Of a stretch of 64,000 nt of DNA, positions 1 to 64,000 are shown one piece after another (positions within the stretch are counted from its first letter, which is position 1; each line of letters opens with the position of its first letter). The notes beneath the pieces were generated by a model. The model was not told the origin of the DNA. It worked only from the letters and a program-made list of their open reading frames with translations, and ran no database searches. The stretch is from Gyrodactylus bullatarudis (taxonomy: Eukaryota; Platyhelminthes; Monogenea; Gyrodactylidea; Gyrodactylidae), in the NCBI GenBank assembly GCA_012064415.1, contig SSNU01000218.1:40590-104589 (forward strand). Direction: 5' to 3'. A program made the position numbers and the translations under genes.

Positions 1-293
1 TTAATAATTTTTAGTATAATTATTAGAGAATGTAATATATATATTTATGGATGAAATTATTTTGTCTTCTTGAAACAGTGATAGAGATCTTTAAGATTAG
101 AAGCTCTCAAAAGCTTTGGGACCTTGATGAAAATTATATATTAACGAATAGTGTTCGATTTATTTATATATTTAATAGAATTAAAAAAAAATTTTAATTC
201 AAAATACTCATTTCATACATAGGATAGTTTATGATAGATTAGATTGACTAATTTAAAGCCAGAGTGATAATTTATTTTTTAAACAATTTCTGA

Positions 294-843
294 TAGATTA
301 GTACCTCCGTAATGGATGTGAAAAATTAACCCCCTCTTCTCTCTACCCCTGAATTTTATAAACATATCATTGTCGATACTTGAAAGTAGGCATAAAATTG
401 TGATTCAACCTAAAAGTTTAGTTTCAGTTGAATTTTACACCATTTTATTTTCAGATCAAGACATTACAATAAACTGCATATCTTTAATTGAAAATATCCT
501 ATTTATCATAAACTAAAGTTGATCATGCACAACTTTTTTTTTAAATCTTTTCGCAAAAATATCTTGGGTGTGAGAAGGGGCCTCTCTACCCCCAAAACAA
601 ACAACTCAACCATCCCTGTTATGATGACTGGATTCCTGAGCTTATAATAAAAGTATATAGCTTATAAGTATATAGGAATAAACCAAGCATAGTTCAACAA
701 TATGTATGTATAATACAAGGAAGTATTACAAGTTTATGATAAATGGGATATTTTTAATTAAAGATATGTAGTTTATTGTACAGTTTTGATCTAGAGAGAA
801 GAGTGGGTTAATTTTCCAGATCCATTACGGAGGTACTACTGTA
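294..843. mobile_element. Tc1/mariner-type MITE (foldback, TA-flanked)
   Basis: Long inverted repeat with no coding capacity. The left end reads GTACCTCCGTAATGGAT from 301 and the right end is its reverse complement, finishing in ACTACTG before TA at 842-843; a decayed equivalent of that end lies at 296-300 after TA at 294-295. The arms extend inwards: the part at 470-520 is mirrored at about 725-790. The CAGTAGTACC-type tip and TA flanks are typical of Tc1/mariner MITEs. About 546 bp. The family assignment rests on ends only. Confidence 0.7.
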
Positions 844-1977
844 CTTTGGATTATATGATTATTTACGAATATTTTATCAAAATTTCAGAAATAAAATCAA
901 GGAATTGTAGGTTCTTTAAAAAAACTCAAAGTCAGTTTTATCAAATTTTTCTTCAGAGAAAAAAGCGAGTAAGTAAAAAAAATTAAAATTTGATTGATCA
1001 TTTTAAAAGATTAAGCATGGAAGAGTGAGTTCAAATTTTCGAAAAAAATTTCTCTCTTCAAAAAATTTAAAATGAAGTCTTACGTCTGTATTATTTATTA
1101 TTAAATTAAATCTTTAAAAAACAAGTTTCAGAAATGTTTAAGCTTTTGACTGATAGATCAAAAATAATTTTACTCAGGGAAAAAGCCATTATATAGAAAG
1201 CTATGTAATTTCAAAAATACTGCAATAAACTATATTTTCGTGAGTAAAAAATTTTAAAAAAATTAGAATTTATTAATCTACTTTTTTATTTGAAACCTAT
1301 TTTATCGTTATTTATATTGTCTATAACGTTGTTCGCGTTATTTATATATTTAAAATTTCCTTACAGAAAACTCAAATTAGCTATGTACGGTCATTTATGC
1401 CATGTTATTTTATGTAGAATATATGCTTAATTTTTTAAAGTATTACTTGATTATAAACAAAAACATGTTCACAGCGTGTTCTTAAGTTTCTTATGGTTAT
1501 TATATTTATATAGAATTTTTCTACCCTGTAAAACTCTGGCGAAATTTAAAAGTTTCAAGAGTTCTGAGATGAATCCCTCATCTAACTTAATATTTCACTA
1601 AGGTTTCTTTTGCACCTCAGCCCCAAAAAATCTAACCAATAAGATTCGAGCTCTCATCAGCCAATGAGAAATGAACAGTTCCACATCTCACACATGATGA
1701 TATAAACAACCTCAATAATTAAAACCTAAGACGAGATATAAAAAAATATCGCATTTATCTCGTAAAAAAGAGGGAAATAAAAATTTCGAACCTTCATGGA
1801 ACATTAATTGATGGTTAATATTTATAGGGAATATACAAAAGAGTATGTTTTTGACTAGAAAAGAGAGAAATTCAATCTTTTCATTTTCTTTTCAACTTTT
1901 GAATAAAAATATTCTCTAGTCGGAATGAAAAATTTGATGAGTATGTTTAAAGTATAAATAAAATTTTGTTCCCAATA
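844..1977. other. No gene seen; CCAAT/TATA-like patch at 1618-1700
   Basis: AT-rich sequence with no coding frame I would defend. At 1618-1700 a C-run is followed by AACCAAT, a second CCAAT and then GATATAAAC, which resembles a polymerase II promoter. Similar C-run plus AACCAATCA patches occur at 11735 and 12433, so this may be a dispersed repeat rather than a host promoter. Confidence 0.3.
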
Positions 1978-1994
1978 AAAGACAAGTGAATATT

Positions 1995-2046
1995 AAGTGA
2001 TAAAGCTTATATTTCAATGATTCTCATCAGAATCTTACACTGGCTT
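1995..2046 (-). ncRNA. Hammerhead-like ribozyme, degenerate copy F
   Basis: On the minus strand CTGATGA (2030-2024), an 8-nt spacer and GAA (2015-2013) are kept, followed by a short stem III and an AUC cleavage triplet. Stem I (GAUU/ACUU) holds a mismatch, and the upstream strand no longer pairs well with the 8-nt spacer. The flanks, including GACAAGTGAAT at 1981, match the arms of the Penelope-type element at 23958-24897, so this is a solitary decayed terminal copy. Confidence 0.55.
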
Positions 2047-2764
2047 GATATATGCAGGTATATACAGTTAAAAACATCAAAAAATTTATTAAAATCTTCT
2101 GATTTTATCAATAAGATTTCAAACACAATAAAGGTAAATAGGATAAATTATTTTTTTGTCTCCAAGGTCATTGTTTCCTCCTTATAAATTTTTCACAATA
2201 TTTAATTATCAGACTGAAGAAAAAATACAAGTGAGACTTGCACAATAATAAAATATAACAATGAACAATGTTTATCAAACAAAATTATTCTCTATGCTAT
2301 TTTTCATAAACTGTATTCAGGAATGACAAAGCTAAAATGTAAACCCGAAATTTTATAAAATATGACCTTTTTTAAATCAGCGATTTGGAGTTTGTCCTAT
2401 ATTTATCCTACATTATTTTGAATGATAACCTCATGTTATCTGATTTCAGAAATTCTAATATATTTAAATAATGAGTTTGAAATTTCCCCTAGATCGAAAA
2501 AGAAAGCATATCAGTGAGTTTATGTTTTTAATATGTCTTATTAATAATAATCTAAAGGGATATGGCGTGAGTGTTTTTATTGAAGATAATTTCATACATT
2601 TTACAGTGATTCCAAATTGGCATCGTAAATTTTACCTTAAATTAATCACCATTTATCATATAACTGAATTTTGAATATGACCTTTATTCGATTTTCAGAG
2701 TTGATATAAGCGCAGGGTGAGGTTTATATTTATGAATTTCAATTAGTTTTATTGTAGTTTTTAC
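2047..2764. other. No feature recognised
   Basis: AT-rich sequence. A 67-codon open frame at 2471-2674 on the plus strand has no recognisable domain and no promoter context, and is not called. Confidence 0.3.
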
Positions 2765-3053
2765 TGTAGATGATATTTTCAAATTTAATGAATAAATCTT
2801 TGTTGTGATCAAAATGAGTTTTTTAAAACAAAATTCAGCATAGTGATTGAATATTAAATTACTGTATACTATAGTGTATAGAGTACTCCAATCGTTTTCA
2901 AAAACACTAACATAGATATATGATAGACCCCCTTTTTTATCTTATTCTTACAACGTGCTTTCAATATTCAATCACTATGCTGAATTTTTGTTTTAAAAAT
3001 CTCATTTTGATCACAACAAAGATTTATTCATTAAATTTGAAAATATCATCTAC
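2765..3053. repeat. Foldback element with ~91-bp inverted arms
   Basis: Left arm 2765-2855 and right arm 2962-3053 are reverse complements with only a few differences, separated by about 106 bp. There is no coding potential. The centre contains palindromic ACTGTATACTATAGTGTATA-like sequence. This is a hairpin-forming MITE of unknown superfamily; no clear target duplication was identified. Confidence 0.7.
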
Positions 3054-3639
3054 AATTTTTAAATAAAATATTTTGTATAATTCTGTCTTCTTCAAATCTG
3101 TCCCTCTTTTTTCTTCAGATTCAAAATAATTGATTAAAAAACTTATGGCATCAATTATCTCCTGGTTCAAACTGGACATTTTTCCAGAATTCTTATCGAT
3201 AAATTTGACATGGTGAAAACAGTTCATTATAGTCTGTTGGATACTATGAAAAGATTGGCAAAGATTTTAACCTTTTCCTAAAATATTTTAAATCAAACTT
3301 CAAATCATTATTATTCAGCGAATTGTTGAACAACTATAATGAAATTTGGTCACGAGAAGTAAAATTTTAATCGTCTATTTAATGGTGTAAATCTCAAAAC
3401 AAAATAATCCTGGACAACAAAGTTATTGTATATCGGTTATTAAAGATCCTAGAGAAATATTTCTCATACCATAAAAAAGAATAGAAAATTTTCTATAAAA
3501 TGATGTTTAATTATCTATAGAGTTTTGAGAAATTGTGAAGACATGGATCCTTAAAGTTGAGAGGTTAATGAGAAGGGTTAATGATAATTCTACCATTAAT
3601 TTCGTTGGTCAAAATTATGCTCGAATACCATTGGTCAAT

Positions 3640-3719
3640 GAAAATTAGGCAGAGAGGTATAAGTAACAGATTTACATTCTTGTACATCTATTTCGAGGCG
3701 TTATCTATCCAATTGACTG
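3640..3719 (+). repeat. Solo end of a Tc1/mariner-type MITE family
   Basis: GAGGCGTTATCTATCCAATTGACTG followed by TA resembles the right end of the complete MITE at 38802-39164. A CCAAT box (CCATTGGTCAAT) and GAGGTATAAG lie just upstream, as in the related copies. The partner end was not found. The flanks 3057-3639 and 3720-4539 show nothing else recognisable. Confidence 0.5.
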
Positions 3720-4539
3720 TACTGCACAACGGATGCATTGTAAATCATGTAAATGCAGAAAATTAAATGTTCTCTGCAATTAAATATTGCATGGCAGCAA
3801 CAGTTGTAAAAATAAATAAACTTTTATCGTCCAAATATATTGAAACCTATATTGGTTGAAATATTCGCTGATTCTGAGATTTCAATTAAATTTTCTTTCA
3901 AATGATGTACTGTACAAAATGTAAAAGTTAATAGGAAAGAAAGTTTTTAATACTTGATTGTTCTTTTCCTAACAATTTAGGGATTTGAATTGACATAATT
4001 ATTAGGTACTATAGAAAATTGCATACATAATCAAATATCTGATAATTTATTTCTTTCCTTAATTCCTTTAAAGAACAGAAATAAAAAAAGACAAGTAGCA
4101 GAGTGTCCCTTTACCCCTGATTTTTTTGGCAAAAATGGACACTACATATACATTGATCTGATTATAAGTATTTTCCTACTAAGATTTATGTTTAATTTTG
4201 TAAAGAGATTTTTCTCTATTAAAGTTAAATCAGAATAAATGTATAATTCAATAAAATTTTCGCTTCATTCCCAAATCGACTTTCAAAACAGTAATACTAT
4301 TGTTAGATTATTTTAGTTTACACTCATACACATTTATTCATAAAATCATTTAGACAAATCCAGAAGTGAGTGCAAATAAAAATTCGTTATATTAGGTTTT
4401 ATCATTAAGTAGCAACTGACAGGGTGGTTTTGTAAATAATAACGTATCAATTCACAAAATAAAATATTAAATCATTAGACAGTAAAGGTAGAAACAGCCC
4501 TCACAATTAATTACTAGATTTAAGCTAGTTGATCTAATA

Positions 4540-4783
4540 TGTATGTATTTGAATATGAATAAGTAGTGATCACTGGCTGAAAAAAATGACATGAAGATAG
4601 TAAAATACTCGATAATGAGATTATAATCATCTGAATATGCAACATTGGCGACAGAAGCTTTTCTTTTGATTAATATATATGGAAATATCCAGAGTTCTAA
4701 CTTTTAGTATCTTAACTTCCCAAAGTAATAATTCTATTGTGATTGAAAAATACTTGAAGAATCAATACTGATAACTATATAGA
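4540..4783. repeat. Dispersed direct repeat (second copy at 20265-20515)
   Basis: The sequence around CTGAATATGC, AGAAGCTTTT and GATTGAAAAATACTTGAA recurs in the same order and orientation at 20265-20515. Nothing suggests coding. The copy here is broken at 4784 by the foldback element that follows, whereas the copy at about 20495 continues without that insertion. Confidence 0.6.
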
Positions 4784-6223
4784 TGTTGCGTCCCATCTGT
4801 GTCGAAAGTCCCATATGTGTTTAAACTCAAACGGGACCTCCCATTTGTGTCGACAATTTTCAGGGGGTGGGGGACACTTTTACCTCTCTGCCCCTTCTCG
4901 GGTTTACATGTATTTTCTTTTTTTGTTTGTTTTTAAGGTTGGAAATAGAGTATACGGTATATGAAGATGTATCCTCGGCTAAATTAGAGAACGTTTGCCC
5001 CTTTCCTTATATTTTTATATGGGTAACCAAACGCAAAAGTTTTATTCAAATATTAGTAAGCATATCAAATACTATCTAAAACCACCATTATATGGCGATA
5101 ACACAACTATAAATTTTTTTCTCATTAGGTATGTCATCCCTTATTTTGACATCATCCCTTAGAATTTTATCAGCGAATACATCACGAACAAAGTTCCTCC
5201 AGTCTACAGCGGTTTTTTCTGTGATGTCAAGCTGCTGCATCATGTTCTTAGTATTGTATAAACAAAACTCAATACCTAATCTATAATTTAGTTTAAATTT
5301 AATACATTTTCGTGAAAATTTGATTTTGAAGACGATTTTTGAGCAAAATAAGAAAAAAATTTATAGTTGTGTTATAATGGTGGTTTTTAGATAGTATTTG
5401 ATATGCTTATTAATATTTGAATAAAAATTTTGCGCTTGGTTACCCATATAAAAATATAAGGAGGAGGTCAAACATTCTCTAATTTAGCCGTATCTTCTTT
5501 ACAGGTATTCAAGGGATTTCAAACAGGTCCAGGATCTTGAGTGCTCGAATCCAAGAAATAAAGAGAAATTCAAATTTTTATAACTTTTTCCCTTGAACTT
5601 CTTAATTTAATGCAACCCCTCATTCGAAAGGATATTTAATTCTGCATCAAATGTGCTTGATTTGATAACTCGATTTATATTTTGATTAGACTGTTTTATT
5701 TAATGTAAACATTGTATTGAATTCTATTTACCAAAACTATTACTGAGGCATTTTAAACAGCTGATCACATACATTTTTTCGTATGTAAAGTATTATTCTG
5801 AGCATCTTGGAAAATTTTTGTCATTTAGATGTTGAATATCTAAAAAGATTAAATTAAGTGAACTTGAATGAAAAAAAGTTATGCTCTATAACAAGAAGCT
5901 TTAAATCCAAATAAATCTTCAAATTTTTAGATGCAGAATTAAATATCCTTTCGAATGAGGGGTTGCATTAAATTAAGAAGTTCAAGGGAAAAAGTTATAA
6001 AAATTTGAATTTCTCCTTATTTCTTGGATTCGAGCACTCAAGATGCTGACCCTGTTTGAAATCCCTTGAATACCTGTAAGGAAGATACATTTTCATAAAC
6101 CGTATACTCTATTTCCAACCTTAAAAATAAACAAAAAAAGAAAAAACGTGAAAACCCGAGAAGGGGCAGGGAGATAAGTGTCACCCACCCCCTGAAAATT
6201 GGCGACACAAATGGGTCGCAACA
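4784..6223. mobile_element. Long foldback element carrying a nested Merlin MITE
   Basis: The ends are TGTTGCGTCCCATCTGTGTCG (4784) and its near reverse complement ending at 6223. The inverted arms extend about 350 bp inwards once the insertion at 4977-5489 is removed: 5500-5650 mirrors 5930-6060. Short open frames in the two arms (4867-5079 plus, 6038-6259 minus) encode similar peptides only because the arms are inverted copies, so they are not genes. Superfamily unknown; long arms with internal motifs would suit a MULE or foldback type. It interrupts a dispersed repeat. Confidence 0.7.
4977..5489 (-). mobile_element. Non-autonomous Merlin element with 8-bp target duplication
   Basis: Terminal inverted repeats begin GGCTAAATTAGAGAA and run about 120 bp on each side (4977-5105 and 5353-5489). 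The flanks are GTATCCTC (4969-4976) and GTATCTTC (5490-5497), an 8-bp target duplication with one change. The uninterrupted site is visible in the other arm of the host foldback at about 6080. The interior, minus strand about 5250-5130, encodes a peptide containing TEKTAVDWRNFVRDVF. This aligns with TKKTVVDWTNFVRDIF of the Merlin transposase at 32.9 kb. Merlin elements are known for 8-9 bp duplications, so ends, duplication and coding relic agree. Internally deleted and non-functional. Confidence 0.85.
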
Positions 6224-6321
6224 TATATATTTTTCATAGATTACAACAGAATTTTGCAAAATATTTTAATTATTATTGTACACACATAAAAATATTGTTC
6301 TTCATTTTTTTGAAATTATAT

Positions 6322-7110
6322 TTTTTACATGGTAACTATTTTTTCTTGAAATTATTATTACACGGATTTCAGATCTGCTTTCAGAATTTCGCAGCGATTA
6401 ATATTTTGGCCGCTATGATTTAATCATATTGATGTATAAAAGCATGAATTAGACAGAATACTTTTATTGGTGGAAGTTTTTGATAATAACTGATTCATTA
6501 GTTTTATAAATCAAGTTTCATCAATATGATTAAACCAATGAGAATTCAGAAATGAAAATTGATAAAAATTCTGGCTTGGAAAAAGCTCAATAACCTCCAG
6601 ACGACTTATCCTACGCTAATAAAAAGGGCACCATTCGAAAGAAAAATGAATTTTACATTGGAATGCATTTAAATATTTCTAATTTTATCAAATCTACACG
6701 TCAAAAAAGAAGAAAAACACTCGAAAAATATGTATTTTTTAAAGGATTTTTCAATTTTTTCTAACTTAACGCGCGTTTTTAAAAGCTTTGCGAGAGTGTT
6801 AAATTCACGTATTACCCATCAATCAACGCGAAATTTTACGCTCTTTTTAATGAAAATACAATCAATTTCAGATTCCTATGTTTTCATACCAATAATATCA
6901 ATTAAGTTCATTGAGATACTCAAAATTAGCAATTTCTGGTTTTTTGGCCATAGCGGCCAAAATATTAACTGCTGCAAAATTCTGAAAGCAGATCTGAAAT
7001 CAGCACAAAATTTAATTCCAGAAAAGTTAAACCTGATCAAGATCTTATAAAAAAAATTTCTAATCACTACCCGTGTTATTATTTTTTACATGATAACTAT
7101 TTTATCTGAA
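6322..7110. repeat. Inverted-repeat element, decayed
   Basis: The block at 6365-6418 (containing AGATCTGCTTTCAGAATTTC and TTTTGGCCGCTATG) is mirrored at 6949-7001. A TTTTTACATG(G/A)TAACTATTTT motif flanks the block on both sides, at 6325 and 7085, in direct orientation. Open frames at 6199-6423 and 6730-7050 lie across these arms and are not considered genes. Confidence 0.5.
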
Positions 7111-8419
7111 AATGATGAATGTAAAGCAGTACTTATGAATTTTTCAATAAATTTCATTCAAATTTAACAAGAGATTTGGATGAGTATGTAACATTTTTTT
7201 TCTAAAAAATATATTTTACTTTCAACAAATTCAATCAATTCGTGTATACTACCATTTTTTCACAGTATTCTTTACATACTATGTTTAAAGTTTCCAAAAA
7301 TTACTTGAGTAAGTATTAAGTAATTTTTTTTATTTCGATGAAAAGTTCAATGTCCTAGTTTGTTGATGCAAATATTCTTCTATTTTCTCAACTAAATTCA
7401 GCACTTCTACGACAAAGTGAGCCAGATATTTATGTAGTGTTTAATTATATTCAACAATATTGTCTTTCAGAAATTTTAGATCATTCCAGCCTCATATCAA
7501 TTATGCTTAGCATGATGAAATAATATACATTATTCAAAATAACCGTTCAAAATAACTGATCGTCTTTCAGGGTTGATGAAAATATGTAGGTTAAAGCTTA
7601 ATAATCGCATTTATTATCTTAATTTTTAAAAATAACTGGTCAGAACAATCGTTTACATTTCAGAAGTAATGAGGATATGTAAGTTAATCCTTGAAAATCA
7701 TAATCATTATTCATGGTTTAGAACTCTTCCACCACCATTGGATGGAAAGTGAGATCAAGTTCTTAAGTTATGTTTTAAACAATTTGCAATCAATAATTCG
7801 AAATTGTAAGAAAAAAATATTCCAGAGATACTGTCAGGTGAGTGTTGATAAATCTTAAATAACGTATTTTTGACTTTTATATTTTAATATTAAATACTAT
7901 GAAATTTCATAAAACAAGTACTATTAAGTGAGTAGAATTCGAATATTTCATGCCTTTTGATAAGAATTTAAGAAATATTTAATGACGAAATATAAACATT
8001 TCTTATCAACCATTCATTTTCCAAATATGTTTTTTAAGCATTAAAGGACATGTCTTGATTGACAAGTATTGATTAAACTTAAAAATAGGAGAAAAATACA
8101 TGGGACCGTATACATGTCAGAGTCTGCTTTCCTACAAATTACATGAAACTCCTTCCCCCCTTTTTCAGAATATGCCGGTAGATACTTGTAATCCAATACT
8201 ATTGGTCAATTAAACCTTTTTTCCGGGGGTAAAAGTGAAGGGTTAAAACCATGCCCAATTTGTCTATTCCTTTCTGCTTTTTGGAGTTCCTTGTCATTCA
8301 AAATTAATAATGTTTTCTGCTAACACATTTTTTAACGTGCCTGAAAGTAAATATGAAAGAGCCACAAGAAAGAGCAAGATATATGTCGTTCGATTATTGA
8401 TAACAAAAAGCTATCGAGG
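7111..8419. other. No gene seen
   Basis: AT-rich sequence without recognisable coding. ACTATTGGTCAAT at about 8203 is a CCAAT-type box of the kind seen beside several mobile-element ends here. It precedes the hAT relic by about 220 bp and might be its promoter. Confidence 0.3.
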
Positions 8420-9330
8420 ATGAACAAATTACTCAACTCTTCAAAGCGTGTAGTGAAAATTAAGGCTAGCGCTCCAAATCAAATCAAGGCTGACTTCCGT
8501 CAGTTGAAGAAGGTCCTTGGTTCTAATTTGGCTTTGTCGGTGATTGATGAAGAGTATTTTCTCAACTAAGTTGAATACTTAAATTCTAATCTACATTATA
8601 AAAGCAGACAAACTTGTTTGTGATGACTAGCTACTTATTATTTTTTTATGAAAGATAAACTAGTAAGAAATTTTTTTAGAACGAACCTTAAAATTTATTT
8701 CTTGCGCACTGTTCACTATGGATTCATGGTCCCACAAGGGAGAAAAGTACTTGGCTATGACTCTTCATTATGTTAATAGGAATTTCGAGATAAAATCTTC
8801 CTTCTTTCTTAGTTTTATTATAGCTCTGAAAAAGCTGAGAATATCAACAAACATGTTGATAAAATTATTCTGCGTTGACTCAACTGAGATACAAAAATTT
8901 AGGTTACAGATTATTCCGCCAAATCGCCTAACAACACAAAATATAGAGATGAATAGGAGGAATTTATTCCAATCAATGGTGTCATCCCTTCATTTTGTCC
9001 AACGGTATGGGCAATATTGTAATGAAAATAATTTACCTCAAAGATGGAATACTAGGCAAGTTTGCACCAAATAAATCTACGTTGATTTTCATAACTATTT
9101 TAGATATCGAAGAGCCCCCTCTCAGGGAAGGAGATTTCGAAAATCTAAAGCTGATTTCAGTAAGTATCAATTATGTGAGCAAGTTGATTACCAAATTTTC
9201 GTCGGACAGCAACACGACAATAAACCAGGTCAACAAGTTGATCAACTTATTGAAGAAAGGAATTGATGAACAGAAGTCAACTGCAAATCAATTCTTCAAA
9301 GTATTCTGGGAAATTTTAGCCATCACCTAA
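8420..9330 (+). pseudogene. hAT-family transposase relic
   Basis: Three frames of the plus strand carry pieces of a hAT transposase in the expected order. 8420-8625 encodes a segment with NLALSVIDEEYFLN and, past a stop, YLNSNLHYKSRQT, like the hAT region before the catalytic domain. 8718-9074 encodes DSWSHKGEKYLAMTLHYVN, the conserved start of the catalytic domain around the first acidic residue, then a degraded stretch. 8995-9330 gives a helical segment with EPPLREGDFENLKLI, resembling the insertion domain. Stops and frameshifts separate the pieces and the C-terminal dimerisation region was not found, so this is a dead, truncated copy. No terminal repeats were identified. The hAT assignment rests on motif order; the last segment is the least certain. 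Confidence 0.65.
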
Positions 9331-9499
9331 ACAGAAAATTTCGCTCAGCAATTAAGTAATTAATAACGTTTTGCACAACCATGCGGAGAAGAATTTCTAG
9401 ATTTTTGGAAAGTTTTGATTTCCCTCAAGTAAATTTTATACAAAGTAAACCATTGAAAGAGTGTTAAGGGATTGATATAATGGGGGAAGTGTTAATTCT

Positions 9500-9665
9500 C
9501 CACTCCAAATATCGAGACGTTATCGAATATTTTCAATAGTTTGATCGATATATTGATGCTGCTCGATATGGTATCGAAATAGATATATATCGAAAGAATA
9601 TTGACCTTCGATATTAAACACTATATCGTCATACCGAAAAATATCGAAAATCGATATGGACAGGT
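9500..9665. repeat. ATCGA-rich cluster
   Basis: About nine occurrences of ATCGA, TCGATAT or their complements within 160 bp, with irregular spacing. Clusters like this are known from subterminal regions of some hAT-type elements. It lies just past the hAT relic and may be its decayed 3' end; that link is inference. Confidence 0.4.
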
Positions 9666-10511
9666 CTAGATTGAGCTGTAGATCACAAACAAATTTTTAC
9701 TCTAAAAAGAAACACACCATTGAACTCAGCTTAAAAAACTGTATCTGTCATTTCCATTCTATTACAAAGAATGAGCTTATTTTTGGAATCTATTATAGTG
9801 ATTGTGAGAAGATGAACTAGATGAATCCTCGACATCCAATATTTGTCAAACTGTCAAGATCATTATTAAAACAAGGAATTAAATAATTATTTATTCATTA
9901 TAATGAACATCCCCAATGTGATAATCTTGTTTTAATAAATAAAGGAATTTGAAAAAACTTACCTTGCCCCAAAGGACGTGTTGTTATTGAAATGTCTGAT
10001 GAGAAGGATATAACAGTGATCATCAAAATATGTAATCATTTTTAAATGCTTATTATTTCGCTTTTAAAGATGAACACGAGAACGATGGTCATCTTTCAAA
10101 AAGACAATCATTCTAAAGATGTCTAACTTAGCTCATAAAATGTGGGCCTTATATACAAAAACAAATTCAAAATTCTTCATACGGTAGATACTAATAACAT
10201 TTGACACGGGGCAAATTCGATCAGAGCTATTAAACTCATTTTGTGTATAATTATAATTCAATAAGTATTTAATTAGATTTTTAACCATTTCAGAGATGAC
10301 ACCATCATGTAAATATCTAATAATTATTCGTATAAAATTTATTTCTCAGTAATATTCCTCCGCCAGTAGAATTTCAGTGAGTTGAAATGATTTTAAATTG
10401 GCATTAAAATTTAATGATTGAAAAAATATTAAATAATCTTCAATTTACAGAGATCCTCCGTGAGAATTTAATAATATAAATAATAAAAAATAATAGGGAG
10501 AGATGAAGTCG
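9666..10511. other. No feature recognised
   Basis: AT-rich intergenic sequence; nothing recognisable on either strand. Confidence 0.3.
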
Positions 10512-10605
10512 AAAGTGGATGCTTTATAATCATCAGCCTCTTACATCCCATAAATTAAACAATACAAAGAAAATTTGATCTGATTGGATCTCTATGATAG
10601 GTTTC
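10512..10605 (-). ncRNA. Decayed hammerhead-like promoter/ribozyme copy H
   Basis: The minus strand reads CCAATCAGAT (about 10590), then ATGTAAGAGGCTGATGA (10546-10530), closely matching the Penelope end at 32271-32337. The following bases jump straight to TATAAAGC, so the GAA of the core and most of the spacer are lost. Almost certainly inactive, but it shows the promoter and ribozyme block as a dispersed unit. Confidence 0.5.
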
Positions 10606-11922
10606 TAGGGAGGGGTTCATCTGAAGATTTTCTGATTTCAAGCAAAAAAGTGTAACTCTGATCTAGGCTATCTTAATTGAAAGTTTTTTTCTCAACTGTA
10701 GGGAATTCGATGGTGAAAAGTAGTTTTCTATTCAGAGAACTATAAATTCTACTTCAAATGGTACCAAATTCAGCAATTTCGGACTTGAAATAAGCAAACT
10801 TGCCTATTATTGAATATTAATGTCTGAAAAATGAACAGGTAGTAAAAACCAAAGTAAGAAAGTTTATTTCAAGATTTCAGCAAATTTCAACTTTAAATAA
10901 GGAAGGAAGTTGCTCGGTTTTCGAAAAAAGTTTGTTGGATTCTACCTAACTACTTGGGAGTAGACTCTTGAATTACTTTTTGTCAATTCCCTTATCTCAC
11001 ATACATTTTTCTAAATATTAGTTTAATAATAATAATAAACATGTTCGAATAAAAAAAAATATTAGAATCAATGAATATTTTCTTGGAGATTATTACAAAA
11101 AATTATGTATAATTTCTATTTTAGTAAGCCTGCGTGAGTGGATTAGTTATTTTATTTCGATCAAATATAAAATAATTTTATAAACAACTACGAGTGAAAT
11201 ATGATTTATTTCAATTAATCAGCTTTAACGGGAAATTTTTATAAGACTATGATTATCTATACCTCTTACAGACGAAAATATACGAAATAAGATACACATG
11301 AATTCAAAATGAGAATATATGCTTGTGTACAAAAGGCATAATGTAATTACCTAGAGTTGTATGTATAATGGTATATTAAATACTTTTAACGCATGTTATG
11401 ATCAAGAAAATTCCAATTCAAAAAATACATTTCGAATTTCAAAATGAGAAAATTAATTTAATTAAAACTTGTCTATTTATCAAAACTAGGACATATATCA
11501 TATTTTGGGATATCACCTTCTGTTCTTGAGAATTCAAGAATTTCTTCCTTCCTCCTATCAAGGTAATTTTTATATGCTCCAAATTTTTTCTAAAGGATTT
11601 ATGGAGCCAGCCTTAGAATTTAAAAATTATCATCTTCAACTCTCATCTAAATTTCCTCTCTCTTTTTAAACTTTAAGAGAACACATTGTGAGAATAGACA
11701 CAAACAAAAAATTTTCTACGTTCTATTCAAGCCCCCTAATTTTCAACCAATCATATTTCAATTAGTATTTGTCATTAAAAATTTAATCTTGTAAGACGTA
11801 AATATCACCCCTTTTTTACTGTATCATTTTGAATCTATGTAGTTCATTTTTTGTACTTAGTTTTCTTCTTATTTTCTTAATTTTTAAAAGTTATAGTAGT
11901 TTTTAGGATTTGAGGATATTTT
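10606..11922. other. No gene seen; AACCAATCA patch at 11735
   Basis: AT-rich with no coding frame. AGCCCCCTAATTTTCAACCA then ATCA at about 11732-11755 matches the C-run plus CCAAT patches at 1618 and 12433. It lies about 170 bp upstream of a possible first exon at 11923. Confidence 0.3.
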
Positions 11923-11976
11923 ATGAGAGGATTTGTTCTATTATATGTTATATTTTCTAATTCTTTAACATTATCA
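11923..11976 (+). CDS. Possible first exon encoding a signal peptide
   Basis: ATG at 11923 opens 18 codons that read as a secretion signal: MRGFVLLYVIFSNSLTLS. A good splice donor, GTGAGT, follows directly at 11977. A CCAAT-type patch lies about 170 bp upstream. No second exon could be identified, so the product is unknown. If the donor is not used the frame stops after a further eight codons. A chance hydrophobic frame in AT-rich DNA is a real alternative. Confidence 0.25.
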
Positions 11977-13070
11977 GTGAGTGAGCAAAATTATCACATA
12001 TAAATAGATTTTCTGTTTTCTCTAGTTTTTATTTTTATAATATTTAATCGTATAACAAGATTCGGTAATTGTTAAGAAAGCTTACATGAAAAATTCTGAA
12101 TTGGTAGAATGTTTGTTTGTAACACGTTCCCAGTCTTCCCCTGTCATATATGCGTAAAAGATTTTAATGAAAACATGGTTTGTATATATATAAACAATAG
12201 TATTAGAAATTACTTAATATCTTAAATGTTACTTGAAATCTTATTTAGTATGAATGGTATAACAATTATATTTTTCAATTCATATTGATAAATCAGCGCT
12301 TATTAATATTTTGTACTTCGCAGAATATCAATAGATGTTCATAAATATTTGACCTATAAAAATCATAAGATTAACTCATAAATAACTACAGTGATTTGAG
12401 ATAAATTAAATTTTTACGGAGTTTTTATTTTATGCCCCCCCCCCAAAATTCCAACCAATCAGTGTTGAGCCCATCAGGAATAAGCAGTTTATCACCTCAT
12501 TCTCACTTCTAGGAAAAAATATAATACTCACATTCACACAATATCGGTAACTTCTCTTCTCAACTCTTCTCACTTTACGGGACTTTTACCTGTAATAAAA
12601 ATGTAAGTAATTTCTAATACTATTGCATACTGATTGTGTGTTCATTAAAGTGTATTATATATAACGCATATATAACAGGGGTAAGACTCGGAAAGTGTTA
12701 CAGAAATAATTATTTCTACCAACTCGCAATTTGTCGAACTTGAAAAATAAATTGGGGAATAATAATTAATGTAAGCTTTCTTGGCCATTATTCAGAAATC
12801 TATATTCAATTTTTTTCAAATCTATTGTTTCTTCATAATTGAATTAAACGTATTGAAAATTTTATCAAATCTAGACGGCCCGTGTGAGTAATATTTCATG
12901 AATATATAACAGACCAATATATTACATCAGATCTCATAAACCTAAAGAAGAAACTAGGAACTATCAACTAACATTGCGCTATTTCTAAAAATGAGCTCAA
13001 AATTTATTAAAAAGCACAAATTAAATGCATGTCTATGAAAGAAATACTAAAATAAAAATTGTTTGGTTGC
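11977..13070. other. No gene seen; promoter-like patch at 12433-12600
   Basis: A run of nine or more C at about 12436 is followed by CCAACCAATCAG, AAAAATATAATAC and then a pyrimidine-rich stretch, resembling the patch at 1618. Otherwise AT-rich sequence with no coding frame. Confidence 0.3.
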
Positions 13071-13165
13071 TGTTTTGAACTGATATACGAATATAACTGA
13101 ACTGAGTAAGACGGAACTTAACAAGAAAACATGTTAATTATTTCAAAAACCGAAATCATTCAAAC
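13071..13165 (-). repeat. 3' flanking repeat of the gypsy element (LTR remnant)
   Basis: A 95-bp copy matching 16645-16727, with a 16-nt block (including AACATGTTAATT) absent from the other copy. Direct orientation and the position outside the coding region suit an LTR, although about 90 bp is very short for one. Possibly only parts of the original LTRs survive. Confidence 0.55.
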
Positions 13166-13202
13166 AAAATAACTTGTCATCCTTATTTTGGTATTTAGTA
13201 CT

Positions 13203-13960
13203 TTAAACCTTTCGGCACCAAATCAAACCATCACTACCCGCCGAACTTTGGGTTTGGCTTCCTAACCCTCGAACCTCTTCTGAGGGGAACTGCTGGTAGG
13301 ACCGAAGCTCGATCAGGTGGCGATCTTCCATAGCTGAAATGATTTCCTCTATTGCATGTTGTTCATCGACTTCCAGCTCACTTTGAATTATGTCTTCAGG
13401 TGATTCCCTATCATGAAGCACATCAGTCGGTAACTCTGTTGGCGGTATTACATACACATCCGCTTCATGTATTAAGCGCCCCTCTTCATTCCTATAGGTG
13501 GAGTCCGAATTGGGTACAATATCCTCTGGTGTCGGTATTTTCCCTTCTCTACGCACCAGCGTGAGCTCTTCCGAATTCACCGACCTGCCACTGGCTGTAG
13601 TCTTACGCCCGAAGAACACGTCCGCTGGAATGGAGCCCTGAGCACAAGGTTTGAAATTCCAGTTTTTCATAAAGGTTTTGCCGAGTTCTCTTAAGGTCAA
13701 ATCAGAATTTCTTTCAGCAAATTCTTGAAAATTTTCACAGCCATCTCAGCTCTGCCATTTGACTCATGGTGACCTGGAGGAGTATAAATCCAACTGATTT
13801 TGTTATTGGCCGCAAAACTACGAACTTTTAATGCATAACGATGTCTAACTGACTATGTCCTTGTCCATATTCGGCCACCAGAACAATTCCTTACTCCATT
13901 CTTTAAATTTTTTTTATTCCCGGATGTTTGTCATGCAGAATCTCCAAGGCTTTGTTCCTT
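13203..13960 (-). pseudogene. Gypsy integrase, C-terminal part with core deletion
   Basis: Read down the minus strand, the region first shows the end of the integrase zinc-binding segment (a frame with FWWPNMDKD near 13870). It then jumps to a segment with SNGRAEMAVK near 13755, which is the late part of the catalytic core. The DDE core between them is missing. The open frame 13700-13203 follows with PADVFFGRK, as in integrase C-terminal regions, then an acidic tail ending in LIWCRKV. Several stops and frame changes occur around 13720-13860. Integrase would join element cDNA to host DNA; this copy cannot. Confidence 0.7.
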
Positions 13961-13977
13961 AGCTTATTTGGCACAAC

Positions 13978-14983
13978 TTACTGCGACCCTTTAAGAAGCA
14001 CTCCATCTGAGATCATCAACAGCTCTTTGACACTGGAAAACGGAAGCAGATTCCTAGGAATTACCTTTGGCCAGCCATTTTTTACAAACTTTTTTAACTT
14101 CTCTAACTGCTCATCTTTCAACTCCTTTACCGCATCCAGCACTGGACTAGCTTCACTACGACATATATGGTAAATCACCTGACAAAAACAGTCCAGCTTA
14201 TTCTCTTCCTGCACGATTGTTAAACGAGAGTACAGGTCAGGAAGCACATTATCGACTCCTTTGATGAACTGGATTTCAAAGTTATATTCCTGTAACAATG
14301 CCCTCCACCTGGCCAACCTCTGATTCACTGTTTCTGTACATTGTTTGAGAAAATAAAGGTAAGTGGTCTGTTATCCGACCTGAGTGTGAACTTTCTTGAC
14401 CTCAGATATCTGTGGAACTTCGTGACCCCAAAAACTAACGCCAGTGCCTCCTTGTCTGTTACTGAATAATTCAATTCGTGAGGATTCAGCTTACGACTGA
14501 CCACATCCACCACTTCACTGTTTGAATGGAACAAAACTGCTGAGATGCCCGTAGCCGAAGCATCTGCAGCCACAAAGACCTCTCTATTCATTTGATAAGG
14601 CACTATGATACCTTTTGATATCTTCTCGATGAGGTTTTGTAAACATTCCGTGTCCTCCTCAGTCCAGAACCACTCAGATTTAGCTTTGACTCTGTCATAC
14701 AGTGAAGCCGTTTGTGAACCAAAATCCTTGCAGAATATATCATATTCACGTAAAACTGCGAGATAGCTAAGCAATTCAGACTTGTCCTTAAACCTCTGAA
14801 CCTCTTGACTTTGTCCGGATCTGGTACTAATGTCCCATTAATAATCACGAATCCCAAATATTTAACCTCATTTTGAGCAATCTGGCTTTTCTCTTGGTTA
14901 ACCACAAAGTTGTTTTTCTCCAAAATATTCCGGATTTGAGCAACTTTTTCCAAATGACCTTCTCTAGTTGGGGTGCCAATCAA
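13978..14983 (-). pseudogene. Gypsy reverse transcriptase (end) and RNase H
   Basis: The frame after about 15000 carries AYQDDILIGT, the YxDD catalytic box of the reverse transcriptase, then the thumb segment VKYLGFVI. A shifted frame (14774-14325) holds RNase H: VFVAADASATGISAVL with the first catalytic aspartate, then TDKEALALVFGVTKFHRYL, then LRSDNRPL. 14328-13978 carries the connection to integrase with RLARWRALLQEY and FIKGVDNVLPDLYSR. Three frames are used, so frameshifts have accumulated. Typical pol order for Ty3/gypsy. Confidence 0.8.
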
Positions 14984-15993
14984 AATATCGTCTTGATACG
15001 CCCTGACACCAGCAATCCCATTACGCTCGGAAAAATCGCAGGAGCCGCTGAGACACCAAACTGCAATCTATTCGAGTTAAAAAATCCCAGGTGCGTTGAC
15101 ATAGTTGTGAATTTCTGAGATTCTTCATCCAACGGTATTTGTAGGTAAGCATCCTTGAGATCCAATACAGTAAGCACTTTACAAGGACCTATGTCATACA
15201 GCAACTCTTGAATGGTGGGCATATTAAACTTTTCTGCGTCGATAATCTTATTCAATGTGACATTGAAGTCTGTGCAGAGTCTCAACGGACGACTGGAACC
15301 AATTTTCTTTATGACAGGGACTATTGGGGCTGCTACTATAGGGTTGTCTACTTTGTAAATCACTCCCTTCTTGAGCAGGAACTCAATTTCTTCCTCGACC
15401 AGTTTGAGCAAGGAATAAGGCAATTTCCTATGAGCGAAAACCATGCCTGAATAATTAGCTGAAGATTTAATCATGAAAGATGCTGTTAAACCATTATCTG
15501 CAAACTTGATTGGCATGCAGAATTTAATAACACCAACATTAACAGCATCAAAACATCCCAGTATTGGAATCCCATCTACTTTATCTGTAACTACTAAATC
15601 ACAACGTAATTCTTTATAACCGATAGTTAGCACAGTATCCCTTAGTTCTCCCTTAACAGCGATACGATTCATATTAAAATCTAACAGCGTGTGCCTGTAT
15701 GGAGAAAGCTCCAAATTTTCAACTTTTACCAAATACCTGATTGGAATGATGCTCACTTGAGAGCCTGTGTCAACAAGAAAACTAATTTCTACACCACACA
15801 CTGTTTCTCTCACATACATTAACTCTGATTTAACATTCTTTACTGAAAATACTGAATAAGAATTAACAAAGACTGGATAAGGTGACATAACTGATTTATT
15901 AGAGGAAGGACTGCGATTACTAACAGCATTGATCACTCGTCGCTCCTTTGCGAAACAGTTCTTCGTAATGTGTCCTTGGCTGGAACTGTTCAA
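14980..15993 (-). pseudogene. Gypsy protease and reverse transcriptase (start)
   Basis: A 337-codon frame. Residues about 7-13 hold SQGHITKNC, the end of a second zinc knuckle. Residues about 70-85 hold FLVDTGSQVSIIP, the aspartic protease active site. Residues about 195-330 hold reverse transcriptase motifs: a primer-side segment ending in RLCTDFNVTLN, then LTVLDLKDAYLQIPLD with the first catalytic aspartate, then FGVSAAPAIF. The frame is lost just before the YxDD box, which continues in another frame. The protease triad is intact; the element is dead for other reasons. Confidence 0.85.
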
Positions 15994-16645
15994 TCGCCTC
16001 TAAGATGGCTGGGCGAATCGCATCTGTAGCATCTCAATTGTCTTCTGGGTGCTGACTTATCATTCCCGAGCCTGTCATGAACGGGTGCCTTGAACCTAGC
16101 GATTCGATAGACAACCGGAATGTCCATGTCTCTGTCACTCTTGATTTTACTAAACGTCTCGATCTTCCTCAGCACATTGTCCAGTGTGACCTTTCCATCT
16201 TCTCTCAACTTTGCGACAAGGTCTCTGTCCTTTATACCATGCAGAAACCAATTAAGAGCCAGCTCGTCAGCCAAATTCCTTGTCTTTAATTCTCTGACCT
16301 TTGATTCCACTTCTAACAGGAAATCACTAAGGCTTTTTTCACCTTGAGTGAGCTTGAAAAAGGATCCCCACTCAATGAGAGGGTTTCTATCTGCCACATA
16401 TCTTGCAAGTACACCGCCCTTAAAATCCGGCCACGAGATGGTCGTCAACCTTTCTCTGTTGAAGATCTTAATGATCCTTTCGAGCTTGGACTTGATAAAG
16501 ACCCAACCAGATAATCGACTTTATCACCTTCTTGCAAGTTAAGGTTGGATGCTATTTGAGTCCATCTTCTCTCGAAACGATAGAAATAATCAGCAAGTTT
16601 GACATAATTTTGCGGTAGGTCAGAAATCCAATCGCATATCGCCAT
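15960..16645 (-). pseudogene. Gypsy gag with CCHC zinc knuckle
   Basis: The start is ATG at 16645-16643 (MAICDWISDLP), directly against the 5' flanking repeat. The protein continues with YFYRFERRW, then changes frame near 16448 to SWPDFKGGVLARYV and EWGSFFKLTQGEKSLSDFL, a capsid-like gag region. The nucleocapsid knuckle CYRCDSPSHLRGD follows near 16010; its last cysteine is replaced by a TGA stop, and a second knuckle is recovered in the next frame. Gag would form the particle and bind element RNA. At least one frameshift and one stop disable it. Confidence 0.75.
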
Positions 16646-16727
16646 GTTTTGAACTGATATACGAATATAACTGAACTGAATAAGACAGAACTTAACAAGA
16701 AATTTCAAAAACCAAAATCATTCAAAC
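16645..16727 (-). repeat. 5' flanking repeat of the gypsy element (LTR remnant)
   Basis: An 83-bp copy of the repeat at 13071-13165, with a few substitutions and a 16-nt gap. It ends at the gag initiation codon, so the element lacks a normal untranslated leader. Confidence 0.55.
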
Positions 16728-16754
16728 CAGTTGCATCTATAGTTATTCATGAAT

Positions 16755-19160
16755 ATCGATCATTATCATTAAAGCCCTGCTAGCGCGTAAGTGAATATGA
16801 TTATCTTTAAATAAAATTCTCGTTAAGAAAAATGATATAATCTAAGCTTCAAAATTGTAGTAACCTCGTCTTGTTTTAATTAAGGGTTAACCCTTTCGAT
16901 CCCATACGCTTATAAATTGAGATAGAGCTCTAATTTCAAAAGCAATGAGTCTTTGTTAAGCTCCTGGTAAATTTTGTCTTCGATCAAATTTCTGTGCGGA
17001 ATCATCTTCAACTAGATCTATGATGGGTCATATGTGACCCATTGGGATGTAAGGGAGTGGCAAAAATATGCGTCTACTTTTAAGTACATAATAATTTGGT
17101 GTTTATTATATTGATAATATGGAATTTATTTTGATGGTATCTCATGTAACAATTGATTCCATGAGTAATACATAAAAATACATTGCATTCAGAACATAGA
17201 TCTGAGACCTTCTTGTTGCAAACTCTGCATCTTCGACGGTCTTTGGAATCTGAAACTTTGACAGGAAGATGCATTTTCTTTGGCTCTTCCAAATCTTAAG
17301 AAAAATTGAGTATTGAGCTATTATTGGATCTTTTGAATGACATTTCTTCAATGTTGCTCTGATTAGATTCATTAAATGCTCTCTTGAAGATACACGGAAG
17401 ATACTGTTTCAGCCTTGACTTTCCTTTGAGCGGAATTATCGGCTCATCTACAGACTGAATTTGATCTTGAGTTCCATTTATAATGCAGTTATTTCTGAAG
17501 ATCTCTGTAAAATCTCTTATTTTGTATAGCCTATCTTCCGTATTCAGGAGAAGATTGTCTGCAAAATGCAGATTTTTTTCCATAATTCAAATTTATTCCT
17601 AGGCATGATATTTGCAATGGCTTCAACTCTTGTCTGCTTTGTCCAAAAATTTTGATAACGTGGAAGATGTATGATACACATTTTCATAAGAAGACCAAGG
17701 AAGATTTTTCCATCGTCCAATGTTGCGCCCAGACATTGACAATTTTGAGTCGCGTAGATATTCGATTGATTTACCATCAATGAGACCATACTTTCGCTGA
17801 AAAACAGATTGAAATACTCTAAAATTGTCTCTGCCTGGGATTTATTTTCTCTGCTTTGAAATTATATTTCTATCTTAGGATGATTTCTGGTATTTCTTAA
17901 ATGATTTGTTCTCAGATCCGAATCTTCAAGTTCTTCTTCTAGATCATCTACTGGCTCATTGTTGATGAATTCTTGATCAAGAGGCTGAACTTCTTCAACT
18001 TCTTCATTTGAATTACCATTTGAGCAGGAATCATGAGTAATGAATATGTTTTTCCGGACCGTGTACATTTGATTTCAACCTCATCTAACATTACGTTATA
18101 TCCCAGTTGGTCACATATGACCCAAACTTTAAAATAATATACCTCTGGCCCATTGACCAATATAATCAATGTTTTTCATGAGGTATGATAAGCTTTCAGT
18201 CAGGTATCATTACATAAAATTAGAAATCTCTATGCCATTTAGTATAGTAATTAAAGAATATTGAACGAACACTTGGTTTTCATGGTAGACAAGGATTCTT
18301 AAAAGCTGTACAAAAGGTGCTAATTAAATTCTGGTCGCAGATTAACAGTATTTTAATAAGACGATGTTAAATTTGCGATAGAAAAAGGATAACCATTCCT
18401 TGGAAATCAATTGTATCCACGCATGTAGTAAAATATAAAAATAATTTTACGTTCTATTATTATGCCATGGACAAAGTTTATTGAAGAGCATTTCATATCT
18501 AATGATGATTGATTTAAAGTAATTCACAAGGTATAACTGTACAACAGACTAGAAAACTAAAGCATGTAAATGAAAAATATTAAGCATACTTTGTAAGGAT
18601 ATGAAAAGAGTGTATTTAAATAAAAGCTAATTATAAGAAGTATATGTATGTATTTAGGTTTTGCAATATAATCAAAATTCATTCAAGTCGAACTGCGTGA
18701 GTATTTTTTCCTTTATTCTCTCTCTTTGATAAAGCTTTAAATAATTTTTCTTTTGACTAAATTACTAAAATTAAATTCAACCCCACCATAGTATAAAATA
18801 TCCTTGAAGCACTTCTACTCCGTAAGTTAATATGATTATCGGCAACTGCTATCAAACGAGTTGAGGGGTATTTTTGCACTAGTTAATGCATTGTCAGAAC
18901 TTATCACTAAATAAACACATAGATAATTAAATTTATTCATGTCCAATTATCTTATTAACTCTTAATATAGAGGGTATACGAAGATAGTATTTTAAAAATA
19001 CTATTTTTCATTAATCAGCTCGCTGATCCAAATTTCAATAAAGTCGATCTGGGTGAGTATTTTATATTTAAAGAAATTTAAGGCTTAGTTTTCATTATCA
19101 GGAAAATAAAGTCTTATAATTCTTGAAGGCCTATCAATGTGTAAGTAATTATTTGATGAG
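16755..19160 (+). repeat. Scattered splice-donor-like repeat modules
   Basis: CCGTAAGTTAATATGATTATC at about 18822 matches GCGTAAGTGAATATGATTAT at about 16785. The 20 bases preceding each are also similar, and a weaker third copy lies at about 19141. A second module, (A)AAGTCGA(A/T)CTG followed by (C/G)GTGAGTATTTT, occurs at about 18690 and 19040. Each ends in a good 5' splice-site sequence, but upstream in-frame stops argue against ordinary exons. These may be decayed tandem repeats. Confidence 0.35.
16887..18169 (-). pseudogene. piggyBac-type transposase, internally deleted
   Basis: On the minus strand: an acidic N-terminal region (18068-17862, with EEVEEVQPLDQEF); the start of the catalytic domain (17789-17544, with IIHLPRYQNFWTKQTR and IANIMPRNKFELW); and 17583-17296 with SVDEPIIPLKGKSRLKQYLP, which keeps the first catalytic aspartate. 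After that the sequence jumps out of the domain, so the second and third catalytic aspartates are gone. 17292-17080 encodes the C-terminal cysteine-rich zinc finger (CRVCNKK, CSECNVFLC, H). TTAA followed by CCCTTTCGATCCC at 16887-16903 looks like the left terminal repeat. GGGTCATATGTGACCC (17025-17040) is mirrored at 18109-18123 as a subterminal repeat. The right terminus was not found. Confidence 0.8.
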
Positions 19161-19973
19161 AATAAGATTATTAACAATTTGAACACTTAAGATGAAACAT
19201 CAGTACAAGTATTAATTCATATATTTTTTGTAGAAGACAAACATTAAAGTATGGACTCTTTTAAATCAGATTTACGAGAGAATACTAATTTCAATATCAA
19301 ATAGGGCGACTATAAAAATAAGGTAGGTATCCGAGAATTTATACTAATTAAACTATGAAAAGTTTCTAAATCAATATTTTTCTGATCAACAATTTCTGTG
19401 GTGAAATGCTATGCCGATTCCGAATATTAAAAATTATGTACACTAAACTTCCTTAAAAATGTATGAAAGTTAAACCGATAAGAACAACTCTGTGTAGGAC
19501 TTATGAATAAAAGTATGCAATTTAAATACTTTTTGGAAACAAGGTGTCATCTTGTTTTGCCACAAATAAGTTTTTTCATCATTTTTAACGTATTAATAAT
19601 AAACTTAATTATCTGATTATCGAGATGGTTTTAATTTTATGTTAAAATCAATTAAGACTTAGATAGGTTTGAGAAATTAATCTGTAAAAAGGCACTTTTT
19701 ATATAGAAATCTTTCGAAATCTGTTTATATTGGTTTTGAAGATCAAGTTCTCAAATTCAATTCTTGAAACGATGTTTGAGTTTGAATGTAGTTAGTTGTT
19801 AGCTATGTGGTTGAAAAACTTCAACTCAAATAATTATTTTACTCGGTGTATATAGATTTTATCAAAATTGGAATTAGCATAATATTTTGCATCAGAAACT
19901 GTAGATCAAACTGTAAATATTTAACTTTCCGAGGGTAGTGCAATATGAGAAAATAATAAATTATTATTTCTAA
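18170..19973. other. No gene seen
   Basis: AT-rich; apart from the donor-like modules near 18.7-19.15 kb nothing is recognisable. Confidence 0.3.
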
Positions 19974-20031
19974 AGAAGAAAGAAGAAATCCAGGAAGAGG
20001 AGGAGGAAACGCAGGAGGAGGAGAAGGAGAT
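19974..20031 (+). repeat. Purine tract (GGA/GAA-rich)
   Basis: About 58 bases almost entirely purine (GAAGAAAGAAGAAATCC, then GGAGGAGGAAACGCAGG and similar). On the minus strand it makes a proline-rich stretch within a 172-codon open frame (20357-19839). That frame otherwise lacks domain features and overlaps a dispersed repeat, so it is not called as a gene. Confidence 0.5.
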
Positions 20032-20264
20032 AAATGTGAGGTATTAAGTTTTATTTCAAATAAACATAGATTGATGTTGAGCTTTAAAATAATGATGAAG
20101 ATAATTCCTTTACAGATCATCAGAATGAAAAATAAATTTGCACGGAACAATTCAGTCTTGTTAATAAAACTCATATAAATTACATGAAAAATTAAGTTCG
20201 CTAAAAAATATCGGAATACCCTTCTAGGACTGAGTTTGTTAATGCTCAATTGAAAATTATGATA

Positions 20265-20515
20265 ATAACAAATAAATGAATAAATACTGATCGACTGGTT
20301 GGAAAAAAATGACTTAAGATACTCAATAATAAGATTTTCATCTGAATATCTACGCAAAATTGGTTACAAAAGCTTTTTCAATTATACTAAATGAATCTAG
20401 AATTTTAGAGTAATTTGATAAAGTATCATGATTTCCCAGAGATTCTAATTCTATTTTGATTGAAAAATACTTGAAAAGTCAACACGGATAGCTATATTTA
20501 ATATATAGTGTTGAA
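20265..20515. repeat. Dispersed direct repeat (copy of 4540-4783)
   Basis: Same orientation and order of blocks as at 4540-4783. This copy continues uninterrupted through the point where the other copy is split by the 4784-6223 foldback, so it marks the approximate empty site. Confidence 0.55.
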
Positions 20516-21361
20516 AATCAATCAAATATGTAATTAATTTATCTTATGTATGATATTAAAATCCTACCGTTTCATTGAACCTAGAATCTAATTTGATAGA
20601 GATTTCCTTCACACACCTATATATTTTAATTACGAATAATTAATTCACGTAGTTTTTCAAACACGTCCGAAATCCACTTATATTCATAGTTTAGAAAATT
20701 GAAAGAAGATATATTAAAACCATGATAGAAATAGTTAAGTCAAAGAAAATAATAATAAAATGCAAGCTGAAAAAATACCAAAACTCTCCAATAAATAGCA
20801 ACAGCGGAGAGAAAAGTGAAAAAGCTCACACTAGTCAAGGAAGTTGTAGATTATAGGAATAGTCTTTTTCACTTCACGTTCTCTATTTCGTTAGACCATT
20901 CCTCAGGGCTTGCTATCTTTCTTATCCTCTTACTTTGACCAATTACTAAGCCAACTTTATGAGAAATAGGACTGATACTGGCATAATGTAAATACTTCCC
21001 GGTGTCAGTCTTCTGCTAAAAAATATTTCTCAGAATTGATCCATCTTCTCTTCTAGTCAATTCGACATCTAAGAAACTCAAGATACCATTAGATTCTCTT
21101 TCCATAGTAAAAACTAAATTCGGATGAAACGAATTCATCTTGGAGAAAAAATCATCTACTGATACGTTAGGTTTCATTAAAATACAAGCATGTGGACTTT
21201 CTCAGCCAGAAGTACAAGCCCCTACTCCATCACGAAAAAGAAATCTGTCGACATCACCTAAGCAACAAAAAAGAAAGGGGAAACAGAGAAAACGATTACC
21301 AACCAACAATCAGACAATAGATGTATTCCTCACAGCCCCAAGAGTATGAGCACACTCAAAC

Positions 21362-21440
21362 CCCATTGGTCAATCTTGGATGATTAATTGCTATTCGTCA
21401 GATTTTATAATGTTCCTTAATCTTGCATGTATATAAATAT
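21362..21440 (+). promoter_or_regulatory. CCAAT + TATA-like promoter before ribozyme D
   Basis: CCATTGGTCAATC at 21363 and TATATAAATATAT at about 21429-21441, the latter ending only a few bases before the ribozyme strand X (21448). The same arrangement of CCAAT box, TATA-like box and ribozyme recurs at 32271, 26180 (minus) and 46140, which suggests an internal promoter of the element. Inference from sequence only. Confidence 0.5.
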
Positions 21441-21447
21441 ATCTAAA

Positions 21448-21497
21448 GTCGGTGTCTGGTCTGAAGAGAACCGACGAAAATAAAACTTTATTCACCA
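21448..21497 (+). ncRNA. Hammerhead-like ribozyme copy D (best example)
   Basis: Order: strand X GTCGGT (21448-21453); GTC; stem I TGGT; core CTGAAGA (21461-21467); GA; strand X' ACCGAC (21470-21475); core GAA (21476-21478); stem III AATAAA/TTTATT with a 2-nt loop; C at 21493 (triplet UUC); stem I' ACCA (21494-21497). Stem I, stem III and X/X' are all perfectly paired. The core and NUH triplet are those of a hammerhead, with predicted cleavage after 21493. Stem II is not a hairpin: X' pairs with X, which lies 5' of stem I. Confidence 0.75.
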
Positions 21498-22727
21498 ATA
21501 ATCCTTCGTTCGTTCTTAGCATGACTTCGAGTCAGCAAGCTTAAAATAAAAGTGTCATCAACATATCTGATGTAAACATCAGTGTAAGAATTAATTGTTT
21601 CTGACATTTTATTTAATTCTAGCCAACCTAGTAAGATGTCTACTAAAAGAGGGCTAAGAGGTGAACCCATGACTATTCCATCTTTCTGGATGAATACTTT
21701 GTTTTGAAATGATAACGGAACGTTTGTACAACAGATCCTAATGAGATCAGTGATTTCATTACTTTGCATTTCAAAACCTTCGTGTTCATCAATGAAAGAT
21801 TTAATAACAGATAATGTCTCCTCAATAGGTATACTAGGAAAGAGCTTACATCTAATGAAATCATTTCATTTAAACCAATATTTAAATCCTTAATTCTATC
21901 TAAAACACATATTCAGCCAAATATGTATGTATTGGTTTCAATACATCAATTAACCACTTCGCTAAATTATGTTGTGGACATGACGACATATCCAAGATCA
22001 GCCTTACTGGAAACACCTCCGGAACTACATTATCAACTATTTTATGTGTCTTTGGATGTAAATACAACCTAGACATTCTAGTATGCTTTTTAGATATAAA
22101 ACCTCCAGTTTGATCAAATATATTTTCTTATCAAATAGTCCTTTTGCTATTTTGTACATATTACGCTCCATAGATTCTATTACCTTGTAATATGACGATC
22201 TATCCTGACCCGTATTTATGAATTTACTTTCGTCTGAAAGGAAATCTAACCCTGCCTTATAGTAATCTTCCTTATACATTAAAACTATCCCTATACCTTT
22301 GTCAGGTTTAGTGAGAAAAACGTTAAGTCAAAAAAAATTTGTGCAAACAATTCTTTCGTTTTCTTCAAACTTAAAAGTACATATCATAAGATAATTCAGA
22401 TCAAGTTTGGCAAAAACGTCGCTCAAAAAAGCAATATTCTCTCTCTCCTTACTGATTAAATGAAATTGATTATATTTTTGGATTAAATAGAAATATTCTT
22501 TCTCAACCCTTGAATGGGAAATTCATCTTTGCTAATTAGAGTTTTAATACTGTATACTGTATAGACTCCCAAATTCCATTCTAGGTTTAATCTGAAAAAT
22601 TTTGTGAAATCTATAAGGCTCCTGTTCAACATCTTTTTTTGAATATATAAAGGTCGTTAGAGACCCCTCTTTTTATCTATTCATGCTTATCTAGATCATT
22701 CGTAATGACATGTATTGACACAATAAT

Positions 22728-23910
22728 TTATTCGTCAAAATCATAAACGCTGGAATTATGCATGGGGGAACCAATTTTTGTATTTTTCCATGCTTCAGTT
22801 GTTTCCAGTGAATTTTTGGTTCCATTCAAGTTAAGAGCATTCAAGACGTTCGCTAGTTTCTCGAGAAGAACTTTCTGATCACTCATTGACGGTCTTTCTT
22901 TTTCTGGACTTTGAATTAGTCCGGTATGCTGCCAAAATTTGATTAAAGTTTCAGGACGAATTCCTTCCCACACTCTATGAGCCATATTGATAGCAACTGC
23001 CAGATTGAACATTTTTGAGAGATCATCAACTGGAACAGCCGTTTTTCGTTTATCAGTTTATTATATCTAGCTTTGAACGTCCTCAAAACCCCATTGTCGA
23101 TTGGTTGTAACACGTACTTAGGGTTATCAGGCAAAATACTAATCTAAAATTGGGAAGAATTTCTTACTTGAATCGTTCCATAACCACGACATTGATCCAA
23201 AAATATGACAATTTTCAATCTCTCAACAATCTTTTCCAAGACAAAGCTCTATCCCAAGCAAATAGGTGGTTGATGAATATTTCTTTGGTCATCCAGGAAT
23301 TTTCATTCGCATCATACTTTACATTCCTTCTTAATGAAGGATTTTCACGAAAACATCTTGGATTATTTTTGCTTTGCCTAAAACAAATAGTTTTCGTTTC
23401 TTGCCAGTTGCAACAAAAAACAGCAGTCAATCTTGTTTTGTTACGCTTGAAACTACTCACATTGAGTCCTAAAAAATAATTAATCTGAATATCATACCTT
23501 TATAAGCAATAAATCAAGTCTTGTGCTCATATATGAACCACGCTGCCTCATCTAAATTCCAAAGCTGTGACTGTTGATATTCTTCGAAGAGACGGGGAAA
23601 AACTGTCTTTAAGCGCTTGAGCGGTTCTTTTTTCCCCACAAGGTTTTCTCAGAACAAAATTATTTAACTCCCTGAAACGTCTAAGATAGTTTTTGGAAGC
23701 TTTGAAGTCGTTGATTTTCAATTCCCGTGCTATTTTCAGAGATAATTTCTCTAACTCTTCAAGGTTCAAATATCTTCTCTCATCGATGTAGGTTTGTAAT
23801 TTTTCTCTTCCAGTACCCTATTTTTTCTGAAAAATTGATTCTAACTCCAAACTTTCGTTTTTGTAGATGAGGATACTTCCTGGTCACATACAAACTTTTT
23901 TCGAAAATAG
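22728..23910 (-). pseudogene. Tigger/pogo-type DDE transposase relic
   Basis: Minus strand, in order: TYIDERRYLNLEELEKLS and ELKINDFKASKNYLRRF (23830-23640), the CENP-B-like helix-turn-helix typical of Tigger/pogo; VSSFKRNKTRLTAVFCCNW with NNPRCF (23460-23340); KIVIFLDQC (about 23210), matching the second catalytic aspartate region; and KYVLQPIDNGVLRTFKARY (about 23120-23060), the conserved stretch after it. A C-terminal segment (23012-22728) follows. The region of the first catalytic aspartate (about 23540-23460) is scrambled by stops. A Penelope fragment begins 48 bp upstream at 23958. Terminal repeats were not found. Confidence 0.8.
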
Positions 23911-23974
23911 TTGAACGTTAATATTGTCATTGAAGAACGCAAAAATTTGTAATTTCTGAAGACAAGTGAATAAT

Positions 23975-24024
23975 TAGTAATAAAGCTTTTATTTCACCGG
24001 TTCTCATCAGACTCTTACACTGAC
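23975..24024 (-). ncRNA. Hammerhead-like ribozyme copy A-left
   Basis: Mirror of copy A-right. The core CTGATGA (24010-24004), 8-nt spacer and GAA (23995-23993) are intact. Strand X is GTCAGT instead of GCCGGT, which weakens its pairing with ACCGGT (one mismatch and two wobbles). Confidence 0.65.
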
Positions 24025-24247
24025 TCGATATTTATACAAAATTATTAACCGAAATGGGATCCTCTGATAGGTTCAATCACTCCCTGGATTCAGTAATGAA
24101 CAATTTTGTGATGTGGTGGGGATGGCCTGATGTATCTAAGGCATCTTTCTTCTCTTTAGGTAGTTTTGTAACGTTGATTGTCCTTTGGATAATTTTCTCT
24201 TTCTACCCGATTCGTAATAGCAGGCTTATGTTGCTGACCGGAGTCTT

Positions 24248-24815
24248 TTAATTAATAATTACAGGTTGAGAGATAATTCGATTATCAACTTCCGTTGACT
24301 TTTCTAGATTTTCACATTCTCTCTCGATTGTAGTTGTCACAGGGGCTGATTGGTTGAGTTGATTACTTTGGGACGTAGTTACAACTACTTGCTCTTCTGT
24401 TTCATTGATTGTAATCTTGTCAACTATCTGGGCCTCAGGATTCTGTGTTGAAGTGCAAATGGGGGGATCCTCGAGAATCTTAGCAACCTTTTGTAACTTT
24501 TTACGTTGTGTGAACCTTTTCTTACCAGTGATACCCAGTTTGGTCGCCAACTCCTTCTGCTTACAAAGATCAGGCTTCAACTCCCTAATGTAGTGTGACT
24601 CTGCCTTGCAAAGGACCTCTTCCCTGGTTGAACGTGAATCGCTGAGATTGGCTTGATATAATATCCTGAAGTTGTTCACATCAGCAGTGTGATTTATTGA
24701 ACTGAAGTGTTCCTGGACCGACGAACCTTTGTTTCCCGCACTATACTTGCCTTGACTGGTCTCACTGTCTGCCCAACGTAAGAAGAACCACAATTACATT
24801 TAAACAAGAATAATT
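24248..24815 (-). pseudogene. Penelope GIY-YIG endonuclease end
   Basis: The start of the domain lies near 24812-24770, frame FKCNCGSSYVGQTVRPVKA: the cysteine pair and YVG of Penelope GIY-YIG nucleases. A frame change follows, then SSVQEHFSSINHTADVNNF, TREEVLCKAESHYIRELK and PDLCKQKELATKLGITGKKR, then a long polar tail to 24248. The intact relative at 27752 has RNKEHL at the break, so a small deletion removed the R/E-H portion here. The nuclease would cut target DNA for target-primed insertion; this copy is broken. Confidence 0.75.
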
Positions 24816-24830
24816 TTGTATAAATATCGA

Positions 24831-24880
24831 GCCGGTGTAAGAGTCTGATGAGAACCGGTGAAATAAAAGCTTTATTACTA
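24831..24880 (+). ncRNA. Hammerhead-like ribozyme copy A-right
   Basis: X GCCGGT (24831-24836), GTAA, stem I GAGT, core CTGATGA (24845-24851), GA, X' ACCGGT (24854-24859), GAA (24860-24862), stem III ATAAA/TTTAT with loop AGC, T at 24876 (triplet AUU), stem I' ACTA (three pairs, fourth mismatched). X/X' forms five Watson-Crick pairs and one wobble. Confidence 0.7.
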
Positions 24881-25097
24881 ATTATTCACTTGTCTTCCAA
24901 TCCTCATAATGAATCTTTCATTAAAATCAGAATCTAATATATTTGAAGAGGTTCGGCAATATTTCCCACAAAATTTGTAATTTGTTAAAAACAGAACAGG
25001 ACTTGAAATAAATGAGAAAAATGGTTACTTTATCAAGATTGAATTTTGAAGAATTTTTAAATCGAATTTGAGAGGGAAATGGGTTTTTAAAAATAAA

Positions 25098-25391
25098 TTA
25101 GAAAATCTTCTCATCTAGAATTTCTTGCTCAAGAAATTGACCCTCATGCACGAGAGAATAATTTATTTCTTCAACCTTTTTGATTGCTAGATTCACGTCT
25201 GATCTAGAAATAATATTTCTTTGTTGCATTGAAGGTCTTATTTCATCCGAAACTTTCTTCAAGCTGATCCTGATAATCATATTCAATGCTTTTAATAATC
25301 TTGTTTTTATCTGCAATCCACCTACGAAGTGCTGTAATGGATACTTAGAAGGCTTCAGATAAGACTCGAAACCTGAGGGGAGATTCTTCAA
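25098..25391 (-). CDS. Unrecognised open frame, possible element relic
   Basis: 97 codons, with a polar C-terminal half (SRSDVNLAIKKVEEINYSLV, then HEGQFLEQEILDEKIF) that reads more like protein than most frames here. No domain was recognised, and there are no promoter or splice clues. It lies upstream of the Penelope A fragment and the Tigger relic on the same strand and could be part of a transposase or other relic. 25392-26051 beyond it holds only a CCAAT/TATA-like patch at 25488-25545. Confidence 0.25.
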   Translation of the reverse strand: MKNLPSGFESYLKPSKYPLQHFVGGLQIKTRLLKALNMIIRISLKKVSDEIRPSMQQRNIISRSDVNLAIKKVEEINYSLVHEGQFLEQEILDEKIF

Positions 25392-26083
25392 ATTTCAATA
25401 AATATTTTTCTTTATTAGTGTAGATTTTCACAATTGAAATCTATGATCAATATCTATTCTATATTAAAAATTTTGAATCTTATTGGTTTGATTGATTTAA
25501 GCTCTCTGATTGGTCGGGATTTTTTTGATTTTACTATATATTTCGGGTACAAATATTATTTAGGGTAGAGATGGAAAGAAAAAGAGTAATTCAAATGTAA
25601 ATATTTCTCACCTTCTGATTGATTTTCTTTTTACAAGTTGAACATCTAAAGACGTATCCATATGTATATGAACTATATAATCCAAGAACTACATTTCAAC
25701 ATGAAAATATTCGGACGACATAGTTAGAGGGGTGAGCTCAAGTCGTAAACACATTTCAATCATTCCGTTTTTATCTTAATAAAATCTTGCAAGAGTATGT
25801 ACCGTTAGACTCTTTATATCATCAAGGCATTTGATTATTATCTAATTGTTTGATTCGGTTCTTGATTCAAATCAAAAATCTTATTTTCATTTATTTTTTC
25901 AATTTACAATAACTATATAAACATTTTCGGATTCTATTGATTTCTAATTCAATCGTGGATCTTTGATAGATTGAAGATATATTTATTTTTTAATTATATT
26001 TTATTGTTTGAAAGGTGTTGATTAACCTCTGATTTTATCTGAGCAATAGAAGAATTCATGAAGAAAGGCGATGCCAGGTTTGT

Positions 26084-26132
26084 TAAAAGAACAGCGCTTT
26101 ATTTCGGGGCAAACTTATCAGCTTTTACAGAT
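26084..26132 (-). ncRNA. Hammerhead-like ribozyme, degenerate copy G
   Basis: On the minus strand: stem I AAAG, core CTGATAA (26121-26115; one change from CTGANGA), a 9-nt spacer, GAA (26105-26103), short stem III, triplet GUU, stem I' CUUU (perfect with AAAG). No upstream strand matching the spacer was found. The G8-to-A change in the core should abolish activity in a standard hammerhead. Confidence 0.5.
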
Positions 26133-26180
26133 TTATATACAAAAATTACAAGAAATGATGAAAATTGATCTGATTGGCCC
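26133..26180 (-). promoter_or_regulatory. CCAAT + TATA-like boxes of element G
   Basis: On the minus strand GGGCCAATCAGATC (from 26180) is followed about 35 nt later by GTATATAAAT (near 26140), then the ribozyme motif. Same layout as at 32271-32316. Confidence 0.45.
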
Positions 26181-26789
26181 TTCTTTTTTGTTCACCTCCT
26201 CAGAGGTGAGTGCGTGTGTGGTTCTTTTGGTACTTCTCTGTAGTTTTCCTGGTGTTGGTATTATGCGAGTACATTTGATGGTGGGAGAGTTACCATGTGC
26301 GTGTCTATACTAGTTCTTTGTACATTTGTATACGGTCTTTCAATGGAATAGATCATGCTGAAAAGGATTTTGAAAAATAATGGTTTGAGTTTGATTATCT
26401 GAGTTCTATTAGTATTAATTTTGAGAGGAATATCTGGTTATCTTTTTCTTATCTTGGTTTCCTTCCGCCATATTCCTTTTTCTTTATCTAGATATGGTTG
26501 AAGGTTGGGAATTAGCTAATTTCTCTCTGGTCTCTTCATTCGTGTCTATTGTTGTACAAACCTGGCATCGCCTTTTTTTATGAATTATATTTTAATTTTT
26601 TCGTACTATTTATTATTTATACTTGCAAGTATAAGTGACCCATAAATTAAGTTCACCCAGTAATTCATTTGCAGCTCAACTCAAAAGGCTGAGACAAATC
26701 TTGTTGGCCGAAATAATGAATAAATGAACAAAAAATTGAAACTTCGCAGATAATAAAATTCAGATTTCATCCCCAAAAACAGTTAATGT

Positions 26790-26931
26790 AACCCCATACT
26801 CAAATTACATCTCAACCAACTATTGTCAATTTCAAGCCCATCAATGAAAAGCCTGAAATTAGAAAAAACGGAACGAAGAGGAAAAGATTTAGTGAGCAGT
26901 TGCAATTAGATTATTTTCTAAAGAAACGATA
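26790..26931 (+). pseudogene. Possible Penelope C-terminal tail
   Basis: An open stretch with NEKPEIRKNGTKRKRFSEQL ending LDYFLKKR and a stop. Its basic composition and ending resemble the tails at 21349 and 24248. No other domain is attached. Low confidence. 26932-27619 holds nothing recognisable. Confidence 0.3.
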
Positions 26932-27619
26932 ATTGTTTCCTGTTTGTATCAAAAGATTTGGTTTAAATTTTAATAAATAACAAGAAATATTTCTTATTTA
27001 TTCTCTAAGCATGGTAAACTTTCTTATTTAATTTATTTTTTATCTTCTTATTTTTCATTCTAAATAAGAGTTTTGCTTTTGAATTTACAGAATAGAAGTT
27101 GAAAAACAGGGATTGTTTATGAATTTAATTTGTTTGTTTTTGAAGTAGGTATTATTCTTTTTGATTTTCATTCCTCTCTTGTTTGTCTTTAAAAGTTATA
27201 CATCGTTTTGATATTTGTCGAAACAAAAAACGATTTAAACTTCGTTATGATGGACGTCTCATGGTTTCTAATTTGTTCTTAGCACTGTTTTTTTCATTTG
27301 AAAGCTCTAAATAGTTGTTTTATAAATAAATTTTGCCTCAAAACATTTATTAAACAAGAATTATGCCTGTAATAAAATTGATTGAATTAAATTTAATTAA
27401 ATGAATTTATTTTACCTTATTATCTTCGACCTCTTTTCTTCTTCTTTGTCTTCTTTGATTTTCTCCTCCTAATCCTATTTAATTTAAAAAAGCATATATA
27501 TTCTCTATACAAAGGACTAAAATGTCAAGTATAATATATTTTTGTTCTTAAATACAGTATTTAAGCACTGTATTTTAGATACTTAATTATATGAACAACA
27601 AACTGTTGAAATAATCAAG

Positions 27620-28018
27620 AAGGTGTTCCCTGGTCATACGCTCAAAATCCTGCTAAAAACAACAAAATTGATCTCTGACCTAAACAAAGACCCGATTAAT
27701 TGGTTGGAAAGAAAAGGTTGAATCTAGCTGTTCAAATGTTCTTGTGGTTCAATGTGTGTAGGACTGACTGTCAGACCAGTGAGAGCAAGGAATAAGGAGC
27801 ATCTACGAGTGGGTAGCCTTGGTTCAGCTGTACAGGAGCACCTTCATAAAACAAATCACACTGATGATGTCAAAATATTTAGTATCCTCTATGAAGCCAA
27901 TCCTTGTGTTTCTCGAGCAGTCAGAGAAAAAGTCTTATGCAAGGCTGAATCTCATCACATTAAAATAAAAATTTGGACGCATCCAACTATAAAACAATCT
28001 AGGTTTAACCTGAAATAA
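27620..28018 (+). pseudogene. Penelope GIY-YIG endonuclease fragment
   Basis: 27620-27735 encodes a linker (VFPGHTLKILLKTTKLI, then SDLNKDPINWLERK) seen ahead of the nuclease. FKCSCGSMCVGLTVRPVRAR then gives the cysteine motif and YVG equivalent (MCVG here), with RNKEHL and GSAVQEHLHKTNHTDDVKIF next, and REKVLCKAESHHI last. This is the best-preserved nuclease in the window. Y has changed to C in the YVG motif, one stop lies upstream, and RT is absent, so it is a fragment. Confidence 0.75.
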
Positions 28019-31000
28019 TATTTCAGTATGAAATTCAAGGAAAGGGCTAAACTTTGAATTCTGAATTGAATGGTACTAATTTTATAGTTCAAAACGAAGA
28101 TTTTCGAAACTTTCTTATTTCTGAAGCTAGAATTCTGAAAAGCATACCAAATGATCCTTATAAAACTAAATCTTTCACATAAAAATATTTTCCATAAAAT
28201 ACTTTTAAAGGCTATTTATGTGAAACACATCAGGAATCCTACTTAGAAATCAAAAAATAACTGTGCTTAAATTTCATTGGTTGAAAGTTCTCTCATTGGT
28301 TAAGAAAAATCATGGTTTAGGTATATAACCGAGTTGTAAGCAACCTACATGAGTTTCAGAAAGATTGAAAGTGTACTTTCTCCTTACATAGAACCTTTTA
28401 TACGTCCGAAATTCCCATGCTGAGATTATTTGTTTGATGTTTTAAAAACTTCATCCAAGTTCAAGACCGAACATTATACGTATATAAATATATCTAGATA
28501 AGAAGATCTTCTTCTTTAAAATGATTCAATGAATAATTTTTTATCAATGAATTATTCGTGAAAATTAAATTTATTTTAAAGTTTGAACTTGCGTAATTCT
28601 TATTGTAGCTCTAATATGAAAAATATAATTTGGTATTTGAAAAATTTCTCTGACTGAAAAACTTGGATTGATTTTGAATCTTTTTTTGATATTGAAGAGT
28701 GTTTTTACTCGTCATGAATGATTGTTTCATGAATAAAATATTTGTGAAATCTTTGGAAAAATAAATAAATATCTTTTCTTTAGTGACATGAAAACACTAA
28801 CTTCATAGTTTGTGATCTGAAAATGGTTGAAATAGAAAAAAAACCAATGAATATAATTTTCAGATAACTTTGATAAACAGGAGATTATTGATTTACTCGA
28901 AATATTTTTCAAACTCACACAGATACATCTCTATAGTATATTATAAATTTATTATATTTCAAGTCTGATTCAAATAAACAAAGTAAATTTCCAAAAAAAA
29001 TTAGAAATTCCTTTTTGGAGTTCAAAACAGGTCGGGATTTTAGGTGGCAAGATAAGAATATTCAAGATTGAAGCATAGGGAGATAAATCATTGCATTTTA
29101 CAATTAGAACAATGGCCTTCCCTTAAATGCATCATTTTTCCCTTTCTGAAGTATATCATATGGAATAAAATTATTACCTGTCTATTTTCTTCATGATTAT
29201 GACACACATCGGCATACAATACAAACCTTGAATCAGTAAATCTATTAAAAAAGCCTGATTCAGTACAAAGTTATTACAAACACTCAATTTCAGGATCTAT
29301 ACCAACTTTGTAATAGAATAATACATCTTGTATACTTTTAATCATATCTGTTTATGATAAGGTGTATGAGACAAAGTATGCCTTATTTTTCACTGAAGAG
29401 GGGGGAGGTGATAAAATCAAATTTATTCCTCATTGAAAATTGACATAGTAATGACTGTTCCGAAAGCTTCTGTGGACAAGGTCTCAGTACCTGAGCATAA
29501 ACCCAGAGGATATTATTACCTAAGGAAAGATTTTCGATTCTACACATATTTCAGAAGTGCATTCAGTTAATTCAATAAAAATCTAATATACTTACTTGTC
29601 TTTACTTTAAAGAATATTGCATTCTTATCAATATAATTAAACTCACCTCTTTGTAGATTCTCCACTGAACCATAGTTTATTATATAATTATTTCTTACGT
29701 TTTCACATTGGATAGACTAAGAGAGTTTTTGAATATTTTAAGCTTGTTAAATTTTTAATGGTTATCAGGTTTCATTTCTAGTAGTAAAAAAGAAAGGAAA
29801 GAAGGCGGCCATTTTAAGATCACTTAAAAAGATGATTAAAAAATACATATCAAACATTTAGTCGGCTTACGCTTGATTACTAATGAGATACATTTTTTTC
29901 AGTACTATTGCTTATTTTCTCTGATATTTGAATGAATATTAGCAAAATTCAAAATTTACTTGGCAATTATTTTTCGCTTTCTGAAATAAAAGAAATTCAG
30001 ATTGAATTTTAATTAAAATACCATCAAAAATAAATATATTGGACTAACCTAACAGGCGTGGCTCTGAATTATGGATGAAATTAGTATATTCATAATCAGA
30101 TAAATTTAATATTTTAGGTTTCAAAACTAGTAAGAATTAACATACTTTCTCTCGTAATCCTCTGATATAGAAATACTCAATTAATTTATCAAATATTTAT
30201 AATGATTATCTAACATACCTTTCTCGTTCTTCTAAGAGTGCACTTGATTTAAAATTATATGAGCGAGTATATAAGCTTACAGTTTTTCTTGTAATCTATG
30301 GGGAAAATGCGGAGTTTCAGGAACGATCAAATGTCAACCAATGATTGAATGAAATTTAATTTTTCTTAAGTCAAAGAACTAACTTTGTTTTGAGTTGTCT
30401 GAATTTTGAGTATGATAGGTTTTGAGATATTCTTACTCAGTTTGTTTTCTCAATCTTGATTTTTCATTTGTATAAGTCTTCAACTGAATGCTAGGACTCA
30501 CACATCCATTTTACTCAAGCTATTTAATTTCAATTAATGTTTGTTGAGATTTTTACTGCTCACATTTCTTTATTGATATGCCTTAAGAAAATTTGATTCG
30601 AATTTATTAAGAATATTTAAAAATTCAAAGACAATAAAATTTACTCATTGATTTTTTTTTCTTCCCTATATTTAATATTTATATTATTCAATGAATTGAA
30701 ATTGAATCGAAATTAAAAAATATGATAAAATTCATTTTTCTTACGCCAGAGCCTCTAATCTTTTCAAAGATTGAAGTTTAAAATTAAATTTTTATTTACA
30801 ATTTTTTTCGTTCAATACTTGAGGAAATCATTTTTTCTTATATTTACACACTCGAAATCTTTTTCAGTCCTTCATAAGTTTTGGAGATGAAATTTAACTT
30901 AGAATCTTTACGTTTTTTTGTATTCATCAAATCTAAATTGAATTCAGAACTGATCTTTCCACATTACTGAGATTGCAACAATCTAATAATTTATATTAAT

Positions 31001-31700
31001 TATTTAAGGATATCAAAGTTTTTTTCATCTTACTGTATCGTTATTATTAGGCTTTTTTGAATAATAATGCCTGGTTTCTATTAAAATTACTCCTCTTGAG
31101 TCGATCTTTCATGATTAAATTTCTAATAAAATATCTTACTTTCCTTCCGCGAGACTAAAAGTAAATATTATGCTAGAATAAACAACTCACATTGTCTGTT
31201 TTTCAATGCTCAAGTCGAAGATAGATTTTAATACTAATAATCAGTATTATCAATATTAAATGTGTATGATTGAGTATTAGGCCATATATATTTTCTCTAT
31301 TCCTGTTCCATCATCAACATTATTCATAATTTAAGTAAAAGGTGAATTAGTTATATTTTGTTTAATATTTTTATTATGTTGTCGAAATTTATTATTTGAA
31401 AGAAAACCATTGATTTCTACAATAATGATTTTTAAATAAATTAACAGAATTTTTTGCCTCTCATTCAACAATCCTTTAAGCAAGATACGCAACCAAAAAA
31501 GTATAAAACAAACTAAAGCTCATAAGACTACAATAAATAATCAGTATTCATACATTGAGAATCAAAAAGAAAAGGCTAAACTATACTTTAGGGGAACCGG
31601 CCATATATATATATATGAATGACAGTGTAAAACAGTAGAAAAACATAATAATAAATTGTGTTGAAATGATTTTTAATATCATCTGTCAATTGAGCAAACG
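28019..31700. other. No gene seen
   Basis: AT-rich. CCAAT boxes at about 28267 and 28300 followed by GGTATATAAC (28320) look like a promoter, but no coding or ribozyme motif follows. A short frame at 28727-28918 (minus) is not credible. A (TA)n run lies at 31600-31616. Confidence 0.3.
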
Positions 31701-31767
31701 GTGAGAGCATATTTAGAAAGTAAAAAAAGGATGCCGAAAATGGGAGGAATAAGCGCTTTCTTTATTA

Positions 31768-31916
31768 AAAGAGAGAACCCAATCTTATGCAAGCAAAAGA
31801 AACTTGTCAAGACGTTAGGTCTAAATTGGCCAAATAAGAGAAACGGAAATAGAGCAGTCGTTGAAACTAACAGTCAACCAGAGGAAACAAAAAAAACCGA
31901 AACTCGGACACAATAA
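31768..31916 (+). pseudogene. Penelope protein C-terminal fragment
   Basis: RENPILCKQKKLVKTLGLNW aligns with RELKPDLCKQKELATKLGI in the GIY-YIG-bearing copy at 24.5 kb, followed by a polar tail. The open frame starts upstream in the inverted arm and so includes unrelated residues at its front. Only the last part of the protein is present. Confidence 0.6.
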
Positions 31917-32270
31917 TACAAACCAACAAAATCACGAAGTATTTTAGCCAATGATCATTATTCCAAAAAGATATCAAAAAATCTACCTATTATGTTTATT
32001 AACCTTGTCTGTCAAACTTTCTTTTAAGTTATATAATTATGTTAAATTGAAACTTTATCGCCTCTATCATAGAACACACAATATCATACATATATTATTT
32101 CTCAATGTTACAACTCTGTTAATGTATCTTAATAAGAAAATGTCCACAGTCATATATCATATATGTAATCAGAATGTCCCCCACCCTAGGGTGGGAAATA
32201 TCAATCATCACAAACCCTACCTGATTGACAATGTGATAAATTTTTAGATGTACCCCAACACAACGAGAGA

Positions 32271-32316
32271 GCCAATCAGATTAACTTATATTTTTCTTTG
32301 TATTTTACTATATATT
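32271..32316 (+). promoter_or_regulatory. CCAAT + TATA-like boxes of element E
   Basis: GCCAATCAGATT at 32271 and ACTATATATTTG at about 32307, ending directly before ribozyme strand X. Near-identical wording at 10590 (minus) supports a shared functional block. Confidence 0.5.
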
Positions 32317-32366
32317 TGGCATGTAAGAGGCTGATGAGTATGCCTGAAATAAAGCGCTTATTCCTC
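32317..32366 (+). ncRNA. Hammerhead-like ribozyme copy E
   Basis: X GGCAT (32318-32322), GTAA, stem I GAGG, core CTGATGA (32331-32337), GT, X' ATGCC (32340-32344) plus T, GAA (32346-32348), stem III ATAA/TTAT with loop AGCGC, T at 32362 (triplet AUU), stem I' CCTC (32363-32366). Stem I GAGG/CCUC and X/X' GGCAU/AUGCC are perfect and differ in sequence from the other copies, giving compensatory changes in both helices. Confidence 0.75.
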
Positions 32367-32598
32367 CCATTTTCGGCATCCTTTTTTTACTTTCTAAATA
32401 ATAATAAATATCTTATAATTTTATCAAATACTCACAAATTAAGAATACACGAATAAAATTCCAAAAATTGCATAATAATTTAATAAACTAAGTTTATATT
32501 TTTCATAAAACCGGTCAATTTTAACAAATATCAATGGAAATAAAACTATTTTGTTAATTTGAATCAAAAAGCGCAAATACTAAATTAATTATAACATC

Positions 32599-33480
32599 AT
32601 GTCATCCCTAAACGTTATTACACCTGATAATGTTGAAAGCCTTACTATAATCACTCTTGCAAGAGCTTATGAAGATAAAAAGGCAACGGTCGAAATGTGT
32701 CAACGACTCAAACTCATTCCCCTAACTATGTCTCACGAGGATTGTGATGGAGAAATGTATCTCGGAGAATACAGTTCATGTATTGATGGATATGTTATTC
32801 GGTGCTCAACATGCAAAAGAAGAAAATCTATTCGAGATGGTAATTCTTATTAATTAATTTTTAAGGAACATTCTTCGCAAAATCACATCTTCCAATATGG
32901 AAAATCTTGTCAATTATTAGAGTTGTATGCTACAAAGTTGATAACCTCAAGTTCATAACTTCCGAGTTGGAATTAACTAAGAAGACTGTTGTTGATTGGA
33001 CCAACTTTGTCCGTGATATATTTGTCGAATATATCAACAAAGCAAACACCATTATTGGAGGTAAAGGCAAAGAAGTTCAAATAGATGAATCATGCTTCTG
33101 TCAGCGAAAATATCATCGAGGCCACATTTTAGAAACTTCTAACATATGGGTCTTTGGTGGAGTTGACGAAGATGGCAAAGTCTTTATGCAGACTGTAGAA
33201 AACAGGAAGAAAACAACATTAATGGAGATAATAAAACAAGGAATAGTTCCTGGCTCTATCATTGTCTCCGATGAACACAAATCATATAAGAAACTCAGTC
33301 AAGAGGGCTACAAGCAGAAATTTTATTATATAAATTCACGGTGCCCCTAAAGTAAATTTTAGCCAAAGAAACTGATTACTTACTCCCATATGGCTTCAGT
33401 ATTTCTGGGAAAAAGTTAATTTTAATTTTCGTGTGTTCAAGATTTTTCAACCAACTTGATTTTTTCTTGACTAAAGCGTG
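32599..33480 (+). pseudogene. Merlin transposase (ISXO2/IS1016-type DDE), broken
   Basis: 32599-32853 encodes the N-terminal region with a zinc-ribbon remnant (CIDGYVIRCSTCKRRKSIRD). After a frame break, 32907-33350 carries TKKTVVDWTNFVRDIF, VQIDESCFCQRKYHRG with the first catalytic aspartate, WVFGGVDEDGKVFMQTVENR, then IVSDEHKSYKKL with the second. The frame breaks again near 33340. The following bases read YFWEKVNFNF where the family has the third acidic residue before FW, but the acid is Q here if aligned correctly. Merlin moves by cut-and-paste with 8-9 bp duplications. No terminal repeats were located. Confidence 0.8.
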
Positions 33481-35000
33481 ACGAATATATCATTTTATTA
33501 TGAATCGCTAACATGATTCGAAGTTCCTCTCTGAAATTTAATTCATTAACTTAACAATAATAACAAGTTTTACTTGTGTTGTTCTTCCATCCTAAAATCA
33601 AAGTTAAAATTTTTAAAGAAACAATTCCTTTCTTACATTTTCATTATATAATTTTTCCTAATTTTTCAACTAAGAGATCATTTAGTTTTGAAGCTCACTC
33701 ATAGTCTTGTCTTTCTTTTCTTCAAGTTTGATATATAGCTTTAATATTAGCTCTCAACCAATATTATAATTTTTGATTTTACGCATAAACTAACAAATCC
33801 CTTTCGGCTCTGGAAGAGTTAACTATGTTTCAACGATTTATAAAACTAGTCATTTTATGGAAAATCTAAATTTTCCTATTTTGATTTCATCTAGCACTGT
33901 CAATGGTATGATACTATTACTCGAAAAAGACTAATGCAATAAATCTTGTCATCTGAATTATTGTACTTTTAATTTATTTATACTAGAAAAGGGCATCTCT
34001 ATTAGGCATATTAAAATAGAAAATATACTCGATTTGTGTTTGCAGTCTAAGAAGTTTAGATGCCCAATACTTTTTAACATACACAAGTATTTCAGCTTCT
34101 AGTCTAAACAATGAAAAATGAATTTAATCTGAACACTTTCAATGAAAACAAACCTTTCTCTAGCTGCATTTCTAGGAAGATTTAATTTTTGAATAGAATA
34201 TTCAATCCAATAATTCTAGAGGAACAAACTCATCTTGATTTTTTTTCCTAAATTCATTTAATTCAGTGATTCAATATTACTCCATAGTCGAAGTTATATT
34301 ACTAAAAGTTGTTATCGACCTCAATGATGATATTTACTCAAGATCATTCTTGAGCCTTGAATGATAATCCATCATGGATATAATCAAAGAAATATAATCG
34401 GATTTTTACGATTCAGATAAAAGTTTTTCTCACTGCTCGACATTATCAAATGACCTTTAGGGAAAGGTAGTTTCAATAAGGGGATCAACACTGATCGATG
34501 TGAGGCAGCGATATGGCAACTTGAATATACTCACATTTCAAAAGTTTCAACATCTCTGAATCTAAAATTAACCTCGTAACTTAACATACACATATTCAGG
34601 CTCAGCGCTATGGAATTGAATTATAATAGGATAATTTTTAAAATTTGCATGATAGTTCTTCAATTTTATTTGGTTTACTTTAATTGAGTTGCTATGCTGT
34701 AATGTAATATTGATATTATACGATCATTATTTGAATGAAATCACAAAATTTAATACTTCGGTAAGGAAGTAGAAAAGGCTAAGCTCTCACTCAATCCTAT
34801 ATTATAAAGTATTTCTTAATTCAAGAAACGGTTATATAAACATACTGAATTTCTTCTTCGAGTTTTCTACAACAAAAAAATCATCTATGAACCTGAACTT
34901 TGCGGAACAAGTGGAATAAAGGAGGCATAATTACCTTAGTTTTAAAGCCGTAGTTATAACTTATAAGCGAGCGAGGAAAGAGCAGAAAGTAATGAACATT
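33481..35000. other. No gene seen
   Basis: AT-rich; no coding frame, repeat arm or promoter-like cluster recognised. Confidence 0.3.
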
Positions 35001-35047
35001 TCTTCGGGGTAGAATTATCTAGAGGCGATATCTATGCATCTGACTGC
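35001..35047 (+). repeat. Solo decayed end of the 38802 MITE family
   Basis: GGGGTAGAATTATCTAGAGG followed by CGATATCTATGCATCTGACTGC and TA resembles the right end of the complete MITE at 38802-39164. The partner end was not found. Confidence 0.4.
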
Positions 35048-35490
35048 TATCAGTTGTCTTCTCTCTCTTATTTTGTTCGCTCGAACTGAAAAATATATTC
35101 GATTCTGAATTAATTATTCAAATAAATTTGCCTTATAAATCTGACATGTAAAATATCAAGATTTTACCCCAGTGTAAAGCGTATTTTTTATTGATATGAA
35201 CAGAGTCTTTGATTTAAATCAACTATCAGATAATACTGGGCAAAACTTTAAAAATTCTAGAACATTTTCAAACTAAAATTCGCATGAACTTATAATCTGT
35301 ACTATGAAATACTTACAAAATATTGCCCTGGTCTTTTCTTTCGGAAATAATTGTTCTATATCTAAAGCTTACTCCTGAAGATAATTTTTCCTTGACACAA
35401 AAAGTAAGACATGAATTTCTCAACAGACAATTCTGCGATACGTGCCGTTCTGGAAATAAAACGTTAATAAAAAATTAGATTCGATTACGT

Positions 35491-36270
35491 TCAATTTCAC
35501 ACATGATGACTCGCGTTAGGTTAAAAGTGTGATGGCAAAGGTCTTTTATACCTCTCTGTTCATGATTAGAAATAAACACTAAATAGAAAGAGATTGGAGT
35601 CATAAGAGAAAGAGCATGTTCGTTGGTGGGGGATTGGAGTTAGCGTAGAAAAAGATTGGAGTCTGGTTATACACACAAACACGTATTTTGAAAGGATCTC
35701 AAGGGAAAGGAAAAAAGGGAGTCTGATGACTTTCACACTAACATGGTACATTAGGATGACGTACTGTATTGTGATGCATATTGCTTATTCAAGCCTTGGC
35801 TTACATCCATATTTGGATAGACCTTCATTAAATTTGGAAATCTGAATGCAATTTTGATTTATTATTTAATCTAGTTCCTTTTGAGCTTGATGCATGGAAA
35901 TTAGCCAGAGTACTAACTATTGCATGCTTTTTCGAATGGTCATATTTAATTTACTGTAGTAATTAAGGTATAGAAATTAGAGTATTTTTGTTATAAAGAA
36001 TGGTTGAGAATTTATTTTAGGCTCTAAGGAACAAGGAAAAAATTCTCTATTCAATGATGTATGTATCAATTACTGGAAAGATGCTCGAAACAATCATATG
36101 ACGGGTTTATTTCGGTTTCATCATGAGAATAAAAAATGTAAATTATGCTTGAATATTATTGGTTAATCCATACTTCACTCTCATTGGTTATTATTTTTGG
36201 GGCAAAGAGGTATAAAAGACCTTTGCCATCACACTTTTAACCTAACGCGAGTCATCATGTGTGAAATTGA
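35491..36270. mobile_element. Element with perfect 65-bp inverted ends and outward promoters
   Basis: 35491-35555 and 36206-36270 are exact reverse complements. Each arm contains a TATA box (GGTATAAAAG) oriented outwards, and the right arm is preceded by two CCATTGGTT-type CCAAT boxes (about 36160 and 36183). Downstream of the TATA the RNA strand reads CACAC, about 24 nt, GTGTG, then AAA, echoing the X/X' pairing of the ribozyme family but without CUGANGA. No coding inside; a 61-codon minus frame at 35566-35751 is rejected. Superfamily unknown. Confidence 0.6.
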
Positions 36271-38799
36271 CTTTATATATGTTTAAATCTTTAAGCGAAC
36301 TTTATTTCGATATCTTCTCTAGAAAATTTTAACAATATTAACTATTAGGATGAATTTTTTTCATTTATTTTTGACAATGCTTATACATGACTCACACGTC
36401 CAATTTTGAAGGACTTTACATATAAGATTTTAATTAAAAAATGATAAAAAATTATATGCTTTAAATACTCTTTCAATGCATCTTCCAAATCTATTCTAAA
36501 ATGTAGAGAAGTTTTAATGTATGGTCATAATTTCCTGTTTCTATTGATAGTTTTTACCTAGAACAATCATAAAAATAAACTTACATTTCAAGATTCATTG
36601 ATTGTTTTTCAAGACTAGAAAGTTAGATCAACTAAAAGTTGGCTCACTCAATAATCTCATTTCGTCTTATTTATAATCAGAGAATTGTGAATTTTTTGAA
36701 AACTTACAAGGTGTCTTTCGAGGATTCCCTATCAAGACAAAATGATTATGAGAAAGAGGGAAGTCCAAGATTTTCACAAGAATGAACTCTATTCCGGACA
36801 TACACAATGAGTATTACTCATACATGTCATATGTATCATTTTTCCATTCCATTATGTAATTTCTGCTATTTAAACGTTTAATTTAAAGATGAGATTCTTG
36901 TATTTTAACAAGGAAATGCGCCATGCTATGTAACATAATCGATAATTAAATTACTGATTACTAATGAAATTGATTGGTCGATACAATTTGAACTACTATC
37001 GCGTTTGTTTGCGTAAAAGTATAACTCTAAACTGAATCCTCTTTAAGTAGTAAATAATAAATGTTTCAAAGGTTTTTTTCTGTAACATATAGAATTATGA
37101 CTTGATAAATGATTTGATCCATAAAAAAATCTCTCGTCATCATCAACTTAACTTACTCAGCTACTTCGATATCCTTCTTCATTTGGCTTAAAGTGATATA
37201 AATCTTCATAAAATAAAATCGAAGAAAATATGACCAGTTAAAGTATTATTAGATAAGTAGAAATATTAATACGGCTTATTAGTTAATGATTTATTTATAA
37301 ATATATACCATATAGTCATATAAACATGTCTTATGTGAGATATGATGCTTAAAACCTATCTGAATAATGTTGATTTATACATGCTTTCGTTTAAACTCGA
37401 AATAATGAACTGCAATATCATAGATTAATTGATTTTTATTATTTCCCAAACATACATTATTTTAACTCTATCAACAAACATGAGGTTTCTTGAAGCATAT
37501 CAACGCACTGAAGATCCAACATAGAATTTCTGCAACAGTTAAAAATTCATTAACAAAAGTTCAATATTCAATAGAAACCTATAGAATTATGAGTGATTCA
37601 TGTCTAATAATTCAATTGGTATTTAAAATCTCACTTTCTATTCCTTTGGATTGATATTTTTTTATTAGATTATGTGCTAAAAAATTTACAGAGCTTCCCT
37701 AAAAAATATCATTTCGAGATTGCTATTTAGGTTAGCATACTCTAATTTAAGCTTATTTTGCCTGAGAGGCATAGTAAGCGATGTGATATTGAAAAATATT
37801 ACATGATTTCTAGTTCATTTGCTCTGAAAATTTTTTTCGAAAAAATTCATAATTGTAGGTATCTTACATGTGATATCTTGGATTGTTGTCCCTAAATAGT
37901 TTAATTATGACTTAAGAATAAATAACTCTATGGAAATAAAGGAGTATCATTTTGGTGATGTGATGTTTTTTTATAAGGAATCTTTTATCTGTATATTAAG
38001 ATATTAACGATGGTTATTGGTTAGTGGGTCTGAATAGATTAATAAATCTGCATTTTAGCTCCAAATACTGAACCTTATAGTTTGATGGCGTGGACCAATC
38101 AGATTAATTTCATTTATAGAAAAAATTTTATTTACCTTACCTCTAGCAAGTACTTCTATCATGTCCAATGATACAAAAAATTTATAACTATACCGTATCT
38201 TTTTTTTAAGAATGCATAAAAAGTGTTATTTTCTGTGATAATCGTTGTAAATCAATGATTAAAGACTCAAAATTTAGATACAGAGTTAATTCAACTAACA
38301 ATACAATACTTTTTCTGAAAATTAAAAAGTTTTTTAAGAGAATGATATTTTAAATACAGTTAACTAACAGTTCGCTGGATAATAAATATTAATTGATTTC
38401 TGTAAAGCTAGAATTAAACTTACGCTGATAGACAATCATCTCTATAGTTTTACATGAGCAAAAACGAAAAGTTTAACCGACTCTATATTTTGCTTACTAG
38501 ATATTTTTATCAGAAAGTTTTACTCTTGTAGACTTACAAGCATCTAATGATAATTTTTGACGATGCCCTTTTTTATTGCTACTTACATCATCTTTGTGCC
38601 GTCAGGTTGTCTTAATATTGAAGTTCAATTAATAGATCTTGAAAGTGTCAATTCCATGAAATTTTGTTAACTGTAATTTTTCTGCGTAAAGAAGACTCAA
38701 GCTATTTTTTTAGGAACCCTAATTTCACTCTTACGTTGGAGTGATTCACTTAAATGTTCAAAAACGTCCGAAAATCCACTAGAATACATAATTTCAAAT
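36271..38799. other. No gene seen
   Basis: AT-rich. GGACCAATCAGATTAATTTC at about 38092 resembles the start of the promoter block at 32271 but is not followed by the ribozyme. Confidence 0.3.
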
Positions 38800-38801
38800 A
38801 C

Positions 38802-39164
38802 AGTGAGTTGCATAGATAACGCCTCAAGATCTACCCAAAAATGATCCTATATACCTCTAGGCCCCAATTTCATTGACAAATAATATTCGAGTATTGTATC
38901 AAACAATGAGATTGAAGCATGGTTTTTCCCTATCCCCTTTGTCTGTTTCTACTCTCTTCCCCCAGTATGATTACGTTTTAGAAAATATGATTCTATATTT
39001 TACATAGTTGAAAAGAGAATTTTCTTGGCTTTAACAAGAAATAAAAATTAAGTTTCTAGCATCACTTGATATCGAATGGTGTTAATATCTTGATCAGGAA
39101 GAGAGGTATATAGAATCATTTTTTGGGTAGAGTTATCTTGAGGCGTTATCTATGCAACTCACTG
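38802..39164. mobile_element. Tc1/mariner-type MITE, 363 bp
   Basis: The ends read CAGTGAGTTGCATAGATAAC (38802) and the reverse complement ending at 39164, flanked by TA at 38800-38801 and 39165-39166. Arms of about 60 bp continue to a TATA-like GGTATATAG and differ by a small insertion (AACT). No coding. Both ends and target duplication are intact, so it is probably fairly young. Confidence 0.85.
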
Positions 39165-39166
39165 TA

Positions 39167-42100
39167 TGTAGGAAAATGTACCAAATATAAATAGAAATAA
39201 TCAAAAGTATTGCCTTAATATTTTCACCAGTAGAATTTGCTGCATCCTAAAGAATTTTCAACCGTAAATGATCTTTAACTCTATTATCAATAAAAACTTG
39301 CTCATATTCTACAAGTGTTTTGTATTAAACATATTCTAATTATTGTAATTACTATTTGGCTTATGAATATTTGAGTGATTTTATGATCAAATACGGTGAT
39401 ATTAGAATGAAGATCATTTTTTAATTCGGGTTTCAAAAAAAGTTTTTTCATTTATTATAGCGCTTCTCACTCGATAGATTCACTAATCCAGTTAAAATTT
39501 ATCATCTTTAATCGAAAATTCATGAACTTGGATATTTTTATCAAAAATTCAATATTATAATAAAAATATTTCGAGTTGGTATTGTCTTGGCATACTACTA
39601 TGTCACTCACAGAGAGCATAAATAACTAGAAACATTGTCTTATTAATCAGTCGATTAACGAGATCATCGGCTTAAAAAATAAATTAATTTTGTTGATTAC
39701 TTCATTTGATCTTTTCTTGAAAATGAAGTACAAATTATTTCTATGTCGGAAAATTATTGCATATTTCTATCATGAAAAGCCAAGACTTTGAAGGCATATT
39801 GAAGACTCTTAAAATTTTATCGTTCTCATCAGTTGAATGGTCTTAGATTGAACGGAGATAATTTTAATCAATGATAGATGGCGCACAAAATTCTCTCTCG
39901 ATTAGATCTGGATCAAAACTTTGGCGATTACAGTATACTAAGTTGCAAATGCTTCACAGGCTACCAAATAAAGAGATGCAAATTTCGAAAGCATAATGTT
40001 TGACGTAAATCTTTATACCTAAAATATTGATGGATACCAAAAAGATACAATGACCGACAGTCTGGACAGTGAGAATGGTTTCCACATTTGTTGTAGCATA
40101 AAATAAACTCTTATAGAATCTCACTCAGGAATGCTTTAGTATTTGTAACAGTTTCAATTTTTGTATCCTTCAAATATATTCAATATAGGGTTTTTATCTA
40201 GTCCGATTATTCGTTAAAAATTCGCTTAGAGCCTCTTATATTGAGAAATAATATTAAATTCGATAGAAAATTATTACTTTATGTAGACCCCCATAGATAT
40301 TTTTTGTTGTTTTTGAACTGTTTGTACTTGAATTGACTGCCTTTTTCTATTTATCCTTACAATATTTATTTTCCTCTAAAAAATAAATAAAAGACTCACG
40401 TAAACAAGACATGTTTACCGCTAAAAGAGAAAAAAATCCATGAATTTTAGAAAAAAAAAGATTTAATTCCTCTTTGATTGAGAAATTACTTGATCCGAGT
40501 GAAGCTGTTGGACAGTGAAGATATTTCATTTAATGCAATTAACTAACTAGCCAACCTCCTTTGAGCTATGGGGTCTCGTGAAACTTTAAAATTTTATCTA
40601 AGCAACATACAATTCTCTGAAAAAAGTTAATGCAACCATTTTTTCAAGGCAAAACTAACTCTTGAGTGTGATTTCTTATTGAGATATGTATTAAAGAGAC
40701 TTGGTATTACGTAATTCTTACAGGTACTTTTTGTTTCTTTACATAAGAAGGCAGCAATTAAAACTTTTAACTTGTTAATCGGAAATAAGGTTTATCTTTA
40801 TTGAATTAAAAGGAAAATATCATAAATTGTCCCTATTTTTAACTTTCGAGCTAACATTATTTTTCTATCCAAGATTTTCTACCCGCTTTAGTCTTTGTTC
40901 TTTCCAAATCAAAACATTTACATACCTATAAACATCAAAAAATTAGACTAACTCGCTGACTTGTCTATTTCATGATATTAATATATTTTTCTCTCTTTCA
41001 TACATACTTGAACTCAAAAATATAGATTCTCTTGATGATGCAACTGAAAAAAATATGATTTAAATTTTGAATCTGAAGTATAGAACCTGTGGAATATGAC
41101 CTAGGTAGCATTCAAGGTTTTTAAAAGTCCAAAACCTCAAATCCTTCTTTTGGCTCGTTCATCAGTTGTTTTGCTTACTAATCTGGCTCCCTATTTTAGG
41201 ATCAAATAAGATGATCACATTCAGTATACTTACAATGGTACTTTTCTATTCGAATTCACGCATGAATGAATACCTTATAAAATGGCATTCTGAACAAATT
41301 GTGAATATTAGTTTCTCACTCCATCCTGATTATGAGTGTGAAAAATTCGATAGTTTTTTTATTAAATAAAATCGCTCACTTTCCAATATTTCTTTAATAT
41401 ATTCATATTATTCACTAGTTTATATAAGATAGCTAAAATATAATTATATTAGAAAGAAAGCATACTTCATCATCCGTTGTCTATTGAAAACAAAATTATG
41501 ATTTGACCTGTTATAATTTAACCAGATGTAAAATTTATTGATAAGATTTTTAGTAAAATGCTCTCCTGTTCACAAAAATGAGTTTAAATCACACATAAAC
41601 ATATTATAGTACTATAAAGTAGTCAAGTAGAGACTTATTTTAAATTACCGCTGAAGTTTCAATGAAATTTTGATAGCTAAATCTTCAAATAACTTGTTCA
41701 TAAAATAATATAATACAAACAAATAACATCAAAATAAGAAGCATTTCTTTCTTATTCTTAGATACACGATTAATAAATAATTCCGAACTCGTTACCGTTT
41801 TTCGCTCGATTATTATTGGATATTTAATCTTAAACCAATCAATTTTCATCTTTATTTCATTGGTCGAAGGTTTTTTTACAAATGAATGGGTACTTTGTGT
41901 TAAGAATCCTTATTGCAATTAGTCAAAAAGATACTTTCATCAAATATTTCATTATATAAATAAAACCTTATTGAAGAGGTTATATTTAGTTAAAGTTTAA
42001 ATATTGCTATTTTCAGATTGAGATTGCTATTTTTATGAAAATTATTGTTACTATAATGTTGTTCGCTTGCTACCTATGTTGTCTTCTGGCAACGTTATAG

Positions 42101-42220
42101 TCAATGTATGCCAAACAGCTCCCTGAATAACTACTTGATTCAAAACTATTGTTATTTTCTGGCCGTTACTGATTATATAAAAAGTGATTATTGTCTTCAG
42201 TTTTCACGCTGATTTTAATC
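39167..42220. other. No gene seen
   Basis: AT-rich. Short frames at 40347-40529 (minus) and 41166-41369 (plus) lack any domain or context. Confidence 0.3.
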
Positions 42221-42469
42221 TATACCTTTTCCATGTCATTTTGAGAGAAAGTGTTAAACAAACTGCTAGATAATTACTTTCTTGTAATTTTAATTGTAAG
42301 TTGTGAAAAAGGGGGTTTATTTATATGTCTCAACGTAAATTTTTAAGGTCAAACGTTAAACTCATTCTGATTTTTTTTAATGTTAGCTATTTTTTTCAAA
42401 CTTTCCTAGACGTTGTGTTTACTACGATAGTGAAAGATGACATAACATGATGAGAAAAAAGTTTTGGCC

Positions 42470-42577
42470 TTGAACGGTGGTAACTGGAAGGAATATGCCA
42501 AGATGTCTGATGTTCCTTATTCCACAGCCTACCGTTGGGTTCGTACTGAAAATGATTTACCCCTACAAAGAGGATGA
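42470..42577 (+). pseudogene. Helix-turn-helix relic of a transposase
   Basis: The frame reads GNWKEYAKMSDVPYSTAYRW with VRTENDLPLQRG following, the form of a DNA-binding helix-turn-helix with a trailing basic end. It sits close to the left inverted repeat, as expected for the N-terminus of a transposase. It stops at 42577, where LINE sequence takes over. The family is not identified. Confidence 0.4.
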
Positions 42578-43526
42578 CATTAAAAAATTTAATTGTCTTA
42601 TTCAATCATTCTCCGCCTCATTATTTGACAAAAATGATTTTAATTTCCAACTATACTATCTATTGATTACGAAGTCTACAAGAAATACTATAAATTCAAA
42701 AAATATTTTCTACAGCTTTTCGAAATTAGACTTCATCTAACTGGAAGTGTTCGAAGCTTGTGTTGCGCAAGATCTCAAGTCCAATCCACAAAAAGGTTGG
42801 TCCAAATTCAGGAAACTCCTCAACATTAACAAAAAATCATCTATAAAAAATTTTACACAGCTAATTGACCAAAAATTCTGCAATGAAATCAATAATTATT
42901 TCACGAATTCATTCAATCAATTTGAAAAAATTGATCCCATTATAACTGAATCACCCCCCTCAGACATTAACAAAATATTTTCCAACTGTAAGAAAATAAA
43001 CAGATTAGATAGCCATTATAACTCATTTTATTTACTATCAAAATTATCTCCCACTTTCCTCATTCTTCTATGTAACGATCTCAATAATTGTATTTCTGAA
43101 TGTTTTATCCCTGAAGACTGGTTAATAGTTAAAATCACCCCAATCCCCAAAACTAAGAAATATCCCTCCTTTTCTGATCTCAGGCCAATATCCTCCCTGA
43201 ATATCTTCCTTGCGATTTTTGATCGCTTTCTCACAAATGAAATATCCTCTAAGCTACCCAAACCTTTTCCTGACAAATCTCAACATGGCTTTCTACCGGC
43301 GAAAAACACTTCTAGTAATATGTTGGCTTTTATGAATTATTCCCTCCGGCTTTTAAAATCCGATTACTTTATTATTATACACTACTTGGAAGTCTCAAAG
43401 GCTTTTGACAAGTTGAAATTCTCCGTCATAATACAAAAACTCTTACACTACGACATCGACCCATATATTATCAAAATAATTACTTACCCTCTAAAAGATT
43501 TACTATTTATTCGTATTCTCCATTAG
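42578..43526 (+). pseudogene. LINE reverse transcriptase fragment
   Basis: Coding continues across a stop near 42740 into a 259-codon frame (42747-43526). It starts with a connector (KSNPQKGWSKFRKLLN), then gives RT motifs: WLIVKITPIPKTKKYPSF, SDLRPISSLN, DKSQHGFLPAKNTSSNML and IIHYLEVSKAFDKLKFSVII. The last is the first catalytic box, where the usual D of LDVSKAFD is E here. The frame ends before the second catalytic aspartates (YADD), so the protein is truncated at the palm. Order and wording fit a non-LTR element of the jockey/CR1 type. No endonuclease is attached. Confidence 0.75.
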
Positions 43527-43582
43527 TATTTTGTTGCATTTCCTATTTTTCAATACAGATTTTATTCTAACAAAATAAACAG

Positions 43583-43708
43583 GAGGACATTATTGATAAT
43601 TCAAGAACTGGAGGTGATCTTCCAAAATTTGAATACAACATGAGAATTTTAGAAATTGCGGCTGAACAAGCTATACGACAGATATTCCCAGTTACAATTT
43701 CTCAATGA
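43583..43708 (+). pseudogene. Possible C-terminal relic of the same transposase
   Basis: The frame EDIIDNSRTGGDLPKFEYNM with RILEIAAEQAIRQIFPVTIS is followed by a stop, 240 bp before the right inverted repeat. Composition is protein-like, but the family is not recognised. Linking it to the helix-turn-helix relic is inference from position. Confidence 0.3.
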
Positions 43709-44000
43709 ACCGTACATATTGAATAATATTTTCCATTTATAATGAATAAACAAGGTTAAATAGAATAAATAATCATCTCGAATTGAATTATAAACTTTCT
43801 TTTTGATTTGAGTTTATTTTTTAGTCACAGTATTGTTAATTAATCCGTCATACCATTAATTATACACCAGGATGGACTGTTGTACATACAATTCTTTATA
43901 ATTACACTACATTTATACTTCATTTTGCATATTTATAATGAAAACAATTATCTAGCAGTTTGTTCAACACTTTCTCTCAAAATGACATGCAAAAGGTATA

Positions 44001-45516
44001 TTAATATGTAGATGGCAGTTTCAATAGAAAAACGACCTTCTCATAAGGCATCCTTATTTAATTTGGATTTCTACTAGAATTTCATCCAAGAATAGCTTTA
44101 TATTAAATGTAAGTATTTTTCTTAAGTTATTTTGCTTATCGTTTCGATAGGATTCATGTATTTTGGAATTTGGTCTCTTACACTCCTTCGTCATAGCTAT
44201 AATGAAATGTTATATTAAAGAATAAGTCTAAAAATTATTCTTGAATCTGAACGTAGCTAAAAAGAGTTTAAGCAGTTCAAGTTTCTAAAACTTTCTTAGA
44301 GTGAATATGTAACCGATAGTTTTACTCCAAAAGCTCGGACATTTAAGACATCGGTTGAAAAGCGAGCAATGAGTACTCTTATTTTCTAGACGACAAATGC
44401 ATCTGATCATATTAAACTCACATTTGCTTATAAAAGCTGGATTATGAAATTGTAAGAAATGGCTTGATTTAACTTCTTACGGTGTATTTCGTATTCTTAT
44501 TCAAGAAATGAAACAAACTCAAATAAACTCACAAACTATGGCTAAAATTCATGCCTAAATGTAATTCTCTATATCATACGCAGAGCTTTGATAACTGAAA
44601 AGATGAATTGAAGAAATATTGATCTCTATGTCTGACATACTTGCATCCAAACCTTGGATAAATTTTTTAAAAATAAAGGATTATTATTATGAAATTATTA
44701 CTGAATTTGATTCTGAACTCATAAGAAATTTTAGGGAAAAAAGAAGAAATATCTAAGTATCCTTACGAGCGTAGAATCAAGTGATATTCATGATAAGTTT
44801 TAAAAATACATCATCGTTTATCAAGTGTTTTGTATGAATATTTTGTTTTAGAAATTTACAGTGTCGGATTATTCCTGAATAGAGAAAATGATCAAGAATA
44901 TTCTTGTAAAAAGCATCAAGCTAAGAGTTATTCTAACTAATTCCTTGCAAATCGATTGGAAAAATTAGTGAAAATAGCTCTTTCGAATATTTTATAAAAT
45001 TAAGATAAAATTCATTTGTTTAAATTTGTGATATTCTCTCAGTTGAACAGCTCAGTCTATTTTTGCTATAACTGACAATGACAATTCATGAGTGAATGAC
45101 TTGAAAATAGGTAAATATAATAATAATTTGTGAAATAACTGAAATCATCTTCTTATTATTTCAGAGGAATACAGGTTTTTCACCAAGGTTGCTAAATTAT
45201 ATTCATAATTTATTAAACATTCAAATTTTAGCAAAAATATGGAATTCTAATATGAAAAATTTCATCCTTGGAATAAAAATTTTAGAAAATTCAAATAATA
45301 AGTTATTATGATAATTTAATTGCCGAGGTTTAAATTCGGTGACTTATACGTCTACAACAAAGCTAAATACCGGTTACATTGAAATAAAAAGATATTCAGT
45401 TACTATCCGAAAGAATCCCTTAATTTGAGTGATTTCATATTTATCTCCTTACCTATTTCTCATTCTAAGAGTTTGAATTTAAAATTAATGAACGAAAATA
45501 TTATCATTTCATCTAC
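44001..45516. other. No gene seen
   Basis: AT-rich; nothing recognisable on either strand. Confidence 0.3.
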
Positions 45517-45640
45517 ACCTAATTAATGTGAAGATGGGAATTTATGCTTTTTACAAAATTATGAATTTTTTCATCAAGAAATCGAATTTGATCAAGATTT
45601 TTTGGAATCTAGATCTTAGGTTCCACTTTCAGGATCAGAA
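45517..45640 (+). repeat. Solo arm of the AATATGAAGATGGGAA foldback family
   Basis: CTAATTAATGTGAAGATGGG, then TTTTTTCATCAAGAAATCGAA and GATCAAGATTTTTTGGAATC match the left arms at 52694, 58944 and 62994. No right arm is present here. Confidence 0.6.
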
Positions 45641-45952
45641 GAAAAAAAATTTGAAAAAACACAAATTTTAGGAGAGTTATGGCATATTTCAAATCTAGCG
45701 ATGACGATCTCATTAATCAACATTACAATAATATACTTATTTGGCACTTCAGAACACACGAAGTTCTAAAAATATTTTTTTTAATTAATGGTCCTACTCA
45801 TGAGTAATCAGGTAGAAATATTTCGATCGATTATTTTTCGGATAATACATTTTCTAGGAAGTTTAGTGTACCATAATTAAGCTAGAAAAACCTTTGCAAA
45901 TTCATTGAATTCTCTTATTTGGACGATAATAATGACGAACTTCATCAAGTAT

Positions 45953-46275
45953 ATTTTCGTTTGGTTCTAAACTCATAAGGAAGGTTAGAGGAAACTAGCG
46001 TAATAATTACTAATTATTTTTGTTTTCAATTATTAATCAGTGGTGAGCAGAGTTTTTCACGTTGACAACTCCCTTTCTTTCCCCCCTCCTCTGTTGAGTG
46101 CTAAAATAAAATCATGAAATGGACCAATGGAAGCCAGGGAATATTTTGCATTGTAATGGTATTTAAATGTTACCGGGGTAGAGTCTGAAGAGACCCGGCG
46201 AAATATAACGTTTATCACTCAAATATACGCTAGTTTTCTCTAACCTTCCTTATGAGTTTAGAACCAAACGAAAAT
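45953..46275 (+). mobile_element. Penelope-type terminal element C
   Basis: Inverted arms 45953-46002 and 46226-46275 (50 bp, containing TTGGTTCTAAACTCATAAGG). Between them lie GGACCAATGG, TATTTAAATG (about 46160) and ribozyme C. The right arm begins 9 nt after the predicted cleavage site. Penelope RT pieces follow at 46.7 kb. Confidence 0.65.
46172..46220 (+). ncRNA. Hammerhead-like ribozyme copy C
   Basis: X ACCGGG (46172-46177), GTA, stem I GAGT, core CTGAAGA (46185-46191), GA, X' CCCGGC (46194-46199; five pairs with X), GAA (46200-46202), stem III ATA/TAT around TAACGTT, C at 46216 (triplet AUC), stem I' ACTC (46217-46220, perfect with GAGT). Confidence 0.7.
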
Positions 46276-46689
46276 TCTCTAATGTTTATATAGAAATTCA
46301 TAACCGAAATTTCGCTTTTATGGAACAAGATGAACAAAATTGAAAACATGTTCAAACTAAAAAACGTTTTATAATGTTTTATATTTATAATTTTAACTTA
46401 AATTCACATTATTTCTTACAATAAAGTTGCAAAAATGACTTAAATCCTCTTAATATTGTTTTGTTCAATAATTAAAAGGGAAATTTTTCTTATTTTTCAT
46501 GAATTTTGATCGGTCAAAAAACGTTTTTAATTTGAAAATCTTCACAATTTCTAAAATATTATTCCAGAAACATGAAAAGGTATTTTGAAGCGAAATTTGG
46601 TAGGATAATAATAAAATAATATAAGATCATATTTATCATATCGATGCGTGATTTTGGTAATTTTGGAAAATTTCGTCTAATAAGTCTAA

Positions 46690-47040
46690 AAAGAAGTCAT
46701 CTAGTGATTCAGTCCTATATCGCAAAAAGTTGGCTTAGTGATTGGTCTAGGTAAGAGGATACGAAGAATAGCAAGTCCGAAGGAATGGCCGAATGAAATA
46801 GAGAACTCAAAGCTGTATCTGATTGAGAATGGTTATCCTAAGAAATTTGTAGACAAATTCATCAATATTTCAGAGAATAGAAATGAAGATGTCAGTACAG
46901 ATGAAATTGAGAAAACTAAAATTTTCATGAGACTCAAATTCAAAGGCGACGGTTTTAGTAATGACATTAGAAGAAGACTCAACGATCTCATTAATCAACA
47001 TTACAATAATATACAACTGAAAATTATCTTTTGTTACATG
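46690..47040 (+). pseudogene. Penelope reverse transcriptase fragment (late part)
   Basis: LYRKKLA then, past a stop, VIGLGKRIRRIASPKEWPNE and IENSKLYLIENGYPKKFVDK match the end of the RT at about 20.9 kb (KRIRKIASPEEWSNEIEN). The open frame runs on to 47079 across the junction with an oppositely oriented RT piece at about 47030. A 35-bp part (CTCATTAATCAACATTACAA) also occurs at about 45703. Confidence 0.7.
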
Positions 47041-47620
47041 TTCACTATAGTGTCTATGAATCAGTTTGATAATTTCTGATAACCATTTTGCTAATTCGTG
47101 CTGGGGACTTGCAGATATATCTAGTATCGGTCTCATTGGTAGGATTTCGGGTATATGTTGTGCGTCAATTTTGTGTGTTTTTGGAAGGAAATACATTCTT
47201 GACATTAAAGTATTCTTTTTTAACATCTTCGTTTTTATTCTCTGATCTATGAGTCCTCTTGAAAATAGTCTAATTGTTATTCGGTTAATCTTTTTTTCTT
47301 GTTCAGTCATGTTAAATTCATTTCTGTTAAGTTCTTGCCTTTCGAATTTGTTATTTGCAGATAAGAAATCATGACCTGCTCTTATGTAATCCTGTTTCTT
47401 CAAAATAGCTAATCCTGCGCCACTGTCTGGTTTTATGATAACTAATTCTCTGTTGTTCATCAGTTCTTTGAGTCCTTCAAAATGATGTTTCTTGAGTTTT
47501 CGATGTATAGCTTTCCTCTTTTTGTAATATTTATATATATTCATTATCTTCGATATCTGTTCTTTTAATTTATTAGATTTGTTTAATTCCCAGGCTAATT
47601 TTTCAAATTCTGATTTATCT
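47030..47620 (-). pseudogene. Penelope reverse transcriptase fragment (early part)
   Basis: Minus strand: EFEKLAWELNKSNKLKEQIS, then NNRELVIIKPDSGAGLAILK (the PDKG-like N-terminal RT motif), DYIRAGHDFLS, RMYFLPKTHKI, MRPILDISASPQHELAKWLS. Stops before the catalytic palm. It lies tail-to-tail with the plus-oriented late part of an RT, forming a rearranged inverted junction. Confidence 0.8.
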
Positions 47621-49320
47621 TCAGTTTATGTATATCAGATTCTATATGTTAAATTTAATCTCTTTGATAAATGTCATGATTTCAAAAAACAAAAAAAACT
47701 TTTAAACTAATAATTTTTCTGCTTCGTCATCAGGGTTCAAATTATTAATTAATCAAGTTTACTCAGCTGGCTTCAATTTAACCCTTTTTCAATTTAGTCA
47801 ATTTTCCTTTTTTTTGAACCTTCATAACTCTACCAGTTTGATAGGTTTTCTGGATCAATTAAAGTTTAAATTGAAGCCCACAATGTGAACGTGCTTTGGT
47901 AATATTTTTGGCCAAATAACTTGGTATCTTCATTTTGGTTTTTATAAAAATTGTGAAATAGTCTCGGCACCGAAAGGATTAAATATTTCTAACAAACTAT
48001 AAAACTACTGGGTTACATTTTTTCCGAGCATGAAAAGACTAACGTTATACATTGCCATCTTGAAATCAAGATTCAAGATTTGCCACCAAGAATTTCTCAC
48101 TTATGAAATTGATTTCTAAAAGTGGAATTTTTCATCAGGTCTGATGATATTAAAGACATTTTTCTCACCGGAAAAATTCTCTAGAATTTAGAATTTAAGT
48201 TGAATTGTATTCGAGTTCGTAAGTGCTTCTTTTCTCCGTAATCTATCAGGAGATTTATGTGGAAATGTTTAATTTTTACCAAAATTTCAAAAATTTGAAT
48301 TCAGAATTATCTTCACCACATCGGAGCTCTCAATGGAGATTTTGCAGAAAATTATAGACTCTCAACTTCATATAAATTAGCTAATATCTTGATTTAATTT
48401 AAATGATATTTTTTAATATTTAGATTTCTTGAAATAAAATGTAACTTTTATCGGTTCAAGATGCTTTCACAAATATTTTTCCTAAAATCTCCCACTAACA
48501 TCATAGAAAAACAAATTTTGACGGTCTATTCCATGATGAAATCCATATTTCTTATATGAAATGGCAGGGAACTCATTTAATGTCCAAGACATTCAGGTTT
48601 TACGTGAGTACATGGTGAGAATTCATTGAAAATTGAGCAGTGATTTGAAAAATTCAGGATTTTTAAACATGTATTGAGATTCTCAATTTGAGAAGCTCTT
48701 TCAAGACATGTCTTTATACAAAATAGTCATTAAGATAGAATTTCCTCACAATGATTGCTCTTTGCTTGAAAGGGAAATAAAAAGGATTGCATTTTTTTTA
48801 CTTGAAAAAAGATCTAAAAATGCACCAAGATTAATATTGCTCCATTTTAATGGTCGATCTCAAATTAATTAGACAAGGTCATCAAAAAGTTTCATTTTCG
48901 CATTGACAAATTTTATGTGATTATATGCAAAAGTATGCATTTTATTATCACTGAATAAAGTTTTTATGTGTTTCTCTCAAGAAACAATAGGATATGGAAT
49001 GTTAAGAAGAAACTATCTCATAACGAACACATTGTCAGATAATCTGCAAGTGTGAAAAGAATATTTATTATAAATCTAAATATATAGAGTTAGATGAGAC
49101 ATACGGAACTGAATTATTTCGTTCGCTTTGAAAATTAAATTAGATACAGATTAGAAGATAAACGACTTACAGGGAAATTCTAGGGAGTCTATTTTGATGA
49201 AATATATCTCTGATTCTTTCTCACTCAACATTCCCAATGCTTTAGTTAAATTTTGAACATAATTTTGAGTCTGAACTATTTTTATCAGGGTAATAATCTA
49301 AATGTTTATTATTCTAATCT
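47621..49320. other. No gene seen
   Basis: AT-rich; nothing recognisable. Confidence 0.3.
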
Positions 49321-49329
49321 TAATTTTAA

Positions 49330-50113
49330 GGGATAATTACAAAAACAAATGTACCATTTTTATATTTTACATAAACAAATGGATAGACCATTGCCTATTT
49401 TCATAAAAAAATGTATGTTTCACATTTACCACAAAAAAATGGACACACCTTCGTATATTTCACAGACGAATGGAAATTCCTCTTTTAAAAAAATCTGCTA
49501 GATTAATAAAGAATCTTAAAGATAAGCTCAATGTAGAAATTACAGTGTTTATAGACATTAAACTTACTAGCAAAGTGTGATCACTGGTTATTACTATAAA
49601 CTTAAAACTTTGCCAGGATGTTTTTACCAATGTGATACAGACAGTAACTATGAGCTGCATTCGGAATTACTGTGTTGACACTATTTATAAGACCCTTTTC
49701 TCTGTCTGATAGAATCACTAACTCATCATGGGCTCTAAGGTCCAAACTTTTGTCAAGATTTTCAAGTAAGTCCATGTTGTCTCATTTTCTGCTGGAACAA
49801 TTGAAAGAGCAATAGGAAAGATCTTTTTGTTTCCGTCAAGTCAATCTCGAGCGCATTTTGAATAAGAAATGTATTACACAATTCCTATTTATATGGACTA
49901 ATATATTTTTTTTTAATGAGGAATTTCCATTTGTCTGTGAAATATAAGAAGGCATGTCCATTTGTTAATGAAATATACAAAGGTGTGTCCATTTGTTTTT
50001 GTGGAAAATGAAAATAAGACTGGTATATCCATTTGCGTATGAAAATAGGCAATGGTATATCCATTTGTTTATGTAAAATATAAAAATGGTACATTCGATT
50101 TTGTAATTATCCC
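49330..50113 (-). mobile_element. Mutator-like element (MULE) with tandem-repeat ends
   Basis: The ends GGGATAATTACAAAA (49330) and its complement (to 50113) are flanked by the exact 9-bp duplication TAATTTTAA (49321-49329, 50114-50122). The inverted ends are built of about four to five units of about 31 bp, each with CAAATGGA(T/C)A(T/C)ACC. Between them a transposase relic remains on the minus strand. Nine-base duplications and long inverted ends are standard for MULEs. Confidence 0.85.
49600..49860 (-). pseudogene. MULE transposase fragment
   Basis: Two frames of the minus strand: GNKKIFPIALSIVPAENETT with WTYLKIL, then LVILSDREKGLINSVNTVIP with NAAHSYCLYHIGKNILAKF. These are the conserved MULE core including the second catalytic aspartate (LSDR) and the C/H motif. 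The first aspartate region and everything beyond KF are deleted. Non-functional. Confidence 0.8.
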
Positions 50114-50189
50114 TAATTTTAATTTTCTTTCAAGTGATGAATTATATTATCAGGTCTATTACTCTAATAATGTTGATCACTATAATGTA

Positions 50190-51733
50190 GTGTTCGAAAA
50201 AATAAAATTTTTCACTTAAAAATCCCATTTTCTCAGCTATCTAGTATGCTAGAAAACTGTAACACACAACATTCGAAAGAGAGAAAAATTTACTATTAGA
50301 TCATATGAAAAGTTATATTGACAATGTATTCATAAATTCAAAAAATACAAATTTACGTTTTTTCATTCATATATAAAACGACAAAATAAAGTCTTCAGTT
50401 ATTTATAAGGCTATTTCTGATCTTGATAGATTTCCAATAGCTAAAAATGAAATTTCTTACTTTTGAACTTCGAAATTTTCGATTCTCCATATTCCATGTA
50501 CGATTGGAAATTGGTTTCACCTGATAGGAAGAGAAATTCAAAACTCTCTGCATTGCAGAAGGAACAATCTATCGAGCTCAAACAAGAGGGTTCCAATAAT
50601 TGAAGGATCGCTAAAACTCTCGGTTGTTCTTCTACTTCAATATGCAACTTGTTAAATACGAAAGTATCAGAAAAATTCAAAGAAAGAATGGGGAGAAAGG
50701 CAATCATACCAAGTAGCCTCAAAAGTAAAATTATATACGCAGCTGTAGAAAACAAAAGAATTGCTCCTCAAATAATAAAAGATAAACTTAATTTAAAAGC
50801 CAATGTACGTACAATTAAACGTTACCAAAAAATAAGTGTTATAACATCTTGTGGAAAAGCTAATAATATGGCCGATCTAAATTCTGATGATAAGTTTGCA
50901 AGAAAAAATTGGGCTGCAGTTAAGATTGCTAAGACCATTGATTTGGAAAAAATAATATTTTTATATAAAAAGAAATTCAATTTGGATGGACCTGATGGTT
51001 TAAATATCTCTTGGATTGATAGAAATCTTCCGAAACCAACCAGTGTTAAACATGGCTTTGGAGGTGCTAGTGTTATGGTCTGAGGAATTATCTCAAATAA
51101 TGGAACTGTCAATTTGAATATTGTAAATGAGAAGCTGGATTCAGTTTCATATCGGAATTTATTAAAAGACTGATTAGCTCCTTTTAAAGAGGTCATCGAA
51201 AAAACATGGGTCTTGTACTTTAGCAAGACAATGCACCTTGTCATAGATCTAAGTCGCCATTGAGTTGGTTTAATGAGCAAGAAGTTTAAATATTACCTTA
51301 GCCTGTAAAACGTCCTCATTTGAACCCCATTGAAAATATTTTAGAAATTCTAGCGCAAGAAGTTTATGCGATCGGGGAGCAATATTCTATAGGAACAGAA
51401 TTGGTCATATCAAATATAATCGAGTTGAATTTAATAGTAATTGAATCAGTAAGGAATCTGTATAAGTTTATGATGAAAAGATGTTTAAATGTTGTTTTGT
51501 GCGAAGGCAATTTCACTAAATGGATCTGAGAACTTTATTTTGTCGTTTTACATATGAATGAAAAAACGTAAATTTTTATTTTTTAATTTATGAATACATT
51601 GTTAATATAACTTTTCATATGATCTAAAAGTAATTTTTTTTCTCTTTCGAATGTTGTGTGTTACATCTTTCTATAATACTAGATAGCTGAGAAAATGGGA
51701 TTTTTAAGTGAAAACTTTTATTTTGTCGACCAC
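50190..51733 (+). mobile_element. Tc1-like transposon, full length but inactive
   Basis: TA at 50188-50189 and 51734-51735 flank inverted ends of about 210 bp. Each end carries an outer and an inner copy of CGACAAAATAAA(A/G) (the inner ones near 50380 and 51540), that is, an inverted-repeat/direct-repeat layout. Length 1544 bp is normal for Tc1. The transposase inside is interrupted. Confidence 0.85.
50570..51529 (+). pseudogene. Tc1-type transposase, broken
   Basis: Starts near 50570 in a frame before 50649. 50649-51083 carries a helix-turn-helix region (SSLKSKIIYAAVENKRIAPQ), KFNLDGPDG and HGFGGASVMV. At the first catalytic box, the usual FSDE before KKFNLDGPDG is FLYK here, so the first aspartate is lost. 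After a stop the frame gives QQDNAPCH, the second catalytic aspartate, then PHLNPIENI with the third catalytic position as E (DD34E type), ending at 51529. Stops at about 51082, 51170 and 51290. The element cannot make transposase. Confidence 0.8.
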
Positions 51734-51735
51734 TA

Positions 51736-52693
51736 TACTTCTTCTTTAAGAAATAGTACACCTTTCTCTCCCCTTTCTTTTTCTACAGATAGACCAATAC
51801 AAGCCAGAAGAAAACCTAGTCAGGTAGCAAGCGAACAATGTTTTTAGTAACTTTGATTAAATAATTTTTTTTAATTAGGGATTGATTTTATGAAATTTTG
51901 AGCCTTTGGTAAGCTGAAAAATTTACTTACAGGTAGATATAACTAAAGGTTTAATGTTTCTTAAAAACATATTTTTTCAATATCTGAAAACCTATTTCTA
52001 CTGCTTTAGAATAACAAGTTCCTAAAGTTTTGTCATATTTTCCAATAAAATGGCAATATTATTGCCATTATACAGTATAATATAACTGTTTTATTATAAT
52101 TTTTCCATTTCTTCAATATAATTGATTCCTATCTATGATTTATAATGTTCATAAGATTAGAGATTTCATCTCCTCAATTCTCTTTATTCAAGAAAAAACT
52201 GAGTTTTATTGAGGTGAAAATTATTAAAATAAGCATACTTTATAAGGTTTATGTATTAAAATAACATAATCATTGAATTTTAATCCATTTATAATTTATC
52301 TTGCAATCTTATATTCATGATTTTTACATCATAATTTTCTTAGACTTAATTTAACGATTCCAAATGTTTTCTCTTACCAATATACCAATAATACATCAGG
52401 AATATACCGATAATATTCACGCAATTTCTCGCAAAGATTCACTCCACCAGCTTTGTCCACGACTGTACCAGGATTAACGCAATCTTTTCTTAAACTTTAT
52501 TGCCAAAAACTCTTACAATCTTGAATAAAATTCTCAGAAATCAATCAGGCAATATAATATTCAAGTTAAGAGCAGACTTACTCTGTTGTACTAGGATAGA
52601 AAAATATATTTAGTTATGGTCTCGAGTTGTATCACTGGTTTCCTATTTTTAAAATTGCATAGCTTCATTGAAGAATTCTAATTCAAATACTAA
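51736..52693. other. No gene seen
   Basis: AT-rich; nothing recognisable. Confidence 0.3.
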
Positions 52694-53390
52694 ACCTAGT
52701 TAATATGAAGATGGGAATTTATGATTTTTACAAAATTCTTAATTTTTTCATCAAGAAATCGAATTTGATCGAGATTTTTCGGAATCTGGATAATGAGGCC
52801 CTCTTTCACGATACGGAGAAAAAAAATCAATTTTTAACGAAAATACGGTAGATTCAAAATCGCATTTTTTTGAACTTGAAATTTTTTTGTTGATTTCAAT
52901 GTGAGAAAGTGATCAAAAGTTGATTTTAGGATCAGAATAAGACAAAAAAGCCGATTATCATCATAAAACTTTTGATAATTTCGTCATTTTTCTGGGATCT
53001 TGAAATATCAAATTTCCTCGACTTTCAAGTAGGGAAAATGATGAAAAAATCAAAATTTGATTTTAACACGATTATGGGGGGATTCTTAAAACCAGATTCA
53101 GCATATTTAATTTCTTTAACTAATTGTGATCCTAAGAATCAACTTTTGATCACTCTCTCACATTGAAATCAGCAAAAATTTTCAACTCAAAGTCCAAAAA
53201 AATAGGAATTTGGCTACTTCAACATTTCAAATTTACCATTTTTTTCTTAAAAATTTATTATTTCTACATTTTTTTCTCCGTACCGTGAAAGAGGACCTCA
53301 TGGTCTAGATTCCAAAGAATCTTGATCAAATTAGATTTCTTGATGAAAAAATTAAAAATCATAAATTCCCATTTTCATATTAACTGGGTG
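52694..53390. mobile_element. Foldback element, AATATGAAGATGGGAA family, copy 1
   Basis: Left arm from ACCTAGTTAATATGAAGATGGG, right arm ending CATATTAACTGGGT. The arms run most of the way to the centre, so the whole 697 bp folds back. A 64-codon frame at 52972-53166 spans the centre and recurs at 59276-59464 only because the element does; no domain, not called a gene. Confidence 0.75.
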
Positions 53391-54118
53391 TATTTTATCA
53401 CGATACCATTTTTTTAGATTTCACCATACAAAAATAATTTTGCTATTGAAAATCGAATGCAAAGATTCACAATTTCATATTTTCCAAGATATATTATTGG
53501 GAAGAGAACGCATCTTATTCTTCACGATAACTAAATCATATCTGATTCGAATCATCTTGTTTTTAAGCATTCTAAATCAGCCCTGGTCCTGGAACTATTG
53601 AGTATTAATATTGTGTCGAAGGAGGTGTAACCGGGAACCTGATGTTAGGCTTTCCCCATGTATATTTTTTCACGGGTTTAAAAAATATCTTTTAATCGAA
53701 TTGTCCAGCTTCTATCTTAACTCACGCCAATATTCTAGTGTAAGGAAATATTGATGTTTTTAAGACAAATTACCTCATGAGTCTCATGTTAAACTTTGAG
53801 TTCTTTTCAAATTTTAGCTTACTGTGCCTTGGAGCTAGATGATAAATAAATTTTTAAGTTGATAACTTAATTTTAAGAACAGTTGTGTCTCTTTTGTATA
53901 TGTGTGACTACTAACGACTCTATGGTCTATTAAACTCCCCATTTAGCTCTGATAGTACCCGTTGATGAATTTAAATTTATCTCTGCTTGTAATTTTCAAA
54001 ATTCGGCAGTCTGTGAGCTGAGATGTTGGGCAAAAACCGAATTTTTGAAATAAATCTCTTAAACTCTTTTTAGTTAATAAGTGATTTTAGGAAATTAATC
54101 CTCTATCAATTTTATTTT
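53391..54118. other. No gene seen
   Basis: AT-rich; nothing recognisable. Confidence 0.3.
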
Positions 54119-54174
54119 ATCATTTTGCTGCCTAATGTCTTGCATTTTGTAGGTAGAAAACGAAAATAGATTCT

Positions 54175-54227
54175 GGGTGAATATGAGCTCTTTATTTTCG
54201 TCCGTTCTCATCAGACCCTACACCGAC
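54175..54227 (-). ncRNA. Hammerhead-like ribozyme copy B-left
   Basis: Exact mirror of B-right, directed towards lower coordinates. Predicted cleavage lies between 54179 and 54178 on the minus strand. Confidence 0.7.
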
Positions 54228-54411
54228 ATGTATATTTATACAGAATATTATTCAATGATTACTGGAATAGAAACATATTTCAAAAAGAGATAGAAAGGTG
54301 TAACACCAACAGTCAGAAATCTACCCAACTAGCCCCTCCACCCTCCATCCGGTTACAAATAAATGCTCTGATTGGCCCAAAAGAACTTTACACTTATCAT
54401 TGAATATACAT

Positions 54412-54464
54412 GTCGGTGTAGGGTCTGATGAGAACGGACGAAAATAAAGAGCTCATATTCACCC
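54412..54464 (+). ncRNA. Hammerhead-like ribozyme copy B-right
   Basis: X GTCGGT (54412-54417), GTA, stem I GGGT, core CTGATGA (54425-54431), GA, X' ACGGAC (54434-54439; five of six pairs), GAA (54440-54442), stem III AATA/TATT with loop AAGAGCTCA, C at 54460 (triplet UUC), stem I' ACCC (perfect with GGGU). Confidence 0.7.
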
Positions 54465-54710
54465 AGAATCTATTTTCGTTTTCTACCTACAAAATGCAAG
54501 ACATTAGGCAGCAAAATGATAATATATTTGCGGAAATCAGGAATATCAAGCAGGACAAGAATTTTATTTTAGCTATTTTTCGTATTATGGTTTAAAAATA
54601 TATTTAGGAAATTCTCTGTCCTGATTGCTCATTCATCCTTAACTCCTTCTTCTTGACTTGAGTAATTCTGAAAGCTTGATATTTGTACATTGTGCATGAT
54701 TTTATTTGGA

Positions 54711-54716
54711 AATCTA
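54711..54716 (-). terminator. Polyadenylation signal of the LAMP-like gene
   Basis: AATAAA on the minus strand, 13 nt after the TGA stop codon (54731-54729). Implies a very short 3' untranslated region. Confidence 0.5.
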
Positions 54717-54728
54717 TAAATATTTCAA

Positions 54729-55434
54729 TCACATATTCCGCCTTTTATAGAAAATAAACCCTATAATGCCAGCTATAACAACGATGGCGACAAAGACACC
54801 GATTAAAATTGCAGTAAGATTGGACTTTTTAAAGACACATATCTGCTTAGGTCCAGAAAAGTCGATCTGGTCTTTTTTGACAAATGCTTCAACTGTGAAG
54901 TTTTTCATAGAGAACTCAAGGCTGCTGTCCGGAGATATTTTTTGTTCTGTTTCACAAACGTAAACTTTGTCGTTTGGCGAGTCAAATAAGGAAAGCTGCT
55001 GAGATTTTGCAATGACTATATCCTTTTTCAGGTCCGGAAGAAAAGTCCGATTCAAATTCACGCCAAATTCAATGGAACTCATCCTGAAGTCTTTTCCATT
55101 GTCAGTAAAGTTCATTGAAATTGCCCAAACATCGTCGACATTTTTCACTGGATTGAAAATGATAGTCAGTTGGCTATGGTCTGCAGCACATTCACCAAAG
55201 TAAGCAAAAATGTTATCAACTTCTGCAGAGAATGTACTCATCTCACCGTTCTAAGGAAAAATAAAAACCAAACTGACTCACTTTCTTCTCGTACGGAATA
55301 GTGAAAATACCATAGAATTCAACACCCAAACAGTACTTTTCTACCGAGTTGAGCTTAATGAGGAATGTGTTAATCTTTGAGTTGGCTAGATAAATCACCA
55401 AGAACAAAAGATATAAGCTAAAGACAAGTTTCAT
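54729..55434 (-). CDS. LAMP-family lysosomal membrane glycoprotein, two exons
   Basis: Exons 55434-55282 and 55250-54729 join to 224 codons. LAMP proteins are heavily glycosylated type I proteins of the lysosomal membrane. Seen here: signal peptide MKLVFSLYLLFLVIYLANS; a single luminal LAMP domain with four cysteines in the family arrangement (KYCLG, GECAAD, YVCETEQ, QICVF), normally two disulfides; N-glycosylation sites NFT, NRT, NFT and NLT; membrane helix LIGVFVAIVVIAGIIGFIF; and a short basic tail YKRRNM. The family's usual tyrosine-type tail signal (GYxx-hydrophobic) is absent. I chose ATG at 55434 because it opens the signal peptide; an in-frame upstream ATG (55572) would bury it. AATAAA lies 13 nt past the stop. 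It is shorter than two-domain LAMPs. This is the one intact-looking host gene; assignment confident, subtype not. Confidence 0.8.
55251..55281 (-). other. 31-nt intron of the LAMP-like gene
   Basis: On the minus strand GTGAGT (donor, from 55281) runs through a T-rich stretch to CCTTAG (acceptor, to 55251). Its removal joins ...IPYEKK to NGEMSTF in frame (phase 0), linking the signal peptide and first cysteine to the rest of the LAMP domain. At 31 nt it is very short for an animal. Confidence 0.7.
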
Positions 55435-55572
55435 TGTGCTCTGGGTTAACTGAACAGTGCAATCTTTTGTAAGTTTATATAAGAGAATAGTTTGATCTTT
55501 GATCTGAAGTAGATAATTTACCAACAAGGTATCTTTTCTGTTTGGATATTTGTTGATATTGAGCCAGGCCAA

Positions 55573-56012
55573 TGTATCATTAAAAAAAATTAAATCTATT
55601 CATTTTAACCTTTTATGACTGCTAACATTTATCAAAGTATTCTCGTAAAGAGTAGAAACTGAAATTCTCTTTTGGAAATTCGATTTTTAGTACCTTTTAT
55701 CTAAACCAATTTTGTAGAATTTCTAAAACAAAATGGAAAAATTCACAAATTTTTATGTATCATCGTTAAGCAATGATGAATAAATATTGTTTGGGTTTTG
55801 AATAGCGAAACCCAATTTAAGTTTGTTTTATATTCGAAATTTTCTTCTTCTGGACGAATTTTTCAAGCAGTCTTACCTTGAAACAGAATTCGTCCAGCTG
55901 ATAGTGTTTAGAAATCATCTTAATTATTATTAAAAGTCCTTATAAATAATTTACAATCGGTTTCGTGTTTGTAGGTACAAAATACAGGTATTAATACAGA
56001 TTAAACCTTCGA
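55573..56012. other. No gene seen; small hairpin at 55854-55902
   Basis: Region upstream of the LAMP-like gene. TGGACGAATT at about 55853 and AATTCGTCCAG at about 55888 can pair into a hairpin. No TATA box is evident near the gene. Confidence 0.3.
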
Positions 56013-56264
56013 TTGATCTATTATATATTACCATATATATTGGTATATCCCATTGTATATGAATACTTCTCTACCCCAGATATTAATAGTGATCATATTC
56101 CCATTGTTTTTGGATATACCTCGAATATCCCCTATTATACTTCATCTGACACCTATTGTTTTGACCATTTTACTCACCCTACCTTTTGTTTTTGTATTTA
56201 CCCCTATATGATATTGTTTCTGAAATTATTTCATCTTTCGATACTGATGAAAAAAATAAAATAA
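56013..56264 (+). pseudogene. Possible LINE endonuclease fragment
   Basis: An 83-codon frame containing STPDINSDHIPIVFGY. SDHxP followed by hydrophobic residues is the closing motif of APE-type endonucleases in non-LTR elements. Nothing else of the domain is visible and the rest of the frame is tyrosine-rich. Could be chance. Confidence 0.3.
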
Positions 56265-58265
56265 ATAATGATTCTGCAAGTGTAAATTTCAACAGGTAAA
56301 TTTCTCAAGCCATAATTCTGTATTGAAGAATTAAAAATTTTCTAGGAAATATAAAGAGCGTTTTTATGAAAAATCACTTACAGAGATCAAGGAGAAAAAA
56401 GATAGGAGCTTTTATCGAGAATTTTACCCGTAGAAATGTGATCCCCTTGAATTCATCTCTTGAATGGTCAGTTTTTGGGCCAATAACTCTTAAGCTGAAG
56501 CTTTGTTTTTCAATAAAATTCGTGTTCAGCGTATTCTGAAACCATGCACAATTTCCAATCTCAGCTATGTAACTTGATCTCTCCTTGATCTCAGAATTTT
56601 AAATTCAATATAGAGGAAAGTGGGAATTTCTTCCCTAAATTAATACATTCGAGTACCTGAAGGCTTAGTGAATAATAATATTATCAGGCAATTGGTTTTA
56701 AAAAAATTCTTCTTAGAATAAGCGTCTATCAACATTGAAAAGATTACAATGAATGATCAAATCCCAAATTGTTTCTCACTTGCAAACTTTCAAGACTCTA
56801 AAAGTAATCATTCCTATGCCTGATTATGAAATACACTCACGTTCCAATACATTCACTTTTCAAAAATTTGATCACGTTAAAATACGTAGCAGAGAATTAC
56901 AGAATTTTATGATGAAAAGTTACACATGATCTCGAGAATTTGATCTAAAAATTATTCTTTGCCTAGAAATCTCAAGTTTTTCGGCCCTTTTTCGATCCTC
57001 GTTATCTCCAAATACACTCAGATTAGTCCATTATATTTCATTTGGCGATAGGAGCAATTTACAAGAGATCAACAATCCTTTCTTTATTAGTCCCATCTTC
57101 ATATCAGGTGTATATTATTATTCAGTTTACTTGTAAGTAAAAGTATCATTCTTTTGATATAATTTTTCTATTCTCTACTTATTAAATATTCAAATTTAGT
57201 TTTTTTAATAAACTTTTTTTGCTTTTATCAGGCTAATTCATAGAAAATACAGTATAATAATAAAATAAACAGAGTATTAAATGTATAAAACTCACTATAG
57301 TTCATAGGTCAAGTCCTGGATGTCAAATCTAAACAGAGTTTATCTTTCAGATTCCATGTGAGAGATGTCTTACTTGTGACGACTATATGGATGAAAAGGA
57401 ATTATTTCAATGTAAGGGCAAGAGTTGGCAATAGTATAAGTAAAATAAGTCTTTGATGACTACTTGAAAGTAATAATAATAAATTTGAAAGATTTTTTTT
57501 ACTAAAATGGGAACTTTGACACTTCAATAGAAAATAATTTTGGATAAAAATTTATATAATTCGAACCAAAAATTCATTCTGAACCAAATTTTTCACCCAG
57601 CGAAAATGAAACTGAATATATTAGAATTGAAAAATCTATCTCTAATGATTGTGTCATCCCATTGAAGAAGGTACTTGACTATTCCAGTACTGAAACGTCT
57701 GAAATTGGCTTTGGAGAAAGGTTGGTTATATTATAGTTGAATGCAATTTTATGGAACAGAATGTTGGTGATTCAGTGGATTTGTCGATTCTAATATTTCG
57801 ACAAATATTATGAAATTCTATTGGTCAAAATTTGAAATGGTATTAAAATCAGTCGAATTATAATGATAATTGTCATTAGACTCACGTAACAATGACATTT
57901 GGGGAGATATTCCTGAAATGGAAAAAATTTACTTGTCAATTGCTTCTTGAATAACAAGTTGACACAGCAAATGCGTGAAAATTTTCTGGTTTCCGTTGTA
58001 ATCGAAATTCTATTTCTCAAAAACGAGAAAGTTCCCTTGCAACAGAGGTTAAGCATTTCAAAAAATTTTAGGGGTAATTAACCTGAAAATTAATACATTA
58101 ATTTATTGCCGAATTTATCTACGTTATGGTGAGTTTTTTTAAGTTACAAGGGATAAGTGCTTAATTTTGTTTCTTTTAATCAAACTATATGCTTTAACTT
58201 ACACACTTGATCTAGAATTTTTCAATTGTAGTTCAATGACAGTCAGTTTTCCTAATGTTTATAAA
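56265..58265. other. No gene seen
   Basis: AT-rich; short frames such as 57808-58056 (minus) carry no domain. Confidence 0.3.
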
Positions 58266-58923
58266 GCTAGTTGACATGAAGATGAGAATTTACTATTCTT
58301 ACAAAAAAATCGATATTTTTCTCCGGAATCAAATAATTTCTTGAATTTTAAAACGGAATGAGCTAATAAGTTATTGATATTCAAAAAAATTCCGAAAGTA
58401 ATTCAATCTAACCAAAATAAGGCTACTTTTTGGATTTCGAAAATGCATCAAATTTCCACATTTTCAACATTTGAATCCAAAATTTTTATTGATTCGAAGC
58501 AGTTAAGTAATGATATTTAGGATCAACAATAGACAAAGAATCCGAATTTGGCCATAGAGATAGCGAAGAAAAAGTGAGAAAAAGTAAAACTTCCAGATTT
58601 TGGATAATTTGCCTTTGAGATAATCAAAAAATTCATATCGATCGATACACCACAGTAATAACGAATTTCAGTGAACTTCAGCAGATGTATTCGAATTTTT
58701 TGATCCTCATCATCATTTCTTAACTGCTTTGAATCATTAAAATCGATGAAAATTTTGGGTAAAAGAGTTGAAAATGTGGAAATTTGATGCATTTTCGAAA
58801 ACCAAAAAGTAGCCTTATTTTGGTTAGATTGAATTATTTTCGGAATTTTCTTTTCTGTGAATCCAGAGAAAAATATCGAGGTTTTTTGTAAAAATAGTAA
58901 ACTCTCATTTTCATGTCAATTAG
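58266..58923. mobile_element. Foldback element, ACATGAAGATGAGAA family, copy 1
   Basis: Left end CTAGTTGACATGAAGATGAG and right end CATTTTCATGTCAATTAG are inverted, with arms extending through ATCGATATTTTTCTCC and TTCAATCTAACCAAAATAAG. An 89-codon minus frame at 58523-58792 lies in the folded centre and is not a gene. Confidence 0.7.
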
Positions 58924-58943
58924 GTTTAGAATTTCAGGAAATA

Positions 58944-59692
58944 AAGCTAATTAATATGAAGATTTCTAGCAAAAAAAAAAATGGGAATTTATGATTTTTA
59001 CAAAATTCTTAATTTTTTCATCAAGAAATCGAATTTGATCAAGATTCTTTGGAATCTAGACCATGAGGCCCTATTTCACGATACGGAGAAAAAAAATTTA
59101 GAAAATATCTATTTTTAAGGAAAATACGGCAAATTTGAAATCTTGAAGGAGCGCCAAATTCCCATTTTTTTGAATTTTGAGTTGAAAATTTTGACGATTT
59201 CAATGTGAAAGAGGGATCAAAAGTTGATTATAGGATCAGAATAAAACAAAAAAGCCGATTATTATTATAAAACTTTTGATAAGTTCGTCATTTTTCGGGG
59301 ATTTTGAAATATTAAATTTCATCGATTTTCAAGTGGGAAAAAAGATGAAAAAATCAAATTTTGATTTTGACACGATTATGGGGGGATTCTTAAAACCAGA
59401 TTCAGCATATTTACTTTCTTCGACTAATTTTAAGAATCAACTTTTGATCCCTCTTTCACATTGAAATCGGCAAAATTTTTCAACTCAAAGTCCAAATTTG
59501 GCGCTACTTCAAGATTTCAAATTTGCCGTATTTTCCTTAAAAATAGATTTATTCTAAATTTTTTTTCTCCGTATCGTGAAAGAGGGCCTCATGGTCTAGA
59601 TTCCAAAGAATCTTGATCAAATTCGATTTCTTGATGAAAAAATTAAGAATTTTGTAAAAATCATAAATTCCCATCTTCATATTAACTAGGTT
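58944..59692. mobile_element. Foldback element, AATATGAAGATGGGAA family, copy 2
   Basis: Arms match copy 1 at 52694-53390. The left arm is interrupted near 58962-58980 by a short insertion ending in a run of A. Right end CCATCTTCATATTAACTAGG. The arms contain GATCAAGATTCTTTGGAATC and its complement. Confidence 0.75.
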
Positions 59693-60102
59693 TTAGTTTT
59701 GTTTTACTTAGCCTAGTTCAGATTCAAAATCAGTGGATGCAAGCAATTTCAAGCGTGTTAAGAAATTGATTGTTACAGGATTAACCACAGATCCAGGCAG
59801 AAATCGATAATTTTCCATTTTAGCTTACGCTGAATACGTGCAGCTAGAATTAATAAGGAAGACAATTAGAGAAATTTCTTCATTTGGCCATTTCTCCAAT
59901 TTGCTATCCAATAGATGCATTTAAATGGATTAGAACAAGTTGACTTTTATCAGTTAAAAATTTTAACTTAAAATCAATTGATCTATCGGAAATATGGTTA
60001 AAATTCTCGTTAATTTTTTGGCTGAATATAAGCTCACTTTTGCCTTGATGAAATTGGAAAAAATAAGTAGAAAAAAATCTCAAAACATGTATTCTCATAT
60101 AA

Positions 60103-61034
60103 ACACAATTAACATGAAGATGAGAATTAACTTCTTTTACAAAAAAAATCAAATACACAAATATGCACCTAATTTCCCCTTTTTCAACTTTTGAGCTCAA
60201 GATTTTTATCGATTCCAATGATTCGAAGCAGTTATATGCTGATATTCGAGATCAGCCTCCGGCAAAGAATTTGAATTGGGACGTGGAGTTAGAAAGGAAT
60301 CTATTTCTTGTCTGTGATTCGTCGAAGGACGGCCTTGTCTTGGTTCATCATCAAAAGTTGTTTTCCCATTCTTGAACAAACAATACCATTTTTGTACTGT
60401 AGACATTGAAACAACTCCTCCAATACCTCTTTCCATTAATTTTAAGGCCTCTGATGCAGTATGACTGATTAAAGTAAGTAATTAAAGTAAATAATGGCTT
60501 GAATTTGTGTGTCTGTAAAATTTATGGCTTTATCAAGAATATTTTAAAACTGAAAAGATTAACAGATATAAACAAATTCTTCAGTTTTTCCTGAATCTTT
60601 TCATGTATAGTTTATATTCATAACATTGAGAACTAATTGAAAATTGATAATTGAAAAAATTTCCGAGAACTTTTCACACAACCTAATACCATTTTCAAGA
60701 TAAATTAGACTTTTAATTTTTGGATAATTCCCCATCGTGATAATTAATAAATTCAAATCTTTCGATTTCCAACGATAATTACGAATTTCTGTAGGTGAAT
60801 TCAAATTCTTCTTTTAATGCTGGTCCAGCGAATAACTGCTTCGAAAGTTAAAAAAGTGGAAATTTGATGCATTTTCGAAATTTGCAAAACAGCCTTATTT
60901 GGTCAGATTGAATTTTTTAAATATTTTAACTTATTTCATTGTGGAATTCAAAAAATAAATTATTTCCTGACTTTCTGAAGAAAAATATTGAGTTTTTTGT
61001 AAAAAGAGTAAATTATCATCTTTATGTCAATTAG
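60103..61034. mobile_element. Foldback element, ACATGAAGATGAGAA family, copy 2, with mariner insert
   Basis: The left arm from AATTAACATGAAGATGAGAA and the right arm ending CTTTATGTCAATTAGG match the family copy at 58266. Between the arms lies a fragment of a mariner transposase gene, so the centre has been replaced or invaded. Confidence 0.65.
60290..60535 (-). pseudogene. Mariner transposase N-terminal fragment
   Basis: On the minus strand, INFTDTQIQAIIYFNY (near 60525), then in a shifted frame SHTASEALKLMERGIGGVV, STVQKWYCLFKNGKTTFDDE, PRQGRPST. This is the helix-turn-helix start of a mariner transposase. The catalytic domain is absent; the open frame continues to 60206 in foldback sequence. 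Confidence 0.7.
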
Positions 61035-61339
61035 GTTTGAGAACATTTTTCTTTTTTTAAAACATAATATAATATTAAAATTAAAATATTATTTTTTAAT
61101 TCTTGAATGAAATTATATTATTTATCGATTATAATACAAATTAGTATTGAGTAAGAAAATCAATTTCTCAGTTTTGGGACAGGATCAGCCAATTAATAAG
61201 CCAGCAATAGTTGACTATAGAATGTCTTGTCTAGTCTATGACAGGACTAGTCTCACTTTGGCATGGAGAATAGGCTAGGTTAAAATGGGGTTTACTCCGA
61301 TCAACTCATGAGACTGCTCAATTCTGTAACTGCTTATTC

Positions 61340-62990
61340 AGAATTAGTATGTTTTTTAAATAAAAAAATCAGATCAAGTATGTATTTTTACACATTGTGC
61401 ATATAAAATTATTTTTAGATTTAGCATATCCTTGAGTATTGTTTTCAAATTTAGCATGTTTTTGCTCAGAATTAGTATGAAGTAGACTTAAATACTTGAA
61501 GATTAGTTTTTTTCATATCGATGGGCGATTTAATTAATTTTGCAAAATTTCGTCCCAATCTAGTATGTAGCACTAGATTTTATTCATAAATAATCTCAAA
61601 TTTAGTATGTTACTTGATCTAAATGTATAGAAATCACTTGTTAACTTCTGATTGGTCGAGATAAATAATGCTTAATTAGGGGGTAAATTCGTGTTTCAAT
61701 AAAAATAAGATGTTCCAATAGAAATATTTTTACTGTAACAACGTTTTTCCCTTTGTTTTAAGAGAAGCGAGGAATGAATTCAGTCGTATTTAACTAAGGT
61801 TTCTATACCTTCTGCAGTTCGTTAAGGAAGATATGAAATTCGATAAGGAATTCGTGAAATTCAGTAAAAAAACTCATGAAATTCATTAAGGAAAAGTATT
61901 TTAAAATTTCATTATTGAAGAAAAATATGAAATTCAATAGGGAAGTTGTGAAAACGATATGGAATTAATGCAATTCATAAAAGGAATATTCAAGTTTTAT
62001 TCGTCAATCAAAGATATCAATCCTTCGCTTGCAAGGGGACAAAATTAATATAAAAATTACTTTAAATGTAGTGAATAAATTCAATAAACTCAATTGGTCT
62101 TCTGATTTGTAAGCTGTATTGAATAGATGAGTTTAGTGTGGTTTTGTGTGAAGATTGGTCTCAATTCATTAAACACATGGGCAGTGCCATATTCAACCAC
62201 TTACATATGAATCCGCAATCCCAGAGAGAGTTTACCTCGAAGAAGAATGATTGTTGATATCAATGATTAATGTCAAAAACGCTACAAGTTCTACAAAGCT
62301 TAATTGATTACATCGAACGTTGACTAATGGAGAAAATATTGACTACCTAAGAGGACAAGACGGTATTCCTGTTGCTGAATAGTGTATGAGAAGACTCTAG
62401 GAGATCGTAGAAAAAGCCAAATAAACTCTAGATAAAATAATACTATTCACAAACCATGTGAAATATTATTATCCTAAATTATTGCGGAAAGAAGATAAAA
62501 TTTTCCTTTTATGAATTGCATTAATTTCATATCGTTTTTCACGAATTCCTTATCGAATTTCATATCTTCCTTAACGAACTGCAAAAGGTATATAACGAAG
62601 AGTTAGGAAATATAAGCGAATCCAAATTTTCATAGGTATTTTTGCTATATAATCATGAGCCTCTTCATTAATTTCTTTGATTAGGTTCATTTGGTGATGT
62701 TCGGAATTTTTCACATTAGCGATAATCCATAATTTCTATTCAAACTGATTTTGAATCTTCGCCTAATATTTAGCCCATATGAAATGAACTAAATGAATTA
62801 TGCCATTTTGGAAATTCTTATTCAAAAAATGAAACATACTAAGTTTGAAAACAAGAAAGATTATTTATGAATAAAATCTAGTGTACATACTAATTCTGAG
62901 CAAAAACATGCTAAATTTGAAAACAAAACTCAAGGACATACTGAATCTGAAATTACTGTTATATGCACAATGTGTAAATAGACATACTAC
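61340..62990. mobile_element. Nested inverted repeats with ATTTAGTATG repeats
   Basis: Outer arms 61340-61612 and 62815-62990 are inverted and each contains several (A)ATTTAG(C/T)ATG or AATTAGTATG units, a MULE-like subterminal pattern. Inner arms 61800-61985 and 62505-62605 are also inverted, around GTTCGTTAAGGAAGATATGA, and include degenerate ATGAAATTCA(T/G)TAAGGAA repeats. The interior has a peptide-like stretch (SVVLCEDWSQFIKHM, about 62140) of unknown origin, vaguely like a Tc1 C-terminus. Confidence 0.5.
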
Positions 62991-62993
62991 ACC

Positions 62994-63310
62994 TAGTCAA
63001 TATGAAGATGGGAATTTATGATTTTTACAAAATTCTTAATTTTTTCATCAAGAAATCGAATTCGATCAAGATTCTTTGGAATCTAGACCATGAGGCCCTC
63101 TTTCACGATACGGAGAAAAAAAATTTAGAAAATATCTATTTTTAAGGAAAATACGGCAAATTTGAAGTCCCATTTTTTGAATTTTGAGTTGAAAATTTTT
63201 GCTGAATTTATCAAAAATTTCAAGATGATTATCGGTTGTTTTGTCTCATTGTGATCCTAAAAATCAAATTTTGATCACTCTCTCACATTGAAATCAACAA
63301 AAATTTTCAG
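62994..63310. mobile_element. Foldback family AATATGAAGATGGGAA, truncated copy 3
   Basis: A left arm starting ACCTAGTCAATATGAAGATG and running through GGAATCTAGACCATGAGG, then a piece matching the family centre (GATCACTCTCTCACATTGAA). The right arm is missing. Confidence 0.7.
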
Positions 63311-63479
63311 GTAAAAGTAGATTTACAAACAAAATTAAGCTTGTAGGAGCGTTAAAGCTACTTAAAAATTTTCCTATTGCTAGTTCAACTCAGAAACAAA
63401 ATGGAAATGAAGTCGAAGTAATAATTGAACCCAAAGAGCAAGTAGTTGAAACTAAATCTCATTATAATCAAGAGTTATT

Positions 63480-63665
63480 GCCAAAAAGTGTATATATGGG
63501 TAGGGGATTTTCCAAAAAGTGTATGATATACACGATGTATTTCCAATAATCATATATATTTTTCCTAAAAATGTACTAGTGTATTCGATAATTACCAAAA
63601 CATAAATAGCATTTACGAAAAGTGTAAGACTAATTACCAAATGTGTATAATTTTTTGTGATAACA
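63480..63665. repeat. Degenerate tandem repeat, CCAAAAAGTGTA units
   Basis: About seven units of 21-31 bp beginning CCAAAAAGTGTA or a variant. The style resembles the tandem units in the ends of the MULE at 49330. Upstream (63350-63475) an open plus frame (EPKEQVVETKSHYNQELLPK) has no recognised domain. From 63666 to the end nothing further is recognised. Confidence 0.45.
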
Positions 63666-64000
63666 CTGGTGGTCATGGTAAATTTTTTTTAAGGTCTGTT
63701 AAAAAAGTAAATAATTTCCGGATCAAAATTTTATGCCGATTCCAAATCTGTTCTCAGAATCCTGATATCGTTCTCAGTTTCAGAGATAATGGGGAAAAAC
63801 AAATTTTGGGAAAATTTCTAATTAAAAATATTTTTAAATTAGATTTTCGCAAAAGTAATTATAGTTAATTAAGTTTTTTTAGATAAAGTGAGAAAGTATA
63901 AAATTCTGCGTCGAATGATGGGTCTTTAGGTGCGTTTGAGGAAAATAAGCCGCTAAAATTTGCGGTCAAAGTAAAAAGAAAATATTTTTTTTCTAATTTT

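Follow-up and report, generated by a model that had tools for sequence, protein, structure and literature searches.

Hammerhead-like ribozyme candidates of Gyrodactylus bullatarudis in which an upstream strand may substitute for the stem II hairpin

The window, that is, the whole stretch of 64,000 nucleotides of Gyrodactylus bullatarudis DNA analyzed here, carries several copies of a motif that recurs in the genome and that, judged from its sequence, probably represents type I hammerheads at the ends of probable Penelope-like elements. Stem II appears to have lost its hairpin and to keep at most a single base pair (10.1-11.1), and a five-pair helix, X/X', would replace it; X lies directly upstream of stem I, and X' is what would otherwise be loop II, between nucleotides 10.1 and 11.1. 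The ribozymes perhaps act as dimers. By its core, stem I, and cleavage triplet, the motif is hammerhead-like and may work as a hammerhead, even though the defining stem II feature is absent.

In an ordinary hammerhead, stem II begins at the 10.1-11.1 pair and its loop contacts stem I; stem II and the 10.1-11.1 pair are usually counted as part of the definition. In the structure proposed here, X/X' would be stacked at position 10.1-11.1. The partner of 11.1 varies with the subfamily and is either 10.1 or the first base of X, or 11.1 has none of the two. The X/X' helix would in addition keep stems I and II next to each other and clamp stem I, a role that loop contacts or pseudoknots play in ordinary hammerheads. 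H-type pseudoknots can have a single-nucleotide linker that crosses the deep groove of a helix, and the one nucleotide that leads from 10.1 to the start of X' would suit such a crossing over five pairs. Cleavage is predicted directly after H17 (C17 in copy D, Table 1).

Copies and families of the motif

The sequence-only reading had described copy D as strand X, a stem I strand, the CUGANGA core, an 8-nt segment that includes X', GAA, stem III, and the second strand of stem I, in that order, and the coordinates of each part bear this out (Table 1). It had also claimed the same layout for copies A-right, B, C, and E; the order of the elements is indeed shared, but the X/X' helix of copy B has a mismatch (TCGGT versus the 8-mer GAACGGAC). 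The 8 nt that separate CUGANGA from GAA allow at most the 10.1-11.1 pair, in agreement with the earlier judgment that they are too few for a normal stem II. The suggestion that the base before X pairs 11.1 in copies C and E did not survive, as that base cannot pair there, whereas G10.1 can. Overall, eight CTGANGA-N8-GAAA sites occur in the window, compared with a mean of 0.30 and a maximum of 3 in 100 dinucleotide shuffles.

Table 1. Coordinates within the window of the motif copies, the parts of copy D, and neighboring element features.
Feature	Position	Strand	Remarks
Copy D, whole	21448-21497	+	layout as in the sequence-only reading
Copy D, strand X	21448-21453	+	first base 21448; pairing bases 21449-21453, partner 21470-21474
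Copy D, linker from X to stem I	21454-21456	+	
Copy D, stem I 5' strand UGGU	21457-21460	+	partner 21494-21497
Copy D, core CUGAAGA	21461-21467	+	
Copy D, 8-nt segment	21468-21475	+	G10.1 21468; A 21469; X' 21470-21474; C11.1 21475
Copy D, GAA	21476-21478	+	
Copy D, stem III	21479-21492	+	
Copy D, C17	21493	+	predicted cleavage directly 3' of it
Copy D, stem I'	21494-21497	+	
Copy A-right	24831-24880	+	
Copy A-left, inverted partner	23975-24024	-	changes present in X
Copy E	32317-32366	+	X/X' GGCAU/AUGCC
Copy C	46172-46220	+	X/X' CCGGG/CCCGG
Copy B, D-type (site 54425+)	54412-54464	+	X/X' with one mismatch; hand-set span
Inverted partner of copy B (site 54214-)	54175-54227	-	sequence identical to copy B; hand-set span
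Decayed A-type site (2030-)	2013-2044	-	8-mer GAATCATT; X to GAA
Reverse-transcriptase fragment adjoining copy D	21488-21865	-	Pfam RVT_1, E 1.5e-6, 28.5 bits, cut-off 29.6
Possible endonuclease pieces, two frames	24248-24825	-	presumably GIY-YIG-type, from the motif; no Pfam match
Penelope-RT-like frame	46870-47625	-	presumably resembles N-terminal part of Penelope RT; no Pfam match
Inverted-arm unit	23958-24897		arms 23958-24046 and 24809-24897; 89 nt, 98%; one copy per arm
Inverted-arm unit	54113-54526		arms 54113-54236 and 54403-54526; 124 nt, 99%; one copy per arm

A genome search for further copies had been proposed in the sequence-only reading; covering 77.3 Mb in 471 contigs, with all repeat counts being lower bounds, it returned at least 434 and at least 436 exact matches on the two strands (at least 870) to CTGANGAG-N7-GAAAWWAAA. 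The family F form, CTGATGA-N8-GAAAT-N4-AT-N-TGG, which has a different stem III, gave at least 430 and at least 442 matches (at least 872). Reversed-pattern controls gave none in either case, and the two sets of sites are largely disjoint. The CTGANGAG-type form with a nucleotide other than G at 10.1 matched at least 47 times (control, 3), some of these looking like chance sites by eye. A spacing of at least 9 nt between the core strings was found at least 105 times (control, 3) and was exactly 9 nt in all but seven of the matches listed; this 9-nt class, at about a hundred sites in the genome, is exemplified by the E-type copy GTATGCCAC on the minus strand of locus L095. On the minus strand of L076, near position 1302, the site GACCTGGC precedes an extended self-complementary sequence, ATGTACAATGTACATTGTACAT. 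The motif was also sought in viral contigs and in contigs from other genomes, among which genomes near the source are possibly absent, and no match was obtained.

For the analysis of families, 109 distinct CTGANGA-N8-GAA sites from loci L001-L104 plus the window were sorted by their downstream half (family E by three letters of the 8-mer), X being ignored. This yielded 73 members (A, 21; B/C, 13; D, 20; E, 13; F, 6), and 36 sites were dropped (31 unassigned and 5 doubtful). The sorter put L028, D-like by look, into family A, and L015 and L089 were retained in B/C, yet look like chance sites; likely members among the 36 dropped sites are the second L036 site, L070, L073, L085, and L097.

The X/X' helix and the partner of nucleotide 11.1

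By the evidence of covariation, the upstream strand X forms five base pairs with the 8-nt segment. As the sequence-only reading had it, the sequence of the helix differs between families and its pairing is kept. Typical X/X' sequences are TCGGT/ACCGA in family D, CCGGT/ACCGG in A, CCGGG/CCCGG in B and C, GGCAT/ATGCC in E, and CAAAG/CTTTG, TAAAG/CTTTA, TTATG/CATAA, or TGAA/TTCA in F, of which TCCTTTGA is a typical form. Among the 73 members, which were chosen without X, 78.6% of the X/X' pairs are formed, versus 54.3 ± 2.6% when X was permuted among copies (maximum among 20,000 permutations, 65.8%); the spacer in this test was taken for each family from typical copies. A separate scan varied the distance from X to CTGANGA over all spacers of 7-29 nt. 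Spacers 7 and 8 alone are conspicuous: each gives at least four of the five pairs in 30 copies, and no other spacer does so in more than nine. At spacer 7 or 8, this level of pairing is found in 57/73 members versus 10/36 of the dropped sites.

Nineteen representatives, which were hand-picked as typical after X had been seen, have 95.8% of X/X' cells paired (shuffled, 55.7%) and 39 cells changed on both sides (shuffled, 10.9), with a score of 1.10, compared with 0.285 when shuffled and no more than 0.306 when slid. Two other shuffle measures on the same representatives were uninformative (both-side-changed pairs, 304/500; further pair types, 363/500). In three F subfamilies, the exact expected X was recovered at 16 of 21 sites among the matches listed (6/9, 6/6, and 4/6, counted by place). 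F subfamilies with their X/X' were counted over the genome as at least 109 for TCAAAG/CTTTGA, at least 174 for TTTATG/CATAAA, and at least 71 for TTAAAG/CTTTAT, with no control matches, and because of these counts, single F copies can stand for subfamilies. Compensation within family D, sought at one X/X' pair, was not seen (1/7 copies with CCAAC and 1/10 with GTTGG): the partner of CCAAC is GTTGG in one copy and GTCGG in six, and that of GTTGG is CCGAC in nine. Because neutral decay of inserted copies would give such a null within D, the support for X/X' comes from the differences between families.

The partner of 11.1 is, on these sequences, flexible, being 10.1 in some families, X in others, and neither in one, because pairing differs across families B/C and E and the subfamilies TGCTTTAT and ACCATAAA. 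A pair between 10.1 and 11.1 is formed in 15/21 members of A, 10/13 of B/C, 15/20 of D, 13/13 of E, and 4/6 of F. The first base of X can pair 11.1 in 17/21 members of A, 18/20 of D, and 4/6 of F, but in 0/13 of B/C and 0/13 of E; for B/C and E together (n = 26), the comparison is 0/26 for X versus 23/26 for 10.1. By these counts, families B, C, and E retain G10.1-Y11.1 as a one-pair stem II. Twenty-four of the 73 members are from loci fetched for a non-G 10.1, and most fetching patterns fixed G10.1; outside those 24, the 10.1-11.1 pair is formed in 47/49 members (45/46 for families A-E alone) and the X-11.1 pair in 24/49, with G10.1 mostly fixed by the pattern. In the 19 hand-picked representatives, the standard 10.1-11.1 pair reaches 84%, a level that 0/500 shuffles attained. 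Among the matches listed for family F (n = 71), the 10.1/11.1 combinations are U-A in 42, A.A in 15, U.U in 12, and U-G and G.A in one each.

In the sequence-only reading, X was the strand of stem II from 11.1 onward. That part stands for subfamily ACCATAAA (A10.1, A11.1), in which the first base of X is U and is the only possible partner of 11.1 (at least 174 copies); it does not stand for B/C and E, nor for subfamily TGCTTTAT (U10.1, U11.1), in which at least 71 copies have U as the first base of X opposite U11.1 and a genome-wide search for A at that position found 0 copies. A strict model, in which X replaces the whole 5' strand of stem II, its first base pairs 11.1, and 10.1 is a linker, is therefore judged unlikely. 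Pairing in A, D, F, and ACCATAAA speaks for it, as do the six X/X' pairs in the D fold, but the zero counts in B/C and E and the U opposite U11.1 in TGCTTTAT speak against it. So does the pairing of the first base of X with 11.1 in the hand-picked representatives, which at 63% was equaled or exceeded in 46/500 shuffles. Finally, in the 9-nt E copy of L095, X' and C11.1 are parted by an additional A, and the X helix and the 10.1-11.1 pair are therefore separate there.

Core, stem I, and a possible dimer

Stem I had been said to covary, and this was confirmed: 89% of its cells are paired in the 19 representatives, versus 50 ± 6% when permuted (0/20,000 as high). Its types are UGGU/ACCA, AGGU/ACCU, GGGU/ACCC, GAGU/ACUC, CACA/UGUG, GAGG/CCUC, and ACCA/UGGU; L028 and L032 have only 2/4 pairs. 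The hammerhead-like core with its cleavage triplet was likewise recovered, as A15.1-U16.1 is present and H17 is not G in 19/19 hand-picked representatives with hand-set spans.

These findings bear on whether the motif is a ribozyme at all. X/X' could instead be a hairpin that serves an element protein or reverse transcription, the hammerhead look being due to shared ancestry, and we regard this as distinctly improbable. X/X' does fold as a plain hairpin, the search design itself makes CUGANGA and GAA invariant, and, in the available text of one study, ribozyme mutants left in vitro insertion by the Anolis Penelope element unaffected (PMC11167929). A hairpin of that kind does not, however, call for a stem I that pairs and covaries across the core, nor for an A15.1-U16.1 pair and a non-G H17 in every representative.

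The preferred reading, a hammerhead with X/X' in place of the stem II hairpin, includes a possible dimer. Stem III, the length of which was set by hand in the 19 representatives, forms a perfect palindrome of 16 nt in D2 and of 14 nt in the D copies L101 and L019, and a palindrome minus one pair in D1 and D4. A1 and B1 have a 5-pair hairpin with a triloop, L018 has 2/4 pairs, and most representatives are self-complementary. In family F, stem III is an 8-nt segment, the center of which is self-complementary (GTAC, GCGC, or ACGT) in 66/71 among the matches listed. The self-complementarity of many stem III segments could allow a joint stem III to form between two RNA copies, each of which might then cleave the other; for F, a dimer would be the natural form because an 8-nt palindrome is hardly able to fold on itself. 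X/X' would in that dimer form a simple hairpin whose loop contains CUGANGA and the stem I strand; this strand would be free to pair with the partner molecule, so that stem I would be intermolecular. Using a folding program that does not allow pseudoknots, the lowest-energy single-copy fold contains X/X' in 6/7 copies, copy E being the one without it, and when two copies were cofolded, X/X' hairpins together with a joint stem III were obtained in 3/7 (D copy L101, A, and F2) and other pairings in 4/7.

Host elements and relation to known hammerheads

A retroelement context is supported by the reverse-transcriptase fragment beside copy D, which scores just under the Pfam cut-off. The host elements are probably Penelope-like, a label that beyond the RVT_1 match draws on resemblance of motifs. 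The 89-nt inverted arms enclose the endonuclease-like pieces, and the 124-nt arms enclose 166 bases. More generally, the copies form outward-pointing inverted pairs: among the matches listed, from partly overlapping lists, 52/58 neighbors no more than 2,500 bases apart are minus-then-plus, one is plus-then-minus, and five point the same way. No Pfam domain, endonuclease included, was found in the other window frames tried, and the RT-like frame, searched as a protein, had no match at E 0.001; a PDB sequence search gave six weak matches to designed repeat proteins, which were judged to be chance. The open reading frames at 13203-16520 (minus strand) and 50604-51292 resemble a Gypsy-type retroelement and a Tc1-type transposase, respectively.

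A comparison with the Rfam hammerhead models had also been proposed, and a scan of the window found no hammerhead family, whether the threshold was the gathering score or E up to 10. Over the genome, RF00163 gave 73 matches, 29 of them over the cut-off. Loci L039-L068 (n = 30), fetched for this family, mostly belong to a single repeat, which has a normal stem II of four pairs; many of these loci share flanks that differ from those of the short-stem-II copies. Stem III of this repeat, ACGCGCGT, is also self-complementary. Its head has what we take to be a B-box look, hence a suspicion of a tRNA-like head, but ARAGORN found no tRNA in any of the 7 loci tried out of the 30, and the idea was rejected. 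It is barely credible that the short-stem-II copies are dead relics of ordinary hammerheads left after loss of stem II: some are clearly decayed (2030-, L014, and the second L084 site), normal hammerheads do exist in the same genome, and compensation is missing within family D, but a common spacing and family-specific X/X' pairing are kept by more than 1,700 copies, which make up at least five families, and the normal-stem-II hammerheads seen have other flanks.

Hammerhead function with a reduced stem II is familiar from the engineered minizymes and maxizymes; these have man-made linkers or a shared stem II and are not known to have an upstream strand X. One of the two nearest precedents, the other being the non-circular permutations discussed below, is the natural hammerhead of Perreault 2011 (PMC3088659), which in the available text has a one-base-pair stem II and a pseudoknot, cleaves fast, and tolerates U10.1-U11.1. 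Likenesses are the core, the one-pair stem II, and the pseudoknot that joins stems I and II. However, that hammerhead is type II, with loop I paired to the 3' tail that follows stem II. The Gyrodactylus motif is type I, the segment between 10.1 and 11.1 is paired by a strand from upstream of stem I, and the 10.1-11.1 pair is absent from some subfamilies.

Minimal type I hammerheads are also described from Penelope-like elements and Terminons (PMC7761336, PMC6155905, PMC11167929). With the Gyrodactylus motif they share the type I order and a retroelement neighborhood, and they may also share a weak or self-complementary stem III and the proposed dimer cleavage, which for minimal Penelope hammerheads is reported in reviews (PMC7761336). 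In the portions available, they are described as being without helix III or loop contacts, whereas the Gyrodactylus motif is without stem II; the Anolis Penelope hammerhead, as described there, has both stem II and loop II (PMC11167929). The scheme of Eckert 2023 (PMC10085705), in its available text, lists six hammerhead block orders, assumes CUGAnGA to be adjacent to its stem strands, and presupposes stem II and the 10.1-11.1 pair. Its non-circular permutations SGC, CSG, and GCS resemble the Gyrodactylus motif in having a hammerhead core, rearranged connectivity, and pseudoknots, but the latter has the C-G-S order of type I, and its moved stem II strand falls outside the block scheme. No hammerhead without stem II was found in the literature covered, which does not include Cervera and De la Pena 2014, Lunse 2017, or the Terminon paper; with the first two excepted, the earlier statement that no version with such connectivity had been described is consistent with it.

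We propose tentatively, and with rather less than even confidence, that these copies represent a natural class without a stem II hairpin, in which an H-type pseudoknot helix with one strand from upstream of stem I takes its place, and which is active chiefly as a palindromic dimer in the processing of retroelement RNA ends. If such a class exists, its connectivity would lie outside the six listed block orders, half a stem rather than a block having moved, and the A.A or U.U subfamilies would be hammerheads without a 10.1-11.1 pair. A class of well over a thousand copies with a stem II strand supplied from elsewhere would widen the definition of the hammerhead, and replacement of stem II would explain why the elements that carry it look ribozyme-free in a standard scan. 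The natural 10.1/11.1 series (G-C, G-U, U-A, U.U, and A.A) would then offer a way to ask what stem II does.
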